From Oscillospiraceae bacterium (GTDB taxonomy: Bacteria; Bacillota; Clostridia; Oscillospirales; CAG-272), in the NCBI GenBank assembly GCA_015064355.1, contig SVSJ01000010.1:1-64000 (forward strand): a DNA stretch of 64,000 bases. The letters run 5' to 3'. Every line of letters begins with the position of its first letter. Position 1 is the stretch's first letter. The notes below the pieces were generated by a model that saw nothing but the letters and a program-made list of their open reading frames with translations, was not told the DNA's origin and ran no database searches. This document shows positions 1-64,000 of the stretch, piece after piece. Position numbers and translations under genes: made by a program.

Positions 1-815
1 TCTATTGCTCTATCAAATTCTCCCGCCTTGCCACTTTCAAGTGCCATAAAAAAGCTTATCCTTGTTAGACGATCATTGTAAAATCCAAAATCCTCATTCG
101 AAAAGATTATATGGAACATATCGTAAATAGATTTCAACATAGTATGCTTTTCTTCGTGAGTGTAGCCGGCATCCTTGCAATCGATCAGATATTTCATATA
201 GAGATACATACGCTCGCAAGCCTTCCATAAATAATTTTGGCAATGTTCTACAAGCTCATTCCCTTCAAGCACATGAACATGGAGATCCTGGGCGGGCGGT
301 ATCATATCCGCATACTGCAAAGCCTTAGCGCGATCTCCTTTATCCAAATAAGTTAAACATAAACCACGAATAGCCCCGGTTCGGTATTCCATATTTGTGG
401 ATTGCAAGAGCTGTTCGCCGAGCATTACGATCTCGTCAAAGCTTTCGTCAACGAATCTCAATACTTTCATCAAATTATATCGTACTGTCTCATCATTCGG
501 ATATTTCTTTTGCATTTCGCGGCACAGCTTTAATCTTTCCTCGGTTTTTCCTTGGCTGTGAAGCTCAGCGTACTTGGCTGTAAATTCTTTGATCTCGGAT
601 TGCTTTTTGCTTTTGGCAATATCAATTTCAAGAAGGACATCTGCACTGACTTCAAAAATATTTGCCAACACGGGAAGGTGTGAAATATCGGGCGCGGTCT
701 TGTCACATTCCCATTGTGAAACAGCATTGGTGGATACACCGAGTAATTCGGCAAGTTGTTCTTGTGTGATATTTCTGTCACGACGAAGTTTTTTGATTGT
801 AGTTCCAATAGACAT
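1..815 (-). CDS. XRE-family transcriptional regulator with TPR-like C-terminal region (C-terminus cut by window edge)
   Basis: The ATG at 815-813 follows an AAAGGAG ribosome site. The N-terminus (about residues 1-65) is a classical Cro/CI helix-turn-helix: MSIGTTIKKLRRD, then TQEQLAELLGVS and AVSQWECDKTAPD. The rest (from about residue 75) is helical and rich in Leu/Tyr/Glu, with degenerate 34-residue periodicity typical of TPR-containing Clostridia regulators. The frame stays open to base 1, so at least 271 codons are present and the end is missing. It probably binds DNA as a dimer and may sense a peptide or protein through the helical part; that is family inference. A palindrome in its 5' leader may be its own operator. 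The target genes cannot be seen. Confidence 0.85.
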   Translation of the reverse strand, partial: MSIGTTIKKLRRDRNITQEQLAELLGVSTNAVSQWECDKTAPDISHLPVLANIFEVSADVLLEIDIAKSKKQSEIKEFTAKYAELHSQGKTEERLKLCREMQKKYPNDETVRYNLMKVLRFVDESFDEIVMLGEQLLQSTNMEYRTGAIRGLCLTYLDKGDRAKALQYADMIPPAQDLHVHVLEGNELVEHCQNYLWKACERMYLYMKYLIDCKDAGYTHEEKHTMLKSIYDMFHIIFSNEDFGFYNDRLTRISFFMALESGKAGEFDRAI

Positions 816-838
816 AATCATTCTCCTTTGTGATAATT

Positions 839-852
839 CAAAAGCGCTTTTG
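839..852. promoter_or_regulatory. Perfect 14-bp palindrome, candidate operator of the XRE regulator
   Basis: CAAAAGCGCTTTTG is a perfect inverted repeat lying between a TATAAT-like box on the minus strand (860-865) and the start codon of the regulator. This position suits autorepression by a dimeric Cro/CI protein. The function is inferred from position only. Confidence 0.4.
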
Positions 853-977
853 TACCCTAATTATACACATCTTTTTTCGATTTTTACACCAAGTATTTTT
901 CGAATATAATTCAATTCATACTTTAGTTTTTACAGTAATAGTTTATCGCAAAATCAAAAGACAATCAATATAAAGTT

Positions 978-1005
978 GGCGCACCTGCTTTATCGCAGGT
1001 ACGCC
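978..1005 (-). terminator. Terminator-like hairpin after the 1029-1847 gene
   Basis: GGCGCACCTGC (978-988) pairs with GCAGGTACGCC (995-1005), an 11-bp stem with one mismatch and a 6-nt loop. On the minus strand it is followed by AACTTTATATT, a weak T-tract. It lies just downstream of the unknown membrane protein gene. Confidence 0.55.
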
Positions 1006-1028
1006 TAAAGGTGCCTTTTGTTTTATTA

Positions 1029-1847
1029 TCACTCGGCGGGAACGTATCCCTCGGGGTACTCAAAGCTCAAAATCTTCACAAACATATCTCTTGCGTAAGA
1101 GTGGAGCTCTTCTGCCTTCTTCTTGCCGGTAATGGCGGACATTGTGGACGGTCGTCTGATCGCAATTACTGCGTCCTCCGGGAAAACTTGCGCCTCGGAA
1201 TAGTATTTATACAGCTTGGTCTCGGAAAAGCGCACGCCAAATTCGTCAATAGCTCCCTCGGGGATCTCGTCAAACAGCTCCGACAGAGGCATAAATCCCC
1301 CCGCGTCCTTTACTTCATTGTACTGCCCTTCACCGAGGATGCAGATAATAGACTCTGTACCGAATATCTCGTTTGAAAATCTCTGGTAGATCTTCAAGTT
1401 GTCATTAAGGTTAACCGTAACATCAAGACCGTTTTCATCGGGAGTACCGGTTATTTCGTCCACCTGTTCCGGGGTCATAAACACAAACTCGTTGAGCTGA
1501 ACAAGAGTCTTGCCGTCGCCGTTGTAATCCTGTCCTACGTTTTCGAGAATACCCGCAAAAGCCTTTGCCTCGTTTGCTGTCAGGTGCTCAGGCCCGCCGT
1601 AGATAACGTATATATCCGGATTACTCTTGGTGACAAACTGTGTGATTCCCACCGCAAGCATTATCGCAAATACGGCTATGATTATGACAGCAGTCTTGTT
1701 GTGATACCAGAAGTTTGATACGGGATTCACGCGAATATCGTCTGTCTTTACATCCTCGCCCATATCCTCACCGCGAAGCCTCATTCTGCGCGCGGCATTG
1801 GACTCGGCTATCTCTTCGATACGTTCATTTCTTTCGTTCTCTGCCAT
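1029..1847 (-). CDS. Unknown single-pass membrane protein
   Basis: I do not recognise the family. I take the ATG at 1847-1845, preceded by GAGG, rather than a TTG 21 nt upstream; this gives 272 residues. The first 50 residues are charged (MAENERNERIEEI, RRMRLRGEDM). One membrane segment follows at about 52-74 (TAVIIIAVFAIMLAVGIT), then about 195 residues with an N-in topology that should lie outside. The outer part contains DIYVIYGGPEHLTANEAKA and a C-terminal segment near VIAIRRPSTMSAI. It vaguely resembles small single-pass proteins with a solute-binding-like fold found in Clostridia, but no catalytic motif is visible. It stands alone between its own promoter and terminator. Confidence 0.75.
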   Translation of the reverse strand: MAENERNERIEEIAESNAARRMRLRGEDMGEDVKTDDIRVNPVSNFWYHNKTAVIIIAVFAIMLAVGITQFVTKSNPDIYVIYGGPEHLTANEAKAFAGILENVGQDYNGDGKTLVQLNEFVFMTPEQVDEITGTPDENGLDVTVNLNDNLKIYQRFSNEIFGTESIICILGEGQYNEVKDAGGFMPLSELFDEIPEGAIDEFGVRFSETKLYKYYSEAQVFPEDAVIAIRRPSTMSAITGKKKAEELHSYARDMFVKILSFEYPEGYVPAE

Positions 1848-1878
1848 ATTTACCTCGATTACTGTCAATTATGGTGTT

Positions 1879-1907
1879 ATTATATCAAACACTTGTAAAC
1901 ATTTCAA
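1879..1907 (-). promoter_or_regulatory. Sigma-A promoter for the 1029-1847 gene
   Basis: On the minus strand TTGAAA (1907-1902) and TATAAT (1884-1879) are separated by 17 nt, about 30 nt upstream of the start codon. Confidence 0.7.
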
Positions 1908-1968
1908 GTTGATAATGTGATAATTTACTCAAACTTGTCCGCACGTCAAACAATTTCCTAAAGGTTTA

Positions 1969-1997
1969 TTGACTTATTGAAAGAATGAGAGTATAAT
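1969..1997 (+). promoter_or_regulatory. Sigma-A promoter for trpS
   Basis: TTGACT (1969-1974), a 17-nt spacer and TATAAT (1992-1997) precede trpS. The leader is only about 40 nt, too short for a T-box, so trpS appears not to be under T-box control here. Confidence 0.8.
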
Positions 1998-2040
1998 TAT
2001 GATATAATAGAAAAAATATTGACTGTAAGGAATTATTATC

Positions 2041-3048
2041 ATGTATCAGGACAAAAAAGTCGTATTCTCCGGCGTTCAGCCCTCTGGTGTGCTGACAATC
2101 GGTAACTACCTTGGTGCTATCCGCAACTTCGCGGATTTCTCCGAAGAATACCACTGCTACTATTGCGTAGTTGATGAACACGCTATTACCGTGCGCCAGG
2201 TCCCCGCTGACCTCAGGCGCAGAACATACGAGACTCTCGCTCTCTATATTGCCTGCGGTCTCGATCCCGAAAAGAACACACTCTACGTTCAGAGCCACGT
2301 TTCCGCTCACGCAGAGCTTGGCTGGATCCTCGACTGCTACACAATGTTCGGTGAGCTTTCCAGAATGACACAGTTCAAGGACAAGTCCGCAAAAAATGCC
2401 GACAACATCAACGCAGGCCTTTTCACTTATCCTGCTCTTATGGCGGCGGATATTCTCCTTTACCAGACCGACCTTGTTCCCGTTGGAGCTGACCAGAAGC
2501 AGCATCTGGAGCTTACTCGCGACGTTGCCGCAAGATTCAATCAGGTTTACGGCGACACATTCGTTGTTCCGGATCCCTATATTCCCAAGACCAGCGCAAA
2601 GATCATGTCTCTCGCGGATCCCACAAAGAAAATGTCCAAGTCCGACGAAAACGAAAATGCTGTTGTTCGTATTCTTGACCCCAGAGATGCTATCATCCGC
2701 AAGTTCAAGAGAGCCGTAACCGACTCCGGCAGCGAGATCAAGTATGCAGAGGGCAAGGACGGTATCATGAACCTTATGTCCATCTACAGCGCATTCACCG
2801 GCAAGACAATGGACGAGATCGAGCGGGAATTCGACGGCAAGGGTTACGGCGACTTCAAGATGGCAGTTGGCGAGACTTGCGCAGACGCACTTGCTCCCGT
2901 TCAGGCTGAATTTGCAAGACTGATGAATGATAAGGCATATCTTGAGGACGTAATGATCAAGGGTGCTGAAGCTGCTGCTCGTGACGCTGCAAGAACAATG
3001 TCCAAGGTTCGCCGCAAGATAGGATTCACAGACCCCAGAAGAAAGTAA
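2041..3048 (+). CDS. trpS: Tryptophanyl-tRNA synthetase
   Basis: Class I aminoacyl-tRNA synthetase that charges tRNA-Trp with tryptophan using ATP; cytoplasmic. The 335-residue length is usual for the bacterial enzyme. The N-terminus has FSGVQPSGVLTIGNYLGA, where TIGN (19-22) is the HIGH-equivalent signature; the catalytic loop KMSKS is at 197-201. The Rossmann-fold region between them carries the family segments SHVSAHAELGW and PALMAADILLYQ. It is monocistronic, with its own promoter and a hairpin-rich 3' region. The AAGGA upstream of the ATG supports the start. Confidence 0.97.
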   Translation: MYQDKKVVFSGVQPSGVLTIGNYLGAIRNFADFSEEYHCYYCVVDEHAITVRQVPADLRRRTYETLALYIACGLDPEKNTLYVQSHVSAHAELGWILDCYTMFGELSRMTQFKDKSAKNADNINAGLFTYPALMAADILLYQTDLVPVGADQKQHLELTRDVAARFNQVYGDTFVVPDPYIPKTSAKIMSLADPTKKMSKSDENENAVVRILDPRDAIIRKFKRAVTDSGSEIKYAEGKDGIMNLMSIYSAFTGKTMDEIEREFDGKGYGDFKMAVGETCADALAPVQAEFARLMNDKAYLEDVMIKGAEAAARDAARTMSKVRRKIGFTDPRRK

Positions 3049-3073
3049 AACTCACACCAAACGTTGTATTAAT

Positions 3074-3215
3074 AAAAGTTTTGATGAAACTTTTTTAAAA
3101 GTTTCCGCAGTGAAGGACGCGTAGTCCTTCTCGAACTCCGCAGAGTTCGAAACACCCAGGCGTTTGTAAAAGTTCTCTTTTTGCTACTTTTTCTCTCGCT
3201 AAAGAGAAAAAGTAG
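3074..3215. repeat. Cluster of four perfect hairpins between trpS and the SorE-like gene
   Basis: Four consecutive perfect inverted repeats: AAAAGTTT (3074-3081) with AAACTTTT (3087-3094); GAAGGAC (3112-3118) with GTCCTTC (3124-3130); TCGAACTC (3131-3138) with GAGTTCGA (3143-3150); and a 13-bp stem CTACTTTTTCTCT (3184-3196) with AGAGAAAAAGTAG (3203-3215). The first may also form the alternative AACTTTT/AAAAGTT (3088-3103). The set may terminate trpS, but four adjacent stems look like a modular intergenic repeat rather than one terminator. Confidence 0.7.
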
Positions 3216-3255
3216 AGGCAGAATCACAGAAAATAACAAGACAAGGAGAAATACA

Positions 3256-4539
3256 ATGAAAACAAAAGCAGTAAGACTTTACGGAGTAAACGATCTTCGT
3301 ATGGAAGAATTTGATCTTCCCGAAATCACTGACGGCGAGATCCTTGCAGAGGTTATCTCCGACAGTGTATGTATGTCCTCTTACAAGGCAGCATGCCAGG
3401 GCCCCAATCACAAGAGAGTTCCCAACGATGTTGCAGAAAACCCCATTATCATCGGCCACGAATTCTGCGGTAAGCTCATTAAGGTAGGCGCAAAGTGGGC
3501 TCACAAGTTCAAGGCTGGAGACAAGTTCGTTATACAGCCCGCAATGAACTACAAGGGCTCCCTTGAGGCTCCCGGATATTCCTACAAGTATTGCGGCGGC
3601 GCGTCCCAGTACGTTATTCTTCCCGAAGAAGTAATGATTACAGACTGCCTCCTTCCCTTCGACGGTGACGCATACTTCTACGGAAGCCTTGCTGAACCTA
3701 TGTCCTGTATCGTTGGCGGATTCCACGCAAATTACCACACCAAGCCCGGTGTATATTCACACGATATGGGTACTGTCCCCGGCGGTAACATGGCTATCCT
3801 TGCAGGTGCAGGTCCTATGGGCCTCGGCTGTATCGACTACGCTGTTCACGGCGGCAACCCTCCGAAGCTCCTGGTTGTAACAGACCTTGACGACGCAAGA
3901 CTCTCCCGCGCTGCTGAACTTATCACTCCTGAGGACGCAAAGAACTACGGCGTTGACCTCCGTTACATCAATACAGGTAGCATCGAAAACCCCGTTGAAT
4001 ACCTCCGTTCCCTCACAGACGGTGAAGGATACAACGACGTATTCGTTTATGCTCCCGTTAAGCCCGTTGTTGAAATGGGTGACGCACTTCTCTCCCGCGA
4101 CGGCTGTCTCAACTTCTTCGCAGGTCCCACAAACCCCGAGTTCTCCGCAATGTTCAATTTCTACAACGTTCACTACGGCGCAACTCACATCGTTGGTACC
4201 TCCGGCGGTAACACAGACGATATGCGCGAGTCTATCTCCCTTATGGAAAAGAAGCTCATCAATCCCGCAGGAATGATCACACACATCGGTGGTCTTAACG
4301 CTTGTGCTGAAACAACTCTTAACCTTCCCAAGATCAAGGGTGCAAAGAAGCTTATCTACACTCACGTAGAGCTTCCTCTCACCGCTATCGAAGACTTTAG
4401 CAAGGCTGCAGAAGAAAACGCAGGCACAGACCTTGGAAAGCTTTACGCTGATCTGGATGCAGCTTGCAAGGCTGCAGGTGATCTCTGGTGCGCTGAAGCT
4501 GAAAAGATCCTCCTCGCTTACGCAGGAGTTGAAGCGTAA
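3256..4539 (+). CDS. Zinc-type medium-chain dehydrogenase, L-sorbose-1-phosphate reductase (SorE) type
   Basis: Probable NAD(P)-dependent sugar-phosphate or polyol-phosphate dehydrogenase of the cytoplasm. I start at the ATG at 3256, which follows AAGGAG, giving 427 residues. Zinc-enzyme features are C39 in DSVCMSSYK, GHEFCG (67-72) and the EPMS segment near 148. The Rossmann motif AGAGPMG is at 183-189. The order NHKRVPNDVAENPIIIGHEF and the later FFAGPTNPEFSAMFNFYNVH match what I recall of SorE from Klebsiella, so the subfamily call is reasonable, but the substrate is unproven. No transport or kinase genes lie beside it. A terminator at 4560-4595 ends the unit. Confidence 0.85.
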   Translation: MKTKAVRLYGVNDLRMEEFDLPEITDGEILAEVISDSVCMSSYKAACQGPNHKRVPNDVAENPIIIGHEFCGKLIKVGAKWAHKFKAGDKFVIQPAMNYKGSLEAPGYSYKYCGGASQYVILPEEVMITDCLLPFDGDAYFYGSLAEPMSCIVGGFHANYHTKPGVYSHDMGTVPGGNMAILAGAGPMGLGCIDYAVHGGNPPKLLVVTDLDDARLSRAAELITPEDAKNYGVDLRYINTGSIENPVEYLRSLTDGEGYNDVFVYAPVKPVVEMGDALLSRDGCLNFFAGPTNPEFSAMFNFYNVHYGATHIVGTSGGNTDDMRESISLMEKKLINPAGMITHIGGLNACAETTLNLPKIKGAKKLIYTHVELPLTAIEDFSKAAEENAGTDLGKLYADLDAACKAAGDLWCAEAEKILLAYAGVEA

Positions 4540-4559
4540 ACAAAAACAGAATAACAAAA

Positions 4560-4595
4560 GCTCTGCTGTGTATCACTACATGGCAGAGCCTTTTT
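4560..4595 (+). terminator. Terminator of the SorE-like gene (convergent with the BlaR1-like gene)
   Basis: GCTCTGC (4560-4566) pairs with GCAGAGC (4583-4589), extended by a GTG/CAT inner pairing and followed by CTTTTT. It sits between two convergent genes and may work in both directions. Confidence 0.8.
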
Positions 4596-4601
4596 ATTAT
4601 T

Positions 4602-7007
4602 TTATCTGTTAGCGTTAACTATGGAACAAACAAGCTTGTATGAGTAGTACAGGCTTTGTCCGCAGGAAATAGGGGATTCCAAGTCGAGAACTCCACCCTC
4701 CGCGTCGATCAGTCCCAGGTCATACATTCTGAGAACAGCCCCTTTTATGTGAGCATCGGCGATACCCTTTATATATATATTATCCGCTTCATGATCTCTG
4801 ACCGTTACAAAGGATATTGCATTCAAGTACTTGATCGCACCTGCAACCTCGCCGCTGTAGGGAGAGTTCAAAGCATAGAATTCAGTACCCTCGATCTTGG
4901 TATACAACTCATCTGCGCTGAGGTCTGAACCGTCAAGTCTGATATCTAAAATATCGTATAAAACCTCGTGAACGGTTTTCATTGACTGTACAGTGAAGTG
5001 CTCGTATTGAGGAATACCAAGTTTCGCATAATCGGTTATCATACCGTTTAAATCATATCCTGCTTCTGTGAGAATACGGCGAATTGCAATTTCTGAATAA
5101 CCGTCAATGTTCTGTTTCAGATAATATACCGACTCGTTTTCCCCGGCGTAAGCAGACTTAATAAGACCGTGGAGGATTTTTTTGTCGTTGGGAAACAGAG
5201 TTGGTGAAACAACATATAGACGATCCACATTCTTCAGTTCTTCTTCAGTGAGGGACATTCTGGTGCAAATGGCGTTCATGTTTTCGAGGCTGGACATATC
5301 CACTTCAGTATAGTAGCTGTTCCAGAGGTTTCTTGACTCATCGCTGTCGAGACGCGAGAGTATAAGATTAAACATATCAACAGTATAATACGCCTCAAGC
5401 TTTACGATCGCCCCGGCAACCCCACGATTGTAGCTCTTCAAAAGGACCGCAGCATCTTTTTCAGGGAGGAGCGAAACAAGGGTGTTCATCTTCTCGGCCG
5501 AAATGTACTTGGGCACGAGAGGAAGTGTAGTATTGTTTTCGATTTCAGCTCCATCTGTAAGAATGGCAACTATGCACTGATTAATCAATGCGCAATTCTC
5601 GACTGTGAGAGTCTGGTCGGAACGCAAGGAATCAATACGCTTTGCCACGCCCGGCTCAACGTAATCGCCTTTATGTATGAGACGCTTGAGATTTTCAAGG
5701 CTGCCGTTTCCGATCCTGCCGGAAATCCTGTCGCCGAAATTCTCAAGGATGATTGCGTCTATCTGCTTGAGATAGTAGGAAACCGAAACATTTGAGGTAA
5801 GGTGCATAGTTTGCTCACTCTCACCTGTCATTTCCGAATAGTTCCCGATATAGTCTTTGTATTCGATATTCTGTGAAATGATCGGATTTGTCAGGCACAC
5901 AACGATAATGCATACGCATATCACTGACGACAGGATTCTTGGAAAAAGCTTGTGTTCAAGATTCCTTGAAATACTGCGCAAGCGATCCTTAAGATGGCGT
6001 GCACCCAAAGACATATGACAGCCCGCACGCAAAGTTCTCCTGCCTGAAGCGGAGTTTTCATATATAAATTGCGCGTATTCTGCCCTTCTGACCTCGCTGT
6101 GTGAGATCACGCGGGAGTCACACATTACTTCAATATCCTGCCTAAGTATATCTCTGACGATCCAAAGAAGTGGATTGTACCAGAAAAAGCACGTCATAAC
6201 GGTGGAGAACACCAGGACAAAATTGTCCTTATGCTTAAAGTGGTTAAGCTCGTGAGCAAACACCATTGAAAGCTCGCGATCGCTTATCTTCTCCTGTTCT
6301 CTGTAAACCACAGTGGGAGAAAAGCACCCTACAAGCATTGAGGTAGTTCCGTATCTCAGCGCCGGCACCCTTGATTCCTTGATGCCAAACTTTCTTGCAG
6401 TATCGTAGTACACCGCAAGAACCTTCTCGTCCCGGCATGGCAAAGATGAGGAAAGAGCTGATTTTTTTGCCCTTGAGTAGATGATCCAGTTAATGCCCAG
6501 GGCACAAACGGCACCTAAAGCATAGGTGGCAAGCAGACAAAGATTGAAGGACTCGGCCGCCGCTGCGTTTTCGGATTTGGTTCTGCCCGCATAAAACGCA
6601 TCTGCCAGATATTCGCCAACAGTCTGTCTCACTCCGGTTTCCGGATACAGTTTTTTCGAATACGATGGTTTTGTTGTTTCTTCAACAATTACATCGTTTG
6701 TTCCGCTGACAACATATGGATTGTTAAGCTCTGCCTGAATCTCGTCCTGTCTTGACACTTCTTCGTTAATATTGTTGGTGAGCGTGTACATTATGCTTTT
6801 GCCCGCCGGTATGAAATTATACACCGACACAGCACTTTCAGGAAATATGGGCCAAAGCAAGCGGAGCAGCAATATCACCCACATCACAACTCCCACTCCG
6901 GGAGGAATGACCCATTTGAAAAGCTGCTTAACGCAAATGATTATACAAGCTGTCACCGATGAAAATATTGTTACTTGCATAAGAAGCAACACAAAAAACT
7001 CGGACAT
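4602..7007 (-). CDS. BlaR1/MecR1-like M56 membrane metallopeptidase with a long non-beta-lactamase sensor domain
   Basis: Membrane signal transducer of 801 residues. Hydrophobic segments lie near 5-27, 33-52, 152-175, 263-284 and 356-374. The cytoplasmic zinc protease motif HELNH is at 252-256, with the third ligand probably E293 in DIEVMCD. In known systems this domain inactivates the BlaI repressor after a signal. The C-terminal ~425 residues are exported and lack a visible penicillin-binding SxxK domain. The last ~55 residues (IKGAVLRMYDLGLIDAEGG, then PISCGQSLYYSYKLV) resemble an S-layer-homology repeat, so the ligand may be a cell-wall polymer rather than a beta-lactam; that is inference. 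It lies 48 nt downstream of blaI in one operon. Confidence 0.85.
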   Translation of the reverse strand: MSEFFVLLLMQVTIFSSVTACIIICVKQLFKWVIPPGVGVVMWVILLLRLLWPIFPESAVSVYNFIPAGKSIMYTLTNNINEEVSRQDEIQAELNNPYVVSGTNDVIVEETTKPSYSKKLYPETGVRQTVGEYLADAFYAGRTKSENAAAAESFNLCLLATYALGAVCALGINWIIYSRAKKSALSSSLPCRDEKVLAVYYDTARKFGIKESRVPALRYGTTSMLVGCFSPTVVYREQEKISDRELSMVFAHELNHFKHKDNFVLVFSTVMTCFFWYNPLLWIVRDILRQDIEVMCDSRVISHSEVRRAEYAQFIYENSASGRRTLRAGCHMSLGARHLKDRLRSISRNLEHKLFPRILSSVICVCIIVVCLTNPIISQNIEYKDYIGNYSEMTGESEQTMHLTSNVSVSYYLKQIDAIILENFGDRISGRIGNGSLENLKRLIHKGDYVEPGVAKRIDSLRSDQTLTVENCALINQCIVAILTDGAEIENNTTLPLVPKYISAEKMNTLVSLLPEKDAAVLLKSYNRGVAGAIVKLEAYYTVDMFNLILSRLDSDESRNLWNSYYTEVDMSSLENMNAICTRMSLTEEELKNVDRLYVVSPTLFPNDKKILHGLIKSAYAGENESVYYLKQNIDGYSEIAIRRILTEAGYDLNGMITDYAKLGIPQYEHFTVQSMKTVHEVLYDILDIRLDGSDLSADELYTKIEGTEFYALNSPYSGEVAGAIKYLNAISFVTVRDHEADNIYIKGIADAHIKGAVLRMYDLGLIDAEGGVLDLESPISCGQSLYYSYKLVCSIVNANR

Positions 7008-7055
7008 ATTACTCTCCTGAATAGAGAAATAGCTTGTGGTTATTCTGCTTTGTTA

Positions 7056-7454
7056 TCAGTCCTTGATTCCGTCAAGAATATCCTTGATTTCCTTTTTCTG
7101 CTTTTCTGTCAGCTTGCAGTCGCGAACGAGTGATGCCATAAGATTGTATGCGGAATTGTCAAATACTCTCTCGATGAAGGAATCAACCTCGCACTTGATG
7201 CACTCTGTCTTTGAGGACTTGGGTGTGTACTTGTAAACGCCTGTGGTTTTGTCAATGTTTACAGCGCCCTTTTCCGCAAGACGAATGATGAGGGTTCTGA
7301 TGGTAGTGTTGCTCCAGCCTGTAGGCTCAGCCAGCTTCTGAACGATCTCTCCGAGAGTCATACCTCTCTCGTTGTCCTCGCAGCCGTCCCAAAGCACCTT
7401 CATTATGCTCCATTCAGCCTCAGAGATCTTTACTGTCTTTCTTCTGCCTCTCAT
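7056..7454 (-). CDS. blaI: BlaI/MecI/CopY-family transcriptional repressor
   Basis: Winged-helix repressor of 132 residues. I start at the ATG at 7454, preceded by GGAG with a 9-nt spacer; a longer upstream frame has no ribosome site. Family segments are KISEAEWSIMKVLW, the recognition helix region GWSNTTIRTLIIRLAEKGAV and a C-terminal dimerisation helix ending KKEIKDILDGIKD. It normally binds as a dimer to palindromic operators and is cleaved once its BlaR1 partner is activated. It is first in the operon with the BlaR1-like gene. No beta-lactamase gene is next to it, so the regulated target may be elsewhere. Confidence 0.92.
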   Translation of the reverse strand: MRGRRKTVKISEAEWSIMKVLWDGCEDNERGMTLGEIVQKLAEPTGWSNTTIRTLIIRLAEKGAVNIDKTTGVYKYTPKSSKTECIKCEVDSFIERVFDNSAYNLMASLVRDCKLTEKQKKEIKDILDGIKD

Positions 7455-7486
7455 TTTATATAACTCCTTGATTTTATTATTTTTTC

Positions 7487-7502
7487 GTTCAAAATCATGA
7501 AC
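7487..7502. promoter_or_regulatory. Candidate operator in the blaI leader
   Basis: GTTCA (7487-7491) and TGAAC (7498-7502) form an inverted repeat separated by 6 nt, just downstream of the blaI -10 box. The position suits autorepression, but it does not match the usual TACA-N2-TGTA BlaI core, so the call is weak. Confidence 0.3.
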
Positions 7503-7514
7503 ATATACATAACA

Positions 7515-7543
7515 ATTATACCCTTCATTAAAAAGAATGTCAA
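7515..7543 (-). promoter_or_regulatory. Sigma-A promoter for blaI-blaR1
   Basis: On the minus strand TTGACA (7543-7538), a 17-nt spacer and TATAAT (7520-7515), a perfect consensus promoter that would need repression to stay quiet. Confidence 0.85.
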
Positions 7544-7669
7544 TTAACATTTCCGCCAATAAACTCGTGTGTTTTTTGGACAAAATATCGTCCCTTCAGC
7601 ACGAAAAAACAAAAAATGCTAAAATGAACGAAAAATACCCTTGTTTTTTACCAATTTGTTAGAAATATA

Positions 7670-7697
7670 TTGACTTTTTTCTAAAATAAAGTATAAT
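7670..7697 (+). promoter_or_regulatory. Sigma-A promoter of the pot operon
   Basis: TTGACT (7670-7675), a 16-nt spacer and TATAAT (7692-7697). Transcription should begin near 7704, leaving a leader of about 310 nt before potA. Confidence 0.8.
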
Positions 7698-7704
7698 TGG
7701 TATT

Positions 7705-8013
7705 GCACGATTTTTGCATCTGTGCTGACAAGTTCGTTTGGCGCAAAGGCCAACGGATTCCAAAAACATCACCGCGCACTCAAGCTATCGCGTCAGCGGA
7801 AAGGGAGTGCCAAATTAATTTAATACTGATGTTCACACCCGGCAGTTTTCACAAAACCGGGATGCTATGCATCTGAGAAATCACAGCGACAGGCGGTGGG
7901 TGCACCGTTTTGTAAAAAACTCTTTGCGGGGGCTGTGATTAGTCGAGTGTGGGTTCGCGCAGAGCTGTAATACGGCTATACGTGGTCTTTTGCCGCAAAG
8001 GGGGATGCAAAAA
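7705..8013 (+). ncRNA. Structured leader RNA of potABCD, candidate riboswitch of unidentified class
   Basis: No gene is convincing in this stretch, which is full of complementary segments. TTTTTGCATC (7711-7720) is perfectly complementary to GATGCAAAAA (8004-8013), the bases between the Shine-Dalgarno and the potA ATG. Further helices: TTGGC/GCCAA (7738-7742/7749-7753); AACATCA/TGATGTT (7765-7771/7827-7833) enclosing GCACTC/GAGTGC (7776-7781/7805-7810); a CCCG/CGGG hairpin near 7838-7861; GATGC/GCATC (7861-7865/7869-7873); AATCACAGC/GCTGTGATT (7879-7887/7932-7940) enclosing CGGTG/CACCG (7894-7898/7903-7907); and AGCTGT/ACGGCT (7963-7977). CTTTGCGG (7922-7929) pairs with CCGCAAAG (7993-8000), which overlaps the Shine-Dalgarno and makes a pseudoknot with the 7879-7940 helix. 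TGCATC at 7868-7873 competes with the 5' copy. This suggests translational control of polyamine uptake. I see no motif of a known class. Confidence 0.6.
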
Positions 8014-9159
8014 ATGGAAAAGAAAAAGAATATTGTAGAACTGAAAAACATTACGGTCAGATTCGACGGGGATACCATCCTTGACAACTTGAGTCTGTCT
8101 ATCGGCGACGGTGAATTCGTTACCTTTCTGGGCGCTTCCGGATGCGGTAAGACCACCACTCTCCGACTGATTGCCGGCTTCCTTGAGCCTAACGAGGGAG
8201 AAGTGTTTTTCGATTCGAAGAACATGAGTGGTGTTCCTGCGTATGAGCGTGAGGTTAACACCATTTTTCAGCGTTATGCGCTGTTTCCGCACCTGAACGT
8301 ATTTGAAAATATCGCGTTCGGTCTCAGAATCAAAAAGGTTAAAGAAAAAGAAATAGTTGAGAGAGTTCAGGAGATGCTGGCCCTTGTAAATCTTAAGGGA
8401 TTTGAAAAGCGTACCATCGGCACTCTGTCAGGCGGTCAGCAGCAGAGAGTTGCTATTGCCCGCGCTCTTATCAATCATCCGAAAGTACTTCTTCTTGACG
8501 AGCCTCTGGCTGCTCTTGACCTGAAGCTCCGCAAGGATATGCAGAACGAGCTTAAAGCACTCCACGATCGCACGGGTATCACTTTTATTTATGTTACCCA
8601 TGACCAGGAAGAAGCCCTCTCCATGTCTGACACCATCGTTGTTATGGCAGACGGCAAGATCCAGCAGATCGGCACGCCTACCGACATTTACAACGAGCCT
8701 GTTAACGCTTTTGTTGCGGACTTTATCGGCGAATCAAATATTATCGACGGCATTATGGTCTCCGACTACAAGGCGAGATTTGCAGGTCACACCTTCGACT
8801 GCCTTGACAAAGGCTTTGAACCCGGAGAGTCTGTTGACATAGTTGTTCGCCCCGAGGACGTAGACATCGTACCTGTGGAAAATGGTATGCTCCGCGGTAC
8901 TGTAACCTCTGTTACATTCAAGGGTGTTCACTACGAGATCATCGTGGACATTCAGGGATTCAAGTGGATGATCCAGACCACCGACTACTGTGCGCCTGAT
9001 GCGACAATCGGTCTTTATATCGAGCCTGATGCTATCCACGTTATGAAGAAATCCGAATACTCCAATATGTTCGGCGACTACTCCTCATTCAGTGAAGAAT
9101 TCGACGAGCTTTCCGTTGCGGAAGTTCCGGAAGAGGACGAGGAGGAAACCGAAGAATGA
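8014..9159 (+). CDS. potA: Spermidine/putrescine ABC transporter, ATP-binding subunit
   Basis: Cytoplasmic ATPase that powers polyamine import with PotB and PotC. I start at the ATG at 8014, 9 nt after AAAGGGGG; an ATG at 8005 is too close to that site. Of 381 residues, Walker [10 protein letters not shown] is at 40-48, the ABC signature LSGGQQQR at 138-145, and Walker B VLLLDEP at 158-164, with the D-loop ALDL after it. A TOBE-type regulatory domain occupies about 240-350 ([22 protein letters not shown]). The C-terminus is an unusual acidic tail, EEDEEETEE. Its last bases overlap the potB start (ATGA). Its translation start lies inside the pairing partner of the structured leader. Confidence 0.95.
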
Positions 9160-9980
9160 AGAAAAAGCGCTCATTCCTTGAGGGATTTGCCGCAGTTCCT
9201 CATTCGGCGTGGTGTCTGCTTTTCATAATCGCACCCCTTCTTTTTGTGGTGTACTTCGCGTTTACAGACACATACGGCAATTTTACATTTGATAATATCA
9301 CAATGCTTTCGAGCTACACGCACATCTTCGTGCTGTCCGTTTGCTTTGCACTTATCGCAACGGTTATCTGCCTGATAATCGGATATCCTCTTGCGTTCTT
9401 TATTTCCCAGTGCAAGCCCCAGACACAGAAGATCGTGGTTGTGCTCCTTATGCTCCCTATGTGGATCAGCCTTCTTATCAGAACTTACTCCCTTATGGCA
9501 ATTCTCGATAACGGCGGTCTGCTTAATTCACTTTTCGAAATGATCGGCATCGGCAGAGTCAAGATCATCGGTACCTCCGGTGCGGTTATCCTGGGTATGG
9601 TGTACGATTTCCTGCCCTACATGGTGCTGCCTATCTACACAAGCATTTCAAAGCTTGACCCCAGATATCTGGAGGCGGCAAGTGACCTGGGCTGCAACAG
9701 CGCAAAGACTATGCTTCACGTTGTGTTCCCTCTGTCCGTTCCCGGTATCGTTTCCGGTGTTACCATGGTTTTCGTTCCCTCTATCAGCACCTTCTATATT
9801 TCACAGAAGCTGGGCGGCGGATCTTTCGACCTGATCGGTGACACAATCGAGCGTCAGTTCCAGAACGTAAGCACCTACAACATCGGTGCGGCGATCTCTC
9901 TGGTTATGATGATCCTCATTCTCATATCCGTTGCCATAATGAATAAATTTTCTGATGACGGAGGTGAGATCATCGTATGA
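9156..9980 (+). CDS. potB: Spermidine/putrescine ABC transporter permease
   Basis: Inner membrane permease of 274 residues with about six membrane helices (for example [17 protein letters not shown] near 20-36 and [20 protein letters not shown] near 90-108). The EAA loop that contacts PotA is near 170-185 ([16 protein letters not shown]). The start ATG overlaps the potA stop codon in ATGA, implying translational coupling. The paired permease is potC. The order A-B-C-D is the standard polyamine transporter order. Confidence 0.93.
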
Positions 9981-10816
9981 AAACTCTGTCAAAGATCTAC
10001 ATGTGGGTGGTCTTCGCCCTCCTTTATGCGCCTATTCTGGTGCTGATCCTGTTCTCCTTCAACGATGCAGGCTCACTCAACAATTTTTCAACCTTCTCTC
10101 TCAAGTGGTACGGTGAGCTGTTCCGCGACACGAGAGCCCTTGAAGCCTTAAAAAATTCCCTTTACCTCGCAGTTTCATCTTCACTTCTTGCAACAGTCAT
10201 CGGCACCCTGGCAGCCTTTGCCATCAGCCGTATGCGTTCCAAGTATCTGAAGGCTGCGCTGAAATCCGCAACCAATATCCCTATGATGAACCCGGATATC
10301 GTAACAGGTGTATCAATGATGCTCCTCTTTGTTGCGGCAATGTCTATCCCATTCTCACCACTGAAAAAGCTGGGATTTGCCACAATGCTTATCGCTCACA
10401 CCACATTCAACCTGCCTTATGTTATTCTGTCGGTTCTGCCCCGCTTCCAGCAAATGGACAAGCACTTGACAGAAGCTGCTCTTGACCTTGGTTGCACTCC
10501 CACTATGACTTTCTTCCGTGTAGAGCTTCCCCTTGTGGTGCCGGGAATCGTTTCCGGTCTTATGCTTGGCTTTACCCTGTCACTTGACGACTTCGTAATC
10601 AGCCATTTCGTAAGTTCCCCCGACTTCCAGACCCTTCCCCTCTACGTTTACAACCAGACTGCTCACGAGGTGAAATACAGTATGTATGCCCTCTGCGCAC
10701 TTATGGTGTTCGTAATTCTCCTTCTTCTCCTTGCAGTTAACTTTGCTGGCGGCAAGGGCGAGAAAAAAGTGGAGCGCCCGAGAAAGATCCGCAGAAAAAC
10801 GGGAGGTGCAGCATGA
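9977..10816 (+). CDS. potC: Spermidine/putrescine ABC transporter permease
   Basis: Second membrane subunit, 279 residues, with about six helices (WVVFALLYAPILVLILFSF near 11-29; a last helix ALCALMVFVILLLLLAVNF). The EAA loop TEAALDLGCTPTMTFFRVELP fits the family, as does SLDDFVISHFVSSPD after it. The C-terminal tail is basic (KKVERPRKIRRKTGG) and should lie in the cytoplasm. The start overlaps the potB stop (ATGA, 9977-9980), so the four pot genes form one translationally coupled chain. Confidence 0.93.
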   Translation: MKTLSKIYMWVVFALLYAPILVLILFSFNDAGSLNNFSTFSLKWYGELFRDTRALEALKNSLYLAVSSSLLATVIGTLAAFAISRMRSKYLKAALKSATNIPMMNPDIVTGVSMMLLFVAAMSIPFSPLKKLGFATMLIAHTTFNLPYVILSVLPRFQQMDKHLTEAALDLGCTPTMTFFRVELPLVVPGIVSGLMLGFTLSLDDFVISHFVSSPDFQTLPLYVYNQTAHEVKYSMYALCALMVFVILLLLLAVNFAGGKGEKKVERPRKIRRKTGGAA

Positions 10817-12075
10817 AAAAGATAATTTCTTTGACACTTGCCCTCTTCACCGCTTTCGCACTTCTTTTGGGTGCTACATCCTGCGGTAGCGAAGAAAAGA
10901 ACGAGCGTATCCTTGACGGCGGCGCGCGAACCCTTTACGTTTACAACTGGGGTGAATATATCTCCGACGGCAGCGAAGGTACTATTGACACCAACGCAGA
11001 GTTTGAGAAATACTGCCGCGAGGAGCTTGGTCTCAACGTTACAGTAAACTATTCCACATTCTCGAGCAACGAGGACCTTTACGCAAAGCTTTCAAGCGGT
11101 GCGGTCAGCTACGACGTGGTTATCCCCTCTGACTATATGGTTGCTCGCCTTGCTTCCGAGGGACTTCTCGCAGAGCTTAATCCCGACGACACTATCCCCA
11201 ATTATCAGTACATCTCCGAGGACTTCAAGGGGCTGTACTATGATGAAAACGAGATCTGGTCCGTTCCCTACACCTACGGCACCGTTGGCGTTATTTACAA
11301 CACCGAAATGGTTCCCGAGGATGAAGAAAACCTGGGTAGCTGGGCGCTTATGTGGGACGAGGACTACACAGGAAATATCCTTCAGTTCAACAATTCCCGC
11401 GACGCTTTCGGTACTGCACAGTACTATCTGGGCTACAGCGTAAACTCTGACAACGAAGCAGAGTGGCGGGAGGCTCTTGCTCTTCTCATCAAGCAGAAGA
11501 ACGTGGTTCAGGGATACGTAATGGACGAGATCTTCAACAAAATGAAGGGCGGCAGCGCTGCTATCTCATCCTATTACGCCGGCGACTACTTCACAATGTA
11601 CGCTGACAACGAGCGCCTTGCTTTCTATCATCCCGAAGAAGGCACAAACGTATTCGTTGACGCTATGTGTATTCCCAAAAGCTCGCAGAATTACGATCTC
11701 GCTGTTGAATACATAAATTTCATGCTCACCGAAGAGATTGCTATTGCAAACGCGGAATACATCTGCTATGCTTCTCCAAACTCTCTGGTTTACGAGAACG
11801 AAACGTATATCGAGGATATGACGGAAGTCCACCCCGATGCTATCAGCATTCTGTATGATTTTGATATGTCAAAAATGGAGTTCTATCACGATCTTCCAAC
11901 TGAAACCAGAATGCTTATGAACAGCCTCTGGGAGGATTTGAAGATAGAAAGCAACATCGGCATTGCTATCTACGTCATCTGCGGTGTGATCGTTGCCCTG
12001 GGTATCGCCCTTGTTCTCTACAATATCATCGAGAAGAGACGCCGCAAGTACTATTTCGACAAATACGCAAAATAA
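10813..12075 (+). CDS. potD: Polyamine-binding lipoprotein with an added C-terminal membrane helix
   Basis: Extracellular substrate-binding protein that delivers spermidine or putrescine to PotBC. The signal peptide ends in the lipobox GATSC, so C24 should be lipidated. Mature segments typical of PotD are LYVYNWGEYISDG, VIPSDYMVARLASEGLLAEL, WSVPYTYGTVGVIYN and FIDAMCIP-like VFVDAMCIP. It is 420 residues, longer than the usual ~350: the last 39 residues contain a membrane helix (about 382-405, IGIAIYVICGVIVALGIALV) followed by a basic tail (EKRRRKYYFDKYAK). The protein therefore seems anchored at both ends. The start overlaps the potC stop (ATGA). A strong terminator follows. Confidence 0.93.
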   Translation: MKKIISLTLALFTAFALLLGATSCGSEEKNERILDGGARTLYVYNWGEYISDGSEGTIDTNAEFEKYCREELGLNVTVNYSTFSSNEDLYAKLSSGAVSYDVVIPSDYMVARLASEGLLAELNPDDTIPNYQYISEDFKGLYYDENEIWSVPYTYGTVGVIYNTEMVPEDEENLGSWALMWDEDYTGNILQFNNSRDAFGTAQYYLGYSVNSDNEAEWREALALLIKQKNVVQGYVMDEIFNKMKGGSAAISSYYAGDYFTMYADNERLAFYHPEEGTNVFVDAMCIPKSSQNYDLAVEYINFMLTEEIAIANAEYICYASPNSLVYENETYIEDMTEVHPDAISILYDFDMSKMEFYHDLPTETRMLMNSLWEDLKIESNIGIAIYVICGVIVALGIALVLYNIIEKRRRKYYFDKYAK

Positions 12076-12085
12076 AACAAATATG

Positions 12086-12116
12086 CCCGACGAAATCTCG
12101 TCGGGTGTTTTGTTTT
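12086..12116 (+). terminator. Terminator of the pot operon
   Basis: CCCGACGA (12086-12093) pairs with TCGTCGGG (12098-12105) around an AATC loop, followed by TGTTTTGTTTT. Confidence 0.9.
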
Positions 12117-12150
12117 CAGATTGTTTACAGTGAAAAATACTAGAACGCCA

Positions 12151-12179
12151 TTGCAAAACGTCGTTATTTGTTGTATAAT
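12151..12179 (+). promoter_or_regulatory. Sigma-A promoter for the mreB-family gene
   Basis: TTGCAA (12151-12156), a 17-nt spacer and TATAAT (12174-12179), about 43 nt upstream of the start codon. Confidence 0.75.
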
Positions 12180-12222
12180 AGAATGTAATCGTATTTTCAG
12201 CAAAGAAAGAGGTGATTTTTTC

Positions 12223-13245
12223 ATGAGCAAAGACATAGGCATTGACCTTGGCACCGCTACCGTACTCGTTTACGTTAAGGGCAAAGGTATCGTTATCAAA
12301 GAGCCTTCCGTTGTAGCAATTGATAAAAACACCGATAAAATACTTAAAGTAGGTCGCGAGGCGCAGGTAATGCTCGGACGTACTCCCGGCAATATTACCG
12401 CGATCCGTCCCCTTCGTGACGGAGTTATCAGCCAGTACGAGGTCACACTTCGTATGATCCAGTACTTCATCAAAAAGGCCTGCGGCACTATGATATTCAA
12501 GCCCCGCGTTATCATTTGCGTCCCCTCCGGAATCACCGAGGTTGAAGCAAGAGCCGTTCACGACGCAGCTATCAACGCAGGCGCCCGCCGTGTTTACCTG
12601 ATCGAAGAACCCGTTGCCGCAGCTCTCGGCGCTGGTCTTGACATTTCCGGTCCCAACGGTCACATGGTTGTTGACATCGGTGGTGGTACGACCGACGTTG
12701 CAGTTCTTTCCTTAAGCGGCGTTGTGGTTTCCGAATCTATCAAGGTTGCGGGAGACAAATTCGACGAAGCAATCATCCGCTATGTCCGTCGCAAGCATAA
12801 CGTGCTCATCGGTGAACGTACAGCTGAACAGATAAAGATCAAGATCGGCTCAGTTTGGCCCCGCCGCGAGCCCAGAGAAATGACAGTAAAAGGTCGCTGC
12901 CTCATTCAGGGACTTCCCCGTGAAGTTCGTATATCCTCCGAGGAAATGCCAGATGCTTTGGAAGAACCGATCAGCGCAGTTATTGAAGCTGTTTGCTCCG
13001 TTGTTGAGCGGACTCCCCCGGAGCTGATCGGCGATATTATCACAAACGGTATCATCATGACCGGGGGCGGTAGCTTGCTCTACGGTCTTGACAGACTTAT
13101 TTCTTACGCAACCGGAATCAAAACGAGAATCGCTGACAAGGCTGTGTCCTGCGTTGCAATCGGCACAGGCAAATGCCTTGAAAACCTTTCCTTCCTCCCC
13201 GATGAATCTATCAACATCTCCCGCCAGGGTGACGGACGTCTTTAA
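12223..13245 (+). CDS. MreB/Mbl-family rod-shape actin homologue
   Basis: Bacterial actin that forms membrane-associated filaments guiding lateral wall synthesis. The start ATG at 12223 follows AAAGAGGTGA; the product is 340 residues, normal for the family. Actin-fold motifs are phosphate 1 IGIDLGTATVLVYV (5-18), the connecting segment VPSGITEVEARAVHDAA, phosphate 2 MVVDIGGGTTDVAVLS and the adenosine motif IIMTGGGSLLYGL. MreB, Mbl and MreBH cannot be told apart by eye. No mreC or mreD is nearby, so this is a solitary paralogue in its own transcription unit. Confidence 0.92.
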   Translation: MSKDIGIDLGTATVLVYVKGKGIVIKEPSVVAIDKNTDKILKVGREAQVMLGRTPGNITAIRPLRDGVISQYEVTLRMIQYFIKKACGTMIFKPRVIICVPSGITEVEARAVHDAAINAGARRVYLIEEPVAAALGAGLDISGPNGHMVVDIGGGTTDVAVLSLSGVVVSESIKVAGDKFDEAIIRYVRRKHNVLIGERTAEQIKIKIGSVWPRREPREMTVKGRCLIQGLPREVRISSEEMPDALEEPISAVIEAVCSVVERTPPELIGDIITNGIIMTGGGSLLYGLDRLISYATGIKTRIADKAVSCVAIGTGKCLENLSFLPDESINISRQGDGRL

Positions 13246-13292
13246 AAATAAACAAGCAGGTGCACACCGCATCTGCATAAAACAGTTAATTA

Positions 13293-13330
13293 TGGCACTC
13301 GAAATAATGTCGAGTGCCACTTATTTTTTG
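13293..13330 (+). terminator. Terminator of the mreB-family gene
   Basis: TGGCACTCGA (13293-13302) and TCGAGTGCCA (13310-13319) form a perfect 10-bp stem with a 7-nt loop, followed by CTTATTTTTTG. Confidence 0.92.
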
Positions 13331-13338
13331 ATGCAAAA

Positions 13339-13366
13339 TGAACCTTTCGATACCGGCACCCGTCTA
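13339..13366 (+). promoter_or_regulatory. ECF-type promoter, probably autoregulatory
   Basis: TGAACC (13339-13344), a 16-nt spacer and CGTCTA (13361-13366) match the general ECF sigma promoter form (AAC in the -35, CGTC in the -10). It lies about 50 nt upstream of the ECF sigma gene, and no sigma-A hexamers are evident there. Confidence 0.6.
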
Positions 13367-13415
13367 TATAAGTGAAACCGGTTTTAATCACTCATAGACC
13401 AAAGGAGGTGAGGAT

Positions 13416-14687
13416 ATGGATGAATTTGAAAAGTTGTTGGAAGCAGAACGAGCATCTGTGGAACGTTTTGTGAGATTTCGTTTGAACTCAAAAGCGGATG
13501 CAGACGATGTTTTACAAGAGGTTTTCCTTGCTGCTTGTCAAAAGTTCCCTCAATTAAAAAACAAGGACTCTTTTAAGGCGTGGATTATTAGCATTGCAAG
13601 AAATAAATGTAATGACTACTTTCGTAAGAAAGCAACGCAGTATGAAATTCCGATTGATGAAATAACAGAAAGCGAATTGTCAGACGGCAGACATGGCGTT
13701 TCGATAATTTCCACAGTAAGAGAAACTTTGAGTTTGCTTGGTGATAAAGACAAGCAAATCTTGTATCTCTATTTTTGGAAAGAGCTTCCACAAGCGGAAA
13801 TTGCCAAACAACTGAACATTCCTATTGGAACAGTAAAAAGCAGACTTCATACGGCAAAACAAAATTTCAAAACCAAATATCCATATAACACCGAAGTATC
13901 GAAAGGAGAAATCAATATGAAAAAGTTGCCCGAGTATATTCCCGAATACAAAATTGAAGCAAGTGCCAAAGATCCCTTCTATGTAAAGTGGGAAGAACTT
14001 ATGGGATGGTTTTTGATTCCCAAGTTGGGCGAGAAACTGTCTTGGGGTATGTACGATATTCCTTCCCGCAAATGCAGCAATGTTTATGATATGCAAGTTA
14101 CAGGCAAAGCCAAAGTTCACGGCGTTGAGGGCGTGGAGCTTACCGCAAGAGAATCATCTTATTCAGATAAGAACGAGGTTATCAACCGTACCTTTGTAGC
14201 ACAGCTTACAGATACACATTGTCGTTACCTTGCAACGCTCCGGAATGATGGAGACGTTCGCAATTACATCACGTTCCTTGATGGCGATGAATTTATGCTG
14301 AACTGGGGATTTGGAGAAGATAACTGCGGGAACGAAACAAACCTTTCCGTTAAAGGTGATATTCAGAGAGTTGGAAACTCTGTTACGAGCGCAAACAAAA
14401 ATTTCCTCCTTGATATTGTTGGCAGATATACCGTTACCATCGGAGGTAAAAGTTATGACACCGTTTGCGTAATGGATATCGAAACCTATAACTGTGGTGT
14501 TGTTTCCGAGCAGTTCTTGGACAAAGAAGGAAAAACGATTCTGTGGCGCAGATACAATCGTGATGATTGGGCTATTGACCGATACAAGAAGCCTTGGAGT
14601 GAACAGTTGCCCGAAAATGACAGGCTTATCGTAAATGGCATAACTTACGTTCATTGGTACGATTGCATTACAGATTATATTCTCTAA
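13416..14687 (+). CDS. ECF-type RNA polymerase sigma factor fused to a conserved-looking C-terminal domain
   Basis: The N-terminal ~165 residues are a sigma-70 family ECF factor: region 2 (VERFVRFRLNSKADADDVLQ, FKAWIISIARNKCNDYFRKK) and region 4 with a helix-turn-helix (LPQAEIAKQLNIPIGTVKS, about 128-146). The remaining 256 residues are soluble, rich in beta-strand-like segments and Trp, with no membrane helix; I do not recognise a function. The junction is notable: codon 168 is an ATG (13917) with a perfect AAAGGAG 8 nt upstream, in frame, so the C-terminal part may also be made separately. An AGGAGGTGAGG precedes the main start. No anti-sigma factor gene follows, so the C-terminal domain may control the sigma domain (inference). 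Confidence 0.85.
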   Translation: MDEFEKLLEAERASVERFVRFRLNSKADADDVLQEVFLAACQKFPQLKNKDSFKAWIISIARNKCNDYFRKKATQYEIPIDEITESELSDGRHGVSIISTVRETLSLLGDKDKQILYLYFWKELPQAEIAKQLNIPIGTVKSRLHTAKQNFKTKYPYNTEVSKGEINMKKLPEYIPEYKIEASAKDPFYVKWEELMGWFLIPKLGEKLSWGMYDIPSRKCSNVYDMQVTGKAKVHGVEGVELTARESSYSDKNEVINRTFVAQLTDTHCRYLATLRNDGDVRNYITFLDGDEFMLNWGFGEDNCGNETNLSVKGDIQRVGNSVTSANKNFLLDIVGRYTVTIGGKSYDTVCVMDIETYNCGVVSEQFLDKEGKTILWRRYNRDDWAIDRYKKPWSEQLPENDRLIVNGITYVHWYDCITDYIL

Positions 14688-14833
14688 AACACTAAATCTT
14701 CTGTTTATTAATGGCGCACCTCTATACAGGGGCAAACACTATATGTACGCTAATCTGCAAGACGGACAGTCCGGACACTTGAAAGTTCGGGCTGTTTTAC
14801 GGGCACCGCCCTGTCCATCTGCTTTTGTTTTTT

Positions 14834-14865
14834 ATTTGGTTTAGACTTACGCCATCTTGTTGAGG
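14834..14865. repeat. Displaced copy of the rpsT 3' end (att-like direct repeat, left copy)
   Basis: These 32 bases match 15738-15769 at 31 positions in the same orientation, including 22 identical bases covering the last five sense codons and stop of rpsT. Beyond the core the copy degrades. It and the genuine rpsT end flank a ~900-bp two-gene cassette. The rest of the 304-nt gap (14688-14991) holds short GC-rich palindromes such as CGGACAGTCCG near 14762-14772, and no gene. Confidence 0.85.
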
Positions 14866-14905
14866 GGCAAAATAAAAAATGAGCAACTATTTAGCAAATC
14901 AATAT

Positions 14906-14974
14906 ACTTTATGTAAAGTACACTTGACACACGCGCGCTCTTTTGATATAATATGGATGTAAGGTTAACTTTAC
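14906..14974. promoter_or_regulatory. Pair of candidate operators for the XRE cassette regulator
   Basis: ACTTTA-TG-TAAAGT (14906-14919) is a perfect palindrome just upstream of the -35 box. GTAAGGTTAACTTTAC (14959-14974) is a near-perfect palindrome covering the likely transcription start. They share the TAAAGT/ACTTTA half-site, as expected of one dimeric repressor binding twice. Confidence 0.5.
14924..14952 (+). promoter_or_regulatory. Consensus sigma-A promoter of the XRE/membrane-protein cassette
   Basis: TTGACA (14924-14929), a 17-nt spacer and TATAAT (14947-14952): perfect hexamers, flanked by the two palindromes listed separately. Confidence 0.88.
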
Positions 14975-14991
14975 ACAAAGGAGGAAATGCC

Positions 14992-15198
14992 TTGACAAAT
15001 AGAGTAAAAGAATTTCGCGAAAAGCTTGGCCTGACACAAAAAGAATTAGGCGAAAAGGTAGGGGTATCAAGACAAGCGATAATCGCCATTGAAACAGGCA
15101 AATTTGACCCATCAATCTGGCTTGCATACGATTTATGTAAACTTTTCGGGGTGTCCATTGAGGAGCTTTTTGATTTTGAAAGGAGCACTAAGAAATGA
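14992..15198 (+). CDS. Small XRE-family repressor (YozG-like size class)
   Basis: A 68-residue protein that is almost only a Cro/CI helix-turn-helix: TNRVKEFREKLGLTQKELGEKVGVSRQAIIAIE, then FGVSIEELFDFE. The start is a TTG at 14992, 7 nt after AAAGGAGG; an ATG four bases earlier runs straight into a stop. Its last codon overlaps the next gene's start (ATGA at 15195), the usual arrangement for these minimal repressors and a membrane partner. It probably represses its own promoter through the two flanking palindromes. Confidence 0.85.
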   Translation: MTNRVKEFREKLGLTQKELGEKVGVSRQAIIAIETGKFDPSIWLAYDLCKLFGVSIEELFDFERSTKK

Positions 15199-15650
15199 AA
15201 TTATTAAGAAAGCCGCAAATAAATGCAGTATTGATTTCAGTCATCTCTGCGTTCTATGCTCTGATATTCATCTTTGTTTCGGGTCATTTAGAGTTCAATA
15301 GATTATTCAGCAGCGGTAAAACACTGAACAGCAACTTTTGGAATGGCTGGTCTGATTTCTTGAAACAAGGAAACCTCAAATATATCGGGTATGCATATAT
15401 TATTTTGGCACTCGCCGTTGTAGTCTTTTCGCTCATCAAGAAACAAGAATATGACGAGTATCAGATCAGCATATTCGAAAAAGGGATTATGATAATGGGC
15501 GCAACAATGGTTCTGCTCTTCCCCTTGGCTCTGATTCTTGTCTTGAGCGACCGTACGTATTGTGTTGAAACATTGATGCTTCTTTGCGTGGCGCATTGGT
15601 CTATTGTCTTGGTGGCCGATTTAATATATGCCATAAAGTATAGCAGATAA
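15195..15650 (+). CDS. Four-helix membrane protein paired with the XRE repressor
   Basis: 151 residues with four hydrophobic helices at about 10-30, 65-82, 96-116 and 124-146 (AVLISVISAFYALIFIFVSG; YIILALAVVVFSLI; GIMIMGATMVLLFPLALILV; LMLLCVAHWSIVLVADLIYA). A cytoplasmic KKQEYDEYQISIFEKG segment lies between helices 2 and 3. It is translationally coupled to the repressor. Such repressor/membrane pairs are common in Firmicutes and may respond to membrane stress, but no function can be assigned here. Confidence 0.7.
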   Translation: MKLLRKPQINAVLISVISAFYALIFIFVSGHLEFNRLFSSGKTLNSNFWNGWSDFLKQGNLKYIGYAYIILALAVVVFSLIKKQEYDEYQISIFEKGIMIMGATMVLLFPLALILVLSDRTYCVETLMLLCVAHWSIVLVADLIYAIKYSR

Positions 15651-15692
15651 AAATTCAGTTGAACACCAACTCACATATTACACATAAAACAA

Positions 15693-15728
15693 AAATCTCT
15701 CACATCGGAGCATTGACGTGAGAGATTT
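15693..15728 (-). terminator. Terminator of rpsT
   Basis: AAATCTCTCAC (15693-15703) and GTGAGAGATTT (15718-15728) form a perfect 11-bp stem; on the minus strand it runs into TTTTTGTTTTATG. It may also stop the convergent cassette transcript. Confidence 0.88.
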
Positions 15729-15737
15729 AATTTTTTG

Positions 15738-15769
15738 ATTTGGTTTGGACTTACGCCATCTTGTTGAGG
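15738..15769. repeat. rpsT 3' end, right copy of the att-like direct repeat
   Basis: This copy contains the functional last codons and stop codon of rpsT (stop at 15753-15751). It matches 14834-14865 at 31 of 32 positions, offset 904 bp. Confidence 0.85.
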
Positions 15770-16014
15770 AGCAGCGTGAACTGGCTCTTCTTGTGAGCAG
15801 CGTTATTCTTGTGAAGAATGTTCTTCGCAACAGCCTGGTCAACCTTCTTAACAGCTGCAGTGTAAGCAAGCTTTGCTTCTTCCTTGTTACCGGATTCAAC
15901 AGCAGCATAGAACTTCTTGATGATTGTCTTGAGCTGAGTCTTGAAAACCTTGTTCTGAAGTGTCTTAACAGCGATAACCTTTACACGCTTCTTAGCAGAC
16001 TTAATGTTAGGCAT
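15751..16014 (-). CDS. rpsT: 30S ribosomal protein S20
   Basis: Basic 87-residue primary 16S rRNA-binding protein. The N-terminus MPNIKSAKKRVKV and the C-terminal NAAHKKSQFTLLLNKMA are typical. GGGAGAAAT lies before the ATG. The gene has its own promoter and terminator. Its 3' end has served as an insertion point: a duplicate of that end lies 904 bp downstream of the gene. Confidence 0.97.
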   Translation of the reverse strand: MPNIKSAKKRVKVIAVKTLQNKVFKTQLKTIIKKFYAAVESGNKEEAKLAYTAAVKKVDQAVAKNILHKNNAAHKKSQFTLLLNKMA

Positions 16015-16112
16015 TTTATTTCTCCCTTCAATTTTTATACGGCCTGATTGCCGGAACTGTATCTCATCCCGTCTGAGAGGGTACGGTCAGAGACAGTATC
16101 ATACAGTATGTA

Positions 16113-16141
16113 ATTTTACCACTTTTATTTCCAAATTGCAA
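16113..16141 (-). promoter_or_regulatory. Sigma-A promoter of rpsT
   Basis: On the minus strand TTGCAA (16141-16136), a 17-nt spacer and TAAAAT (16118-16113). The ~90-nt leader includes a palindromic region near 16060-16090 that could be a self-regulatory S20 site. Confidence 0.65.
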
Positions 16142-16265
16142 TAGTTTTGCAAAAAAATCTTTGAAAAAATTAAAACAAATTTCACATCATATATTGGAAC
16201 TTTTCTGTGCGGCATGACCGAAAACCGGATTTCATCCCGTTTGTTGTGCATTTCATATCGGTTTT

Positions 16266-16279
16266 GCCCGGTTTCGGGC
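16266..16279. other. GC-rich hairpin in the rpsT/apgM divergent intergenic region
   Basis: GCCCG (16266-16270) and CGGGC (16275-16279) form a small stem, followed on the plus strand by TACATTTTTAT. No transcript is known to enter from the left on this strand, so its role is unclear. The remainder of 16142-16323 is AT-rich with no gene. Confidence 0.35.
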
Positions 16280-16323
16280 TACATTTTTATATCAATTTTA
16301 AGGTATTATTTTTTGTTTTTCCG

Positions 16324-16352
16324 TTGTATGTCGGATTCTTTTGTGATATAAT
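16324..16352 (+). promoter_or_regulatory. Sigma-A promoter of the apgM-lepB-rbgA-rnhB-yraN region
   Basis: TTGTAT (16324-16329), a 17-nt spacer and TATAAT (16347-16352); a second overlapping TATAAT follows at 16352-16357. Confidence 0.65.
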
Positions 16353-16443
16353 ATAATGTATGTTAAACTGAAATATTGTTTTCATTTTGCAAAATCAAAA
16401 TTCAATTTTTACATAGACCCGAATGATCGGAAAGGCGAAGATT

Positions 16444-17652
16444 ATGAAATACCTCATCCTTATTCCTGACGGAATGGCAGACAGACCCCACCCCGCACTT
16501 GGCAATCGCACACCTATGGAGGCTGCGGCGAAGCCCACAATGGATGCCCTTGCGAAAAAATCCCTCTGCGGTACCGTGTCAAACGTTCCCGTGGGTATGG
16601 TTCCCGAAAGTGACACAGCCAACCTTGCTATTCTCTCTTACGATCCGAAAATATATTCCAAAGGCCGCTCTCCCCTTGAGGCAATGAGCCTTGGTCTTAA
16701 TATGAATCCCACCGACACAGCCCTCCGCTGTAATATCGTCACCCTCTCCGGCGACGCAAGCGAGAATTATGCTTCACGCACAATGATCGACCACAGTTCA
16801 GGGGATATTACAACTGAAGAAGCTGACGAGCTTGTGCGTGCTCTCAATGAAGCACTTCCAATGGAAGGACGTCACCTTTTCACAGGCGTTAGCTACCGTC
16901 ACTGCCTTATCTGGGACGGAGCTGACGATAAGTTCAACTTCATGCGTCCCCACGATATTCTCGGCAAAGTAATCGGCGAGTATCTCCCAACCGCTGAAGG
17001 TGGCGAAGACTTCCTCAAGTACATGGAAGAGGGAGCAAAGGTTCTGGACAAGCATCCCATAAACGACTCCCGCCGCGCACGCGGACTCCGCCCTGCAAAC
17101 TCCCCTTGGCTGTGGAGCCCCGGACGCAAGCCTGCTCTTCCCAATTTCTTCGAAAAGTGGGGAGTCAAGACCTCTGTGATCTCCGCAGTTGACCTTATCA
17201 AGGGTATCGGCGTTTGCGCAGGCTGTGACGTAGTAAACGTTCCCGGAGCAACAGGCAACTATCACACCAACTACGCCGGAAAGGCTGAAGCCGCAATCGA
17301 AGCTTTCCGCGACCACGATCTCGTGTATATTCACGTTGAAGCTCCTGACGAATGCGGTCATCAGGGCAATCCCGAGGAAAAGACCTCCTCAATCGAGAAG
17401 ATCGACCAGCTTATTCTGAAGCCTGTTTACGAGTATTTGAAGAACTCGGGTGAAGACTACAAGATCATGGTTCTTCCGGATCACCCCACTCCGCTTGAGA
17501 TCCGCACTCACTCAATGGAGCCCGTACCCTTCTTTATTTACGATCCCGCAAATGAAACAGAGGGCGTCTCCATTTACACAGAAGCCGAATGCGGTAAGTG
17601 TTCTACTTACATAAGCGACGGCAGTACCCTACTCTGCCACCTCATAAAATAA
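16444..17652 (+). CDS. ApgM-type cofactor-independent phosphoglycerate mutase family, possible homoserine kinase
   Basis: Alkaline-phosphatase-superfamily metalloenzyme of 402 residues, starting at the ATG at 16444 after AAAGGCGAAG. Motifs: N-terminal IPDGMADRP with the metal Asp, the phosphorylation loop VPESDTANLAIL, HVEAPDECGHQGN and DHPTPLEIRTH. One subgroup of this family has been proposed, from genome context, to be an alternative homoserine kinase in species lacking thrB. Here hom and thrC are both in the window, thrC 2.7 kb downstream, and no thrB is seen, which favours that reading. Phosphoglycerate mutase remains the alternative. lepB follows by 16 nt. Confidence 0.85.
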   Translation: MKYLILIPDGMADRPHPALGNRTPMEAAAKPTMDALAKKSLCGTVSNVPVGMVPESDTANLAILSYDPKIYSKGRSPLEAMSLGLNMNPTDTALRCNIVTLSGDASENYASRTMIDHSSGDITTEEADELVRALNEALPMEGRHLFTGVSYRHCLIWDGADDKFNFMRPHDILGKVIGEYLPTAEGGEDFLKYMEEGAKVLDKHPINDSRRARGLRPANSPWLWSPGRKPALPNFFEKWGVKTSVISAVDLIKGIGVCAGCDVVNVPGATGNYHTNYAGKAEAAIEAFRDHDLVYIHVEAPDECGHQGNPEEKTSSIEKIDQLILKPVYEYLKNSGEDYKIMVLPDHPTPLEIRTHSMEPVPFFIYDPANETEGVSIYTEAECGKCSTYISDGSTLLCHLIK

Positions 17653-17668
17653 ATCACAGAGGTATATT

Positions 17669-18262
17669 ATGAACAAAAACACTCCTCTAGAAAAAAAGCC
17701 TCAGGGCAGTATTCTTTCATATATCAGCGAGTTCGTTGAGCTTCTTGGAATTGTTACCGTATGCGTTATGATGATATTCACCTTTGTGGGCAGACTGAAT
17801 ATCGTTCAGGGTCCCTCCATGGAGAATACACTACACGAGGGAGAGTACCTTTTCGTATCCGATCTGTTTTACACTCCCACCCCCGGTGATATCGTTATTA
17901 TTCACGAGATCGACGCAGATCCCTACTCCGACCCTATCGTAAAGAGAGTTATCGCGACTGCCGGTCAGACTGTAGATATTGACTTTGATACCTGGACCTT
18001 ATACGTTGACGGAGTAGCCGTTGATGAAAGTGCATATCGCCATGTGGACGAAGATGCTTACACAATCAAAGCCGACTATCCCCTCCCCCTCACAATTCCC
18101 GAGGGTCAGGTATTCGTTATGGGTGACAACCGAAATCACTCCGCAGACAGCCGCACCACCTCGATCTACACAGTTGACGAGCGAGACATAGTGGGCAAGG
18201 CTGTTGCCAGAGTATTCCCTCTTGACAAAATCGAATTTTTCAAAAATCCCCACAAGAATTAA
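17669..18262 (+). CDS. lepB: Type I signal peptidase
   Basis: Membrane serine protease that removes signal peptides from exported proteins. It has 197 residues with one N-terminal membrane helix (about 25-41). The catalytic Ser is S50 in GPSMENTL and the general base is K92 in VKRVIA. The third conserved box, GDNRNHSADSR, is present. The size matches the Gram-positive SipS type. The gene probably continues the apgM transcript. Confidence 0.96.
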   Translation: MNKNTPLEKKPQGSILSYISEFVELLGIVTVCVMMIFTFVGRLNIVQGPSMENTLHEGEYLFVSDLFYTPTPGDIVIIHEIDADPYSDPIVKRVIATAGQTVDIDFDTWTLYVDGVAVDESAYRHVDEDAYTIKADYPLPLTIPEGQVFVMGDNRNHSADSRTTSIYTVDERDIVGKAVARVFPLDKIEFFKNPHKN

Positions 18263-18295
18263 ACCTAAACTAACAACAAGAAACGGAGATTAACC

Positions 18296-19174
18296 GTGCC
18301 TTCACAAACAATACAATGGTTCCCGGGGCATATGGCGAAAACCCGCAGAATGATAACGGAAAGCCTTTCCCAGGTTGACATCGTTATCGAGCTGCTGGAC
18401 GCAAGAATCCCAAAAAGCTCCAAGAACCCGGAAATCGACAAGCTTACTGCTAACAAGCCGCGCCTTGTTCTTCTCACCAAGGCCGCCCTTGCAGATCCTG
18501 TGGCAACACGTCGCTGGGTTGAGTATTATTCAGAGAAAAGCTCTCACAAGTGTTTAGCTATCGACACTCTCTCCGGCGAGGGAATCAAGCAGATCTCTCC
18601 AACCATCCGAGAAATTCTCAAGGAAAAGCTTGAGAGATACGCGGCAAAAGGTATGATCGGCAAGCAGATCAGAGCAATGGTAGTGGGAATTCCCAATGTT
18701 GGAAAGTCTTCCCTTATCAACAAGCTCTGCGGTGCAAAGCGAGCAAAGGTAGAGGACAGGCCCGGCGTTACCGTAAACCGACAGTGGGTCACCACCAATA
18801 TCGGCATCGAGCTTCTTGATATGCCCGGTGTACTGTGGCCTAAGTTTGACGACAACATAGTAGGCGAAAACCTCGCATTTACAGGAGCTATCCGCGACGC
18901 GATCCTTGACACGGAGGATCTTGCATCAAAGCTGTGCGCCAGACTCTACGAAAACGCGCCGGATATGTTCTGCACAAGATACAAGCTTGACAAGGACTCC
19001 CTGGCTGACGCATCCCCCTACGATCTTCTTTGCGCAGTTGCGAAAAAAAGAGGATTCCTTATCTCCGGCGGAGAACTGAACACAGAGCGTGCTGCCGACA
19101 TAGTTCTTGATGAATTCAGAGAGGCGAAAATCGGAAGAATCACTCTTGATCCACCGCCCACAAAACAGAAATAA
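18296..19174 (+). CDS. rbgA: Ribosome biogenesis GTPase RbgA (YlqF)
   Basis: Circularly permuted GTPase needed for late 50S assembly. The start is GTG (18296), with GGAG upstream. The 292 residues show permuted motif order: the G4-like TKAALAD (61-67) comes before G1 GIPNVGKSS (131-139), then DMPG (175-178). The N-terminal QWFPGHMAKTRR is a signature of the family. It is followed 21 nt later by rnhB, the same rbgA-rnhB order seen in Bacillus. Confidence 0.96.
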   Translation: MPSQTIQWFPGHMAKTRRMITESLSQVDIVIELLDARIPKSSKNPEIDKLTANKPRLVLLTKAALADPVATRRWVEYYSEKSSHKCLAIDTLSGEGIKQISPTIREILKEKLERYAAKGMIGKQIRAMVVGIPNVGKSSLINKLCGAKRAKVEDRPGVTVNRQWVTTNIGIELLDMPGVLWPKFDDNIVGENLAFTGAIRDAILDTEDLASKLCARLYENAPDMFCTRYKLDKDSLADASPYDLLCAVAKKRGFLISGGELNTERAADIVLDEFREAKIGRITLDPPPTKQK

Positions 19175-19195
19175 ACAAAAGCTGAGGACAAAAAG

Positions 19196-19858
19196 GTGCT
19201 TGACTATAATTTCGACAGAGAATATTACAAGTCCTACGGATACGTTTGCGGAACTGACGAAGCGGGACGAGGACCACTCGCAGGTCCCGTTGTTGCGGCG
19301 GCTGTTATTCTGCCTGACGGATGCGTTATCGACGGCCTTGATGACTCAAAAAAGCTCACGGAAAAGAAGCGCGAGCGGCTTTACGATATAATTAAGGAAC
19401 AGGCTCTTGCTTACGCTATCGTTGAGGTTTCCCCTGAGGAAATCGACGAGCTCAACATTCTTGCCGCTTCTCTCACCGCTATGAGACGGGCGGTTGCCAT
19501 CGTCAAAGAAACAGTTGAGCCTGCCGTTGTGCTCATCGACGGAAACCAGCAAACAGATTTTGGCATCCCCTCGTTCACTGTGGTAAAAGGCGACTCTATT
19601 TCCCAGTCTATTGCAGCGGCATCGGTGCTTGCAAAGGTTTACAGAGACCGACTTATGATGCGTCTGGCTGAAGAATATCCGGGCTACGGCATAGAAAAGC
19701 ACAAGGGATACCCCACCCCCGACCACAAATTAGCGGTTTACGAGCTTGGGGCAAGCCCCATTCACCGCCGCTCATTCCTTTCTTTCCTTGAGAGGGATCG
19801 CGATAAGCTTGAGGCGGCACTCCGGAAAAAGCGTGCCAAGGAAGCAGGTCTGGAATGA
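19196..19858 (+). CDS. rnhB: Ribonuclease HII
   Basis: Removes ribonucleotides from RNA-DNA hybrids and misincorporated ribonucleotides from DNA. It starts at a GTG (19196) after GAGGA. The active-site DEAGRGPLAG is at 21-30; later family segments are LDDSKKLTEKKRE, VVKGDSISQSIAAASVLAKVYRD and GIEKHKGYPTPDH. The 220-residue length is normal. Its stop overlaps the yraN start (ATGA, 19855-19858). Confidence 0.96.
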   Translation: MLDYNFDREYYKSYGYVCGTDEAGRGPLAGPVVAAAVILPDGCVIDGLDDSKKLTEKKRERLYDIIKEQALAYAIVEVSPEEIDELNILAASLTAMRRAVAIVKETVEPAVVLIDGNQQTDFGIPSFTVVKGDSISQSIAAASVLAKVYRDRLMMRLAEEYPGYGIEKHKGYPTPDHKLAVYELGASPIHRRSFLSFLERDRDKLEAALRKKRAKEAGLE

Positions 19859-20277
19859 ACACTCGCGAATTTGGTAAACTGGGCGAGGATTCCGCTGTCC
19901 GGTTTCTCCGAAATCACGGATACCGCATTATCGGGCAAAACGTGTATGTGGGACACCGAGAGGTTGATATTATCGCTGAAAACGAGTTTTTCATCGTTTT
20001 TGCTGAAGTAAAGACCCGCCGTCAGATCCCGGAGAGCAACAGTCCATTCGGAACACCCGGCGAGGCTGTGGACGGACGGAAGAGATCACTGCTCGTGTCA
20101 GCGGCTGAGGAATACCTCCACTCAAATCCCACGGAAAAATCCCCGAGAATTGACGTTATTGAGGTTTACGTCTCCCCATTTTCGGAGGAATACAAGGTGC
20201 TCGACATCCGCCACTACGAAAACGCGGTGAAAAAAACCGGCAAATTCTCAAGAACCCGCAAAAATACCGCAGAATAA
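19855..20277 (+). CDS. yraN: YraN/UPF0102 nuclease-fold protein
   Basis: 140-residue member of the UPF0102 family, which has a restriction-endonuclease-like fold. The visible core is REFGKLGEDSAVRFLRNHGY, then REVDIIAE and FAEVKTR, the D-x(n)-E-x-K arrangement of that fold. The function is not settled; the usual partner is rnhB, as here. Translation is coupled to rnhB by a 4-nt overlap. Confidence 0.92.
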   Translation: MNTREFGKLGEDSAVRFLRNHGYRIIGQNVYVGHREVDIIAENEFFIVFAEVKTRRQIPESNSPFGTPGEAVDGRKRSLLVSAAEEYLHSNPTEKSPRIDVIEVYVSPFSEEYKVLDIRHYENAVKKTGKFSRTRKNTAE

Positions 20278-20337
20278 ATTTGACAAAACCCGCCCTCGCG
20301 GCAAAAAAATAAACAAAAAATAAGGACCATGAAAAAA

Positions 20338-21819
20338 ATGAAGTACAGAAGCACAAGAGATATTTCAAAAAATCCCGTATACATTACATCCGCTGAAGCA
20401 ATCAAGCAGGGACTTGCTCCCGACGGCGGTCTTTATATCCCCGAATCATTTCCCGCACTTACCCACGGGGACTTTGAAAAGCTTTGCGCGATGGACTACG
20501 CAGAGCGCGCGGCCTTTGTTCTCGGACTTTTCCTTGACGATTACGACAAAGACGCACTCCTCACCTCCTGCCGAGAGGCCTATTCCGAAAAGAGATTCCC
20601 CGGCGGTGCGGCACCCATTCACGAAATGAACGACGGCATCTACTCCCTTGAGCTGTGGCACGGTCCTACATCCGCTTTCAAGGATATGGCTCTGCAGATC
20701 ATGCCCCGTCTCCTCTCCCTGGCTCTTCAGATGACAGGTGAAGAAAGAATCGCCCACATTCTTGTTGCCACAAGCGGTGACACCGGCAAGGCGGCTCTTG
20801 AGGGATACAGCGATGTTGACGGTGTAAAGATCACCGTGTTCTATCCCGTTGACGGTGTAAGCCGTATGCAGAAGCATCAAATGCAGACCACCCTCGGCTC
20901 AAACGTTTACGTTGCGGCTGTTCGCGGCAACTTCGACGATGCACAGAACGGTGTTAAGGCAATTTTCTCCGACAAGGAGCTTGCAAAGCGGGCAAATGAG
21001 GCAGGCTTCTTCTTCGGAAGCGCAAACTCCATCAACTGGGGTCGCCTCGCTCCTCAGATCGTGTACTATATCTCCGCTTACTGCGACCTTGTGAATTCCG
21101 GAAAGATCGCTCACAGCGACAAGATAAACGTATGCGTTCCCACAGGCAACTTCGGCAACATTTTTGCCGCTTATATTGCGAAGATGATGGGTCTCCCCGT
21201 TAACCGCTTCATCGTTGCATCTAACAGCAACAACGTACTTACAGATTTCATTAACACAGGGGTTTATGACAGAACAAGAGAGTTCAAAAAGACCATCAGC
21301 CCTTCTATGGATATTCTCATTTCCTCAAATCTTGAGAGACTTCTCTTCACCCTTGGCGGCGCTGATCTTACTGCCGATCTTATGGCAGAGCTCAAGGAAA
21401 ACGGCAAGTACACCGCTCCCGACGCACTTATGAACACTCTCCGTGAAAATTTCTCCGGCTACTTTATGGACGAGGACGAAACAAAGGCAGCAATCGCTGA
21501 TTCCTACAAGGGTCAAGGTTATCTTATTGACCCCCACACTGCTGTTGGCTACGGCTGCGTGAACAAGTACCGCGCGGAAACTGCAGATAACACCCCTGTT
21601 ATCCTTGCATCCACCGCAAGCCCTTACAAGTTCGCTCCCGCTGTTGCAGAGGCCATTGATCTTCCCGAAAACGAGGATATTTTCGCTTGTCTCACCGAGC
21701 TTTCCAAGGCTACCGGCACAGAAATTCCCGCGCCTCTTGCAAACACTCTAGGCATGGAGATCCGCTTCACTGAGGTTCTTGATCCTCGTGATATGCCCAC
21801 CGTTCCCTTCAGGGTATAA
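20338..21819 (+). CDS. thrC: Threonine synthase
   Basis: PLP enzyme that converts O-phosphohomoserine to threonine. AAGGA at 20322 is too close to an ATG at 20329, so I prefer the ATG at 20338, giving 493 residues. The PLP-binding Lys is K115 in SAFKDMALQ; TSGDTGKAAL and the Gly-rich VPTGNFGNIFA bind the cofactor phosphate. It is the long ThrC type that starts with MKYRSTRD. Its substrate would be supplied by Hom (encoded at 40-41.6 kb) and a homoserine kinase; the only candidate here is the apgM-like protein upstream. Confidence 0.95.
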   Translation: MKYRSTRDISKNPVYITSAEAIKQGLAPDGGLYIPESFPALTHGDFEKLCAMDYAERAAFVLGLFLDDYDKDALLTSCREAYSEKRFPGGAAPIHEMNDGIYSLELWHGPTSAFKDMALQIMPRLLSLALQMTGEERIAHILVATSGDTGKAALEGYSDVDGVKITVFYPVDGVSRMQKHQMQTTLGSNVYVAAVRGNFDDAQNGVKAIFSDKELAKRANEAGFFFGSANSINWGRLAPQIVYYISAYCDLVNSGKIAHSDKINVCVPTGNFGNIFAAYIAKMMGLPVNRFIVASNSNNVLTDFINTGVYDRTREFKKTISPSMDILISSNLERLLFTLGGADLTADLMAELKENGKYTAPDALMNTLRENFSGYFMDEDETKAAIADSYKGQGYLIDPHTAVGYGCVNKYRAETADNTPVILASTASPYKFAPAVAEAIDLPENEDIFACLTELSKATGTEIPAPLANTLGMEIRFTEVLDPRDMPTVPFRV

Positions 21820-21820
21820 T

Positions 21821-22540
21821 ATGGCTCTCTACACTATAGCTGACCTCCACCTTTCCTCTGTCACAAATAAGCCAATGGGCATTTTCGGAGCGCGGTGGAC
21901 GGATCACACGGAGAAGCTTATCACACGCTGGAATGCTCTTGTAACTCCCGAGGATACGGTCGTGATCCCCGGAGACGTTTCCTGGGGTATGACACTGGCT
22001 GAAACCGCTGAGGATTTCCGAATCATCGACTCCCTCCCGGGTCAGAAGATCATCGGCAAGGGTAACCACGATTACTGGTGGACAACGGTTGCAAAGATGA
22101 AGAAGTTTCTCGCCGATATCGGTGTCACTACCGTGGATTTTCTCTTCAACAACGCATTTCTCCAGCCCGACTGCGTGGTATGCGGATCCCGCGGCTGGTA
22201 CATTGAAGAAAAGCTCCAGGCAACACCGGATCCCACAGATTACGAAAAGATCGTTAACCGGGAATGTATGCGTCTTGAGGCGTCACTTGTACAAGGTGAG
22301 TCCCTTCGCGGAGAGCAGGAGCTGCCCCTTGTGGCGTTTCTGCACTTCCCTCCCGTGTTTGGGGACTTCGTTTGTCAGCCCCTCATTGACGTAATGAAAA
22401 AGTACGGCGTGAAGCAGTGTTATTACGGACATATCCACGGCAATTACTACGTTCCTCACACAATGGAATACGAGGGGGTAAATCTCTCTCTGATCTCGGC
22501 TGATTACCTGAACTTCACACCCCAGCGTGTTTTTATATGA
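21821..22540 (+). CDS. Calcineurin-like metallophosphoesterase
   Basis: 239 residues, starting 1 nt after thrC. The five metallophosphoesterase motifs are visible: ADLHLS (7-12), PGDVSWG, GKGNHDYWW, FLHFPPVF and GHIHGNYY. This binuclear metal site hydrolyses phosphomonoesters or diesters; the substrate is unknown. A longer frame beginning within thrC has no ribosome site, so the ATG at 21821 is used. Confidence 0.88.
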   Translation: MALYTIADLHLSSVTNKPMGIFGARWTDHTEKLITRWNALVTPEDTVVIPGDVSWGMTLAETAEDFRIIDSLPGQKIIGKGNHDYWWTTVAKMKKFLADIGVTTVDFLFNNAFLQPDCVVCGSRGWYIEEKLQATPDPTDYEKIVNRECMRLEASLVQGESLRGEQELPLVAFLHFPPVFGDFVCQPLIDVMKKYGVKQCYYGHIHGNYYVPHTMEYEGVNLSLISADYLNFTPQRVFI

Positions 22541-22591
22541 TTTTCCTAAAAAACGATCGGTGGGAAGGTCGAAAATTTTTCCTATTATCCC

Positions 22592-22620
22592 TTGACAATA
22601 CACACGAATGATTGTAAAAT
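22592..22620 (+). promoter_or_regulatory. Sigma-A promoter of tig
   Basis: TTGACA (22592-22597), a 17-nt spacer and TAAAAT (22615-22620), 55 nt before the tig start. Confidence 0.82.
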
Positions 22621-22675
22621 ATAAAGAGCTATGTAAATATTATAACATTATATAAAGACCAAGGAGAAACTAAAA

Positions 22676-23983
22676 ATGAGCCTGAAATCCCAGGAAATTA
22701 TTGCTGCAAATCAGAAGAAGATCACAATCGATGTTGATCGCGCTACTTTTGAAAAGGCAATCAACAAAACATACAAGGCAGCATCCAAGAATATCACGAT
22801 CCCCGGCTTCCGTAAGGGCAAAGCTCCCCGCGCACTTGTTGAAAAGATGTACGGTAAGGAAGTATTCTATGAAGACGCTATAAACGAGATCATTCCCGAA
22901 GCTTACGCTGAAGCTGTTAAGGAAGTTCCCGAAACAATCGTTAGCCGTCCTGAATTCGATATCGAATCCATCGACGAAAACGGCGTAGTTCTCGTAGCTA
23001 CATTCTTCGTAAAGCCTGAAGTTGAGATCAAGGATTACCTCGGCATCGCCGTTAACCGTCCCATCCTCAACGTAACTGACGAAGATATCGCAAACGAGCT
23101 TGAAAGAGTACAGAACCGTAACGCTCGTATGATCGAGATCACAGACCGCGCAGCAGCTCTTGAAGACGTTGTAACAATCGACTTCGAAGGCTTTGTTGAC
23201 GGTGTTCCCTTCGACGGCGGCAAGGCTGAAGGTCACTCCCTCAAGCTTGGCTCCGGTCAGTTCATCCCCGGCTTCGAGGATCAGATCGTTGGCAAGAACA
23301 TCGGCGAAGAATTTGACGATGTTGTTACATTCCCCGCTGATTACCACGCAGAAAACCTTGCAGGCAAGGAAGCTACATTCAAGTGCAAGCTCAACGCTAT
23401 CAAGTTCAACGAGCTCCCCGAGCTTGACGATGAATTTGCAAAGGACGTTTCCGAATTCGATACACTCGACGAATACAAGGCAGACATCAAGAAGCACCTT
23501 GAAGAAGAAAACAAGAAGCACGCAGACGCTCACGTTGACGAAGAGCTCATCAAGGCTCTCATCGAAAAGCTCGAAGGTGATATTCCCGAGTGCATGTATG
23601 AGAACGAAACCGAAAACTTCGTTCGTGACTACGACAACAGACTGCGCATGAACGGTCTCGACCTTAAGACATACTTCCAGTACACAGGCATGGATCTCGA
23701 CACTCTCAGAAAGCAGATGAGACCCGACGCTGAAAGACAGGTTAAGACTCGCCTTGCTCTTGAAAAGATCGCTGCTCTCGAAGGTATCGCTGTTTCTGAA
23801 GAAGATATTGCTGAAGAATACACTCGCCTTGCTGAAATGTACGGCATGGAGATCGATAAGATCAAGGAAGTGGTTGAGGCTGACGCTGTCGCAGAAGACC
23901 TCAAGGTTAAGCGCGCTGTTGAACTCGTAAGAGAAAAGGCAGTTATCACTGAAACCGAAGAACACAACCACGACGCTGAATAA
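22676..23983 (+). CDS. tig: Trigger factor (ribosome-associated chaperone)
   Basis: ATP-independent folding helper at the ribosome exit tunnel. It has 435 residues in the usual order: the ribosome-binding domain with the signature GFRKGKAPRALVEKMYG (42-58), an FKBP-type peptidyl-prolyl isomerase domain (about 150-240; VTIDFEGFVDGVPFDGGKAE) and a long helical C-terminal domain. The C-terminus ends acidic and His-containing (TEEHNHDAE). AAGGAGAAA precedes the ATG. It lies upstream of clpP and clpX, a common quality-control arrangement, but has its own terminator. Confidence 0.97.
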   Translation: MSLKSQEIIAANQKKITIDVDRATFEKAINKTYKAASKNITIPGFRKGKAPRALVEKMYGKEVFYEDAINEIIPEAYAEAVKEVPETIVSRPEFDIESIDENGVVLVATFFVKPEVEIKDYLGIAVNRPILNVTDEDIANELERVQNRNARMIEITDRAAALEDVVTIDFEGFVDGVPFDGGKAEGHSLKLGSGQFIPGFEDQIVGKNIGEEFDDVVTFPADYHAENLAGKEATFKCKLNAIKFNELPELDDEFAKDVSEFDTLDEYKADIKKHLEEENKKHADAHVDEELIKALIEKLEGDIPECMYENETENFVRDYDNRLRMNGLDLKTYFQYTGMDLDTLRKQMRPDAERQVKTRLALEKIAALEGIAVSEEDIAEEYTRLAEMYGMEIDKIKEVVEADAVAEDLKVKRAVELVREKAVITETEEHNHDAE

Positions 23984-23998
23984 TTTTGACTTAAGATT

Positions 23999-24031
23999 CC
24001 GCTGCCCATCCAACCGTTGGGTGGCGGTTTT
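23999..24031 (+). terminator. Terminator of tig
   Basis: CCGCTGCCCA (23999-24008) pairs with TGGGTGGCGG (24018-24027) using two G-U pairs, followed by TTTT. Confidence 0.7.
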
Positions 24032-24165
24032 CGATAAATGGCAAAAGTATTTCCCGGGAATCACAGTATAACCTGTAATTTCAACGGGTGAAATGTAAAT
24101 AATATTATACTTGACCATCTACTGCCCAAAGGCATAACCTATATTAAATAATCGGAGGTAATATT

Positions 24166-24750
24166 ATGGCACTCGTACCAATGGTCGTACAGCAGACAAA
24201 CCGCGGTGAGCGGTCTTACGATATTTATTCCCGCCTTCTCAACGAGAGAATCATCTTTCTCGCTGACGAAGTAAACGACGTTACAGCTTCCCTGGTTGTA
24301 GCACAGCTTCTGTATCTGGAATCTGAAGATCCGGATGCTGACATCAGCCTTTACATCAATAGCCCCGGCGGCTCCGTTTCCGCAGGTCTTGCGATCTACG
24401 ACACTATGAACTTCATCAAGTGTGACGTATCCACCATCTGCATCGGTATGGCAGCTTCCATGGGCGCATTCCTTCTTTCCGCAGGTGCAAAGGGCAAAAG
24501 ACTGGCTCTCCCCAATAGCGAGATCATGATCCACCAGCCCCTCGGCGGCGCACAGGGTCAGGCAAGTGACATCAAGATCCAGGCTGAGCACATCTTAAAG
24601 ACCCGCGACCGTCTCAACTCCATTCTTGCAAAGAACACATGCAAGCCCATCGAGATCATCGCAGCTGATACTGAACGTGACAACTGGATGAGCGCTGAAG
24701 ATGCTATGCAATACGGTCTTATCGACAAGGTTATCGAACACAGACCTTAA
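24166..24750 (+). CDS. clpP: ATP-dependent Clp protease proteolytic subunit
   Basis: Serine protease that assembles into a double heptamer and degrades proteins fed by ClpX or other Clp ATPases. The 194 residues contain S98 in [11 protein letters not shown] and H123 in MIHQPLGG; the catalytic Asp is in the later DRD/ERDNWM region. [15 protein letters not shown] is typical. CGGAGG precedes the ATG. clpX starts 30 nt after the stop, so the two subunits are co-transcribed. Confidence 0.97.
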
Positions 24751-24780
24751 ATTCTGAGACTCCCGAAAGGTTTAACCGCT

Positions 24781-26076
24781 ATGGACAACAATAACAACCG
24801 CAGGATCCGTATTGATCGCTCCTGCGCCTTCTGCGGACGAGGAGAGGAACAGGTTGAATTCCTCATTCCTTCGCCCACAGGACTGTATATATGCGACAGA
24901 TGCATCGAAGCTTGCAACGATATTATCTTCGATCATATGAATGACGCCACCGGTGCCGGAGAGCTTGGCGAAATGGATCTTCCCACACCTATGGAGATCA
25001 AGGAATCCCTCGACCAGTACATCATCGGTCAGGACAAAGCGAAGATCGCTCTTTCCGTTGCAGTATACAACCACTACAAGAGAATTATCTACGCTGATAA
25101 TCAGGCAAAGCTGAAAAAGCACAAGAAAAACGATGACTTTATCGACGAAGTGGACATCCAGAAGAGCAACGTGCTCCTTATAGGTCCCACCGGCGTTGGC
25201 AAAACATTCCTTGCGCAGACCCTCGCGAGAACCCTGCAGGTTCCCTTTGCAATAGCTGACGCAACGACTCTCACCGAAGCCGGCTACGTTGGTGAGGACG
25301 TGGAAAACATCCTCCTCCGTCTTATTCAGGCAGCGGACTACGATGTTGAACTGGCAGAGCGCGGTATCATTTACATCGACGAAATCGACAAAATTTCACG
25401 CCGCAGTGAAAACCGATCCATCACCCGTGACGTTTCAGGTGAAGGCGTGCAGCAAGCACTCCTGAAGATCCTTGAGGGCACCGTAGCAAACGTTCCTCCT
25501 CAGGGTGGACGCAAGCATCCTAATCAGGAATTTATCCAGATCAACACCGAGAACATCCTGTTCATCTGCGGAGGCGCATTTGATACCCTGGATCAGATCA
25601 TCGGTCAGAGAAAAGGACAGTCCGGCATCGGATTCCAGAGCAACATCAAGAAAAAGGACGAAAAGCTGAAGGACGGCATTTTCAAGGACGTTACAGCTCA
25701 CGATATCGTGAAGTTCGGCCTTATTCCCGAGCTTGTGGGTCGTCTTCCCGTGATCGTTGGTCTCGACAACCTTGACTGCGATTCACTGGTGCAGATCCTT
25801 TCTAAACCGAAAAATTCCCTCACCAAGCAGTACACAAAACTGTTTGAGCTTGACGGAGTTGAGCTTAAGTTCACCGCTGATGCTCTCAGAGAGGTTGCAA
25901 AGCGCGCTATTGAGAGAAATACCGGCGCACGAGGACTTCGTTCGATCCTCGAGGAAGTAATGACGGATATTATGTTCACCCTGCCATCCCGCGACGACGT
26001 GGCAACGGTGACGATCACCAAGAATTGTATCACTGATCACGCAGCCCCAAAGCTCACATTGAAATCAGCTAAATAA
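24781..26076 (+). CDS. clpX: Clp protease ATP-binding subunit ClpX
   Basis: AAA+ unfoldase that delivers substrates to ClpP. The N-terminal zinc-binding domain has C15, C18, C38 and C41 ([19 protein letters not shown]). Walker A GPTGVGKT is at 135-142, Walker [10 protein letters not shown] follows, and IGF-loop residues for ClpP docking appear in SGIGFQSN. The sensor-2 region contains [12 protein letters not shown]. It has 431 residues, as expected. AAAGG lies 10 nt before the ATG, and a terminator follows. Confidence 0.97.
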
Positions 26077-26082
26077 AAATTA

Positions 26083-26114
26083 AACCGCGGTAGAGATACT
26101 GCGGTTCATTTTTT
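26083..26114 (+). terminator. Terminator of clpP-clpX
   Basis: AACCGC (26083-26088) pairs with GCGGTT (26101-26106), extended by GTA/TAC inside, and is followed by CATTTTTT. Confidence 0.82.
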
Positions 26115-26161
26115 GCGGATAAAAAAACTCAAAAAAATCCAAAATAATTTCAAAATACCTA

Positions 26162-26190
26162 TTGACAAATGAGGATTGGGGTGCTATAAT
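26162..26190 (+). promoter_or_regulatory. Promoter of tRNA-Leu
   Basis: TTGACA (26162-26167), a 17-nt spacer and TATAAT (26185-26190): perfect consensus, 35 nt before the tRNA. Confidence 0.88.
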
Positions 26191-26225
26191 ATCATACGTT
26201 GACAGCGGAGAGATCCGAGCAACAT

Positions 26226-26305
26226 GCGGAAGTGGCGGAACTGGCAGACGCGCACGTTTGAGGGGCGTGTGGGCAACCGTACGGGTTCAAGTCCCGTCTT
26301 CCGCA
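26226..26305 (+). tRNA. tRNA-Leu (anticodon GAG)
   Basis: A cloverleaf can be drawn by eye: acceptor GCGGAAG pairs with CTTCCGC; the anticodon stem CACGT/GCGTG encloses TTGAGGG with anticodon GAG; a long variable arm is consistent with a class II tRNA; and the T arm is ACGGG-TTCAAGT-CCCGT. CCA is not encoded. It would read CUC and CUU. Extra copies of its 3' end occur at 26433 and 27544. Confidence 0.92.
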
Positions 26306-26313
26306 TAATAAAA

Positions 26314-26339
26314 AGACAGGTTTCAGACCTGTCTTTTTT
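26314..26339 (+). terminator. Terminator after tRNA-Leu
   Basis: AGACAGGT (26314-26321) and ACCTGTCT (26327-26334) form a perfect stem followed by TTTTT. Confidence 0.9.
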
Positions 26340-26432
26340 GTTATCTAAAATTTAAACGGGACCCCGAGGGCGCGTGTTAGAAAAGTCTCCGGGGGAGAGT
26401 TTTTCCGCGCCACCGCTCTTCCCGCAGGAAGG

Positions 26433-26450
26433 CAAGTCCCGTCTTCCGCA
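26433..26450 (+). repeat. Extra copy of the tRNA-Leu 3' end (att-like, first)
   Basis: CAAGTCCCGTCTTCCGCA is identical to the last 18 bases of the tRNA (26288-26305), 145 bp further on. No rest of a tRNA precedes it. The DNA between (26340-26432) is GC-rich and shows only a short CTCC-GGG-GGAG stem. Confidence 0.85.
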
Positions 26451-26505
26451 TCTCACCTATAAACCGCAGGTTGAGCGTGTTTTTAATAAATAAAATAACC
26501 GTCTC

Positions 26506-26534
26506 TTCCAAAATATTAAAAAATGGTGTATAAT
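26506..26534 (+). promoter_or_regulatory. Promoter of the XRE-methyltransferase gene
   Basis: TATAAT (26529-26534) is clear. The -35 TTCCAA (26506-26511) is weak, with a 17-nt spacer. A weak -35 would suit an activated or tightly repressed promoter. Confidence 0.5.
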
Positions 26535-26560
26535 CATATCATAACCAAAGGAGGACTGTT

Positions 26561-27529
26561 ATGATAAACAAAATACATTTTGGCAAGCGGATATCAGCAT
26601 TGAGAAAAAGATTGAATTATTCACAGGCAGATCTCGCAGAAAAGCTTAACATTACTCCCCAAGCCATTTCAAAATGGGAATGTGGCGCCACTTTGCCGGA
26701 TATAGATCTGCTACTCCAATTATCCCATATCTACGGCGTATCCATCAATCAAATGCTGGAAGATAACGATCTTGTCTTTGAACTGACAGGAAAGCCTGTA
26801 GGAAAAGACGGAATAACATATTTTGTGCCAGAAGAAGAGTCAGATTATGCCAAGGCGTGGGCAGATGAAATTGTTTCAGAAAAATGGATTGAGCGCAACT
26901 GGAAAAATAATTGTTCGTACAATAATTTAGGACACGAAATAGTAACGATCACCAATCACGGCGGAACTATTCTTGAGATTGGGGCGGGTCCCGGTGGCGG
27001 ATTTATGCCATATATTCTCAAATCAGATCCGGATTCTTCCATAATAATCAGCGACATCTCCCCTACAATAGTAAGAGAATGGAAGGCGTTACTCGACAAG
27101 GAGCTTGATTCCCCGAATTTGTATTACGCTGCCCTTGATTTTTGCAATATGCCCTTTAAGGATTGCTCTATTGACATAGTTTCGGATGCAGGTGGCATCG
27201 GCAACGCAATAGGAGACAAGGCAAAGGCACTCAAAGAAGCTTACAGAGTCCTGAAACCGGGGGGATTGCTCATTACTTCTACCGGATTTGTTAACAAGGA
27301 AACCCTCGCTGCTTTGCCCAAAGACATACAGCAAGTATTGATAGATAAGCGGCCTGACATATTCGAAGATCTATATGAGGATACAGTCCTTGCTGGGTTC
27401 GGCAAGATCGACAGCGTTATAAGCGGTCATTGGTACACAGATGATGACGAAAGCGGAATTGCAGATCTGGCTCGTTCACTGGGAGTAAACTTGAAATTCA
27501 CAAGCTATACAAGATATTGTAAAAAATAA
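26561..27529 (+). CDS. XRE helix-turn-helix fused to a SAM-dependent methyltransferase
   Basis: 322 residues in two parts. Residues 1-65 are a Cro/CI domain (RISALRKRLNYSQADLAEKL, QAISKWECGATLPDIDL). After a linker, residues ~125-300 are a class I methyltransferase: ILEIGAGPGGG (137-147) binds SAM, and the later DIVSDAGGIGNAIG and RVLKPGGLLITSTGF fit the type 11 family. The target of methylation is unknown. It may be a regulator responding to SAM or a self-regulated enzyme. AAAGGAGG precedes the ATG. The gene lies alone between two extra copies of the tRNA-Leu 3' end, which points to acquisition as a cassette. Confidence 0.85.
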   Translation: MINKIHFGKRISALRKRLNYSQADLAEKLNITPQAISKWECGATLPDIDLLLQLSHIYGVSINQMLEDNDLVFELTGKPVGKDGITYFVPEEESDYAKAWADEIVSEKWIERNWKNNCSYNNLGHEIVTITNHGGTILEIGAGPGGGFMPYILKSDPDSSIIISDISPTIVREWKALLDKELDSPNLYYAALDFCNMPFKDCSIDIVSDAGGIGNAIGDKAKALKEAYRVLKPGGLLITSTGFVNKETLAALPKDIQQVLIDKRPDIFEDLYEDTVLAGFGKIDSVISGHWYTDDDESGIADLARSLGVNLKFTSYTRYCKK

Positions 27530-27543
27530 AATAATACGAAAGG

Positions 27544-27561
27544 CAAGTCCCGTCTTGCGCA
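27544..27561 (+). repeat. Extra copy of the tRNA-Leu 3' end (att-like, second)
   Basis: CAAGTCCCGTCTTGCGCA matches the tRNA 3' end at 17 of 18 positions. It shares the preceding AAGG with the copy at 26433, from which it is offset by 1111 bp. The two bracket the XRE-methyltransferase gene. Confidence 0.82.
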
Positions 27562-27569
27562 ATACTCAC

Positions 27570-27601
27570 AGTCCTGTGCTCATTCGGCATGGGACTTTTT
27601 T
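27570..27601 (+). terminator. Terminator after the XRE-methyltransferase cassette
   Basis: AGTCC and GTGC (27570-27579) pair with GCAT and GGACT (ending 27596), followed by TTTTTT. Confidence 0.72.
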
Positions 27602-27637
27602 CTTCTTCAAAATTCCCTACACTATATTATATATCCC

Positions 27638-27666
27638 TTGACTTATCCCCCGTAATCGTGTATAAT
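27638..27666 (+). promoter_or_regulatory. Sigma-A promoter of apbE-miaB
   Basis: TTGACT (27638-27643), a 17-nt spacer and TATAAT (27661-27666). The leader contains a GAGTTTT/AAAACTC stem near 27673-27706. Confidence 0.8.
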
Positions 27667-27743
27667 TATCATGAGTTTTTGTGCGAAGAAAAAGGCAAAA
27701 CTCGCAAGGTTAAAACGATAAAAAATTAGTTGAGGTAGGATAA

Positions 27744-28826
27744 ATGAAACACACATTTTTACGCAAAGGATCACTGGTGCTCGCTCTTGTTATGGTGCTC
27801 TCTGCCATGCTGTCGTTTGTCGGCTGCGCATCAAAGGATGAGTACAAAGACTTCGACTACTTCGTTATGGACACTTACGTTACAATCCGTCTTGCAAATG
27901 CGGGAGATGACGGAAAGCTTACTGACGAATATCTCGCCGAAGTTGCGGACAACTGCGCCGCTATCCTTGCGGAAGTTGACGGAGTGATCTCCGCTCACAA
28001 CGATGCAAGTGACATCTCTGCCTTCAACTCCGACGTCAGCGTTATGGTGGGTGCTGATGAATCCCTGCTCCCTCTTCTGAAAACCGCGGATAAGATAACC
28101 CGCCTCACGGACAGAGCCTTTGACTACACCCTGGGTGCCCTCATCGAGCTTTGGAACGTAAACGGCGGCGGTCCTGTTCCCTCAGAATCAGATATAAGCT
28201 ACGCATTATCCCACACAGGAGCGGACAAGCTCAAGTTCAAGGGCAATACAATTGAGAAAATCGACAAGAATCTGAAAATAGACTTAGGCGGCATCGGCAA
28301 GGGTCACGCCACACAGCTTATACTTGAATATCTGGCAACAACAGACGTGAAGTACGGTATCGTTTCCCTTGGCGGAAACATCGGTGTATACGGTGCCAAG
28401 CCCGACGGACAGACATACAAGATCGGTATTCGCGATCCCGAAGGCAGCGGAGTGATCGGCCATCTTTACCTGACCTCCGGCTTCGTATCTGTGTCAGGGG
28501 ATTACGAAAGATTCTTCGAGGTTGACGGAGTTCGCTACCACCACATTCTTGACGCAAAGACCGGTTACCCTGCTGACAGCGGAATCAGAAGCGTTGCGGT
28601 TTACTCAACAAACGGCGCTACTGCTGACGCACTCTCCACCGCCCTGTTCGTCATGGGTGTTGAGCGCACAATGGAACTTTACGAAAGCGGCGAGATCACT
28701 TTTGAGGCAGTTTTCGTAACTGACGACGGTAAGGTTATCACGACTCCCGGCCTTAGCGACGACGTTTTCAAAATGTCCTCTGTAAAATACAAGCACGAAA
28801 CTGCTGAATTATCCACGAAAGATTAA
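27744..28826 (+). CDS. apbE: FAD:protein FMN transferase (lipoprotein)
   Basis: Attaches FMN covalently to flavoproteins such as Rnf or Nqr subunits, acting outside the membrane. The signal peptide ends in the lipobox SFVGC, with C28 lipidated. Family segments are FVMDTYVTIRL, NDASDISAFN, IDLGGIGKGHATQLI and SLGGNIGVYG, then HHILDAKTGYPADSGIRSV and a metal-binding TNGATADALSTALF. It has 360 residues. No Rnf genes are in the window, so the acceptor is unknown. miaB starts 1 nt after the stop. Confidence 0.95.
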   Translation: MKHTFLRKGSLVLALVMVLSAMLSFVGCASKDEYKDFDYFVMDTYVTIRLANAGDDGKLTDEYLAEVADNCAAILAEVDGVISAHNDASDISAFNSDVSVMVGADESLLPLLKTADKITRLTDRAFDYTLGALIELWNVNGGGPVPSESDISYALSHTGADKLKFKGNTIEKIDKNLKIDLGGIGKGHATQLILEYLATTDVKYGIVSLGGNIGVYGAKPDGQTYKIGIRDPEGSGVIGHLYLTSGFVSVSGDYERFFEVDGVRYHHILDAKTGYPADSGIRSVAVYSTNGATADALSTALFVMGVERTMELYESGEITFEAVFVTDDGKVITTPGLSDDVFKMSSVKYKHETAELSTKD

Positions 28827-28827
28827 T

Positions 28828-30243
28828 ATGGCTGAAAATTATATAGTATCAAAAATTATTGACGGAGACGTGGCAGAGCATCTTAGCTTCACTGATGCAG
28901 TTGCCGCTATTCATAAAAAGAAGGGATATACTCCAAAATATTTCGTACAGACCTTTGGTTGCCAGCAAAATGAGGCTGACAGCGAGAGGCTCGGCGGTAT
29001 GTGCGTGGCTATGGGATACGAAAAGACCACCACCCCCGACGACGCTGACCTTATTCTTGTTAACACCTGTGCTGTACGCGAGCACGCAGAGAAGAAGGCC
29101 CTTTCAATTATAGGCCAGTACAAGCATATCAAAGACAGAAATCCCGGTCTTGTTATCGGTGTCGGCGGATGCATGGTTACCCAGGAAAGCCGCGCAGACA
29201 AGCTTCGCCGCAGTTATCCCTACGTTTCATTCACCTTTGACACAGGAGCCATTCACAAGGTTCCCTCCCTTGTTCTTGGTGCGCTGACAGGCAAAAAAAG
29301 AAGCTTTATTTTAAGCGACGAATGGAAAATTAACGAAGGCTTGCCTATCTCACGTGAATCCGCTCACATGGCGTGGCTCTCCATTATGTATGGCTGCAAC
29401 AATTTCTGCTCATACTGCATAGTGCCATATGTTCGCGGACGTGAAAGAAGCCGCTCTGCAGAGGCGATCATCGAAGAAGCAAAGCAGCTTATCGCAGGCG
29501 GAGCGCGAGATATTACACTCCTCGGTCAAAACGTTAATTCGTACAACGGCGGCGACGGTGTTGATATAGCAGAACTCATGCACAAGATCTGTGCTCTCCC
29601 CGGCGACTTCAAGCTCCGCTTTATGACAAGTCACCCGAAAGATGCCTCCGACAGACTCATTGAGGCTATGGCTACGGAAGAAAAGATCGTTAAGCATTTC
29701 CATTTGCCGATCCAGTCGGGCTCTGACCGGATACTCCGCGAAATGAACCGCAAATACGACACCGCGTCATATCTTGAAAAGATTGCAAAGCTGAAAGAGG
29801 CTGTGCCGGACGTATCAATCACTTCTGATATTATTGTGGGATTCCCCGGCGAGACCGAAGAGGACTTTTTGGGCACTCTCGATATACTCAAAAAAGTCCG
29901 CTACGATATGGTGTTCTCTTTTATCTACTCTCCGAGAAACGGCACTCCCGCCGCACGAATGGATTGTCAGATCCCCCGCGAGGTGTCCTCCGAGAGAATG
30001 GGCAGACTGCTTGCTCTCCAGGACGAGATCTCAAACGAGAGAAACCAGCGTTTCCTCGGTCGCACAATGAGAGTTCTGGCAGAAGACGTAAGCAAAAACG
30101 ATTCCACGATGCTCACCGGCAGAGGTGACAGTGTTCGCCCGATCCATTTCTCCGCTGACAAGTCAATGATCGGTCAGTTCGTGGATCTGAAGATCAAGAA
30201 CGTATCCACATATTGCTTTGAAGGCGAAATTTTAAAGCCTTAA
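28828..30243 (+). CDS. miaB: tRNA-2-methylthio-N6-dimethylallyladenosine synthase
   Basis: Radical-SAM methylthiotransferase that modifies A37 of tRNAs reading U-starting codons. The N-terminal domain carries C45, C81 and C115 for the auxiliary cluster (TFGCQQNEAD, NTCAVREHAEK, GGCMVTQ). The radical-SAM motif is C190, C194, C197 (CNNFCSYC). A C-terminal TRAM domain occupies about 400-471. The length of 471 is usual. It is coupled to apbE and followed by ylbF and mutS, the order known from the Bacillus ymcB-ymcA-mutS region. Confidence 0.97.
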   Translation: MAENYIVSKIIDGDVAEHLSFTDAVAAIHKKKGYTPKYFVQTFGCQQNEADSERLGGMCVAMGYEKTTTPDDADLILVNTCAVREHAEKKALSIIGQYKHIKDRNPGLVIGVGGCMVTQESRADKLRRSYPYVSFTFDTGAIHKVPSLVLGALTGKKRSFILSDEWKINEGLPISRESAHMAWLSIMYGCNNFCSYCIVPYVRGRERSRSAEAIIEEAKQLIAGGARDITLLGQNVNSYNGGDGVDIAELMHKICALPGDFKLRFMTSHPKDASDRLIEAMATEEKIVKHFHLPIQSGSDRILREMNRKYDTASYLEKIAKLKEAVPDVSITSDIIVGFPGETEEDFLGTLDILKKVRYDMVFSFIYSPRNGTPAARMDCQIPREVSSERMGRLLALQDEISNERNQRFLGRTMRVLAEDVSKNDSTMLTGRGDSVRPIHFSADKSMIGQFVDLKIKNVSTYCFEGEILKP

Positions 30244-30281
30244 ATATAACAAATAACACACAACCGAAAGGATAAACTAAA

Positions 30282-30692
30282 ATGAACGAGATCCTCACCC
30301 CCGAAATGAAAGAACTTATCGCCAAGCTTGGCGAACTTGTAAAGGCAGACAACAGATGCCACGCTATTGAAGCAGCAATCGACGAATACGAGCACTGCGA
30401 CGAGCTCAACTCTCTTATTGCTGAATATAACGCACAGCAGAACGTTCTCGCTGACGCATACGGCAAGTCCGACGTAAGCGATGAGCTTCGCGAAACTGTA
30501 AAGAACCGCATTGACGAGCTTTACGACGCTGTTACCACACATCCTGTTTACACAGCTTATCTTGAAGCAAAGCAGGCATTTGACGAACTCACAAACGAGA
30601 TCTTCGCTGAGCTCCAGTTTGTTATTACCGGCAGCCGTCCTTGCTCCCACAACTGCAGCTCCTGCCACAGCGACTGCGGACATCAGCATTGA
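30282..30692 (+). CDS. YlbF/YmcA-family protein with a Cys-rich C-terminus
   Basis: 136-residue helical protein of the YlbF/YmcA family. In Bacillus these form the YlbF-YmcA-YaaT (Ric) complex, which promotes RNase Y maturation of mRNAs and carries iron-sulfur clusters. The body is predicted helical (PEMKELIAKLGELV, DELRETVKNRIDEL). The tail has C121, C125, C128, C132, H134 and H136 (CSHNCSSCHSDCGHQH), a likely metal or Fe-S site. AAAGGA precedes the ATG. Its place between miaB and mutS matches ymcA in Bacillus. Confidence 0.88.
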   Translation: MNEILTPEMKELIAKLGELVKADNRCHAIEAAIDEYEHCDELNSLIAEYNAQQNVLADAYGKSDVSDELRETVKNRIDELYDAVTTHPVYTAYLEAKQAFDELTNEIFAELQFVITGSRPCSHNCSSCHSDCGHQH

Positions 30693-30734
30693 TCCGAATG
30701 ATTCGATTTTAATTTCTACAATGAGGTGCGTGTC

Positions 30735-33323
30735 ATGACTCCGATGATGCAACAATACTTTGAGATAAAAAATAAATACCCGGATTTCATTCTGTTCTAC
30801 CGTCTCGGAGACTTTTATGAGATGTTTTTTGACGATGCGCAGCTTGCCTCCTCTGTCCTTGGAATCACCCTGACAGGACGTGACTGCGGCGAAGAACAGC
30901 GTGCACCCATGTGCGGCGTTCCCTATCATTCCTGCGAGGGATACATCGGCACCCTTATCGAAAACGGATACAAGGTGGCGATCTGCGAGCAGGTTGAAGA
31001 CCCCAAGGCAGCAAAGGGTATCGTCCGTCGCGAGGTAACAAGAATCATCACCCCCGGCACCCTCATTGAAACAGACCTCTTAAAAGAGGAGTCAAACAAC
31101 TATTTCGCAACTATCTACTTCGACGGCAGCTCTGTTGGTATGTGCTTTGCGGATATTTCAACAGCTTATATTGCTGCTACCTCGTTCAAAGACCGTCTTT
31201 CCGAGGACGAAATAATCAACGAGCTGTCAACCTACTCTCCCCGAGAGATCATTATGAGCTGCACAGCACGTAATCTCCCCAAGGTTGCGGAATTTATCAG
31301 AACCAGATTAAACGCTATCCTCAGCGAGGCGGCAACGGGATTCTTTGAGATCGAGCCTGCACTTCTACGAGTTGACGAACAGTTTGGCAGAGAAGCAACA
31401 GAGGGAAATCCCCGCTCTGCTCTTATCGCAACCGGTGCGGCACTCAAGTATATCAAGGATACCCAGATGAGTGATATTTCATATATCAAAAAGCTGAAAA
31501 TATATGAGTCCTCACAGTATCTTGAAATGGACGTATCCACCCGCCGCAATCTTGAGCTCTCGGAAACTATGCTCACAAAAGAAAAGCGCGGCTCACTCCT
31601 GTGGGTACTTGACAAAACAAAGACAGCCATGGGCGCCCGCCTTCTCAAGCAGTGGATCGAGCATCCCCTCACAAACGTTACGGACATTCTGAACCGTCAG
31701 CAAGCTGTTGGTGAGCTTTGCGACAACTTTATGCTCCGTGAAGAGCTAAGAGAATACCTCTCTCCTGTGCTTGATATGGAAAGACTTATTACAAAGGTTT
31801 CCTACGGCACTGCAGGTGGACGTGATCTTCGCGCTATTTGCCAGACTTTGTCCGTTATTCCCGCGGTCCGTGAGGCTCTCGCTGACATATCAAGCGGCGC
31901 ACTTTCAGAGATATACAGGGAGCTTGACCCCCTAACCGACGTGTGCCAGCTTATTGACGACGCCATTGACGAGAATCCCCCGTTTATAGTTCGCGAGGGC
32001 GGCATTATCAAGCCCGGCTACAGCGAGGACGTTGACAATCTCCGCTACATTATGGCAAACGGTAAGGAATGGCTCAAAACCGTCGAAGCAAATGAACGCG
32101 AAAAAACCGGCATCAAGAATCTGAAGATCGGCTATAACAGAGTTTTCGGATATTACATCGAAACTCCTCGCTCCGCCGCTGATCAGGTGCCCGAGGGCTA
32201 CATAAGAAAGCAAACTCTCTCCGACAAGGAGCGCTATATCACCGACGAGCTGAAGGATATGGAAGCTACCATCCTCGGCGCTGACGACAAGGTGAAGGCT
32301 CTGGAGTACAATATATTTGTCCAGATCCGCGACGCTGTTAATGCACAGTCCGCAAGAATTCGCCGCACGGCACAGGCACTCGCAGAGCTTGATGCGTTTA
32401 TCTCCCTTGGAGAATGCGCGGTGCAGAACTCCTACGTTTGTCCTACAGTTGACGCAAGCGATATTGTAGACATCAAAAACGGACGTCACCCTGTGGTTGA
32501 AAAGTTCGTCAGCGATTCCTACTTCGTTCCAAACGACGCATATCTCAACACGTCTGACAACTGCCTGATGCTTATTACAGGCCCCAATATGGCGGGTAAA
32601 TCCACCTATATGCGCCAGACTGCCCTGATAATTCTTATGGCGCAGATCGGCTCATTCGTTCCTGCGTCCTCTGCGCGAATCGGCGTTGTCGACAAGTTGT
32701 TCACACGTGTGGGCGCGTCTGACGATCTGGCATCCGGTCAGTCCACGTTTATGCTGGAAATGAAAGAGGTTGCGTACATTCTCAACAACGCCACCTCCCG
32801 CAGCTTTATCGTTTACGACGAGATAGGCCGCGGAACCTCCACTTACGACGGCATGAGTATTGCGCGTGCTGTTGCGGAATACACCGTTGGCAAGAAGGTG
32901 GGAGCAAAGACCATGTTCGCAACCCACTATCACGAGCTTACTTCTCTCGAGGGCCAGCTTCGCGGAGTGGTAAACTATAACATCGCCGCAAAGAAGCGTG
33001 GTGACAGTATTACGTTCCTCAGAAAGATCGTTCCAGGCCCCACAGACGATAGCTACGGTATCGAAGTAGCACAGCTTGCGGGTGTCCCCGGTGAGATCAC
33101 ACGTCGGGCTAAGGATATTCTTAAGGAGCTTGAGGGTAATCCCGTAAAGAAACCGACTAAGAAGACATCAGAGCCCGAGGACGACGGCATGATGTCCATG
33201 AATATGAGCTTTGCGGATATTGCCCTTGACGAGATCAAGGAAGCACTCCGAAAGACCGACATCAACACCCTCACCCCTATAGAAGCTATGAATCTCATAT
33301 ACGAGTGGAAAAAACTAATCTGA
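30735..33323 (+). CDS. mutS: DNA mismatch repair protein MutS
   Basis: Recognises base mismatches and starts repair with MutL. I start at the ATG at 30735, a few bases after GAGGTG, giving 862 residues; a GTG 9 nt upstream is part of that ribosome site. The mismatch-binding motif GDFYEMFFDDA lies near residues 25-35. The C-terminal ATPase has Walker A GPNMAGKST starting about residue 616, then Walker B FIVYDEIGRGTS and the helix ATHYHEL. It is downstream of miaB and ylbF; mutL follows after one unrelated gene. Confidence 0.97.
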   Translation: MTPMMQQYFEIKNKYPDFILFYRLGDFYEMFFDDAQLASSVLGITLTGRDCGEEQRAPMCGVPYHSCEGYIGTLIENGYKVAICEQVEDPKAAKGIVRREVTRIITPGTLIETDLLKEESNNYFATIYFDGSSVGMCFADISTAYIAATSFKDRLSEDEIINELSTYSPREIIMSCTARNLPKVAEFIRTRLNAILSEAATGFFEIEPALLRVDEQFGREATEGNPRSALIATGAALKYIKDTQMSDISYIKKLKIYESSQYLEMDVSTRRNLELSETMLTKEKRGSLLWVLDKTKTAMGARLLKQWIEHPLTNVTDILNRQQAVGELCDNFMLREELREYLSPVLDMERLITKVSYGTAGGRDLRAICQTLSVIPAVREALADISSGALSEIYRELDPLTDVCQLIDDAIDENPPFIVREGGIIKPGYSEDVDNLRYIMANGKEWLKTVEANEREKTGIKNLKIGYNRVFGYYIETPRSAADQVPEGYIRKQTLSDKERYITDELKDMEATILGADDKVKALEYNIFVQIRDAVNAQSARIRRTAQALAELDAFISLGECAVQNSYVCPTVDASDIVDIKNGRHPVVEKFVSDSYFVPNDAYLNTSDNCLMLITGPNMAGKSTYMRQTALIILMAQIGSFVPASSARIGVVDKLFTRVGASDDLASGQSTFMLEMKEVAYILNNATSRSFIVYDEIGRGTSTYDGMSIARAVAEYTVGKKVGAKTMFATHYHELTSLEGQLRGVVNYNIAAKKRGDSITFLRKIVPGPTDDSYGIEVAQLAGVPGEITRRAKDILKELEGNPVKKPTKKTSEPEDDGMMSMNMSFADIALDEIKEALRKTDINTLTPIEAMNLIYEWKKLI

Positions 33324-33341
33324 TAAACGGAGGAAGAGCAT

Positions 33342-34403
33342 ATGTTTATCGAAACCGAACAGGTAATGAAGGAAAATACCATAAAGAACCGTCAGGCGTT
33401 CTGCGACGGCATTTACAAGGTGCTTGAAGACCGCAGAAAAATCTACGACGATATGCGCGAGGCATACATAACACCTGAGAAGGTTGCCGCAAATCGCGAA
33501 GCATACAGAGCTGACTTTACGAATATGCTCGGTTGGCCTCTGACCGATTACGAAAACCTTGGAAACACCCCAATGGAGGTCAGAGTCACCCCTCGCTACG
33601 ATATTGACTGGGCAAAGGGATACGCTATGGAGTTTGAGGTTCTTCCCGGACTTTGGGCGTACGCGCTTTATTTTGAATCAAAAAACGAAGGCGAGCTTCC
33701 TTTTATCATTGCACAGCACGGCGGATGCGGAAATCCCGAGGCTGCTGCTGAAACCTTTGAAGAAAACAACTACAACGGTATGGTTCGCCGCGCCGCAACA
33801 TACGGTGGCGGAGCAAATGTCCTCTGTCCTATGCTTCTTATGTGGCCTGACAGATTCGAGCCCGCCCCCAAAGCGATTGAGGACGAGGGCTACAGCAGAT
33901 CACGTATCGACGCAAGGCTGAAGCAGGTCGGCAGCTCTATTACAGCGGTTGAAACCTTTGCTATCAGACGTATGCTCACCTATTTTATCGAAAACGGCAC
34001 CGCAAAAGAAGGCCACATCGGTATGCTCGGCCTCTCCTACGGCGGATTCTACACAACTGTTACAGCAGCTGTTGACACAAGAATCAACGCGGCATACTCT
34101 TCCTGCCAGTACTCCGACAGATACCGCTACGGCAGAGAGGACTGGATCTGGGGAGACAATGCATCCCGTTTCCTTGACGCTGAAGTTGCGTCTCTTATCG
34201 CTCCCCGCCCCTTCTTCGCTGACGAAGGTGACCGCGACGATCTCTTCGATTTCCGCGCGTTCCTTGGAGAATGTGAGCGCACCATCCCCTATTTCGAGGC
34301 TGCAGGGGCAAAAGACAGCTTCAAATACCGCACATTTGACGGTACACACGAATTTGCAAAGGATGACGAAGGCATCGCCTTCATTTATAACGCAATAAAA
34401 TAA
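33342..34403 (+). CDS. Alpha/beta-hydrolase of the acetyl-esterase/dienelactone-hydrolase type
   Basis: 353 residues without a signal peptide, so cytoplasmic. The nucleophile elbow is GLSYGG with S232; a probable acid Asp lies in DEGDRDDLFDF and the catalytic His in DGTHEFAKDD. The oxyanion region is FIIAQHGGCGNPE. The N-terminal ~100 residues (VLEDRRKIYDDMREAYITPE) resemble carbohydrate-esterase proteins from gut Firmicutes. GGAGGAAG precedes the ATG. It sits between mutS and mutL and shares a base with mutL (TAATG), so it is co-transcribed with repair genes for no clear reason. The substrate is unknown. Confidence 0.82.
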   Translation: MFIETEQVMKENTIKNRQAFCDGIYKVLEDRRKIYDDMREAYITPEKVAANREAYRADFTNMLGWPLTDYENLGNTPMEVRVTPRYDIDWAKGYAMEFEVLPGLWAYALYFESKNEGELPFIIAQHGGCGNPEAAAETFEENNYNGMVRRAATYGGGANVLCPMLLMWPDRFEPAPKAIEDEGYSRSRIDARLKQVGSSITAVETFAIRRMLTYFIENGTAKEGHIGMLGLSYGGFYTTVTAAVDTRINAAYSSCQYSDRYRYGREDWIWGDNASRFLDAEVASLIAPRPFFADEGDRDDLFDFRAFLGECERTIPYFEAAGAKDSFKYRTFDGTHEFAKDDEGIAFIYNAIK

Positions 34404-36544
34404 TGGGAAAAATTAATTTACTGAGTTTCGAGGTCGCCAACCTTATTGCCGCAGGGGAGGTTGTTGACCGTCCTGCATCTGCCGTTAAGGAGCTTCTTGA
34501 AAACGCCATCGACTCCGGTGCCACCCAGATCACTCTGGAGATACAGCGGGGCGGCGTTTCATTTATCCGAGTTTCCGATAACGGCTGCGGAATCGAAAAA
34601 GAAGACCTGATCCCTGCTATAACGCGACACTCCACCAGTAAAATCAGCTCTGCCGCTGACTTATCTTCAATATTCACCCTGGGATTCCGCGGTGAGGCTC
34701 TTGCAGCTATTGCCTCTGTTTCCCGCCTCCGCATTTTCTCAAAGCTTCAGGGCCAGGTTCTTGGTGCTGTACTCGAGGCAGAGGGGGGCAAGGGTGTTTC
34801 AGTCAGTGATACAGGCTGCCAGGAAGGCACAACAGTTATCGTTGAGGATCTGTTCTTCAACGTTCCCGCCCGCCGTAAATTCCTCAAAAAAGACTCAACG
34901 GAAGCTACTGCCATTGGCGCGGTTGTGGAAAAGATCGCTCTGTCACATCCGGAGATCTCATTCAAGTTCATCTCCGACGGCGAGATCAAGTTTATGACAG
35001 CCGGCAACGGAAACCTCCGCGACACTATCTGGGCTTTGTTCGGCAAAGATACTGCCCGTCGCGCCCTGAAGGTTGACCGTGAAGAGGGTGGAATCCGCAT
35101 CACAGGATACGTCTCCGAGCCGGATCTGTACCGTTCCAACAGAAATATGGAAAATTTCTTCATAAACGGCCGTTACATAAAGTCAAAAACCGCCACAGCA
35201 GCTATTGAGCAGGCTTACGCATCAAAGATCCCTGCTGACAAGTTCCCCTTCTGCGTGCTGAATATTCAGATCAACCCATCTGCCGTTGACGTTAACGTGC
35301 ATCCGGCCAAGCTGGAAGTAAAGTTCGCAAACGAGAAGGTTATCTTCGACGCAGTGTATTACGCAGTTCTTTCTGCCCTTGAAGCAGAAGCACAAAGACC
35401 GGAGCTTCAGCTGTCGAGAGAAAAAAACATAGCACAAAACCCATATAAAGCAAACGCAGAGGAGCTTCGCCGTGCATTCGCACCTCTTGACCGCGGAACA
35501 CCCGCCGCAAAGCAGGTTCGTTTCTCGGATATTTCCCCGCGAAGGGACGAAGCCAACCAAAAAGTTACACCTCAGATAGCGGATGAGATCTCACCGGCAG
35601 ACCGCGCCGCGCGTTATTTTGACCTTGCGGGCACACCGGTTATGGAAAAAGGAAAGCCGGTTATCACAAGAGAATTCCCAGAGCCTCAAAAAGCAAAGAC
35701 CGAGGAGATCGAGCTGACATATATTCCCCTTCCCACTGACGAGGATGCTCCGCCTGCTTTTGATATAGCACCAGAAGCAAAGGTCGAGAAAGAGGCAATC
35801 CCCGCTTCCAAATCGGCTGTCGAACCTGTCACAAAAGCGGTTGTCGAACCGGTTACCGAAGCAAAATCAGACGATCCTTATTCTCAGTATGACAGTAGCA
35901 TTGACCCCTCCGATATTCCCGAATATCACATTATCGGCGAGGCGTTCAATTGCTACGTAATAGTACAAATCGACGATCGAATTTTGATGATCGACAAGCA
36001 CGCCGCTCACGAGAGGATCATCTTCGACGAGCTCTGCCGTAAAATGCGGGCAAATCTCCGCGATGGCAAGGCCAAGGACGGTCAGCTTCTTTTCGCTCCC
36101 ATTGAGCTTGATATGCTTGCAGGGGAAGTTGAAGCAATGAAAGACTACGAGGATAAGATCCGCGCTCTCGGATTTGACTACACATTTGAGAAAACGGGCG
36201 TCTCCTCTTACAAGGCTGTTATCACACAGATTCCGGGAGATCTTGACAACGCCGCGTCCATTGAGCTGTTCACCACACTTATGAGCAAGCTTTCCGACGT
36301 CACCGCCAGCGTGGAATCCACAGCAGAGGGATTCTTTGAATCGCGCTTGTGGCAGGCATCCTGCAAGGCAGCAATTAAGGGCGGACGCATTTACGACATG
36401 GGTCACATCAAGTGGATCTGCGACCGACTCCTGAAAAAGCCTGACGAAAAGAGCCAGGTTATCCGCACTTGCCCTCACGGCAGACCTGTGGCTTTTGAGA
36501 TAAAAAAATCCTCAATTGACCGACAGTTTGCCCGCCTTACTTAA
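34403..36544 (+). CDS. mutL: DNA mismatch repair protein MutL
   Basis: Links MutS to strand incision. The N-terminal GHKL ATPase has LLENAIDSGA (31-40), DNGCGI (59-64) and GFRGEALAA. The C-terminal domain has DKHAAHERI starting at 531, a variant of the DQHAxxERI metal site, so this MutL probably has its own nicking activity, as in most bacteria without MutH. A later CPHGRPVAFEI completes that site. The linker (about 330-500) is low-complexity and includes a duplicated AVEPVTKAV/VVEPVTEA unit. The product is 713 residues. Its ATG overlaps the previous stop by 1 nt. Confidence 0.96.
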   Translation: MGKINLLSFEVANLIAAGEVVDRPASAVKELLENAIDSGATQITLEIQRGGVSFIRVSDNGCGIEKEDLIPAITRHSTSKISSAADLSSIFTLGFRGEALAAIASVSRLRIFSKLQGQVLGAVLEAEGGKGVSVSDTGCQEGTTVIVEDLFFNVPARRKFLKKDSTEATAIGAVVEKIALSHPEISFKFISDGEIKFMTAGNGNLRDTIWALFGKDTARRALKVDREEGGIRITGYVSEPDLYRSNRNMENFFINGRYIKSKTATAAIEQAYASKIPADKFPFCVLNIQINPSAVDVNVHPAKLEVKFANEKVIFDAVYYAVLSALEAEAQRPELQLSREKNIAQNPYKANAEELRRAFAPLDRGTPAAKQVRFSDISPRRDEANQKVTPQIADEISPADRAARYFDLAGTPVMEKGKPVITREFPEPQKAKTEEIELTYIPLPTDEDAPPAFDIAPEAKVEKEAIPASKSAVEPVTKAVVEPVTEAKSDDPYSQYDSSIDPSDIPEYHIIGEAFNCYVIVQIDDRILMIDKHAAHERIIFDELCRKMRANLRDGKAKDGQLLFAPIELDMLAGEVEAMKDYEDKIRALGFDYTFEKTGVSSYKAVITQIPGDLDNAASIELFTTLMSKLSDVTASVESTAEGFFESRLWQASCKAAIKGGRIYDMGHIKWICDRLLKKPDEKSQVIRTCPHGRPVAFEIKKSSIDRQFARLT

Positions 36545-36576
36545 ACGAAAATCACCCAATACGGAGAAATAAAATA

Positions 36577-37719
36577 ATGTTTATTCTTGAAAAAACCGAC
36601 GAACACAGCAAAGCCCGCCGCGGCAAGCTCATTACCCCTCACGGAGTTATCGAAACACCCGTGTTTATGAACGTTGCCACCTGCGCCGCAATCAAGGGCG
36701 GTATTTCCGCAATCGACCTGTACGATGTAAACTGCCAGGTTATGCTGTCTAACACATATCACCTTCACATCAGGCCCGGCGACAAGCTCGTTCACGACCA
36801 AGGCGGACTTCAGAAGTTCACCGGTTGGAACCGTCCCACCCTCACAGACAGTGGCGGATTCCAGGTGTTCTCCCTGGCAAGCCTTCGCAAGATCAAGGAA
36901 GAGGGCGTGTACTTTGCCTCCCACATCGACGGCAAGCGCATTTTCATGGGTCCTGAAGAAAGTATGAGAATCCAATCTAACCTTGGCTCCACCATCGCTA
37001 TGGCATTTGACGAGTGCATCGAAAACCCTGCCGAATACAATTACACAAAGCAGTCCTGCGACAGAACCACACGCTGGCTCCGCCGTTGCAAGGAAGAGCT
37101 GCACCGCCTCTCCCAGCTTGAAACAACCATCAACCCCGGTCAGATGCTTTTCGGTATCAACCAGGGCAGCACATACGGCGACCTTCGTATCCGCCACATG
37201 GAACAGATCCGTGAGCTAGATACCGATGGTTACGCTATCGGCGGTCTTGCCGTTGGCGAGGAAACCGAAGAAATGTACCGCATTATCGAAACCGTCGAGC
37301 CTTATATGCCCACAGAAAAGCCTCGCTATCTTATGGGCGTAGGTACTCCTCAGAACATCGTTGAGGCTGTTCACCGCGGCGTCGACTTCTTCGACTGCGT
37401 GATGCCCTCGAGAAACGCCCGTCACGGCAACCTTTTCACCTGGAATGGTAAGATGAATCTCCTTAACGAAAAATACAAGGAAGACTCTCGTCCTATTGAT
37501 GAAAACTGCAATTGTCCCGCTTGCCGCCACCACTCCAGAGCATATATCCGTCACCTTATCAAGGCGAAAGAAGCTCTCGGTATGCGTCTTGCGGTAATCC
37601 ACAATCTGTATTTCTACAACGAGCTTATGCAGAAGATCCGCGATGCCCTTGACGGCGGCTACTTCGAAAGCTTCTACCAGAAGTATCGCATCATACTTGG
37701 AGAAAGAAATCCCGACTGA
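36577..37719 (+). CDS. tgt: Queuine/preQ1 tRNA-guanine transglycosylase
   Basis: Exchanges guanine-34 for preQ1 in GUN-anticodon tRNAs. D91 in DSGGFQVFSL and the nucleophile D273 in FDCVMPSRNARHG are present. The zinc site is C311, C313, C316 and a following His (CNCPACRHH). The 380 residues are typical. GGAG precedes the ATG. No queA or other queuosine gene is adjacent. The stop overlaps the lplA start by 1 nt (TGATG). Confidence 0.97.
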   Translation: MFILEKTDEHSKARRGKLITPHGVIETPVFMNVATCAAIKGGISAIDLYDVNCQVMLSNTYHLHIRPGDKLVHDQGGLQKFTGWNRPTLTDSGGFQVFSLASLRKIKEEGVYFASHIDGKRIFMGPEESMRIQSNLGSTIAMAFDECIENPAEYNYTKQSCDRTTRWLRRCKEELHRLSQLETTINPGQMLFGINQGSTYGDLRIRHMEQIRELDTDGYAIGGLAVGEETEEMYRIIETVEPYMPTEKPRYLMGVGTPQNIVEAVHRGVDFFDCVMPSRNARHGNLFTWNGKMNLLNEKYKEDSRPIDENCNCPACRHHSRAYIRHLIKAKEALGMRLAVIHNLYFYNELMQKIRDALDGGYFESFYQKYRIILGERNPD

Positions 37720-38699
37720 TGATCTACGCTGAAACAAACTCAACCGTACCCTATTATAATTTTGCCTGCGAGTACTACCTTGCATTCGAGAAGAATCTCG
37801 GCGACGACGTGTTCATGCTTTGGCAGAACGAGCCGTCGGTTATCGTTGGGCAGTACCAGAACACCCTTGAAGAAGTGAATATGCAGTACGTCAGCGACCG
37901 CGGGATCCACGTTGCACGTCGATTATCAGGCGGAGGCACGGTATACCACGATCTGGGCTGCTGGCTGTTCACCTTTATAACAAAAAGCGACCGGGACGGT
38001 ATCAATTTCGAGAAATTCCTCACGCCTATTCTCGCCTCTCTACGCGACTTAGGTCTTGATGTGCGCGCTACAGGGCGGAACGATATTGCCCTGTACCCGG
38101 CGGAAAGTGATCGGGGTTACAAGATAAGCGGCAATTCGCAATTCAACAAAAACGGAATGACCGTGCATCACGGCACCCTCCTGTTTGACACAGACATCGA
38201 CGAAATGGTCCGCGCAACCACGCCGAAGGATTACAAGATCACGTCAAAGGCAATCAAATCCGTAAGGGAGCGGGTGACAAACATTCGCCCACATCTTACG
38301 AGGGATATGACCGGGGAAGAATTCCGTGATCACATTGCTAATCATTTAGCTGATGCAAAATATGAATTCACCTCTGACGACATTCGCCGCATCAAAGAAA
38401 TAGAGCACGAAAAATTCGCGACAGATGAGTGGAATCTCGGCAAGAATCCCGCATTTGACATAAAAAAAGACCTTCATTTTGAAGGGGGCAGTCTGGAGAT
38501 CGGACTCACCGTAAAAGGCGGCAGAATCGTCTCTGCAGGCGTTTCCGGGGACTTTTTCGGCACTGACGCAAATGAGTTAACCGATGCTCTTTCAGGCGTA
38601 GAATTCACCCAGGAGGCTGTAGGCGCCGCTCTCGCACAGTTTGAAGGCAAGCTGTTCAAGATCAGCACAGAAGCGCTGGCACGGGGCATATTTGAATAA
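37719..38699 (+). CDS. lplA: Lipoate-protein ligase A
   Basis: Activates free lipoate with ATP and attaches it to lipoyl domains. The N-terminal catalytic domain shows ARRLSGGGTVYHD and the binding Lys region YKISGNSQ, then HHGTLLFDTD. The C-terminal accessory domain (about 245-326) is included (FEGGSLEIGLTVKGGRI), giving 326 residues, so this is the full-length two-domain form. It starts on the tgt stop codon. No lipoyl-enzyme genes are nearby. Confidence 0.95.
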   Translation: MIYAETNSTVPYYNFACEYYLAFEKNLGDDVFMLWQNEPSVIVGQYQNTLEEVNMQYVSDRGIHVARRLSGGGTVYHDLGCWLFTFITKSDRDGINFEKFLTPILASLRDLGLDVRATGRNDIALYPAESDRGYKISGNSQFNKNGMTVHHGTLLFDTDIDEMVRATTPKDYKITSKAIKSVRERVTNIRPHLTRDMTGEEFRDHIANHLADAKYEFTSDDIRRIKEIEHEKFATDEWNLGKNPAFDIKKDLHFEGGSLEIGLTVKGGRIVSAGVSGDFFGTDANELTDALSGVEFTQEAVGAALAQFEGKLFKISTEALARGIFE

Positions 38700-38726
38700 A
38701 CCTAAGAATATATAGAGGACACAACA

Positions 38727-39878
38727 ATGGACAGATCCAAATTGAATGAACTGAGAGAGAACATCGACAAAATTGATAGGGAGCTTGTTGACCTGTTCTG
38801 CCGTCGCATGGAAACTGCGTCACAGATTGCGGAATACAAGCGCGAATCCGGCATGGCGGTGTACGATCCCATTCGCGAGCGTGAAAAGCTGGCGGCTGTT
38901 GCAGGACTGGCTGAGGACGGAATGGACAACTACGTTAAGCAGATCTATTCTCTGCTTTTTGAGGTTTCCAGAGACTATCAGTCAAAGCTTCTCGGGCGTT
39001 CTACAGAGCTTTACAACAAGATCAGCGAGGCTGTTGCCAACACACCCAACCTGTTCCCCACATCTCCAAGAGTTGCGTGTCAGGGCACGGAGGGTGCATA
39101 CTCAATGACCGCGGCTGAAAAGCTGTTTAAGTCTCCCCAGATCGAGTACGTAAAGACCTTTGCCGACGTTATCCGCGCCGTTGAGACAGGATATGTCAAA
39201 TACGGTGTCCTGCCTATCGAAAACAGTACCGCAGGAGACGTTTCCGCTGTGCTGAAGCTCCTTGAGGATCACGATGTTTACATAGTTCGCGCCGCAAGAT
39301 GCAAGATCGAGCACAACTGCCTTGTAAATCCCGGCACAAAGCTTTCTGACATCAAAGAGGTCATCTCTCACGAGCAGGCCATCAACCAATGCAGCAAGTT
39401 TATTGAATCTCTCGGAAACGTTAAGGTTACATACGCCGCAAACACAGCTCTGGCCGCAAAGTACGTTCACGATTCCGGCAGAGGAGATATCGCCGCTATC
39501 TCATCAAAGCACTGCGCAAATCTCTATGGACTTGACGCAATCAAGCGTGACGTGCAAAATACGGACAACAACTACACCCGCTTCGTTTGCATCTCGAAGA
39601 ATATCGAGATCTACCCGGGCAGCGACAAGACCACGGTAATGCTCATCACAAACAACACCCCCGGTTCCCTATACCGCGTTCTTTCCAGATTCAACGCCCT
39701 GGGTATTAATCTGACGTCTATTATTTCCCGCCCAATTGAGGGCAGGGATTTCGAATTCCGCTTCTTCTTTGATTTTGACACCTCGATCTACGCTGAGGAA
39801 TTTGCAAATCTGATGCAGACTCTCGACGGCTGTTGTGAAGTGTTCCACTATCTCGGAAGCTACAGAGAAATCATATAA
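38727..39878 (+). CDS. pheA: Bifunctional chorismate mutase/prephenate dehydratase
   Basis: Makes phenylpyruvate from chorismate on the phenylalanine branch. Residues 1-85 are an AroQ chorismate mutase (LRENIDKIDRELVDLFCRRM). Residues ~110-285 are prephenate dehydratase (CQGTEGAYSMTAAEKLF, PIENSTAGDVSAVL, NYTRFVCIS). Residues ~298-378 are an ACT domain (NNTPGSLYRVLSRFNALGIN, ISRPIEGRDFEFRFFFDF), which gives phenylalanine feedback in known enzymes. The length of 383 matches PheA. A bidirectional terminator follows. Confidence 0.96.
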   Translation: MDRSKLNELRENIDKIDRELVDLFCRRMETASQIAEYKRESGMAVYDPIREREKLAAVAGLAEDGMDNYVKQIYSLLFEVSRDYQSKLLGRSTELYNKISEAVANTPNLFPTSPRVACQGTEGAYSMTAAEKLFKSPQIEYVKTFADVIRAVETGYVKYGVLPIENSTAGDVSAVLKLLEDHDVYIVRAARCKIEHNCLVNPGTKLSDIKEVISHEQAINQCSKFIESLGNVKVTYAANTALAAKYVHDSGRGDIAAISSKHCANLYGLDAIKRDVQNTDNNYTRFVCISKNIEIYPGSDKTTVMLITNNTPGSLYRVLSRFNALGINLTSIISRPIEGRDFEFRFFFDFDTSIYAEEFANLMQTLDGCCEVFHYLGSYREII

Positions 39879-39885
39879 TAAGAAA

Positions 39886-39915
39886 AACCGTACCTGAAAA
39901 GTACGGTTTATTTTT
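39886..39915. terminator. Bidirectional terminator between pheA and the ACT gene
   Basis: AACCGTAC (39886-39893) and GTACGGTT (39901-39908) form a perfect stem, with TATTTTT on the right and TTTTTC on the opposite strand, between convergent genes. Confidence 0.9.
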
Positions 39916-40378
39916 ATATCTCAAATCCGTTTATCAGCGCATTGTATGCTTTGTCTGCATCAGATTGAGGAATGAGCATAGAGATCTTGATCTCACTGGT
40001 GGAGGTGTTGATTATCCGCACTCCTGCATCCCACAGGCACTTGAACACACGCGCCGCAACGCCTGGTTTTCCCTGCATTCCCTCGCCGGAAACAGACAGC
40101 TTTACAGCACAGGGGTCGATCTCGATCTCCGTTTCGGGATAGTCAGCGAAAAACTCGCAAAGCACCTCTCTCGCACGTTCTCCGTCTTCCTGCTGAACGG
40201 TAAAGATTATCGTTCCGTTTGAGGCGGTCATTGAAGTCTGCAGGATCAAGTCCACGTCAATGCCACGGTCAGCCAGTTCAGCAAATGTCCTGTATGCAAG
40301 GCCGGGAATATTCGGCGGCTTTCTTATATAAGCAATAGCAACGCTGTCATCGCGATGTATCGCACCAATATCGTACAT
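39914..40378 (-). CDS. Stand-alone ACT-domain protein resembling the aspartokinase regulatory region
   Basis: 154 residues, starting at the ATG at 40378 after AAAGGAG. It has two ACT-like halves; the second (LSVSGEGMQGKPGVAARVFK, then INTSTSEIKISMLI) closely follows the C-terminal ACT pattern of aspartokinases. No kinase domain is present. It lies 13 nt downstream of hom and is co-transcribed with it, so it may sense threonine or lysine for this pathway, possibly by pairing with an enzyme subunit; that role is inferred. Confidence 0.88.
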   Translation of the reverse strand: MYDIGAIHRDDSVAIAYIRKPPNIPGLAYRTFAELADRGIDVDLILQTSMTASNGTIIFTVQQEDGERAREVLCEFFADYPETEIEIDPCAVKLSVSGEGMQGKPGVAARVFKCLWDAGVRIINTSTSEIKISMLIPQSDADKAYNALINGFEI

Positions 40379-40391
40379 AAATTCTCCTTTA

Positions 40392-41600
40392 TCAGTCGAG
40401 GATTCGGATCGCAACTGCGTCGGGGAGCAGGTCAGACATAGTCTTTGCCGTCATCTTGCCTGCTACTGCCTCAACAATGCCGCCTTCCTCGGATATGATC
40501 TTCACGCTGTCACAAGCCGCTTCGAGCTTATCAGCGAGGTCAACCTTTGAGCAGTTTGCTCTGATGTAATAAGTGAACTCGATCTTGTCAAAGGGCTTTG
40601 CCTGCTTTGTTGTGCCGTCAGCCTTTTTGAACTCGGGAACGTACTCGTACTTCGCAGCACCGGAAAGAACCGCGCACACGTCTGCAACTACCGCACCTGC
40701 TGTGGGGAGTCTACCTGCCCCTCTGCCGTAGTACATTATATCGCCGGTCACGTCACTTGCCACGGAAATACCGTTGTAAACGTCGGAAATATGTGAGATG
40801 GGATTTGTGTGAGGTACGATCATAGGGCAAGCGAATGCTTCAATGCTGTCACCAATATTAGCGCATGCGAGAAGCTTCAGTTCAGCATCAAGCCTTGCAG
40901 CCGCCTTGATGTCGTCCTGAGTAACGGTGCGGAGGGTACCTGCGTAAACGTCCGCGTCATCAAGAAGCACGCCTGTTGCAAGGGCGGTGAGAATGATGAT
41001 CTTGCGCTTTGCGTCGATTGCGTCAATGTCGGCCGCAGGATCGCGCTCTGCGTAACCAAGCTCCTGTGCCTCAGCGAGAACGTCGGCAAAATCTCTGCCC
41101 TCGTTCTTCATTTTTGTGAGGATATAGTTTGTTGTACCGTTTACGATACCTCTGATCTTTGTGATATTATCCTGTGCGAGGGCTGTGTTGATGGAACGGA
41201 TCACGGGGATACCTCCGCCAACGCTTGCTTCAAACAGGTATGACACGCCGTTTTCCTTAGCGCAACGGAGAAGCTTGTCGCCAAAGTTGGCAACCACTTC
41301 TTTGTTGGAGGTTACAACGCTCTTGCCCGCCTCCATGCACTGTACGGAAAACTCGTATGCAGGGTGAGAGCCGCCCATTGTCTCGCAAACAAGCTCAACA
41401 GACTCGTCCTCAAGAATTGGTGTAATTTCGTGTACAACTCGATCCGCATAGGGAGAATCGGGGAAATCACGGAGATCAAGGATATACTTCACCTCAACGT
41501 CGTCGTGTACGGTGCGCTTGATCTGCTCCTTGTTCGCTTCAATCACCGCAGTAATGCCACCGCCAACCACGCCGTATCCGATTATTGCAATATATTTCAT
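40392..41600 (-). CDS. hom: Homoserine dehydrogenase
   Basis: Reduces aspartate semialdehyde to homoserine for threonine and methionine synthesis. The NAD(P)-binding GYGVVGGG is at 8-15; the catalytic region has VNGTTNYILTKM and GYAERDPAADIDAIDAKRK. The 402 residues include a short C-terminal segment after the catalytic domain (from ~345) that could be ACT-like. AAAGAGG precedes the ATG. The ACT protein is the second gene of the operon. No thrB is adjacent. Confidence 0.96.
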   Translation of the reverse strand: MKYIAIIGYGVVGGGITAVIEANKEQIKRTVHDDVEVKYILDLRDFPDSPYADRVVHEITPILEDESVELVCETMGGSHPAYEFSVQCMEAGKSVVTSNKEVVANFGDKLLRCAKENGVSYLFEASVGGGIPVIRSINTALAQDNITKIRGIVNGTTNYILTKMKNEGRDFADVLAEAQELGYAERDPAADIDAIDAKRKIIILTALATGVLLDDADVYAGTLRTVTQDDIKAAARLDAELKLLACANIGDSIEAFACPMIVPHTNPISHISDVYNGISVASDVTGDIMYYGRGAGRLPTAGAVVADVCAVLSGAAKYEYVPEFKKADGTTKQAKPFDKIEFTYYIRANCSKVDLADKLEAACDSVKIISEEGGIVEAVAGKMTAKTMSDLLPDAVAIRILD

Positions 41601-41649
41601 ATCATACCTCTTTCAGGTGGAAATTCATAAGTATTCATTATTTTCACAT

Positions 41650-41678
41650 ATTCTACCATAAAATATGCAAAAAATCAA
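41650..41678 (-). promoter_or_regulatory. Sigma-A promoter of hom
   Basis: On the minus strand TTGATT (41678-41673), a 17-nt spacer and TAGAAT (41655-41650), about 50 nt before hom. Confidence 0.65.
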
Positions 41679-41695
41679 TAGTTATAGCCGTATTT

Positions 41696-42088
41696 TTATT
41701 CTGCCGCCTCTTCAGAAAAAGCTGCGTCAAACAGTTCTCTCAGTCTGTCATGCTTTCCCGAAAGATACAGCCAACCAAACAGCGCCTCAAGTCCTGTAGC
41801 ACGTCTGTACTCGGAAGGAGTGCTTGATTTCGGCACGCTTGTGTGACCGAGATTGCGACCTCTTTTATATTCGTGTTCTTCCTCTTCAGTAAGCATGGGA
41901 AGTACCTTTTCTATGACCTGGCTCTGAACGTGAGCGGTTACATATTTCAGCGACTCGACGCTCGGGCGGTTTGTCTGCTTTCTCACAAGGTACTCTCTTA
42001 CGTAAAGCTCAAACACGCAGTCCCCCAAATACGCAAGGTTTGCAGGGGAGTACTGTGACGGATTTATATTCTTGTCGTTTGTTTCCAT
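41696..42088 (-). CDS. mrnC: Mini-ribonuclease III
   Basis: Small RNase III-like nuclease lacking the double-stranded-RNA-binding domain; in Bacillus it matures 23S rRNA. The 130 residues contain the RNase III signature NLAYLGDCVFELYVREYL and the second acidic helix RRATGLEALFGWLYLSG. The ATG at 42088 follows GAGGAAT at very short spacing; a TTG at 42106 is an alternative start, so the first six residues are uncertain. Confidence 0.9.
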   Translation of the reverse strand: METNDKNINPSQYSPANLAYLGDCVFELYVREYLVRKQTNRPSVESLKYVTAHVQSQVIEKVLPMLTEEEEHEYKRGRNLGHTSVPKSSTPSEYRRATGLEALFGWLYLSGKHDRLRELFDAAFSEEAAE

Positions 42089-42309
42089 ATTCCTCGTCCG
42101 GATCAAAATTTTATGCTTTCCAATAAAAGCATATATAGGTTATTTTATCATAGTTTTGCCCTAAATACAATAGAGAATAAATAAATCTTACATTATATAA
42201 ACGTACTTTTGACTAACGACATACATAGATACAAAATAACTTGGTCTGGCTTACATATAGAAGTTTACTTCTGTCAGCAAAAATTGCCCTACAGAAAACA
42301 AATAATTAA

Positions 42310-42339
42310 CCCCGACAGATTTTCAAAGGTCTGTCGAGG
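42310..42339 (-). terminator. Terminator of the acetyltransferase gene
   Basis: CCCCGACAGA (42310-42319) pairs with TCTGTCGAGG (42330-42339) with one mismatch; on the minus strand it is followed by TTAATTATTTG. The neighbouring 42107-42309 stretch is AT-rich with no gene. Confidence 0.65.
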
Positions 42340-42348
42340 TAGTGACAT

Positions 42349-42834
42349 TCATGTTAGAACCAGTTCCATATATCCACAGGTAAACGGAAAGAAATCATAT
42401 TTTTGTGTTTTGATATGCTTGAAGCCAAAAGATTCATACCATTTTTTTAGTGTTTGATTTTCTTCAACAATTCCAATGTTTATTTTTGAACAGCCCAAAC
42501 TTTTTGCTATGTCAAATGAATGCAATAGCAATTTTTCTCCTATGCCTTGATGCCTAAACTGTGGTAACACACACAAATTATTTAGTTCACACTCTTTATC
42601 CTCTTGCCATGCCAATGAGTAATAACCGACGATTTTTTCATCCAGAACAAAAGCAAACATGGGTCTGTTTTCATTATTTAGTTGCCAAGACAAACGTTGC
42701 TCCGTTGTAGCAAAAGCAGTAAAACGAGGAGCGTTTTCAATTGTAAAACCAAACTCATTTGCTACAGTTAAAAAACTTTCTTTTATTACACAAACACATT
42801 CTTTAATATTTTCATTTTTTACATATTGTATCAT
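42349..42834 (-). CDS. GNAT-family N-acetyltransferase
   Basis: 161 residues. The acetyl-CoA-binding segment is LCVLPQFRHQGIGEKLLLHS (about 91-110), matching the Q/RxxGxG/A motif; the end of the fold is EENQTLKKWYESFGFKHI. The substrate cannot be told. It is visibly AT-rich compared with hom or ftsZ, uses many AAA/TTT codons, and has a weak ribosome site. It follows a four-helix-bundle pseudogene on the same strand and belongs to a small acquired-looking island between mrnC and ftsZ. Confidence 0.88.
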   Translation of the reverse strand: MIQYVKNENIKECVCVIKESFLTVANEFGFTIENAPRFTAFATTEQRLSWQLNNENRPMFAFVLDEKIVGYYSLAWQEDKECELNNLCVLPQFRHQGIGEKLLLHSFDIAKSLGCSKINIGIVEENQTLKKWYESFGFKHIKTQKYDFFPFTCGYMELVLT

Positions 42835-42898
42835 ACTTTTTTCCCTTTATCGCCAGTTTCGCCTTTGTATCACAAAGACACAGGGCAAAGCCCATACC

Positions 42899-43255
42899 CT
42901 ATTCTTGTTTTGACTTTATTGTCTTCAAAGACGAAATTAACATCCTTCGTATTGCACCGCAATCATTCTGAATTGACTTGTAAGCTGATTCTTCAATGCA
43001 CTCGGTTTCAAACAAAAGCTCAAGCCAATATTCTGTTTCATAACATTCCTTTTGAGCAATTTCAAGTTTAGATATAAAGTCTTTTGTGCCTTATGCATAT
43101 TGTGCTTCGTGAATATTAGCACCAATGGAAGTACCGGAACGAAGCAGTTGATTTATAAGCACCGTTTCTTTGTGTTCTGCTTTCAAGTTGCGGCACAGAA
43201 TGACAATTCTTTTAGCAAATTCCTTTGCTTTATCTCTCATAACGCTGTTAGACAT
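42899..43255 (-). pseudogene. Four-helix-bundle (S23/TIGR02436-type) protein interrupted by one TAA codon
   Basis: From the ATG at 43255 the frame reads MSNSVMRDKAKEFAKRIVI and ends its first half in GTSIGANIHEAQYA. It then meets TAA at codon 55 (43093-43091) and continues without a shift as GTKDFISKLEIAQKE, YETEYWLELLF and IRRMLISSLKTIKSKQE to TAG at 42899. Relatives usually have Gln at this place (EAQYAQ or EAQYGQ), so a single CAA-to-TAA change explains it. The full 118-codon length is otherwise intact, suggesting recent decay. Family members are found in 23S rRNA intervening sequences and elsewhere; the function is unclear. Confidence 0.88.
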
Positions 43256-43301
43256 AACATCACCTCTGAAGATATTATACGATAAAACAAATAAACCGTC
43301 A

Positions 43302-43471
43302 AGTTATATTCCGACTTTGTCGGAGTGATATTGTCACCCTGCGACAGTGATATTAAAGCCTATGGCTTTAGTGATATTTTATTCGCCTCCAAAACTCGCG
43401 AAGCAAATATAACTCGGTGTAAACCGAATATCACTGCAAAGCAATATAACTCGCCAAAGGCGAATAAAACT
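43302..43471. repeat. Array of small hairpins with mirror-image 9-nt spacers
   Basis: Left half spacers: AGTTATATT (43302), AGTGATATT (43324, 43346, 43370), separating hairpins CCGAC-TTT-GTCGG (43311-43323), TGTC/GACA (43332-43346) and AAAGCC-TAT-GGCTTT (43355-43369). The centre has TTCGC/GCGAA (43382-43402). Right half spacers are reverse complements: AATATAACT (43406), AATATCACT (43427), AATATAACT (43443), AATAAAACT (43463), separating CGGT-GTAA-ACCG, GC-AAA-GC and CGCC-AAA-GGCG. Left and right spacers can pair in nested order (one mismatch or none each), giving a long stem with side hairpins. No open frame is supported here. Confidence 0.82.
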
Positions 43472-43498
43472 GCCCAACTTCTTTATGGGAAGTTGGGC
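43472..43498 (-). terminator. Terminator of the dcw cluster after ftsZ
   Basis: GCCCAACTTC (43472-43481) and GAAGTTGGGC (43489-43498) form a perfect 10-bp stem, 25 nt after the ftsZ stop; on the minus strand AGTTTTATT follows. It also forms the right-hand end of the hairpin array. Confidence 0.75.
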
Positions 43499-43523
43499 AA
43501 AGTGAGGACTTTTGTTATTAAAA

Positions 43524-44723
43524 TTAATATCTTCTGGGGAAGCCGTTTGCGCCGCCCTGGTTCTGATTCTGGTTCTTGCCCATGTTGAGCATCTTCAGAA
43601 TTTCGTTGAAATCATCATCAGAGATGGGGGATTCTTCATCCTCAGCCTTGTTTTCTTCAAGCTGCTGGCCTGCCTTGGTTACGTTAGTTTCCTTAACGCC
43701 TGCCTTGATCTTGCCGGAAGCAACGGGCTTGATGCTGTCTCTCTTAACAAATCCGCCTGCATCGTTCTTGTTCAGAAATCCTGTTGCAATGATAGTAACC
43801 TTCATTGTGTCTTCAAGAGTTTCGTCGAATGCAGCACCCCAGATAACTGTTGCATCTTCGGAAGCTTCGGAGCTGATAAGGCTGGAAGCAACTTCGATAT
43901 CATCGAGGGAAATGTCGGGAGATGCAGTAATACTGATAAGGATACCCTTAGCACCTGTGATAGTTGTCTCGAGCAGAGGACTGGAGATAGCATCTCTTGC
44001 AGCTTCGGTAGCCTTGTCTTTACCGGATGCTTCACCAACGCCCATGTGAGCGTAGCCTGCGTCCTGCATAATGGAGGTAACGTCAGCAAAGTCGAGGTTT
44101 ATGTATTCGGGAATGTTAATAAGCTCGGAAATGCTCTGAACACCGTGGCGGAGAACATCGTCAGCTACCTGGAACGCGTTCATAAGAGTGATCTTCTCGC
44201 CAACTTCCTTAAGTCTTTCATTAGGAATGATGATGAGGGAGTCAACGTATTCCTTCAGCTTTTCGATACCTGCTTCAGCCTGTTCCATTCTCTTCTTGCC
44301 TTCAAATGCGAAAGGCTTTGTAACGATACCTACTGTGAGGATACCGAGGCTCTTTGCAATACGAGCAACAACGGGAGCAGCACCGGTACCTGTACCACCG
44401 CCCATACCGGTTGTTACGAATACCATGTCAGCACCGCGGAGAGCAGCTGTGATAGCCTCTTCGCTTTCTTCAGCAGCCTTTGCACCAACTTCGGGGTTGG
44501 AGCCTGCGCCGTGACCCTTGGTAACCTTTTCACCGATCGGAATCTTTGTTGTAGCATTGGACTTTACAAGCGCCTGCATATCTGTGTTAATTGTGATAAA
44601 TTCAACACCCTTAACACTATTGGTCATTCTGTTAACAGCGTTATTACCACCGCCACCAACACCTATAACCTTTATATTTACTCCACTTTCATAATTGTTA
44701 TCGTCAAGTTCAAACAACGGCAT
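43524..44723 (-). CDS. ftsZ: Cell division GTPase FtsZ
   Basis: Tubulin homologue that forms the Z ring. GTP-binding segments are [15 protein letters not shown] (19-33) and the tubulin signature GMGGGTGTG (106-114), with [15 protein letters not shown] later. It has 399 residues. The usual C-terminal peptide (ending like IPxFLR) that binds FtsA, SepF or ZipA is not obvious: the tail reads [18 protein letters not shown] and then an N/Q/G-rich end with FPRRY. It is the last gene of the dcw cluster and also has its own promoter. Confidence 0.96.
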
Positions 44724-44805
44724 CTTAATGCCCTCCTCTTTTATAATTCAGTCATTTTTAACGAAACCGACCATCGGTTACAATAAAGACAATTTACTAC
44801 CTTAT

Positions 44806-44834
44806 ATAATACATTATCAAGATGTATTTTGCAA
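44806..44834 (-). promoter_or_regulatory. Promoter for ftsZ
   Basis: On the minus strand TTGCAA (44834-44829), a 17-nt spacer and TATTAT (44811-44806), giving an ~80-nt leader in the ftsQ-ftsZ gap. Confidence 0.65.
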
Positions 44835-44915
44835 TAGTTTTTTGGAAATTTCCATTCAAAAAATCGTTTTTTATCGACTTATTTGTGATTTATTTAGAAA
44901 AATTCAGCATTTTTA

Positions 44916-46181
44916 CTAATTTATGTCAATGCTGTGGTCATAAATGACACTTGCTTCTCCCACGGTTGAAAGGTCGATCTTTGCGGGCGTTCCCTTCTCG
45001 AACTTGTCGCTGGTAATGGTTTTATACGCCATCAGAAGCTTCGTGCCAAGCTCAACTTCACCGCCGAACTTCATAACATACTTGCTGTCATATTCGATCT
45101 GTATGCTGTATTCGTTGGTAAGGTCGATTCTGTCGATAAAGCCGGTACGTCCGAGCTGTGAATTACCGACCTTGTCCAGGGTGTCTCTGATGAATCTCTC
45201 ATCCCGGGCATCAGCAAATCCAAGGACTCCGCCGGCTACAGAATAGTTTACCTCGGGAAGGATCAGCACTGCCAGATTTTCAGCCATTGCCGCTTCCTTT
45301 GTTGTCACCTCAAGGACTCTCAGGCCTGCTGAAAGCTTGACCCAATCACCCCAGATGTTAGCGCAATATATGGCTGTGTCATCTGTCAGGGTGATATTTA
45401 CCTTGCTTGGAATTGTACGGTCTACCTCTGCAAATCTGATGTACGGGCAACGGAAGGAGATCATGCTGGAAGCTTCTCCTGCGCTGAAGGAATACAAAGT
45501 GTCTCCCATATTTATTCCCGAAACGCCAACAACCTGTTCCGCATCGTATATCATTGTTCCGTCTACGTTAATTTCCTTTACGACGAAGAACATATTATAT
45601 ACGAGGGTAACGAACACGGAGAGGATCATAAGGAGAATCAGCACGGTTTTGATAATGTGCTTGTACTCCGACCAACGCTTTGACGCAATGGCGCGTCTCT
45701 TGGCGATTCGCTCGTCGTTTCTGCCGCGTTCTTCAATGGTATCAATGAAATTGATAATTCCGTCAAGAATCAGCTTAAACGGTCTTTCTTTTGTCATTGC
45801 GGCTGCGTATCCACCGGAGTATCCGCCCGTAGAATATCCGCCGCCTCTGTGATTTGTCTCATGAGCAGCATTAGGTCTGCGGCGCGGAGGTGTGTTAACT
45901 CTGGTAGAGCCATATTGCTGATTACCTCTGCCTCCATAAGCCTGTCCGGCAGCTTGGCGGGGTCTGTTTCCGTTGCTTTGATTCGGACGCTGTCCCCGAT
46001 TTCCGGGTCTCTGCTGACCACGACTGCTTTGAGAAGCGCTTTGCCGGCTGCTTTTCACAGGGCCATTATTGCGTTTCAGATCAGCACCGTATTCTCTCAG
46101 GATTTCCCGCTGTTTCGATTCTTTGGGGCAGATTCGGTCATATACATACAGTACTTTTCCCTGTTGCCGTGCTTCTGCCAT
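44916..46181 (-). CDS. ftsQ: Cell division protein FtsQ/DivIB
   Basis: Bitopic divisome protein bridging early and late division proteins. The 421 residues contain a very long cytoplasmic N-terminus (1-175) rich in Q, N, R and G (NRGQRPNQSNGNRPR), one membrane helix (about 177-199) and an outer POTRA domain (EINVDGTMIYDAEQVVGVSG) followed by the FtsQ domain. AAAGGGG precedes the ATG. It lies between murG and ftsZ as in other Clostridia; murC and ftsA, often here, are absent. Confidence 0.9.
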   Translation of the reverse strand: MAEARQQGKVLYVYDRICPKESKQREILREYGADLKRNNGPVKSSRQSASQSSRGQQRPGNRGQRPNQSNGNRPRQAAGQAYGGRGNQQYGSTRVNTPPRRRPNAAHETNHRGGGYSTGGYSGGYAAAMTKERPFKLILDGIINFIDTIEERGRNDERIAKRRAIASKRWSEYKHIIKTVLILLMILSVFVTLVYNMFFVVKEINVDGTMIYDAEQVVGVSGINMGDTLYSFSAGEASSMISFRCPYIRFAEVDRTIPSKVNITLTDDTAIYCANIWGDWVKLSAGLRVLEVTTKEAAMAENLAVLILPEVNYSVAGGVLGFADARDERFIRDTLDKVGNSQLGRTGFIDRIDLTNEYSIQIEYDSKYVMKFGGEVELGTKLLMAYKTITSDKFEKGTPAKIDLSTVGEASVIYDHSIDIN

Positions 46182-46216
46182 AATAATCGCCCCTTTCCGT
46201 TATTTTATATTTCTGA

Positions 46217-47353
46217 TTATTTCTTGTTTTTCTTAACAAGCTCGCAAAGATCGTTGTAGATCAGCTTGTTGGAGTCGGGTACTGCAAACTGCTTAATGTT
46301 CTCGCTCATTATGCGGCGGTTTTCCGCTCCTTCTTTAGAGAGAAGAGATGCCACCTTTTCAATCAGAGGACGGGCACCGTCGGTCAGCTCTTTTTCTTCA
46401 AACAGTCCTGCGGCGTCTGCGTCTGCAAGCACCTTTGCATTCTTGTACTGGTGGTTTTCCGCTACGTTGGGAGACGGAATAAATATTGCAGCCTTGCCTG
46501 TTATTGCAAGCTCGGATATTGTCATTGCTCCTGCTCTGCAAATAATAAGGTCTGCTGCCGCCATCTTAAGGGGCATATCGTAGATATACTCACAAAGCTC
46601 AATGTTTTCGCACTTGTCAAGGCCCATTTCCTTAAACTGGGAAGTGCAAAGCTCGTGCTCGATGGCACCCGTTGCGTGAATGTGGTAAACGTCAGGATTC
46701 TTCGCTGTGAACTCACGCATAAGGCAAAGAACCGCATCGTTTACTTTTTCCGCGCCCATGCTTCCCGCATAGGAGAGGATGATATGCTTGTATTTTTCGT
46801 CTATTCCAAGCTTTGCTCTCGCTTCCTCACGGGAAACAGAAGCAAAACCGTTCATAACGGGGTTTCCGACCTTCATCAGTTTACCAGGATCGCAGGTCAA
46901 TGTTTCCCCGGTCTTCTCAAAGTTAAGATAGATCCTGTCAACGTATTTCTGGAGCATTTTTACAGCAACTCCCGCAATAGCGTTTGACTCGTGGAGGGCG
47001 GTGGGAATACCCATATCCGCCGCAGCTTTAACAACCGGCCAGGAAACGTATCCACCGGTGCCCACAACAAGATCGGGCTTGAATTCCTCGATTATCGTTT
47101 TCGCCTTTATGGGAGATGTTACTGCCAAATACGCCGCCTTGAGATTTGCGGGAGACAGCTTGCGTCTGAATCCCTGTACCTCAACATAGTGAAGTGGGTA
47201 TCCCGCCTTTGGAACCAGCTTGTTTTCGATTCCTTTTTTCGTTCCCACGTACTCGATAACTGCCGTGGGATCGTTCAGCTTTATAGTATTGGCAATCGCA
47301 AGTGCGGGATTAACGTGTCCGCCCGTGCCGCCGCCTGTTACTAAAACTCTCAT
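46217..47353 (-). CDS. murG: UDP-GlcNAc:lipid I N-acetylglucosaminyltransferase
   Basis: Makes lipid II from lipid I on the inner face of the membrane. The N-terminal GGGTGGHVNPALAIA (7-21) and HESNAIAG belong to the lipid-binding half; CRAGAMTISELAITGKAAIFIPSP is the UDP-GlcNAc-binding signature. It has 378 residues. GGAG precedes the ATG. It follows ftsW in the dcw order. Confidence 0.96.
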   Translation of the reverse strand: MRVLVTGGGTGGHVNPALAIANTIKLNDPTAVIEYVGTKKGIENKLVPKAGYPLHYVEVQGFRRKLSPANLKAAYLAVTSPIKAKTIIEEFKPDLVVGTGGYVSWPVVKAAADMGIPTALHESNAIAGVAVKMLQKYVDRIYLNFEKTGETLTCDPGKLMKVGNPVMNGFASVSREEARAKLGIDEKYKHIILSYAGSMGAEKVNDAVLCLMREFTAKNPDVYHIHATGAIEHELCTSQFKEMGLDKCENIELCEYIYDMPLKMAAADLIICRAGAMTISELAITGKAAIFIPSPNVAENHQYKNAKVLADADAAGLFEEKELTDGARPLIEKVASLLSKEGAENRRIMSENIKQFAVPDSNKLIYNDLCELVKKNKK

Positions 47354-47385
47354 ATTTCACTCCGATTAGTTTATTTCGGTAAATA

Positions 47386-48909
47386 TCACATCAGTCCTGC
47401 TTTTTTCAGCATTTCTTCGTGTTCAATGTCAGTTTTCTTTCGATAGTATTGCCTTGAAATACTAAGCAGTATTCCAACCTCACCCATCAGTACTATAAGG
47501 GCTGAGCCGCCGTATGAGAAGAACGGCAAAGTAACACCGGTATTGAAGATCATATCTGATGCAACCGCCATATTCAAAAACGCCTGAATACCAATGTGAG
47601 TGGTGATTCCAAATGCGGTAAGCATCATAAATTTATCGGGTGCGCGAAGTGCGATAACGTATCCGCGCCAGATAAACAGTAAAAACAGGAGAACAAGAGC
47701 AACAGCTCCGATAAAGCCAAGCTCCTCGCACCACACAGAGAAAATAAAGTCTGTATGTGCATTTCCAAGGAAGCCGTACTTTTGCTGGCTCTGTCCGAAC
47801 CCCTTGCCGAAGAGACCGCCCGAGCCGATTGCGTATACGCTCTGTGTTGTCTGCCATACGTCGCTAAGAACGTCAGCGTTCTCGTCGGTAAATGAAGTAA
47901 ATCTCTTCAGAGCGTAGGGATTAAGCTGCAAATATACAATGAAAGCAGATAAGCCTACGGGGATCACTGTCCCCCACAGCCACAGATTTCTGCTTCCGCC
48001 GACAGCCAGCATAAATATGCCGATTCCGGCAACGATCACCGCGCCTGACAAATGGTTGCCAATAAGAACTAACCCACTTGCTATACCCACAACCAAGAGC
48101 GGGTAGAAGGTGTTATGCCAATAGCTTTTCAGACCGCGGTCAAGGTCGCTCATCTTATGCTCATGTCTTTCTATAAACCACGCAAGCATCAACACAAGTG
48201 CAACCTTCATAAGCTCTGAGGGCTGAATTGTAAATGAACCGATCTTTATCCAGCGAGTCGCTTCACCAACGGATTTACCAACGAATAGTACGGCAATAAG
48301 AAGAGCTGCCGATAAAGCATATGCAAGAGGCGGTGCCCACTTTCTGTACGCCTTCATTGGAATGATCGCCGCAAGAAACATTGCCGCAAATCCGCCGATA
48401 AGATATCCGATCTGCTTTTTGATATAATATCCGCTACCCACATTTGCTGCAATCGCACGGGGATAGCTGGCACTGAATACCGTTATACTGCCAAGGGCAA
48501 GGAGAATGAGGATTATGGCAAGCATAAACACATCAATTCCGCCGCGGACACGAACAACCTCGTTTTGCCAAGCCTCTTCTCTGCGGTATTCCTTGAGAGC
48601 ACGGCTCTCGCGTCTCGCCATTCTCTTGTCCTCAACCGTGGACATATCGGTCACGTGCTGTGCTGCTTTGGCATTTTGTGGGGGTCTGCGGGTCTTCCCT
48701 GCGCTGAACTTGTAATCCTGTCCGGTTTTCTTCGGTGGATTTGCCTTGGCGCCCTCGACCCTTCTCGGTCTTTCGTTAACCTTACGGTCTGCCACCGGTT
48801 GTGTTCCACGGGTACGGTGCTCGTTCTGTGTAGCCCCGGCCTGTTTGCCAACCCTTTCGTCTGGACGTCTGCGGGCATGACTTGTTCTGTTTGGCTGATT
48901 GTTATTCAT
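47386..48909 (-). CDS. ftsW: Septal peptidoglycan glycosyltransferase FtsW
   Basis: SEDS-family membrane enzyme that polymerises lipid II with its partner transpeptidase. After a long basic N-terminal tail (1-120; HARRRPDERVGKQ, RESRALKEYRREEAW) about ten membrane helices begin near 125. SEDS motifs are KIGSFTIQPSELMKVALV, GNHLSGAVIV, GFGQSQQKYGFLGNAHTDFIFS and TGVTLPFFSYGGSAL. It has 507 residues, about 120 more than usual because of the tail. AAGGAGG precedes the ATG. Confidence 0.95.
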   Translation of the reverse strand: MNNNQPNRTSHARRRPDERVGKQAGATQNEHRTRGTQPVADRKVNERPRRVEGAKANPPKKTGQDYKFSAGKTRRPPQNAKAAQHVTDMSTVEDKRMARRESRALKEYRREEAWQNEVVRVRGGIDVFMLAIILILLALGSITVFSASYPRAIAANVGSGYYIKKQIGYLIGGFAAMFLAAIIPMKAYRKWAPPLAYALSAALLIAVLFVGKSVGEATRWIKIGSFTIQPSELMKVALVLMLAWFIERHEHKMSDLDRGLKSYWHNTFYPLLVVGIASGLVLIGNHLSGAVIVAGIGIFMLAVGGSRNLWLWGTVIPVGLSAFIVYLQLNPYALKRFTSFTDENADVLSDVWQTTQSVYAIGSGGLFGKGFGQSQQKYGFLGNAHTDFIFSVWCEELGFIGAVALVLLFLLFIWRGYVIALRAPDKFMMLTAFGITTHIGIQAFLNMAVASDMIFNTGVTLPFFSYGGSALIVLMGEVGILLSISRQYYRKKTDIEHEEMLKKAGLM

Positions 48910-48943
48910 GCCTGGACCTCCTTGCGATTTTAGTGGAATTCTT

Positions 48944-49951
48944 TTATTTGAGTCCGAATACTGCGGAAACTACTGCGGCTGCCGCTGTCACGATAGAAGC
49001 AACAACGACTATTTTGATCTCAGACCAACCGCACTTTTCAAAGTGATGGTGGATGGGACTCATCTTAAAGAGTCGCTTTCCGTGAGTCAGCTTGAAGTAA
49101 GCCACCTGAAGCATTACGGATGCGGTTTCGATAATATAAACTATACCGAACACAACCACGATCAGTGGATTATCAAGCATAAACGCGCCGCCAACTATAA
49201 GGCCTCCAAGGAACAGGGAGCCTGTGTCACCCATAAATACTCTTGCAGGGTAGAAATTGTAAACCAAAAATCCTGCGCATCCGCCGATGATCAAAGCGCC
49301 AAGAAGCATTACCGCACCGTCGGGCTCTGCCATACGGGTCATAAAGCCTGCTGCTGTAAAGAACACGCCTGAAACGAGTGTCACGCTTCCGCAAAGGCCG
49401 TCGATACCGTCTGTAAGGTTTACGCTGTTTATAACACCGGTAATAAGAAGCATCGCAACCACGTAGTAGAAGATGCCCAGATCCCAGGTCTTGTCAATAA
49501 AGGGAATGTAAAGCTCTGTGCTTATACCGCACACCAGAGTCATACCGAGAAGATAGAGAGCGGCGGCAATTACCTGCAGAATAAACTTCTGTGGAGCGGT
49601 AAGGCCTTCGTTCTGCTTCTTTTTGAGCTTTGCCATGTCGTCGATGCAACCAATAAGGCCACCTGCGATACCGAGTGCAAGAGTCAGCACAAGAGGAAGT
49701 GTAGCTCTGATGCCGTCAACCACGCCGAGGAAAATGCATCCGCCAAGTCCCACGATTGCCATAGCAAAGATAAACGCAATGCCGCCCATTGTGGGAGTAC
49801 CTTCCTTGCCTTTGTGCCATCTGGGGCCGATCTCAAGGATCTTCTGTCCCATTTTATGGCTCTTCAGCACTGGGATCAGCTTTTTAAGTATAAGCACCGT
49901 TAACACGAATGTAACGATAAGTGCTATAACGTACATAATGTTATAAGTCAT
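48944..49951 (-). CDS. mraY: Phospho-MurNAc-pentapeptide transferase
   Basis: Integral membrane enzyme that transfers phospho-MurNAc-pentapeptide to undecaprenyl phosphate, giving lipid I. The 335 residues span about ten helices. Signatures are KEGTPTMGGIAFI, the Asp-rich NLTDGIDGLCGS and FMGDTGSLFLGG, and the C-terminal SPIHHHFEKCGWSE. It sits between murF and ftsW; murD, which often lies here, is missing. Confidence 0.96.
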   Translation of the reverse strand: MTYNIMYVIALIVTFVLTVLILKKLIPVLKSHKMGQKILEIGPRWHKGKEGTPTMGGIAFIFAMAIVGLGGCIFLGVVDGIRATLPLVLTLALGIAGGLIGCIDDMAKLKKKQNEGLTAPQKFILQVIAAALYLLGMTLVCGISTELYIPFIDKTWDLGIFYYVVAMLLITGVINSVNLTDGIDGLCGSVTLVSGVFFTAAGFMTRMAEPDGAVMLLGALIIGGCAGFLVYNFYPARVFMGDTGSLFLGGLIVGGAFMLDNPLIVVVFGIVYIIETASVMLQVAYFKLTHGKRLFKMSPIHHHFEKCGWSEIKIVVVASIVTAAAAVVSAVFGLK

Positions 49952-49992
49952 TATTGGTATGCTTCCTTTATATTATGTGATGTTCTCGGGGA

Positions 49993-51447
49993 TCAGGAGC
50001 GCTTCTTTTTGGCTCTTCTCTTTTTCATGCACTCGATTACCCTTTCAGCCGCAACGCCGCGACTGGCCTTTACAAGGAGGATGTCTCCCGCCTCAAGGGT
50101 CTCAAGGATCATATCTGCAATTTTCTGAGCGTCACGTGTATCAACACAAACGAACACGTTGTCCGCGCGGATTCCTTTTTTGATCGCCGCTTCTGCCACT
50201 ATGTCTGCCATGGAGCCGTAGCAGAACAGCTTTTGCACCTGCATTTGTGCCGCGTACTGACCAAGCTGATCGTGCATAAGTCGGGAATATTCACCAAGCT
50301 CCAGCATATCTCCGAGAAGGGCTGCAGGGCGTGTGTTCTTCTTCGCCGCCATTGAAACAAGCACGTCGATCGCTGCGCGCATTGATTCGGGGCTGGCATT
50401 GTAGCAGTCGTCAATAACTGTAATTCCCGAAACGTCGTATACGTTCTGTCTCTTGTCGGCGCTGACGAAGGATTTAAGTCCGCGTCTTATCTGATCGTCG
50501 CTCATTCCAAGGATCACGCCAACTGCGTAAGCGGAAAGAGCGTTATACACGTTGTGCTTGCCAAGGGCAGGTATCTCAACATTGGTAACAGCCTTGTTCT
50601 GATACAGCAGGTCGAAGACTATTCCGTCGATCTTCTGGCGGATGTTCACTGCACGGTAGTCACCGAGATGTCCCGCCACGCTCATAAGCTTGGGCTTTTT
50701 GCCGAGCTGCTCGTACTGTGCAAGAAGGAGGGGCTCATCTGCGTTAAGAAGGAGAATTCCGTCTTTGCCGAGTCCCAAGCGGATCTCCATTTTCGCACGG
50801 CAGATATTTTCTCTCGTTCCAAGGGACGCCAGGTGCGACGTTCCGATATTGGTTACGATAGCTATATCGGGCTTTGCGATCTTTGTCATATATTCAATCT
50901 CGCCAAGGCCGCTCATACCCATTTCCAGAACCACAACCTGATGCTCAGGCTCAATTCCGAATATGGTAAGGGGCATTCCGAGCTCGTTGTTGTAGTTGCC
51001 CTGTGTCTTGTGAGTTTTGAATGCGGCAGATGAAACTGCGTATATAAATTCCTTTGTGGTGGTCTTGCCAACGCTGCCGGTGATAGCGATCACCTTGGCA
51101 TTTGACACGCCTCTGTAGTAGGCAGCAAGGGTTCCCATAGCCTTCACGGTATCCTCAACCACTACTGCGGCAAAAGGCTTGCCTGATTCTTTCGCAGCAT
51201 CGGGAACGTACTGGCAGATAAACGCCGTTGATCCGAGATCAATTGCTCCGGGGATGAAATCGTTTCCGTCCACATTCTGGCCCTTGATCGCACAGAAGAT
51301 AACTCCCGCGCCGCCCTCTCTGGAGTCTGTGGATATGTATTTGTGAGGTGCGTTTCCGTTGTCGCCACCGTATGTTTCAAGTTTGCCGCCAACTATTTCA
51401 GCAATTTCAGCCGGCGTAAATGATCTAAGTTTCAGTTCAACGCTCAT
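49993..51447 (-). CDS. murF: UDP-MurNAc-tripeptide:D-Ala-D-Ala ligase
   Basis: Adds D-Ala-D-Ala to complete the UDP-MurNAc-pentapeptide. I take the ATG at 51447 after a GGCGGAAG stretch; a TTG 33 nt upstream would add 11 residues. Of 484 residues, the ATP loop is AITGSVGKTTTKEF; NELGMPLTIF, ILLLNADEP and VIDDCYNASPESMRAAI are Mur-ligase signatures. The C-terminus is strongly basic (ECMKKRRAKKKRS). Confidence 0.95.
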   Translation of the reverse strand: MSVELKLRSFTPAEIAEIVGGKLETYGGDNGNAPHKYISTDSREGGAGVIFCAIKGQNVDGNDFIPGAIDLGSTAFICQYVPDAAKESGKPFAAVVVEDTVKAMGTLAAYYRGVSNAKVIAITGSVGKTTTKEFIYAVSSAAFKTHKTQGNYNNELGMPLTIFGIEPEHQVVVLEMGMSGLGEIEYMTKIAKPDIAIVTNIGTSHLASLGTRENICRAKMEIRLGLGKDGILLLNADEPLLLAQYEQLGKKPKLMSVAGHLGDYRAVNIRQKIDGIVFDLLYQNKAVTNVEIPALGKHNVYNALSAYAVGVILGMSDDQIRRGLKSFVSADKRQNVYDVSGITVIDDCYNASPESMRAAIDVLVSMAAKKNTRPAALLGDMLELGEYSRLMHDQLGQYAAQMQVQKLFCYGSMADIVAEAAIKKGIRADNVFVCVDTRDAQKIADMILETLEAGDILLVKASRGVAAERVIECMKKRRAKKKRS

Positions 51448-51494
51448 TTTTCTTCCGCCTTTTTCTATCTCATCCGTCAATTAACGTCTATCTT

Positions 51495-52991
51495 CTAATT
51501 AAACCGTTCTCTCACGGCCTCACGCACCAATTCTTCTTCATCAAATGGATGCTTGCCGTCTGAAAGAATCTCGTATTTCTCGTGCCCTTTTCCCAAAAGA
51601 AGCACAATATCGTCCGCCTCTGCGATCTTCACCGCGTGCCGCACGGCCTCCCGTCTGTCGGGAATCACCGCATAAGCCTTTGAGGGGTCTACACCTCTGA
51701 GTATGTCTTCAATAATCTTTTGTGGATCTTCCCGTCTCGGATTGTCTCCGGTGATTATCACGTAATCGGAGAGCTCTTGAGCCGCTCTTGCCATTTCCGG
51801 CCTTTTTGATCGGTCACGTTCTCCTCCGCATCCAAACATAAGGATAACCCGTCCGCGAGTCAGCTCCTTGGCAAATCCGGCAACCGCTCGAATAGCCTCG
51901 GGAGTGTGGGCGTAATCAATAAACACGTTAAGACCACCGGCATCCACCTTGTAAAGCCGCCCGGGAGCACCGCGAAAATCAGCAAGAGACTCTTTCACCG
52001 CCATTGGATCCACGCCTAATTTTATAGCGCAGGCCGCAGCTTCCATTGTGTTATACATTGAATGTCTGCCAACAAGGGGTGTCTTGATTCTGAACACCGC
52101 CTGCTCGGAGAAATAAACGAACTCGATTCCCTCTTCTCCGTGAGGCACGTATCTGAGCGCGCAGACCTCGGATTCTCCGACTTTTTCATATCTCGCGCTG
52201 CATCTGATAAGCTCCCGACCTTTGTACATTTTGCAAAGCCGCGCCATCCAAGGGTCGTCTGTATTGATGATCAAGGTGCGCGTATTCTCTGCAAGGAGGG
52301 ACTTTGCACCAAAGTAGCTTTCCATATCTCTATGGCAATCCAGATGCTCCGGGGACAGATTTGTAAATATAGCCACATCGGGAGATAGTGCAGAGGTTTT
52401 CTCCAGTAGCAAGGATTGAGATGACGCCTCATAAATTAGAGTGTCGCATCCTCGTTTCTTCATTTCAAGAGCCGCCCCGAAGAAGTATTCGGGATCCGGT
52501 GTTGTCATAGCACCGTGGCTGTCAGAAACCGATGATCCGCCGTTGTCTCCAAGGGGTATTTCCGATTCCCCTGCCGTAGTTTTTACTGTGGTTATCATTC
52601 CCACACGTCTTCCAGCTGAGGAGAGGATATGTCTTAATATAAACGCTACTGAAGTTTTGCCGGCTGTGCCCGTTATGGCGATCTTTGTCATACCGTCTGT
52701 GGGGCGTCCGGTGAAGTTGTACCACACCTGGGATTCCGCTCGTCGCCCGTCTGACGTTATGGCCGTCATATCAGGGGAAATCCCCTCTATCTGATGCTCC
52801 GCCAGAACCGCTCGGGCGCCTTTTTGGACAGCCTCAAGGGAATGATAATGCCCGTCGTGCTTCTGTCCACGCTGGCAAATAAAGAGGTAACCCTCTCGCA
52901 CCCGCCGTGAATCCGATGCAACTCCGGTAAAATCCGCATCCTCAAAGGTGTATTTTACGTCTGTATTGGCAAAAAGCTCTTTCGCTTTCAT
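51495..52991 (-). CDS. murE: UDP-MurNAc-L-Ala-D-Glu ligase (MurE)
   Basis: Adds the third stem-peptide residue. The 498 residues show ATP loop AITGTAGKTSVAFIL, LSPEHLDCHRDMESYF, HSMYNTMEAAACAIKLG and FIDYAHTPEAI. The motif DNPRREDPQKIIEDI matches the DNPR form that in known MurE enzymes selects meso-diaminopimelate, so the wall is probably mDAP-type. The gene begins after GGAGGAG. Confidence 0.95.
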   Translation of the reverse strand: MKAKELFANTDVKYTFEDADFTGVASDSRRVREGYLFICQRGQKHDGHYHSLEAVQKGARAVLAEHQIEGISPDMTAITSDGRRAESQVWYNFTGRPTDGMTKIAITGTAGKTSVAFILRHILSSAGRRVGMITTVKTTAGESEIPLGDNGGSSVSDSHGAMTTPDPEYFFGAALEMKKRGCDTLIYEASSQSLLLEKTSALSPDVAIFTNLSPEHLDCHRDMESYFGAKSLLAENTRTLIINTDDPWMARLCKMYKGRELIRCSARYEKVGESEVCALRYVPHGEEGIEFVYFSEQAVFRIKTPLVGRHSMYNTMEAAACAIKLGVDPMAVKESLADFRGAPGRLYKVDAGGLNVFIDYAHTPEAIRAVAGFAKELTRGRVILMFGCGGERDRSKRPEMARAAQELSDYVIITGDNPRREDPQKIIEDILRGVDPSKAYAVIPDRREAVRHAVKIAEADDIVLLLGKGHEKYEILSDGKHPFDEEELVREAVRERFN

Positions 52992-53049
52992 AGGATCTCC
53001 TCCGAAACATTATTCATTGCACGTCTCTTTCGGAAATCCTTTGTTTGTT

Positions 53050-55395
53050 TTAGTCGATTATGTCTGTGTGTCTGAGTTCGATCTCAATAACCGTTCCTCT
53101 GGGCACATATGTACCTGCCACGGGATACTGTCCCACAACTGTAGCGGTAGTACCGTTTGTAGATCCGGTAAAGGTTACGTTCAGACCTGCAGAAACCGCT
53201 GTGGTGTTTGCGTTATAAGCACTCATACCCATAAGATCGGGGACCAGCACCTCATCCGAGGGAACAGCGTCTCCTGTATAAAGGATCAGAAGTCCTGTAT
53301 CACTGGAAATCTTTGAACCGACCGCGGGAACCTGTGCGGTTACGATCTCACCGTCGCCGACGATCTCGTACTTGAACTTTCGCCAGCTAAGGTCTATAAG
53401 GGAGTTTTCAACTGTCGCTCCAACGTAATTTGAAACAACCACGTCAAGGGCTGCCAGCTCCTCTGTAGAGTACTGGGGTTCTACTCCGATATAAGGTAAA
53501 ATGTAGGAAAGGAGGTTTGACACGTACGGTGCCGCAACGCTACCGCCATATACTACGCCTCCAAGGGGCTTATCAACCATGATAATGGTGGATATCTGGG
53601 GATCATCCGCCGGCGCATAAGCTACAGTTGAGCCTACGCGATAGGGGGTATTGCCGTTTTCGTCATACTCGTCGCGCTTTTCGGATGTACCGGTTTTAGC
53701 CGCGACTCTGTATCCTTTAACGTATGCGTTTTTAGCCGCACCGTCAGTTGCTACGCCCTCTTCAAGAATATTGGTAATGAGCTCGCAGGTAGATTCACTG
53801 ACCACCTGTCTGACTCTGTCGGTTTTGTAGGACTGGATGACGTTTCCATTGTCGTCCATTACGTCCTTAAGAACATGGGGTGTTACCAGGTATCCTCCGT
53901 TTGAAACGGCAGATACCGCCCGAAGCTGCTGAATCGGTGTGGTTTTAAATGTTTGGCCGAAAGAATAAACCGCCAAGGAAACATTGCCAAACTCCTTGTA
54001 GGGAGTGTAAATACCCGCAACCTCGCCGGGCAGGTCTATACCGGTCTTTCCGCCATAGCCGAATGCAAGGTAGTATTCGTAAAACTTCTCACGGCCGATC
54101 TTTGCCGCAACCTGCATGAGCGTGGGGTTGCAGGACTGCTGGAGACCGTAGCGGAACGTTACTGTGCCGTGGCCGGTTTCCTTTGCACAACCGATAGGTC
54201 TGGGCCAGCCATCAACGATCAAACCGCCTGTGCAGGTGAACATATCGGTTTCTTTTATAACGTCCTCTTCAAAGGCCATTGCCGTTGTAACAATTTTGAA
54301 TGTGGAACCGGGCTCGTATGTTTCCGTCAGGTTCTTGTTGTTCCACATTGTATAGAGCAGTGTGTAATACGCCTCTGTGTATTCCTTTGACTGGGGATCA
54401 AGTCCCATTTCGTCAAGCTCTTTCTGGGAATACTCATCAAGGGTGTAGGGGGAATTCAAGTCGAATGTGGGATAAACCGCCATAGCGAGTATCTCTCCCG
54501 TGTCAACGTCCATTACGATTCCCGCCACTCTGTTTGCAGCACCCGACTCGATATAAGTCTTTTCAAGCTGATTTTCCAGCTCATACTGCACGTATATATC
54601 AATGGTAGTTTTTATATTGTAACCGTTTTGCGCTTCGATAAGTCTTTCGTACTCAAAGGGCATGTCGTTGTAATTTGCGTCCTGTGCCAGAACATATTTA
54701 CCGGACGTTCCCTCAAGCACGTTGTTGTAAAAGGCTTCAATGCCGTAAATACCCACGCCCTCGGAGTTGGTAAAACCGATCACGTGACAAGCAAGATCTC
54801 CGTGAGGATAGTATCTCTTGGAGGAGGCCGCGAAGTAGATCTGCTTTTTAAGGTCAAACTTTGCGATAAAGGTCTTTATGTGTTCAGCAAGCTCTGTATC
54901 AATATTGTTCTTAACAACCTCATACATTCTTGCTTCTTTGGCGATCTTTTCAATAATAGGTTCTCTTTCAACATCAAGGTATTTTGAGAGAACCTCGGTG
55001 ATCATATCATCCAGATCACGTCCGATATAGTTTATGCCGTACTCGCTGTCAACGAATTCGTATTTTACGTCGTTGTCCGGATCATTGTCTGCGTTTTTCT
55101 TATCGTTTTCCTTCATCCGTGCGTGAATATCCTTGGGAGAAAGGATAACGTTGTATACTGTTTTATTTGTAGCGAGGATGTTGCCGTTGCGATCGTAGAT
55201 AGTGCCTCTCTCCGGATTGATCTCCGTCTGTATCGTAAGCTGATTGAGCACCTTACTCTCGTAATATTCTCTTTCCTTCAGCTGGTATTCTGCCAGTTTG
55301 CCAATCAGTATGGCAGCAACTGCTACAAACACCGTCAACACAGCAAACACGCGCCCGGCGGTTTTTCTGTCTGTTCTATTGTAAACACGACTCAT
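53050..55395 (-). CDS. Class B penicillin-binding protein with PASTA domains (FtsI/SpoVD type)
   Basis: Septal transpeptidase that crosslinks peptidoglycan, the expected partner of FtsW. One N-terminal membrane helix (14-33), a dimerisation domain starting NPERGTIYDRNG, then the transpeptidase: S364 in STFK, SCN at 421-423 and KTG at 567-569. Two PASTA domains follow in the last ~125 residues (VSNYVGATVENSLIDLSW; VPDLMGMSAYNANTTAVSAG). With 781 residues and PASTA repeats it could be division-specific FtsI/PbpB or sporulation-specific SpoVD; only one copy is seen in the cluster. Confidence 0.93.
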   Translation of the reverse strand: MSRVYNRTDRKTAGRVFAVLTVFVAVAAILIGKLAEYQLKEREYYESKVLNQLTIQTEINPERGTIYDRNGNILATNKTVYNVILSPKDIHARMKENDKKNADNDPDNDVKYEFVDSEYGINYIGRDLDDMITEVLSKYLDVEREPIIEKIAKEARMYEVVKNNIDTELAEHIKTFIAKFDLKKQIYFAASSKRYYPHGDLACHVIGFTNSEGVGIYGIEAFYNNVLEGTSGKYVLAQDANYNDMPFEYERLIEAQNGYNIKTTIDIYVQYELENQLEKTYIESGAANRVAGIVMDVDTGEILAMAVYPTFDLNSPYTLDEYSQKELDEMGLDPQSKEYTEAYYTLLYTMWNNKNLTETYEPGSTFKIVTTAMAFEEDVIKETDMFTCTGGLIVDGWPRPIGCAKETGHGTVTFRYGLQQSCNPTLMQVAAKIGREKFYEYYLAFGYGGKTGIDLPGEVAGIYTPYKEFGNVSLAVYSFGQTFKTTPIQQLRAVSAVSNGGYLVTPHVLKDVMDDNGNVIQSYKTDRVRQVVSESTCELITNILEEGVATDGAAKNAYVKGYRVAAKTGTSEKRDEYDENGNTPYRVGSTVAYAPADDPQISTIIMVDKPLGGVVYGGSVAAPYVSNLLSYILPYIGVEPQYSTEELAALDVVVSNYVGATVENSLIDLSWRKFKYEIVGDGEIVTAQVPAVGSKISSDTGLLILYTGDAVPSDEVLVPDLMGMSAYNANTTAVSAGLNVTFTGSTNGTTATVVGQYPVAGTYVPRGTVIEIELRHTDIID

Positions 55396-55555
55396 ATATT
55401 ATTCCTCAGCGTTTTCGTATGCCCTGTATTCAGTATATTTTCTCCGGATTAATATTATTCTGGAAAAGTAACGGGCTGTCCCATATATCGGTTTCAGCCC
55501 GTTGTTGTTATTATTATGCCGAAGTTCTCTGCTACGGTATCACAGTTCAGCAGAT

Positions 55556-56347
55556 TTAGTTGTTTCCGCTAAAGAAGTCGCCAATTGCAGAGAAGATGGA
55601 GGAAAGGAGTACGCCGCCTGTTTCCTCATCTGTTTCAACTTCAATAATGTCGATGCGCTCGCCGTCGGAAAGGGATACGTATTTGCGCTGTGTAGAATCC
55701 TCTTTTGTCATACCAAGCTGTGTTGTGGCATACTCTTCGATAACGCGGATGTCGTTCTTTTCTTCAAGCTGAAGCTTAAGATCCTCTGCGTCTGCCTTGA
55801 GTGTTGCGATCTGTTCCTCAAGCATTGCGATCTCGTTTGTTGTTTCGTAGATCTCGGAAATGCTCATTACAAGGAACATTATCATCAGGGTGCTTACAAG
55901 AAGCATCGCTACGAACACCGGAGGAATAACCTTTTTCTTAACCCGGATCTCCATGCTTGGAGTAATGGGCTCCTGTTTGTTAGTCTTTCTCATATCTTTA
56001 TTATGATCACCGCTTCCCTCTTTGCGGGTAGCATTTGCCTTTCTTTCACTATTGTTGGCTGTGCGAGATGTGCCACTCTGCTTTTTTGTACTATTCTTTT
56101 TAGAAACTGTTGAATAAACCGAAGTATACATAGCCTCTTCGGGAGTGTATTCTCTGCGAGCCTTTCCGCGTCCGTTTCCGTATCTTTCGCAAAAAGCCTG
56201 TTCTGCACAATTCACTCTGGGGTCGCGTCCCATTTCAGCACGGCGAACAAGCTCTGAAGTGGAAGAAGCCTGCATACCGTTTAAAGATGCGCCGCGTCCG
56301 TAAAACTGTTTTTTCATTTTGTCAGCCAGTGTGTACTCGTATGTCAT
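55556..56347 (-). CDS. FtsL-like cell division protein with extended N-terminus
   Basis: 263 residues: a long polar, basic cytoplasmic N-terminus (1-140), one membrane helix (141-163; IPPVFVAMLLVSTLMIMFLV) and a coiled coil right after it (168-200; EIAMLEEQIATLKADAEDLK). The end of the coil is followed by EEYATTQLGMTKED, as in the FtsL/DivIC family. Position between rsmH and the PBP gene is that of ftsL. Sequence identity of FtsL is low in general, so the call rests on topology and place. It should act with FtsQ and FtsB/DivIC in the divisome. Confidence 0.8.
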   Translation of the reverse strand: MTYEYTLADKMKKQFYGRGASLNGMQASSTSELVRRAEMGRDPRVNCAEQAFCERYGNGRGKARREYTPEEAMYTSVYSTVSKKNSTKKQSGTSRTANNSERKANATRKEGSGDHNKDMRKTNKQEPITPSMEIRVKKKVIPPVFVAMLLVSTLMIMFLVMSISEIYETTNEIAMLEEQIATLKADAEDLKLQLEEKNDIRVIEEYATTQLGMTKEDSTQRKYVSLSDGERIDIIEVETDEETGGVLLSSIFSAIGDFFSGNN

Positions 56348-56374
56348 AACTTCCTCCTATGATATTTCAGCAGC

Positions 56375-57313
56375 CTATACTTTTTCGGCTGTTCTGAGTT
56401 TTGCGCTACGTGAGCGGGGATTTACTTCCATTTCTTCCTCTGACGGTAATATGGGCTTTCTGGAGAGTAAATTGATTTTCGGCTTGCCACCGCAGACACA
56501 CACCGGGAATTCCGGAGGGCAGGTGCAGCCGGTTGATAATGTTCTGAATGTTTCTTTCGTGATCCTGTCCTCAAGAGAGTGGAAGGTGATCACTGCCAGA
56601 CGTCCGCCGGGATTCAGTCTTTCGACCGCTGCTGTAATGGACGGCTCGATGGCATCAAGCTCGCCATTCACTTCAATGCGTATTGCCTGGAAGGTTCGTC
56701 TTGCGGGGTGCTGTGATTCCTTCATTCGCTTTTGTGCGGGAATCGCGCTTGAGATAATGTCCGCAAGCTCTGTTGTGGTTTTTATAGGTTTCGCTTCCCG
56801 TCTTTTGCAAATGAACTGTGCAATTCGGGATGCAAACTTTTCTTCGCCGTAATCGCGGATGATCCGCTTAAGTTCTTCTTCGGAGTAGTAGTTAACTACG
56901 TCGTATGCGCTCTTCCCTTCAGTCTGGTCCATTCGCATATCCAGGGGAGCTTCTTTGGAGTAGGAGAATCCGCGGTCTCCCTCGTCAAGCTGGTGAGAGG
57001 AGACTCCCAGGTCCCACATTACTCCGTCTATCTTGTCCACCCCGATCATATCAAGGGCGGATGCTATATTTCTGAAATTCGATTTTACTATGGTTACCTT
57101 GTCGGCGTAATCCTGCACTCTTTTGGTGCAAGCCGCAATTGCATTGTCATCTCTGTCAAGGCATATAAGCCGTGATCCTTCGGGAAGCCGCTTGGCAATC
57201 TCCAGAGAATGTCCGCCACCACCTGCCGTGCAATCGACGTATATACCACCACGGGCGGGATCAAGTGCGTCCATACACTCCTGCGCCATAACCGAAACGT
57301 GAGAAAATTCCAT
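56375..57313 (-). CDS. rsmH: 16S rRNA m4C1402 methyltransferase
   Basis: SAM-dependent methyltransferase acting on the 30S P site. The 312 residues start with FSHVSVMAQECMDAL, have the SAM loop VDCTAGGGGHSLEI, then FSYSKEAPLDMRMDQ, FQAIRIEVNGEL and the C-terminal VITFHSLEDRITK. It lies 15 nt after mraZ and is the second dcw gene. Confidence 0.96.
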   Translation of the reverse strand: MEFSHVSVMAQECMDALDPARGGIYVDCTAGGGGHSLEIAKRLPEGSRLICLDRDDNAIAACTKRVQDYADKVTIVKSNFRNIASALDMIGVDKIDGVMWDLGVSSHQLDEGDRGFSYSKEAPLDMRMDQTEGKSAYDVVNYYSEEELKRIIRDYGEEKFASRIAQFICKRREAKPIKTTTELADIISSAIPAQKRMKESQHPARRTFQAIRIEVNGELDAIEPSITAAVERLNPGGRLAVITFHSLEDRITKETFRTLSTGCTCPPEFPVCVCGGKPKINLLSRKPILPSEEEMEVNPRSRSAKLRTAEKV

Positions 57314-57328
57314 TGGTTTCTTCCTCCG

Positions 57329-57748
57329 TTACAGACCAAGCTCCAGAAGCATTTCTGTAAAGTTGTCAGGCTCTTTATCAAGGTTCTTTTCGTTCCAAAC
57401 TTCTTCAGACCAGATCTCAGCGTACTTGCCGCAGCCAACGGTGATGATGTTTCTCTCAATACCTGCGAATGCAAGCATATCGGGGGAAAGCATTACTCTT
57501 CCCTGTGCGTCAGGCTGAACTTCGATTGAGTTAGAGTACAAGTAACGTGTGATCTCACGAACCTGAGTCTTGGGAAGCTCGCTGATCTTCTGTGCATAGG
57601 ATTCCCACTCTTCTGCGGAATACATTGTGAGACAACGGTCGCTGCCTCTCATAATGGTGATCTTCGCACCAAGCTGTTCCTTCAGCTTCGAGGGAATGAT
57701 TATTCTGTTTTTTGAGTCAAGTGAATGAGTGTATTTTCCTGTTAACAC
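57329..57748 (-). CDS. mraZ: Transcriptional regulator MraZ
   Basis: AbrB-like DNA-binding protein that controls the dcw promoter in several bacteria. The start is GTG (57748) with AAAGGGAGG upstream. Two SpoVT/AbrB-like repeats: KYTHSLDSKNRIIIPSKLKE near the start and SIEVQPDAQGRVMLSPDMLA in the middle. It has 139 residues, as usual. It is the first gene of the cluster; repeated TGG boxes overlap the promoter. Confidence 0.95.
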   Translation of the reverse strand: MLTGKYTHSLDSKNRIIIPSKLKEQLGAKITIMRGSDRCLTMYSAEEWESYAQKISELPKTQVREITRYLYSNSIEVQPDAQGRVMLSPDMLAFAGIERNIITVGCGKYAEIWSEEVWNEKNLDKEPDNFTEMLLELGL

Positions 57749-57788
57749 CGAAATAATCCTCCCTTTCGTTTATTTTGATGGAATTTTA

Positions 57789-57807
57789 GCACCATTTCGC
57801 TCCACTT
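57789..57807 (-). promoter_or_regulatory. Candidate MraZ-binding boxes
   Basis: On the minus strand AAGTGGAGCG is followed directly by AAATGGTGC: two TGG elements exactly 10 nt apart, like the AAAGTGGNNN or TGGGN repeats known for MraZ. They lie just downstream of the -10 box, where binding would repress. Confidence 0.6.
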
Positions 57808-57813
57808 GATTTA

Positions 57814-57842
57814 ATTATAATACATACAATAATAAAAATCAA
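57814..57842 (-). promoter_or_regulatory. Main promoter of the dcw cluster
   Basis: On the minus strand TTGATT (57842-57837), a 17-nt spacer and TATAAT (57819-57814), about 65 nt before mraZ. Upstream, 57843-58121 is AT-rich and holds nothing I can identify. Confidence 0.8.
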
Positions 57843-58121
57843 GAGGTAAAGCATAATTTTATAAATATTTTTTGAGCTTTTTTCAGCATTTCCGCGAGGT
57901 TTTTTACATTATATTGCACAAGGCGACAGCAAAGGATGACAAAACGCTGTATTTTTCCTGTTTTTACCAATTTTTCCGAATATTTCACAAGGTCTGAAAT
58001 TATCCGAAATTACCCTGGAGAGACCAACAAAATCCTCGATTTTTCATTTCAAAAATATGCAGAAATTCACGTTTTTTTAATAAACGAGTCGCTATATTTT
58101 TACAAAAAATTCAATAAAAAA

Positions 58122-58158
58122 AGCCTGTCCGAGAAGCAAAATCCTCTCAAAACAGGCT
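58122..58158 (-). terminator. Terminator of nfo-gatCAB
   Basis: AGCCTGT (58122-58128) pairs with ACAGGCT (58152-58158), with an inner GAG/CTC; on the minus strand TTTTTTTATT follows. It lies 25 nt after the gatB stop. Confidence 0.8.
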
Positions 58159-58182
58159 GATTTTTGTATTCAATTTTTGGTT

Positions 58183-59625
58183 TTACAGACGAAGAAGGTC
58201 GAGGATTATCTCCTCTGTGATCAAGGGATCCGCCCGTCCGCCGCTTTCTTTCATAACAAATCCGAGGAGCTGTTTCGCCGCTGTGATCTTCCCTTTTTTA
58301 TAGTCCGCCACGGCTTTTTCGCAGGATGCTACCGCATTTTCGGCATAGATCTTCAGCTCATCACGATCGGTGATCTTGAGCATTTTTTCTCTTTCCGCAA
58401 TGAGTCCGGGGGATTCTCCAAGCGCTGCAGAAAGGTGGATCAGCTTCTTAGCCGCGCCGCTCACGACCCTACCCTCCCCAAACAAAGCACATACCTCCGC
58501 CAGGTTTTCAGGGGTAATATAGTACTCTGAGGAGTCGCTGTCAAGGTGGGTGAGGACGTCACTTACGAACAGATTAACACACTGGTTTTTGTATTCCGTA
58601 GCCTCGGCACAAGCGGTAAAGTAGTCCGAGATGAACCGAGATTCCGTGAGAAGGTATCCATCTTCCTCCTTCACACCGAATTTTTCGCAGAATTCCCGCT
58701 GAACCTCCCGAGGCAATTTAGGCATTTGTCTCTCAACGGCTTCAATATAGGCATTTGTCAAATATATCGGCGGGATATTGGGCTCCGCGAAATATCTGTA
58801 ATCTATGGCCTCTTCCTTGTACCGCATATGCTCCGTTTTGCCAGTGTCTTCGTTGAATCGGCGAGTTTCCGAGAGAACAGCCTCACCTTTTTCAAGGAGC
58901 AAGATCTGTCGGTCAATTTCGTCTTCCAAAGCCCGTCCCACGTAATTTATGGAGTTAAGATTCTTGATCTCGCACTTTACTCCGAATTCAGAGCAACCTC
59001 TCCGCCTCACCGATATATTCACATCGCAACGGAGGGATCCCTCGTTCATTTTGCAGTCGGACACGCCGATATAGGATAAAGTTCTTCGCAAGGATTCAAG
59101 GTAGGCCTTTGCTTCCTCCGGAGTGCGCATATCAGGCTCGCTGACGATCTCCACAAGGGGCACGCCAGCCCTGTTATAATTGATGAGGGTACTCTCACCA
59201 CGGTGGATAAGCTTTCCTGCATCCTCTTCGATGTGGATCCTTGTAAGCTCGATAAGTTTTTCCCTTCCGTCTACAGTGATCGGCACGTATCCTCCCTCGC
59301 AAATTGGAGTCTCGTACTGTGTTATCTGATATCCTTTGGGAAGGTCGGGGTAGTAATAATTCTTTCTGTCAAAATGAGATTCACGGTTGATCATGCTTCC
59401 AAAGGCCATACCGCACATGAGAGCCAAGTCAACTGCCCGGCGATTCAGCACCGGTAATGTTCCGGGCATTCCGAGGCACACAGGACAAACATTAGTGTTA
59501 GGCACAGCGCCAAATTCAGTAGAGCAGGAGCAGAATATCTTGCTTTCGGTTTTAAGTTCTGCGTGGACCTCAAGGCCAATGACAGCCTCGTAAGGGCAGC
59601 TCTCGTCCGCTACATTATATCGCAC
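58183..59625 (-). CDS. gatB: Asp/Glu-tRNA amidotransferase subunit B
   Basis: The kinase and tRNA-binding subunit of the amidotransferase that makes Gln-tRNA or Asn-tRNA. Signatures: EAVIGLEVHAELKTESKIFC, the zinc/catalytic-site region CPVCLGMPGTLPVLNRRAV, and DFNRAGVPLVEIV-like INYNRAGVPLVEIVSEPDM. The C-terminal YqeY-type tail domain is present to residue 480 (KQLLGFVMKESGGRADPL). It overlaps gatA by 11 nt. Confidence 0.96.
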   Translation of the reverse strand: MRYNVADESCPYEAVIGLEVHAELKTESKIFCSCSTEFGAVPNTNVCPVCLGMPGTLPVLNRRAVDLALMCGMAFGSMINRESHFDRKNYYYPDLPKGYQITQYETPICEGGYVPITVDGREKLIELTRIHIEEDAGKLIHRGESTLINYNRAGVPLVEIVSEPDMRTPEEAKAYLESLRRTLSYIGVSDCKMNEGSLRCDVNISVRRRGCSEFGVKCEIKNLNSINYVGRALEDEIDRQILLLEKGEAVLSETRRFNEDTGKTEHMRYKEEAIDYRYFAEPNIPPIYLTNAYIEAVERQMPKLPREVQREFCEKFGVKEEDGYLLTESRFISDYFTACAEATEYKNQCVNLFVSDVLTHLDSDSSEYYITPENLAEVCALFGEGRVVSGAAKKLIHLSAALGESPGLIAEREKMLKITDRDELKIYAENAVASCEKAVADYKKGKITAAKQLLGFVMKESGGRADPLITEEIILDLLRL

Positions 59626-61081
59626 AGCCGTTCACCTCCGTCTTCACATAATCCCGCAGAGAGTCCTCAAGAGCATACGCCGCCTTGTATAAAAGGCTTT
59701 CCGAATGAGCCTTGCCCATAAGCATAACGCCGTATGGCAGCCCTCCGAGCCCACCGGACGGTATTGTTATGGCAGGACAGCCTGTAAGGTTAGCAACCGT
59801 GGTAAAGCTGTCGCTGGCATACATCGCCACAGGATTTGAGCTGTAGTCCCCCAGTTTAAAGGGAACTCCCGCCGCAGTTGGCATAAGGATAATGTCGTAT
59901 TTTTCGAGCATATCCGCCACTGCACGGCAGATCTCCGCCTGAACCTCTTTGATTTTACTGTAATGTCCTCCGCCAAGAGAGGATGACAAAGCGTAGGCAC
60001 CTGACAAAATGCGTCTTTTCACCTCGTCTCCAAGGTTTTGGTCGCGAGTGTTTCGCATTATCTCACCAAAGTCCCCACCGTCTGCAGACCGACCGTATCT
60101 GATTCCGTCGTATCTGGCCATATTGGATGAGCATTCAGCCGAGGCAATAACAAAATATGAGCTGAGGGCTACGTCCAGAGGAGGCATTGTATTCGGTGGC
60201 ATTGTATCCACATCTGCGCCAAGGTCAGACATAACTTTTGCAGCTCTGAACAAGCGTACAACGGCCTCGTCTTCGCACATATCAAGGGAATCTTCAAGCA
60301 TTCCCACTCTTGCCCCGCGAATACCCTCTTCAATTCGGGAGGTGAATCCCCCCGCAGAGGATATGGAGGTCATATCGCGGTTGTCCTTCCCCACCATTGC
60401 TTCAAGAGCAAATGCGTTATCATACACGTTGCGTGTTATGGGGCACACGGTATCAAGAGATGAAGCAAGCTCGATCACGCCGTATCTGGATACAATTCCG
60501 TAGGTGGGCTTCATTGACACCACTCCGCAAAAGGCTGCAGGCTGACGCGCGCTGCCACCTGTATCCGTTGCAATAGTCCATGGGGCTGAACGAGCAGCAA
60601 CCGCCGCAGCTGAGCCACCGGAGGATCCACCGGCTGAGCGGCTGGGGTCAATGGGATTATGGGTTGCTCCGATTATTGATCTTTCGCAGCCCGAGCCCAT
60701 AGCAAATTCGTCAAGATTGGTCTTCCCGAGAACCACCCCACCAACTTTCTCGCAAACGGTAGCGGTATAGGTGGGAACAAAATTCTCCAGTATCTTCGAG
60801 GCGCAAGTCATGGGAGCACCGGCAACTGCAACGTTGTCTTTAACACCGTAGGGGATTCCGCAAAGGGGGCTCACATTTTCACCCGCACCAATTCTTCCGT
60901 CAGCTTCTTTGGCAGCAGAAATAGCCAATTTCTCAGTTTTGGTAATATATGCGTTTACCACCCCGTCAGTTTCGTCAATACGGTCGAGATACGCCAGCGT
61001 TACCTCAAGGGAGCTAAGCGATCTCTTACCCATCTCACGAGACAGCTCCGCAAGGGTGAGATTTATAATATCATTATTCAT
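59615..61081 (-). CDS. gatA: Asp/Glu-tRNA amidotransferase subunit A
   Basis: The amidase subunit that frees ammonia from glutamine. The Ser-cisSer-Lys triad appears as the Lys in YGVKDNVAVAG, and Ser residues in SAGGSSGGSAAAVAA and TDTGGSARQPAAFCG. It has 488 residues. Its start overlaps the gatC stop by 4 nt and its end overlaps gatB, giving tight translational coupling of the three subunits. Confidence 0.96.
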   Translation of the reverse strand: MNNDIINLTLAELSREMGKRSLSSLEVTLAYLDRIDETDGVVNAYITKTEKLAISAAKEADGRIGAGENVSPLCGIPYGVKDNVAVAGAPMTCASKILENFVPTYTATVCEKVGGVVLGKTNLDEFAMGSGCERSIIGATHNPIDPSRSAGGSSGGSAAAVAARSAPWTIATDTGGSARQPAAFCGVVSMKPTYGIVSRYGVIELASSLDTVCPITRNVYDNAFALEAMVGKDNRDMTSISSAGGFTSRIEEGIRGARVGMLEDSLDMCEDEAVVRLFRAAKVMSDLGADVDTMPPNTMPPLDVALSSYFVIASAECSSNMARYDGIRYGRSADGGDFGEIMRNTRDQNLGDEVKRRILSGAYALSSSLGGGHYSKIKEVQAEICRAVADMLEKYDIILMPTAAGVPFKLGDYSSNPVAMYASDSFTTVANLTGCPAITIPSGGLGGLPYGVMLMGKAHSESLLYKAAYALEDSLRDYVKTEVNGCAI

Positions 61082-61380
61082 TCGCCCACCACCCTCGGCA
61101 CTACAACATAGGGTTCTTCATATCTCAGAGAGGCTGACACGGTGTTATCCACCGATTTCTTTGCAGTATCGTCACGCAGCTCTGTGGAGTTTTCTTCTAT
61201 ATTAATAATATAAGGAGCCACAAATGGGCCTCTGTGGGATATGTCGTTTGTGCCGCTGACAAAGTCAGAACGCAATACTCTGTCAATATTCACGCTCATT
61301 TTCTTAAAGCTGTCCTCCATCCCCTCTGCGTTTCCAAGCATAGCCGCGGGCAAAAGCTTTTCAACTATTCCTTTATCCAT
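61078..61380 (-). CDS. gatC: Asp/Glu-tRNA amidotransferase subunit C
   Basis: Small subunit that wraps around and stabilises GatA. The 100 residues have the family pattern in the second half: FVSGTNDISHRGPFVAP, then ELRDDTAKKSVDNTVSASL, ending YVVVPRVV. The first half is divergent from typical GatC. Position (nfo-gatC-gatA-gatB) and overlaps on both sides (8 nt with nfo, 4 nt with gatA) support the call. Confidence 0.85.
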   Translation of the reverse strand: MDKGIVEKLLPAAMLGNAEGMEDSFKKMSVNIDRVLRSDFVSGTNDISHRGPFVAPYIINIEENSTELRDDTAKKSVDNTVSASLRYEEPYVVVPRVVGE

Positions 61381-62215
61381 AATAAGCCTCCGTAAGTAAA
61401 GCTATCTCTCCCCCGTAACCCGGCTCGTCGTTGGGTGTTTCCAGATAAAAGGGACGGTCACACAGGGCGGGATGATTGATGATCCTCTTAATTGCAGAAA
61501 GTCCTATAGTACCCTCGCCGATCTTTGCGTGTCTGTCCTTGTGAGATCCCATTGGGTTCATCGAGTCATTAAGATGCACGGCGCGAAGCCTGTCAATTCC
61601 CACGATTCGATCGAATTCCAAGAGCACCCCGTCAAGGTCGTTTACGATATCGTATCCTGCGTCATTCACGTGGCAGGTATCAAAGCAAACTCCCAAATTA
61701 TCGCGCAATCCGCTGTCGACCCGGTCAATGATCATGCGTAATTCTTCAAATGATCTGCCGATCTCAGTGCCCTTGCCTGCCATTGTTTCAAGGAGAACAG
61801 TTGTGTGCATTCCACCCCACAGAGCTCTGTTAAGCATGTCGGATATGTAACAAACGCCCTGCTCCACACCTTGTCCAACGTGGCAGCCAGGGTGGAAATT
61901 ATACATTGAGCCGGGCAGATTTTCAAGGAATACAAGCTCCCCGTGCATTGATTCACCGGAATAGCGGCGCACCTCTTCATCCTTGGAGCAAGGATTGTAA
62001 GTATACGGCGCGTGAGCCAGGGGCATGGTCATACCGCGGCTGAGAATAAGCTCACGCAAAGCGGAAACGTCCTCGGGGGATGGTGTTTTCGTCTGAGCTC
62101 TGCCCTTGGGATTTTTCGTAAAATACTGAAACGTATTCCCGCCTAAATTTATTATTCTCTGCCCCATTGAGTAGTATCCCTCGCTGGTGGAAAGATGGCA
62201 TCCTATTTTAAACAT
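61373..62215 (-). CDS. nfo: Endonuclease IV (AP endonuclease)
   Basis: Zinc enzyme that cuts DNA at abasic sites in base-excision repair. The TIM-barrel family segments are MFKIGCHLSTSEGY, NFHPGCHVGQGVEQGV, LLETMAGKGTEIG, GVCFDTCHVNDAGYD, HLNDSMNPMGSHKDRHAKIGEG and FYLETPNDEP, with the His/Asp/Glu metal ligands in place. It has 280 residues. It overlaps gatC by 8 nt, an unusual partnership of DNA repair with tRNA amidation. Confidence 0.96.
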   Translation of the reverse strand: MFKIGCHLSTSEGYYSMGQRIINLGGNTFQYFTKNPKGRAQTKTPSPEDVSALRELILSRGMTMPLAHAPYTYNPCSKDEEVRRYSGESMHGELVFLENLPGSMYNFHPGCHVGQGVEQGVCYISDMLNRALWGGMHTTVLLETMAGKGTEIGRSFEELRMIIDRVDSGLRDNLGVCFDTCHVNDAGYDIVNDLDGVLLEFDRIVGIDRLRAVHLNDSMNPMGSHKDRHAKIGEGTIGLSAIKRIINHPALCDRPFYLETPNDEPGYGGEIALLTEAYYG

Positions 62216-62252
62216 CGTTTTTCTCCTTGATGTCGAACACTTATGATTTTTA

Positions 62253-62282
62253 TTGATTATATTTTCGAAATAGCTATATAAT
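62253..62282 (+). promoter_or_regulatory. Promoter of yihY
   Basis: TTGATT (62253-62258), an 18-nt spacer and TATAAT (62277-62282), 30 nt before the start. The divergent nfo promoter should lie in the same 96-bp gap but is not clear. Confidence 0.6.
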
Positions 62283-62311
62283 ATGTATATATCAAATTAT
62301 CGGAGTCCGTT

Positions 62312-63154
62312 GTGAAATCCAAAATTTATTTCATTAATTCTGCAGTTTCATATATAAAAAAGATAATCCGCCAGATAAACGATGACAAGGTGACTGTATA
62401 CGCAGGTCAGGCCGCCTTGTTTGTCATTATTTCATCGGTGCCGTTTATATCTTTGCTTTTTACACTTTTCAGTATAATCCTACCCGGAAAAAATCCGGGA
62501 GACGGGATAATGGAGCTGCCTCTATCAAGCAGCACCATGGCCTTGCTCGACAATGTATCAAAGGAGCTTGTGTCAGCCCCCGGTGTTTCTCTGTTGTCCT
62601 TGTCTGCGCTGACCACCTTGTGGAGTGCCTCTCGCGGGATCGCGTCTATTCGCCGTGGAGTCGAGACCGTGTATAGCGCAGACAGCCCGGCAGGATACGT
62701 CAGGCACAGGTTCATCTCAATAATCAGCACCCTCATATTTATTGGACTTATCGCTGCGGTGGTTGCTCTGTTTTTGTTTGATACGGTTCTTGCGAGAATC
62801 TTCGGAGATCGTATCGGCATAACTTTCATGAAGCTGCGCACGCCTCTGTTTCTTTTGGCTCTGACCGTGTTCTTTACTTCAATATACTATTCTGTCAGCA
62901 AGCGAAGTCCGCACGTAAAGCATAGCGTTCTCAGCCACGTTCCCGGTGCCGTTTTTTCCTCCCTGGGTTGGGTCGTTTTCTCGTATTTCTACTCCATCTA
63001 TATCGAAAACTTCCCGGGAGCCACCTATATCTACGGCAGTCTCGCCGCAGTTTGTCTCATAATGCTTTGGATATACTTCTGCATGATAATTCTCTTGCTT
63101 GGGGCAGAGGTCAATAAAATATACTTCGCGGCAAAGCAGGCATCAAATAAATAA
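62312..63154 (+). CDS. YihY/BrkB-family membrane protein
   Basis: 280-residue polytopic membrane protein, starting at a GTG (62312) six bases after GGAG. About six helices (for example LFVIISSVPFISLLFTLFSI and a final VCLIMLWIYFCMIILLLGAEV). Family features are the N-terminal VYAGQAALFVIISSVPF, LWSASRGIASIRRGVETVY and the closing YGSLAAVCLIMLWIYFCM-GAEVN. The molecular role is not established; an old link with RNase BN was withdrawn. It is monocistronic. Confidence 0.9.
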   Translation: MKSKIYFINSAVSYIKKIIRQINDDKVTVYAGQAALFVIISSVPFISLLFTLFSIILPGKNPGDGIMELPLSSSTMALLDNVSKELVSAPGVSLLSLSALTTLWSASRGIASIRRGVETVYSADSPAGYVRHRFISIISTLIFIGLIAAVVALFLFDTVLARIFGDRIGITFMKLRTPLFLLALTVFFTSIYYSVSKRSPHVKHSVLSHVPGAVFSSLGWVVFSYFYSIYIENFPGATYIYGSLAAVCLIMLWIYFCMIILLLGAEVNKIYFAAKQASNK

Positions 63155-63157
63155 ATC

Positions 63158-63199
63158 AATAAGTGAGGTAACCCGGTTGGGCAATATACCTCACTTATT
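63158..63199. terminator. Bidirectional terminator between yihY and mltG
   Basis: AATAAGTGAGGTA (63158-63170) and TACCTCACTTATT (63187-63199) form a perfect 13-bp stem between convergent genes. Confidence 0.85.
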
Positions 63200-63209
63200 T
63201 ATATTTTCA

Positions 63210-64000
63210 TCAGTTTGCGGGAACGTTCTGCTGGGACTGTGCCGCCTGATTTCTGAACTTCTCAATTATGGCATCGTGCTCGGCCTTTGTCTCGGAGAAA
63301 TAAGTCGTGCCGCCGTATGCGTAGAAGAAGTAGTAGTTGGTTTCATTAGGCAAAAGGGCCGCAAGCATAGCGCTGGCAGAGGGGTTCGCAATGGGACCCG
63401 GGGTAAGTCCGTCAAACTTGTAGGTGTTGTAAGGACTGTCGTAATTCAAGTTAACGTCACGCTCACCTGTTTCGTGGTGAATCGCATAAACAACAGTCGC
63501 GTCACTTTCAAGCTTCGGAAATACCCAAGGATTATTAAGTCTGTTGTGGAATACGGAGGAGACTTTGAAGAACTCCGCAGAGTTTGCCGCCTCTTTTTCG
63601 ATTATGGAGGCAAGGGTAACGATCTCGTCTACCGTGTATCCCATCATTGCACACTGTTCTCTGTGTTCCTTGGTGAATATCTGACCGAATCTCTTGAGGA
63701 GCTTGTTAATAACGGTCTTTTCGCTGGAGCTCTTGTAGAAATCGTAAGTGTCTGGGAACAAGTATCCGTCGAGACGATAGATTCTGGACTCGTTGATACC
63801 GTTTGCTTCAAGCTCTTCAATGAACCAGTAATTATACTCGCCGTTTTCGATTGCATCAACGAATCCGTCTCTTGTACCAATACCGTTAGAAACAAACAGA
63901 TCAATGATCTCGTCAGTTGTAAATCCCTCGGGTATGGTTATGCGGATGGTTCCGTAGTCGATCTTCTCCTTGAATTCAGCAAGGAGGAAGGAGTAGTTCA
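63210..64000 (-). CDS. mltG: Endolytic murein transglycosylase MltG (N-terminus beyond window)
   Basis: Membrane-anchored lytic transglycosylase that cuts nascent glycan strands and ends their growth. About 263 codons are present, open to base 64000, and the N-terminal membrane helix is outside. The LysM-like part (RITIPEGFTTDEIIDLFVSN) leads into LDGYLFPDTYDFY, and the catalytic region has ASIIEKEAANSAEF with the active Glu, then FHNRL, LESDATVVYAI, SPYNTYKFDGLTPGPIANP and the end of the fold FYFFYAYGGTTYFS-like YYFFYAYGGTTYFS. The C-terminus is a short Gln/Asn-rich tail. Confidence 0.93.
   Translation of the reverse strand, partial: NYSFLLAEFKEKIDYGTIRITIPEGFTTDEIIDLFVSNGIGTRDGFVDAIENGEYNYWFIEELEANGINESRIYRLDGYLFPDTYDFYKSSSEKTVINKLLKRFGQIFTKEHREQCAMMGYTVDEIVTLASIIEKEAANSAEFFKVSSVFHNRLNNPWVFPKLESDATVVYAIHHETGERDVNLNYDSPYNTYKFDGLTPGPIANPSASAMLAALLPNETNYYFFYAYGGTTYFSETKAEHDAIIEKFRNQAAQSQQNVPAN

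Follow-up and report, generated by a model that had tools for sequence, protein, structure and literature searches.

The leader of the potA gene in the window (the whole 64,000-nt stretch of DNA analyzed here) forms a conserved, structured RNA that lies over the ribosome-binding site and whose helices covary across related bacteria. We refer to this candidate new class, which presents a type I architecture in the window (positions 7705–8013, + strand; 309 nt), as the potA RNA, based on its conservation and on the lack of a match in Rfam. Structured leader RNAs are known as a general kind, and this class is apparently new. The assignment to a new class of structured cis-regulatory RNA is well supported and nearly certain, and the RNA very probably acts on translation. 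Our best explanation is a translation-controlling RNA that is stabilized by a polyamine and represses the importer encoded downstream; we give this reading, which makes the potA RNA a candidate polyamine riboswitch, a probability of about 0.6.

The conserved RNA lies between a promoter and the potA start codon. The promoter TTGACT-16-TATAAT (7670–7697, + strand; 11 of 12 consensus matches) predicts a transcription start at about position 7704, right where the conserved RNA begins, and many relatives present a similar promoter directly upstream of the RNA. The potA Shine-Dalgarno AAGGGGG was read from the sequence at 7998–8004 (+ strand). The potA gene itself (8014–9159, + strand; start codon at 8014–8016) encodes a polyamine ABC transporter ATPase with scores above the NF043075 and TIGR01187 cut-offs. 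It is followed on the same strand by potB (9156–9980), potC (9977–10816) and potD (10813–12075), for which PotB, PotC and PotD were the top-scoring NCBIfam models, with scores below the curated cut-offs of these models. The locus shares one general feature with riboswitches, namely a structured RNA, conserved among relatives, that precedes genes with a common metabolic role. A scan for intrinsic terminators gave no candidate on the + strand of the window leader, and transcription attenuation was rejected for this reason. Divergent from the pot operon, the minus strand encodes a long membrane protein (4602–7583; named from its sequence alone) in which a HELNH metalloprotease motif of the M56/BlaR1 kind can be read, and this gene adjoins a BlaI-like regulator.

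Two long-range helices, H1 and H2, bring the distant parts of the leader to the ribosome-binding site, as the sequence-only reading had proposed. The 5′ strand of H1, UUUUUGCAUC (7711–7720, + strand; TTTTTGCATC in the window), is the exact reverse complement over 10 nt of GATGCAAAAA at 8004–8013, which forms the 3′ strand GAUGCAAAAA between the Shine-Dalgarno and the start codon. The 5′ strand of H2, CUUUGCGG (7922–7929, + strand; CTTTGCGG in the window), is likewise the exact reverse complement over 8 nt of CCGCAAAG at 7993–8000, which overlaps the Shine-Dalgarno. The first of these H2 strands lies in the loop of a 9-bp helix, P6, whose predicted pairing of 7879–7887 (AATCACAGC) with 7932–7940 (GCTGTGATT) also holds. 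Since H2 links the P6 loop with the Shine-Dalgarno it forms a pseudoknot, and H1 closes the whole RNA. The Shine-Dalgarno is flanked by these two helices and falls in part within them. The minimum-energy fold of the leader contains the 10-bp helix and a CUCUUUGCGG/CCGCAAAGGGG helix. The folding energy is just modestly better than that of shuffled sequence (z = −1.9), which is weak evidence alone, and the question was therefore settled by comparison. The sequence-only reading had been tied beforehand to conservation of the leader upstream of related potA genes and to compensatory changes in both long-range helices; both were found, and coordinates and comparison together bear out a pseudoknotted leader with helices on both sides of the Shine-Dalgarno.

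The GCAUC/GAUGC core of H1 is invariant in 65 of 66 leaders and the remaining one presents a U-G pair. In the diverged type II members, H1 changes on both sides from UUUGCAUC/GAUGCAAA to AAAGCAUC/GAUGCUUU, its flank switches from UUU/AAA to AAA/UUU and, in several of them, this flank pairs across a one-base bulge. All eight pairs of H2 are standard in 66/66 leaders and in 13/13 further ones (two via a G-U pair), i.e., in 79/79. Relative to CUUUGCGG/CCGCAAAG, found in types I and III, the diverged members carry the compensatory versions CUUUGUCA/UGACAAAG or CUUUGUUCA/UGAACAAAG, and type II presents CUUUGUCA/UGACAAAG or CUUUGUUC/GAACAAAG, with the exception of one type II member (L095) that retains the strand CUUUGCGG. 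Across leaders, H2 uses three alternative complementary triplets. Among 15 distinct strand combinations (rows of strands excised and joined), 100% of the cells pair, compared with 84% in shuffled sets, and two-sided changes occur in three pairs. These counts reflect the fact that leaders were located via anchors including GCAUC and CAAAGGGG(G)AUGC, so that only the flanking pairs were free to vary; because the cores (GCAUC in H1, CUUUG/CAAAG in H2) do not vary, covariation is limited to three pairs per helix, and the three H2 versions correspond to only a few independent changes on the potA tree. Both helices, with matching two-sided changes, were kept in every relative examined except one. 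In L176, a member from another family (f77) that is also upstream of potA, H2 is intact and no GCATC strand was found within 560 bases upstream, so the partner strand of H1 is missing or remote.

The position of these helices relative to the gene is also maintained. In every type, the strands of H1 and H2 adjoin the Shine-Dalgarno or overlap with it, and the spacing to the start codon is nearly kept. The potA start codon varies among relatives (ATG or TTG) while the helices stay in place. The Shine-Dalgarno reads AAAGGGUGG in L178, L202–L205 and L207 and AAAGGGG in type III. In most type I members a short hairpin, GCAC/GUGC, carries the 5′ strand of H1 in its loop; we rejected this hairpin as a universal feature, since L021, L060, L093 and type II lack it.

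Between the long-range strands, the leader folds into a series of further helices (all on the + strand). Three of them (P2, P3 and PB) were evaluated by a partner-swap test, in which every 5′ strand was matched against 3′ strands taken from different leaders, with permutations that ignore relatedness. The stem of the P2 hairpin (7733–7757) varies freely and yet covaries (z = −12.3). Its loop GCAAAG (7743–7748), present in 42 of 45 type I leaders, is complementary to CUUUGC of H2 and repeats the GCAAAG of the ribosome-binding region. P3 (7765–7833) pairs AACAUC (7765–7770) with GAUGUU (7828–7833; z = −8.0) and encloses a domain of highly variable length. PB (7834–7951), a long helix absent from the sequence-only reading, pairs CACACcCGGC (7834–7843) with GUCGaGUGUG (7942–7951; z = −7.4) and encloses P4, P5 and P6. 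It reads CACAUGCGUC/GACGUAUGUG in L121 and CAUAUCaGGGC/GCCCGAUAUG in L060, and, by inspection, the sequences of types II and III contain a helix at the same position that also encloses P6. The hairpins P4 (7845–7849/7853–7857) and P5 (7861–7865/7869–7873) follow. P6 presents two-sided changes in five pairs within type I and in six pairs across all types, and contains the P7 hairpin (about 7889–7913). Across types, 8 of the 11 pairs of P6/P7 present two-sided changes, a count as high in 1 of 500 shuffles, and their covariation score was matched by 0 of 500. P8 (7957–7959/7981–7983), P9 (7963–7968/7972–7977) and P10, which pairs GUGG (7982–7985) with CCGC (7993–7996) in 33/33 type I leaders, follow towards the 3′ end. 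Further conserved stretches are the 13–14 nt CUCUUUGCGGGGG(C) and CGCAGAG. An additional pairing, H3 (CUCU/AGAG, 7920–7923/7961–7964; CCCU/AGGG in type II), seemed compensatory but was excluded from the core because it fails in L065 and L071.

P10 is the candidate switch element, as P10 and H2 both use CCGC and are therefore mutually exclusive. The sequence-only reading had assigned a competing role to TGCATC (7868–7873). This segment does pair locally with GATGC at 7861–7865, but it is one arm of P5, whose sequence is unconserved and differs in almost every relative, and P10 is a better candidate for the conserved competitor of the pseudoknot strand. Type II members have P10-like hairpins matched to their own, different H2 strand. 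The compact members L084 and L102 lack P10, however, and type III has only a weak version of it; P10 is therefore perhaps not the switch in all members. In eight leaders of one genus (L016, L018, L021, L023, L024, L063, L068 and L092), the P10 loop holds an extra GC-rich domain of about 90–150 nt (GAGTCCGTCGG...CTCCTGG) that leaves the ends undisturbed.

We infer that control is translational and that an exchange between P10 and H2 acts as the switch. H1, from the 5′ end, and H2, from the central loop, would reach to the two sequences flanking the potA Shine-Dalgarno. When both long-range helices and the covarying core (PB, P6 and P7) are formed, the ribosome-binding site would be buried and the importer would not be made; when the CCGC strand is taken by the local P10, the site would be open. 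In type I only, the P2 loop may hold the H2 loop instead, as a decoy. Spermidine, putrescine or a related polyamine would stabilize the pseudoknotted form, leading to feedback repression of uptake. A polyamine is the natural guess for the ligand because polyamine import is the sole gene association. The window genome (about 80% complete) encodes a protein of the Orn/Lys/Arg decarboxylase family and no spermidine synthase was detected in it, which would fit a cell that has to keep import in balance.

We then analyzed the distribution of the RNA. Within the window's genus, DNA similarity identified the leader in 24 of 25 genomes, immediately before potA, and overall it did so in 59 of 395 family genomes and 12 of 71 genera; all the leaders examined from this search were upstream of potA. 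R1, a covariance model built on the 3′ domain, matched 60 of the 395 family genomes and also found type II, i.e., diverged compact relatives adjoining potA, among the 80 nearest potA genes; 56 of these 80 nearest relatives in the genome collection did not carry such an RNA. With the type II model (R2), the RNA was also detected in another family of the order, where some members represent a third architecture (type III), and the joint core model (R3) added further families. At least five families of one class, Clostridia, were reached (the window's own, f20, f23, f39 and f77). A sixth, f27, is probable: its match (L183) has an E-value of 0.015 but lies upstream of potA with both helices. Every examined match with E < 0.001 was directly upstream of potA, as were several weaker matches that recurred across six genomes from a single genus. 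The RNA adjoins potA in all examined significant matches except L114, in which an insertion puts about 250 bases between the two. This insert (1603–1861) resembles an intergenic repeat (inverted GACCTTTT...AAAAGGTC), and potA has its own Shine-Dalgarno there. Matches without a nearby potA (L179–L182, L184–L189 and L208–L214) had E-values of 0.004 or higher and were taken as noise. We also rejected as a further type the short potA leaders with GGGG(C/A)TGCATAATTG (L085, L091, L103, L107 and L108), which present no structure. Viral contigs contained no exact copy of the 3′ core. The exclusive gene association, with all examined significant matches upstream of potA, raises the likelihood of a riboswitch with a polyamine ligand.

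The 3′ end of the RNA is more conserved than the gene that follows. Type I leaders range from about 270 to more than 500 nt; the first 20–27 bases and the last 110 are the most conserved and the middle varies. The last 97 nt are 80–98% identical vs 64–80% for the first kilobase of potA. The genes that carry the RNA group together on a tree built from 132 PotA proteins (3 changes vs 42.6 when shuffled). The PotA of the window and its two closest relatives are placed, with a starred branch, inside a clade otherwise without the RNA. The other proteins of the window agree: PotB, PotC and PotD are, respectively, 71–86%, 72–82% and 59–73% identical to those of the RNA-lacking clade, and about 50–55%, about 50–55% and 47–52% identical to those of RNA-bearing relatives. 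The leader of the window is of the type of its genus although its potABCD genes (8014–12075; likewise in L003 and L031) are of another potA lineage. This could have come about by replacement of the operon behind a leader that stayed in place, or by capture of the leader. In both cases this implies selection on the RNA as a unit, which behaves as a separate module, and argues against autoregulation by a Pot protein.

The sequence-only reading had presented the RNA as a candidate new riboswitch, and the Rfam scans assigned it to no known class. Against Rfam 15 (4227 families) the whole window gave nothing relevant at gathering score; the window leader had no match at that score and, with E up to 10, just a 20-nt chance match on the opposite strand; eight diverse relatives of types I, II and III had no match. 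The pseudoknot riboswitches preQ1-II and SAM-II hold the Shine-Dalgarno inside their fold. As in these, a pseudoknot strand of the potA RNA overlaps the ribosome-binding site and a separate expression platform would be unneeded. However, they are far smaller than the potA RNA, which spans about 140 to more than 500 nt with two long-range helices flanking the Shine-Dalgarno, and the Rfam scans indicate no sequence relation to them. Four papers checked for polyamine terms (PMC11109978, PMC8632094, PMC8040213, PMC2864571) yielded no such RNA, and a prior description is possible among the 224 candidate RNAs of Weinberg et al. 2017 or in unnamed supplementary motif lists (PMC8040213). The spermidine riboswitch is likewise a leader RNA linked with polyamine genes, through which spermidine turns expression off (Salvail et al. 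2023, PMC10853860). It is a variant of the SAM-I aptamer that acts by transcription termination on biosynthesis genes, whereas the potA RNA matches no Rfam family including SAM, precedes importer genes and lacks a + strand terminator; the SAM-I aptamer fold had no match in the leader even at E up to 10. The potC and potE motifs are also candidate RNAs beside polyamine-transport genes. The marine potC motif (Weinberg et al. 2010, PMC2864571) is an Rfam family, RF01751, whose covariance model the leader did not match. The potE motif was described from Veillonella and environmental samples alone and lies about 200 nt before its gene; its covariation is weak and an expression platform is not evident (PMC8632094). 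In the potABCD operon of Borrelia burgdorferi, spermidine similarly lowers importer expression after transcription initiation; the signal of its potB 5′ RNAs is inside the potB reading frame and tied to premature 3′ ends, and no comparable leader structure is described (PMC10319736).

Several other explanations were weighed. The leader could be a site for a protein (an importer component, a ribosomal protein or a polyamine-responsive protein) that stabilizes the pseudoknot and represses translation. Ribosomal-protein leaders share the position and design of the potA RNA, and the strong sequence conservation of the 3′ domain would also fit protein contacts. We consider this unlikely, since the operon encodes no obvious RNA-binding protein and the form of the RNA was kept in front of a potABCD of another lineage, against Pot autoregulation. 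It is quite unlikely that the fold has no specific pocket and responds to temperature or, as an RNA "ionometer", to non-specific stabilization by polyamines or Mg2+. Polyamines do stabilize compact RNA folds and this architecture is large and pseudoknotted, but conservation in loops and junctions (the P2 GCAAAG in 42/45, CUCUUUGCGGGGG(C) and CGCAGAG) exceeds the needs of base pairing.

A constitutive structural leader, setting mRNA stability or yielding a separate small RNA without sensing, would agree with a promoter at the extreme 5′ end of the element and with its tolerance of domains of variable length. The exact placement of H1 and H2 around the Shine-Dalgarno in all types, and a spacing to the start codon that is nearly kept while the codon itself varies (ATG/TTG), make this very unlikely. 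Control via a leader peptide or upstream reading frame is highly improbable: each leader holds several short reading frames and polyamine-related control by such a frame has been described for the odc1 motif (PMC8632094), but no frame is common to six diverse leaders (L001, L115, L077, L125, L101 and L160), and the indels of all lengths and the paired covarying changes are typical of RNA. Finally, the folding energy alone is unremarkable (z = −1.9), as expected of chance complementarity without function, but this explanation is already refuted because the helices are conserved across families with matching changes on both sides.

The polyamine-stabilized, translation-controlling RNA remains our preferred reading. 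In its fullest form, it has about an even chance of being correct: a new riboswitch class, unrelated to the SAM-I-derived spermidine riboswitch, in which a polyamine-stabilized double long-range pseudoknot folds in the Shine-Dalgarno and controls import, as a module kept by or captured by an unrelated pot operon. Claims that RNA can sense polyamines selectively have a long history and have met with doubt; only one class is accepted, a rare variant of SAM-I that controls biosynthesis (PMC10853860). If our reading is true, polyamine sensing by RNA becomes directly testable in gut and rumen Clostridia, and the potA RNA represents a large new fold in which two long-range helices enclose the ribosome-binding site. 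Even with another ligand, it would constitute an orphan RNA class with a single clear gene association. The smallest members, of about 140 nt (L084, 2858–2998; L102, 2862–2998), lack P8, P9 and P10 but retain H1, H2, PB, P6 and P7, and constitute the best start for structure work.
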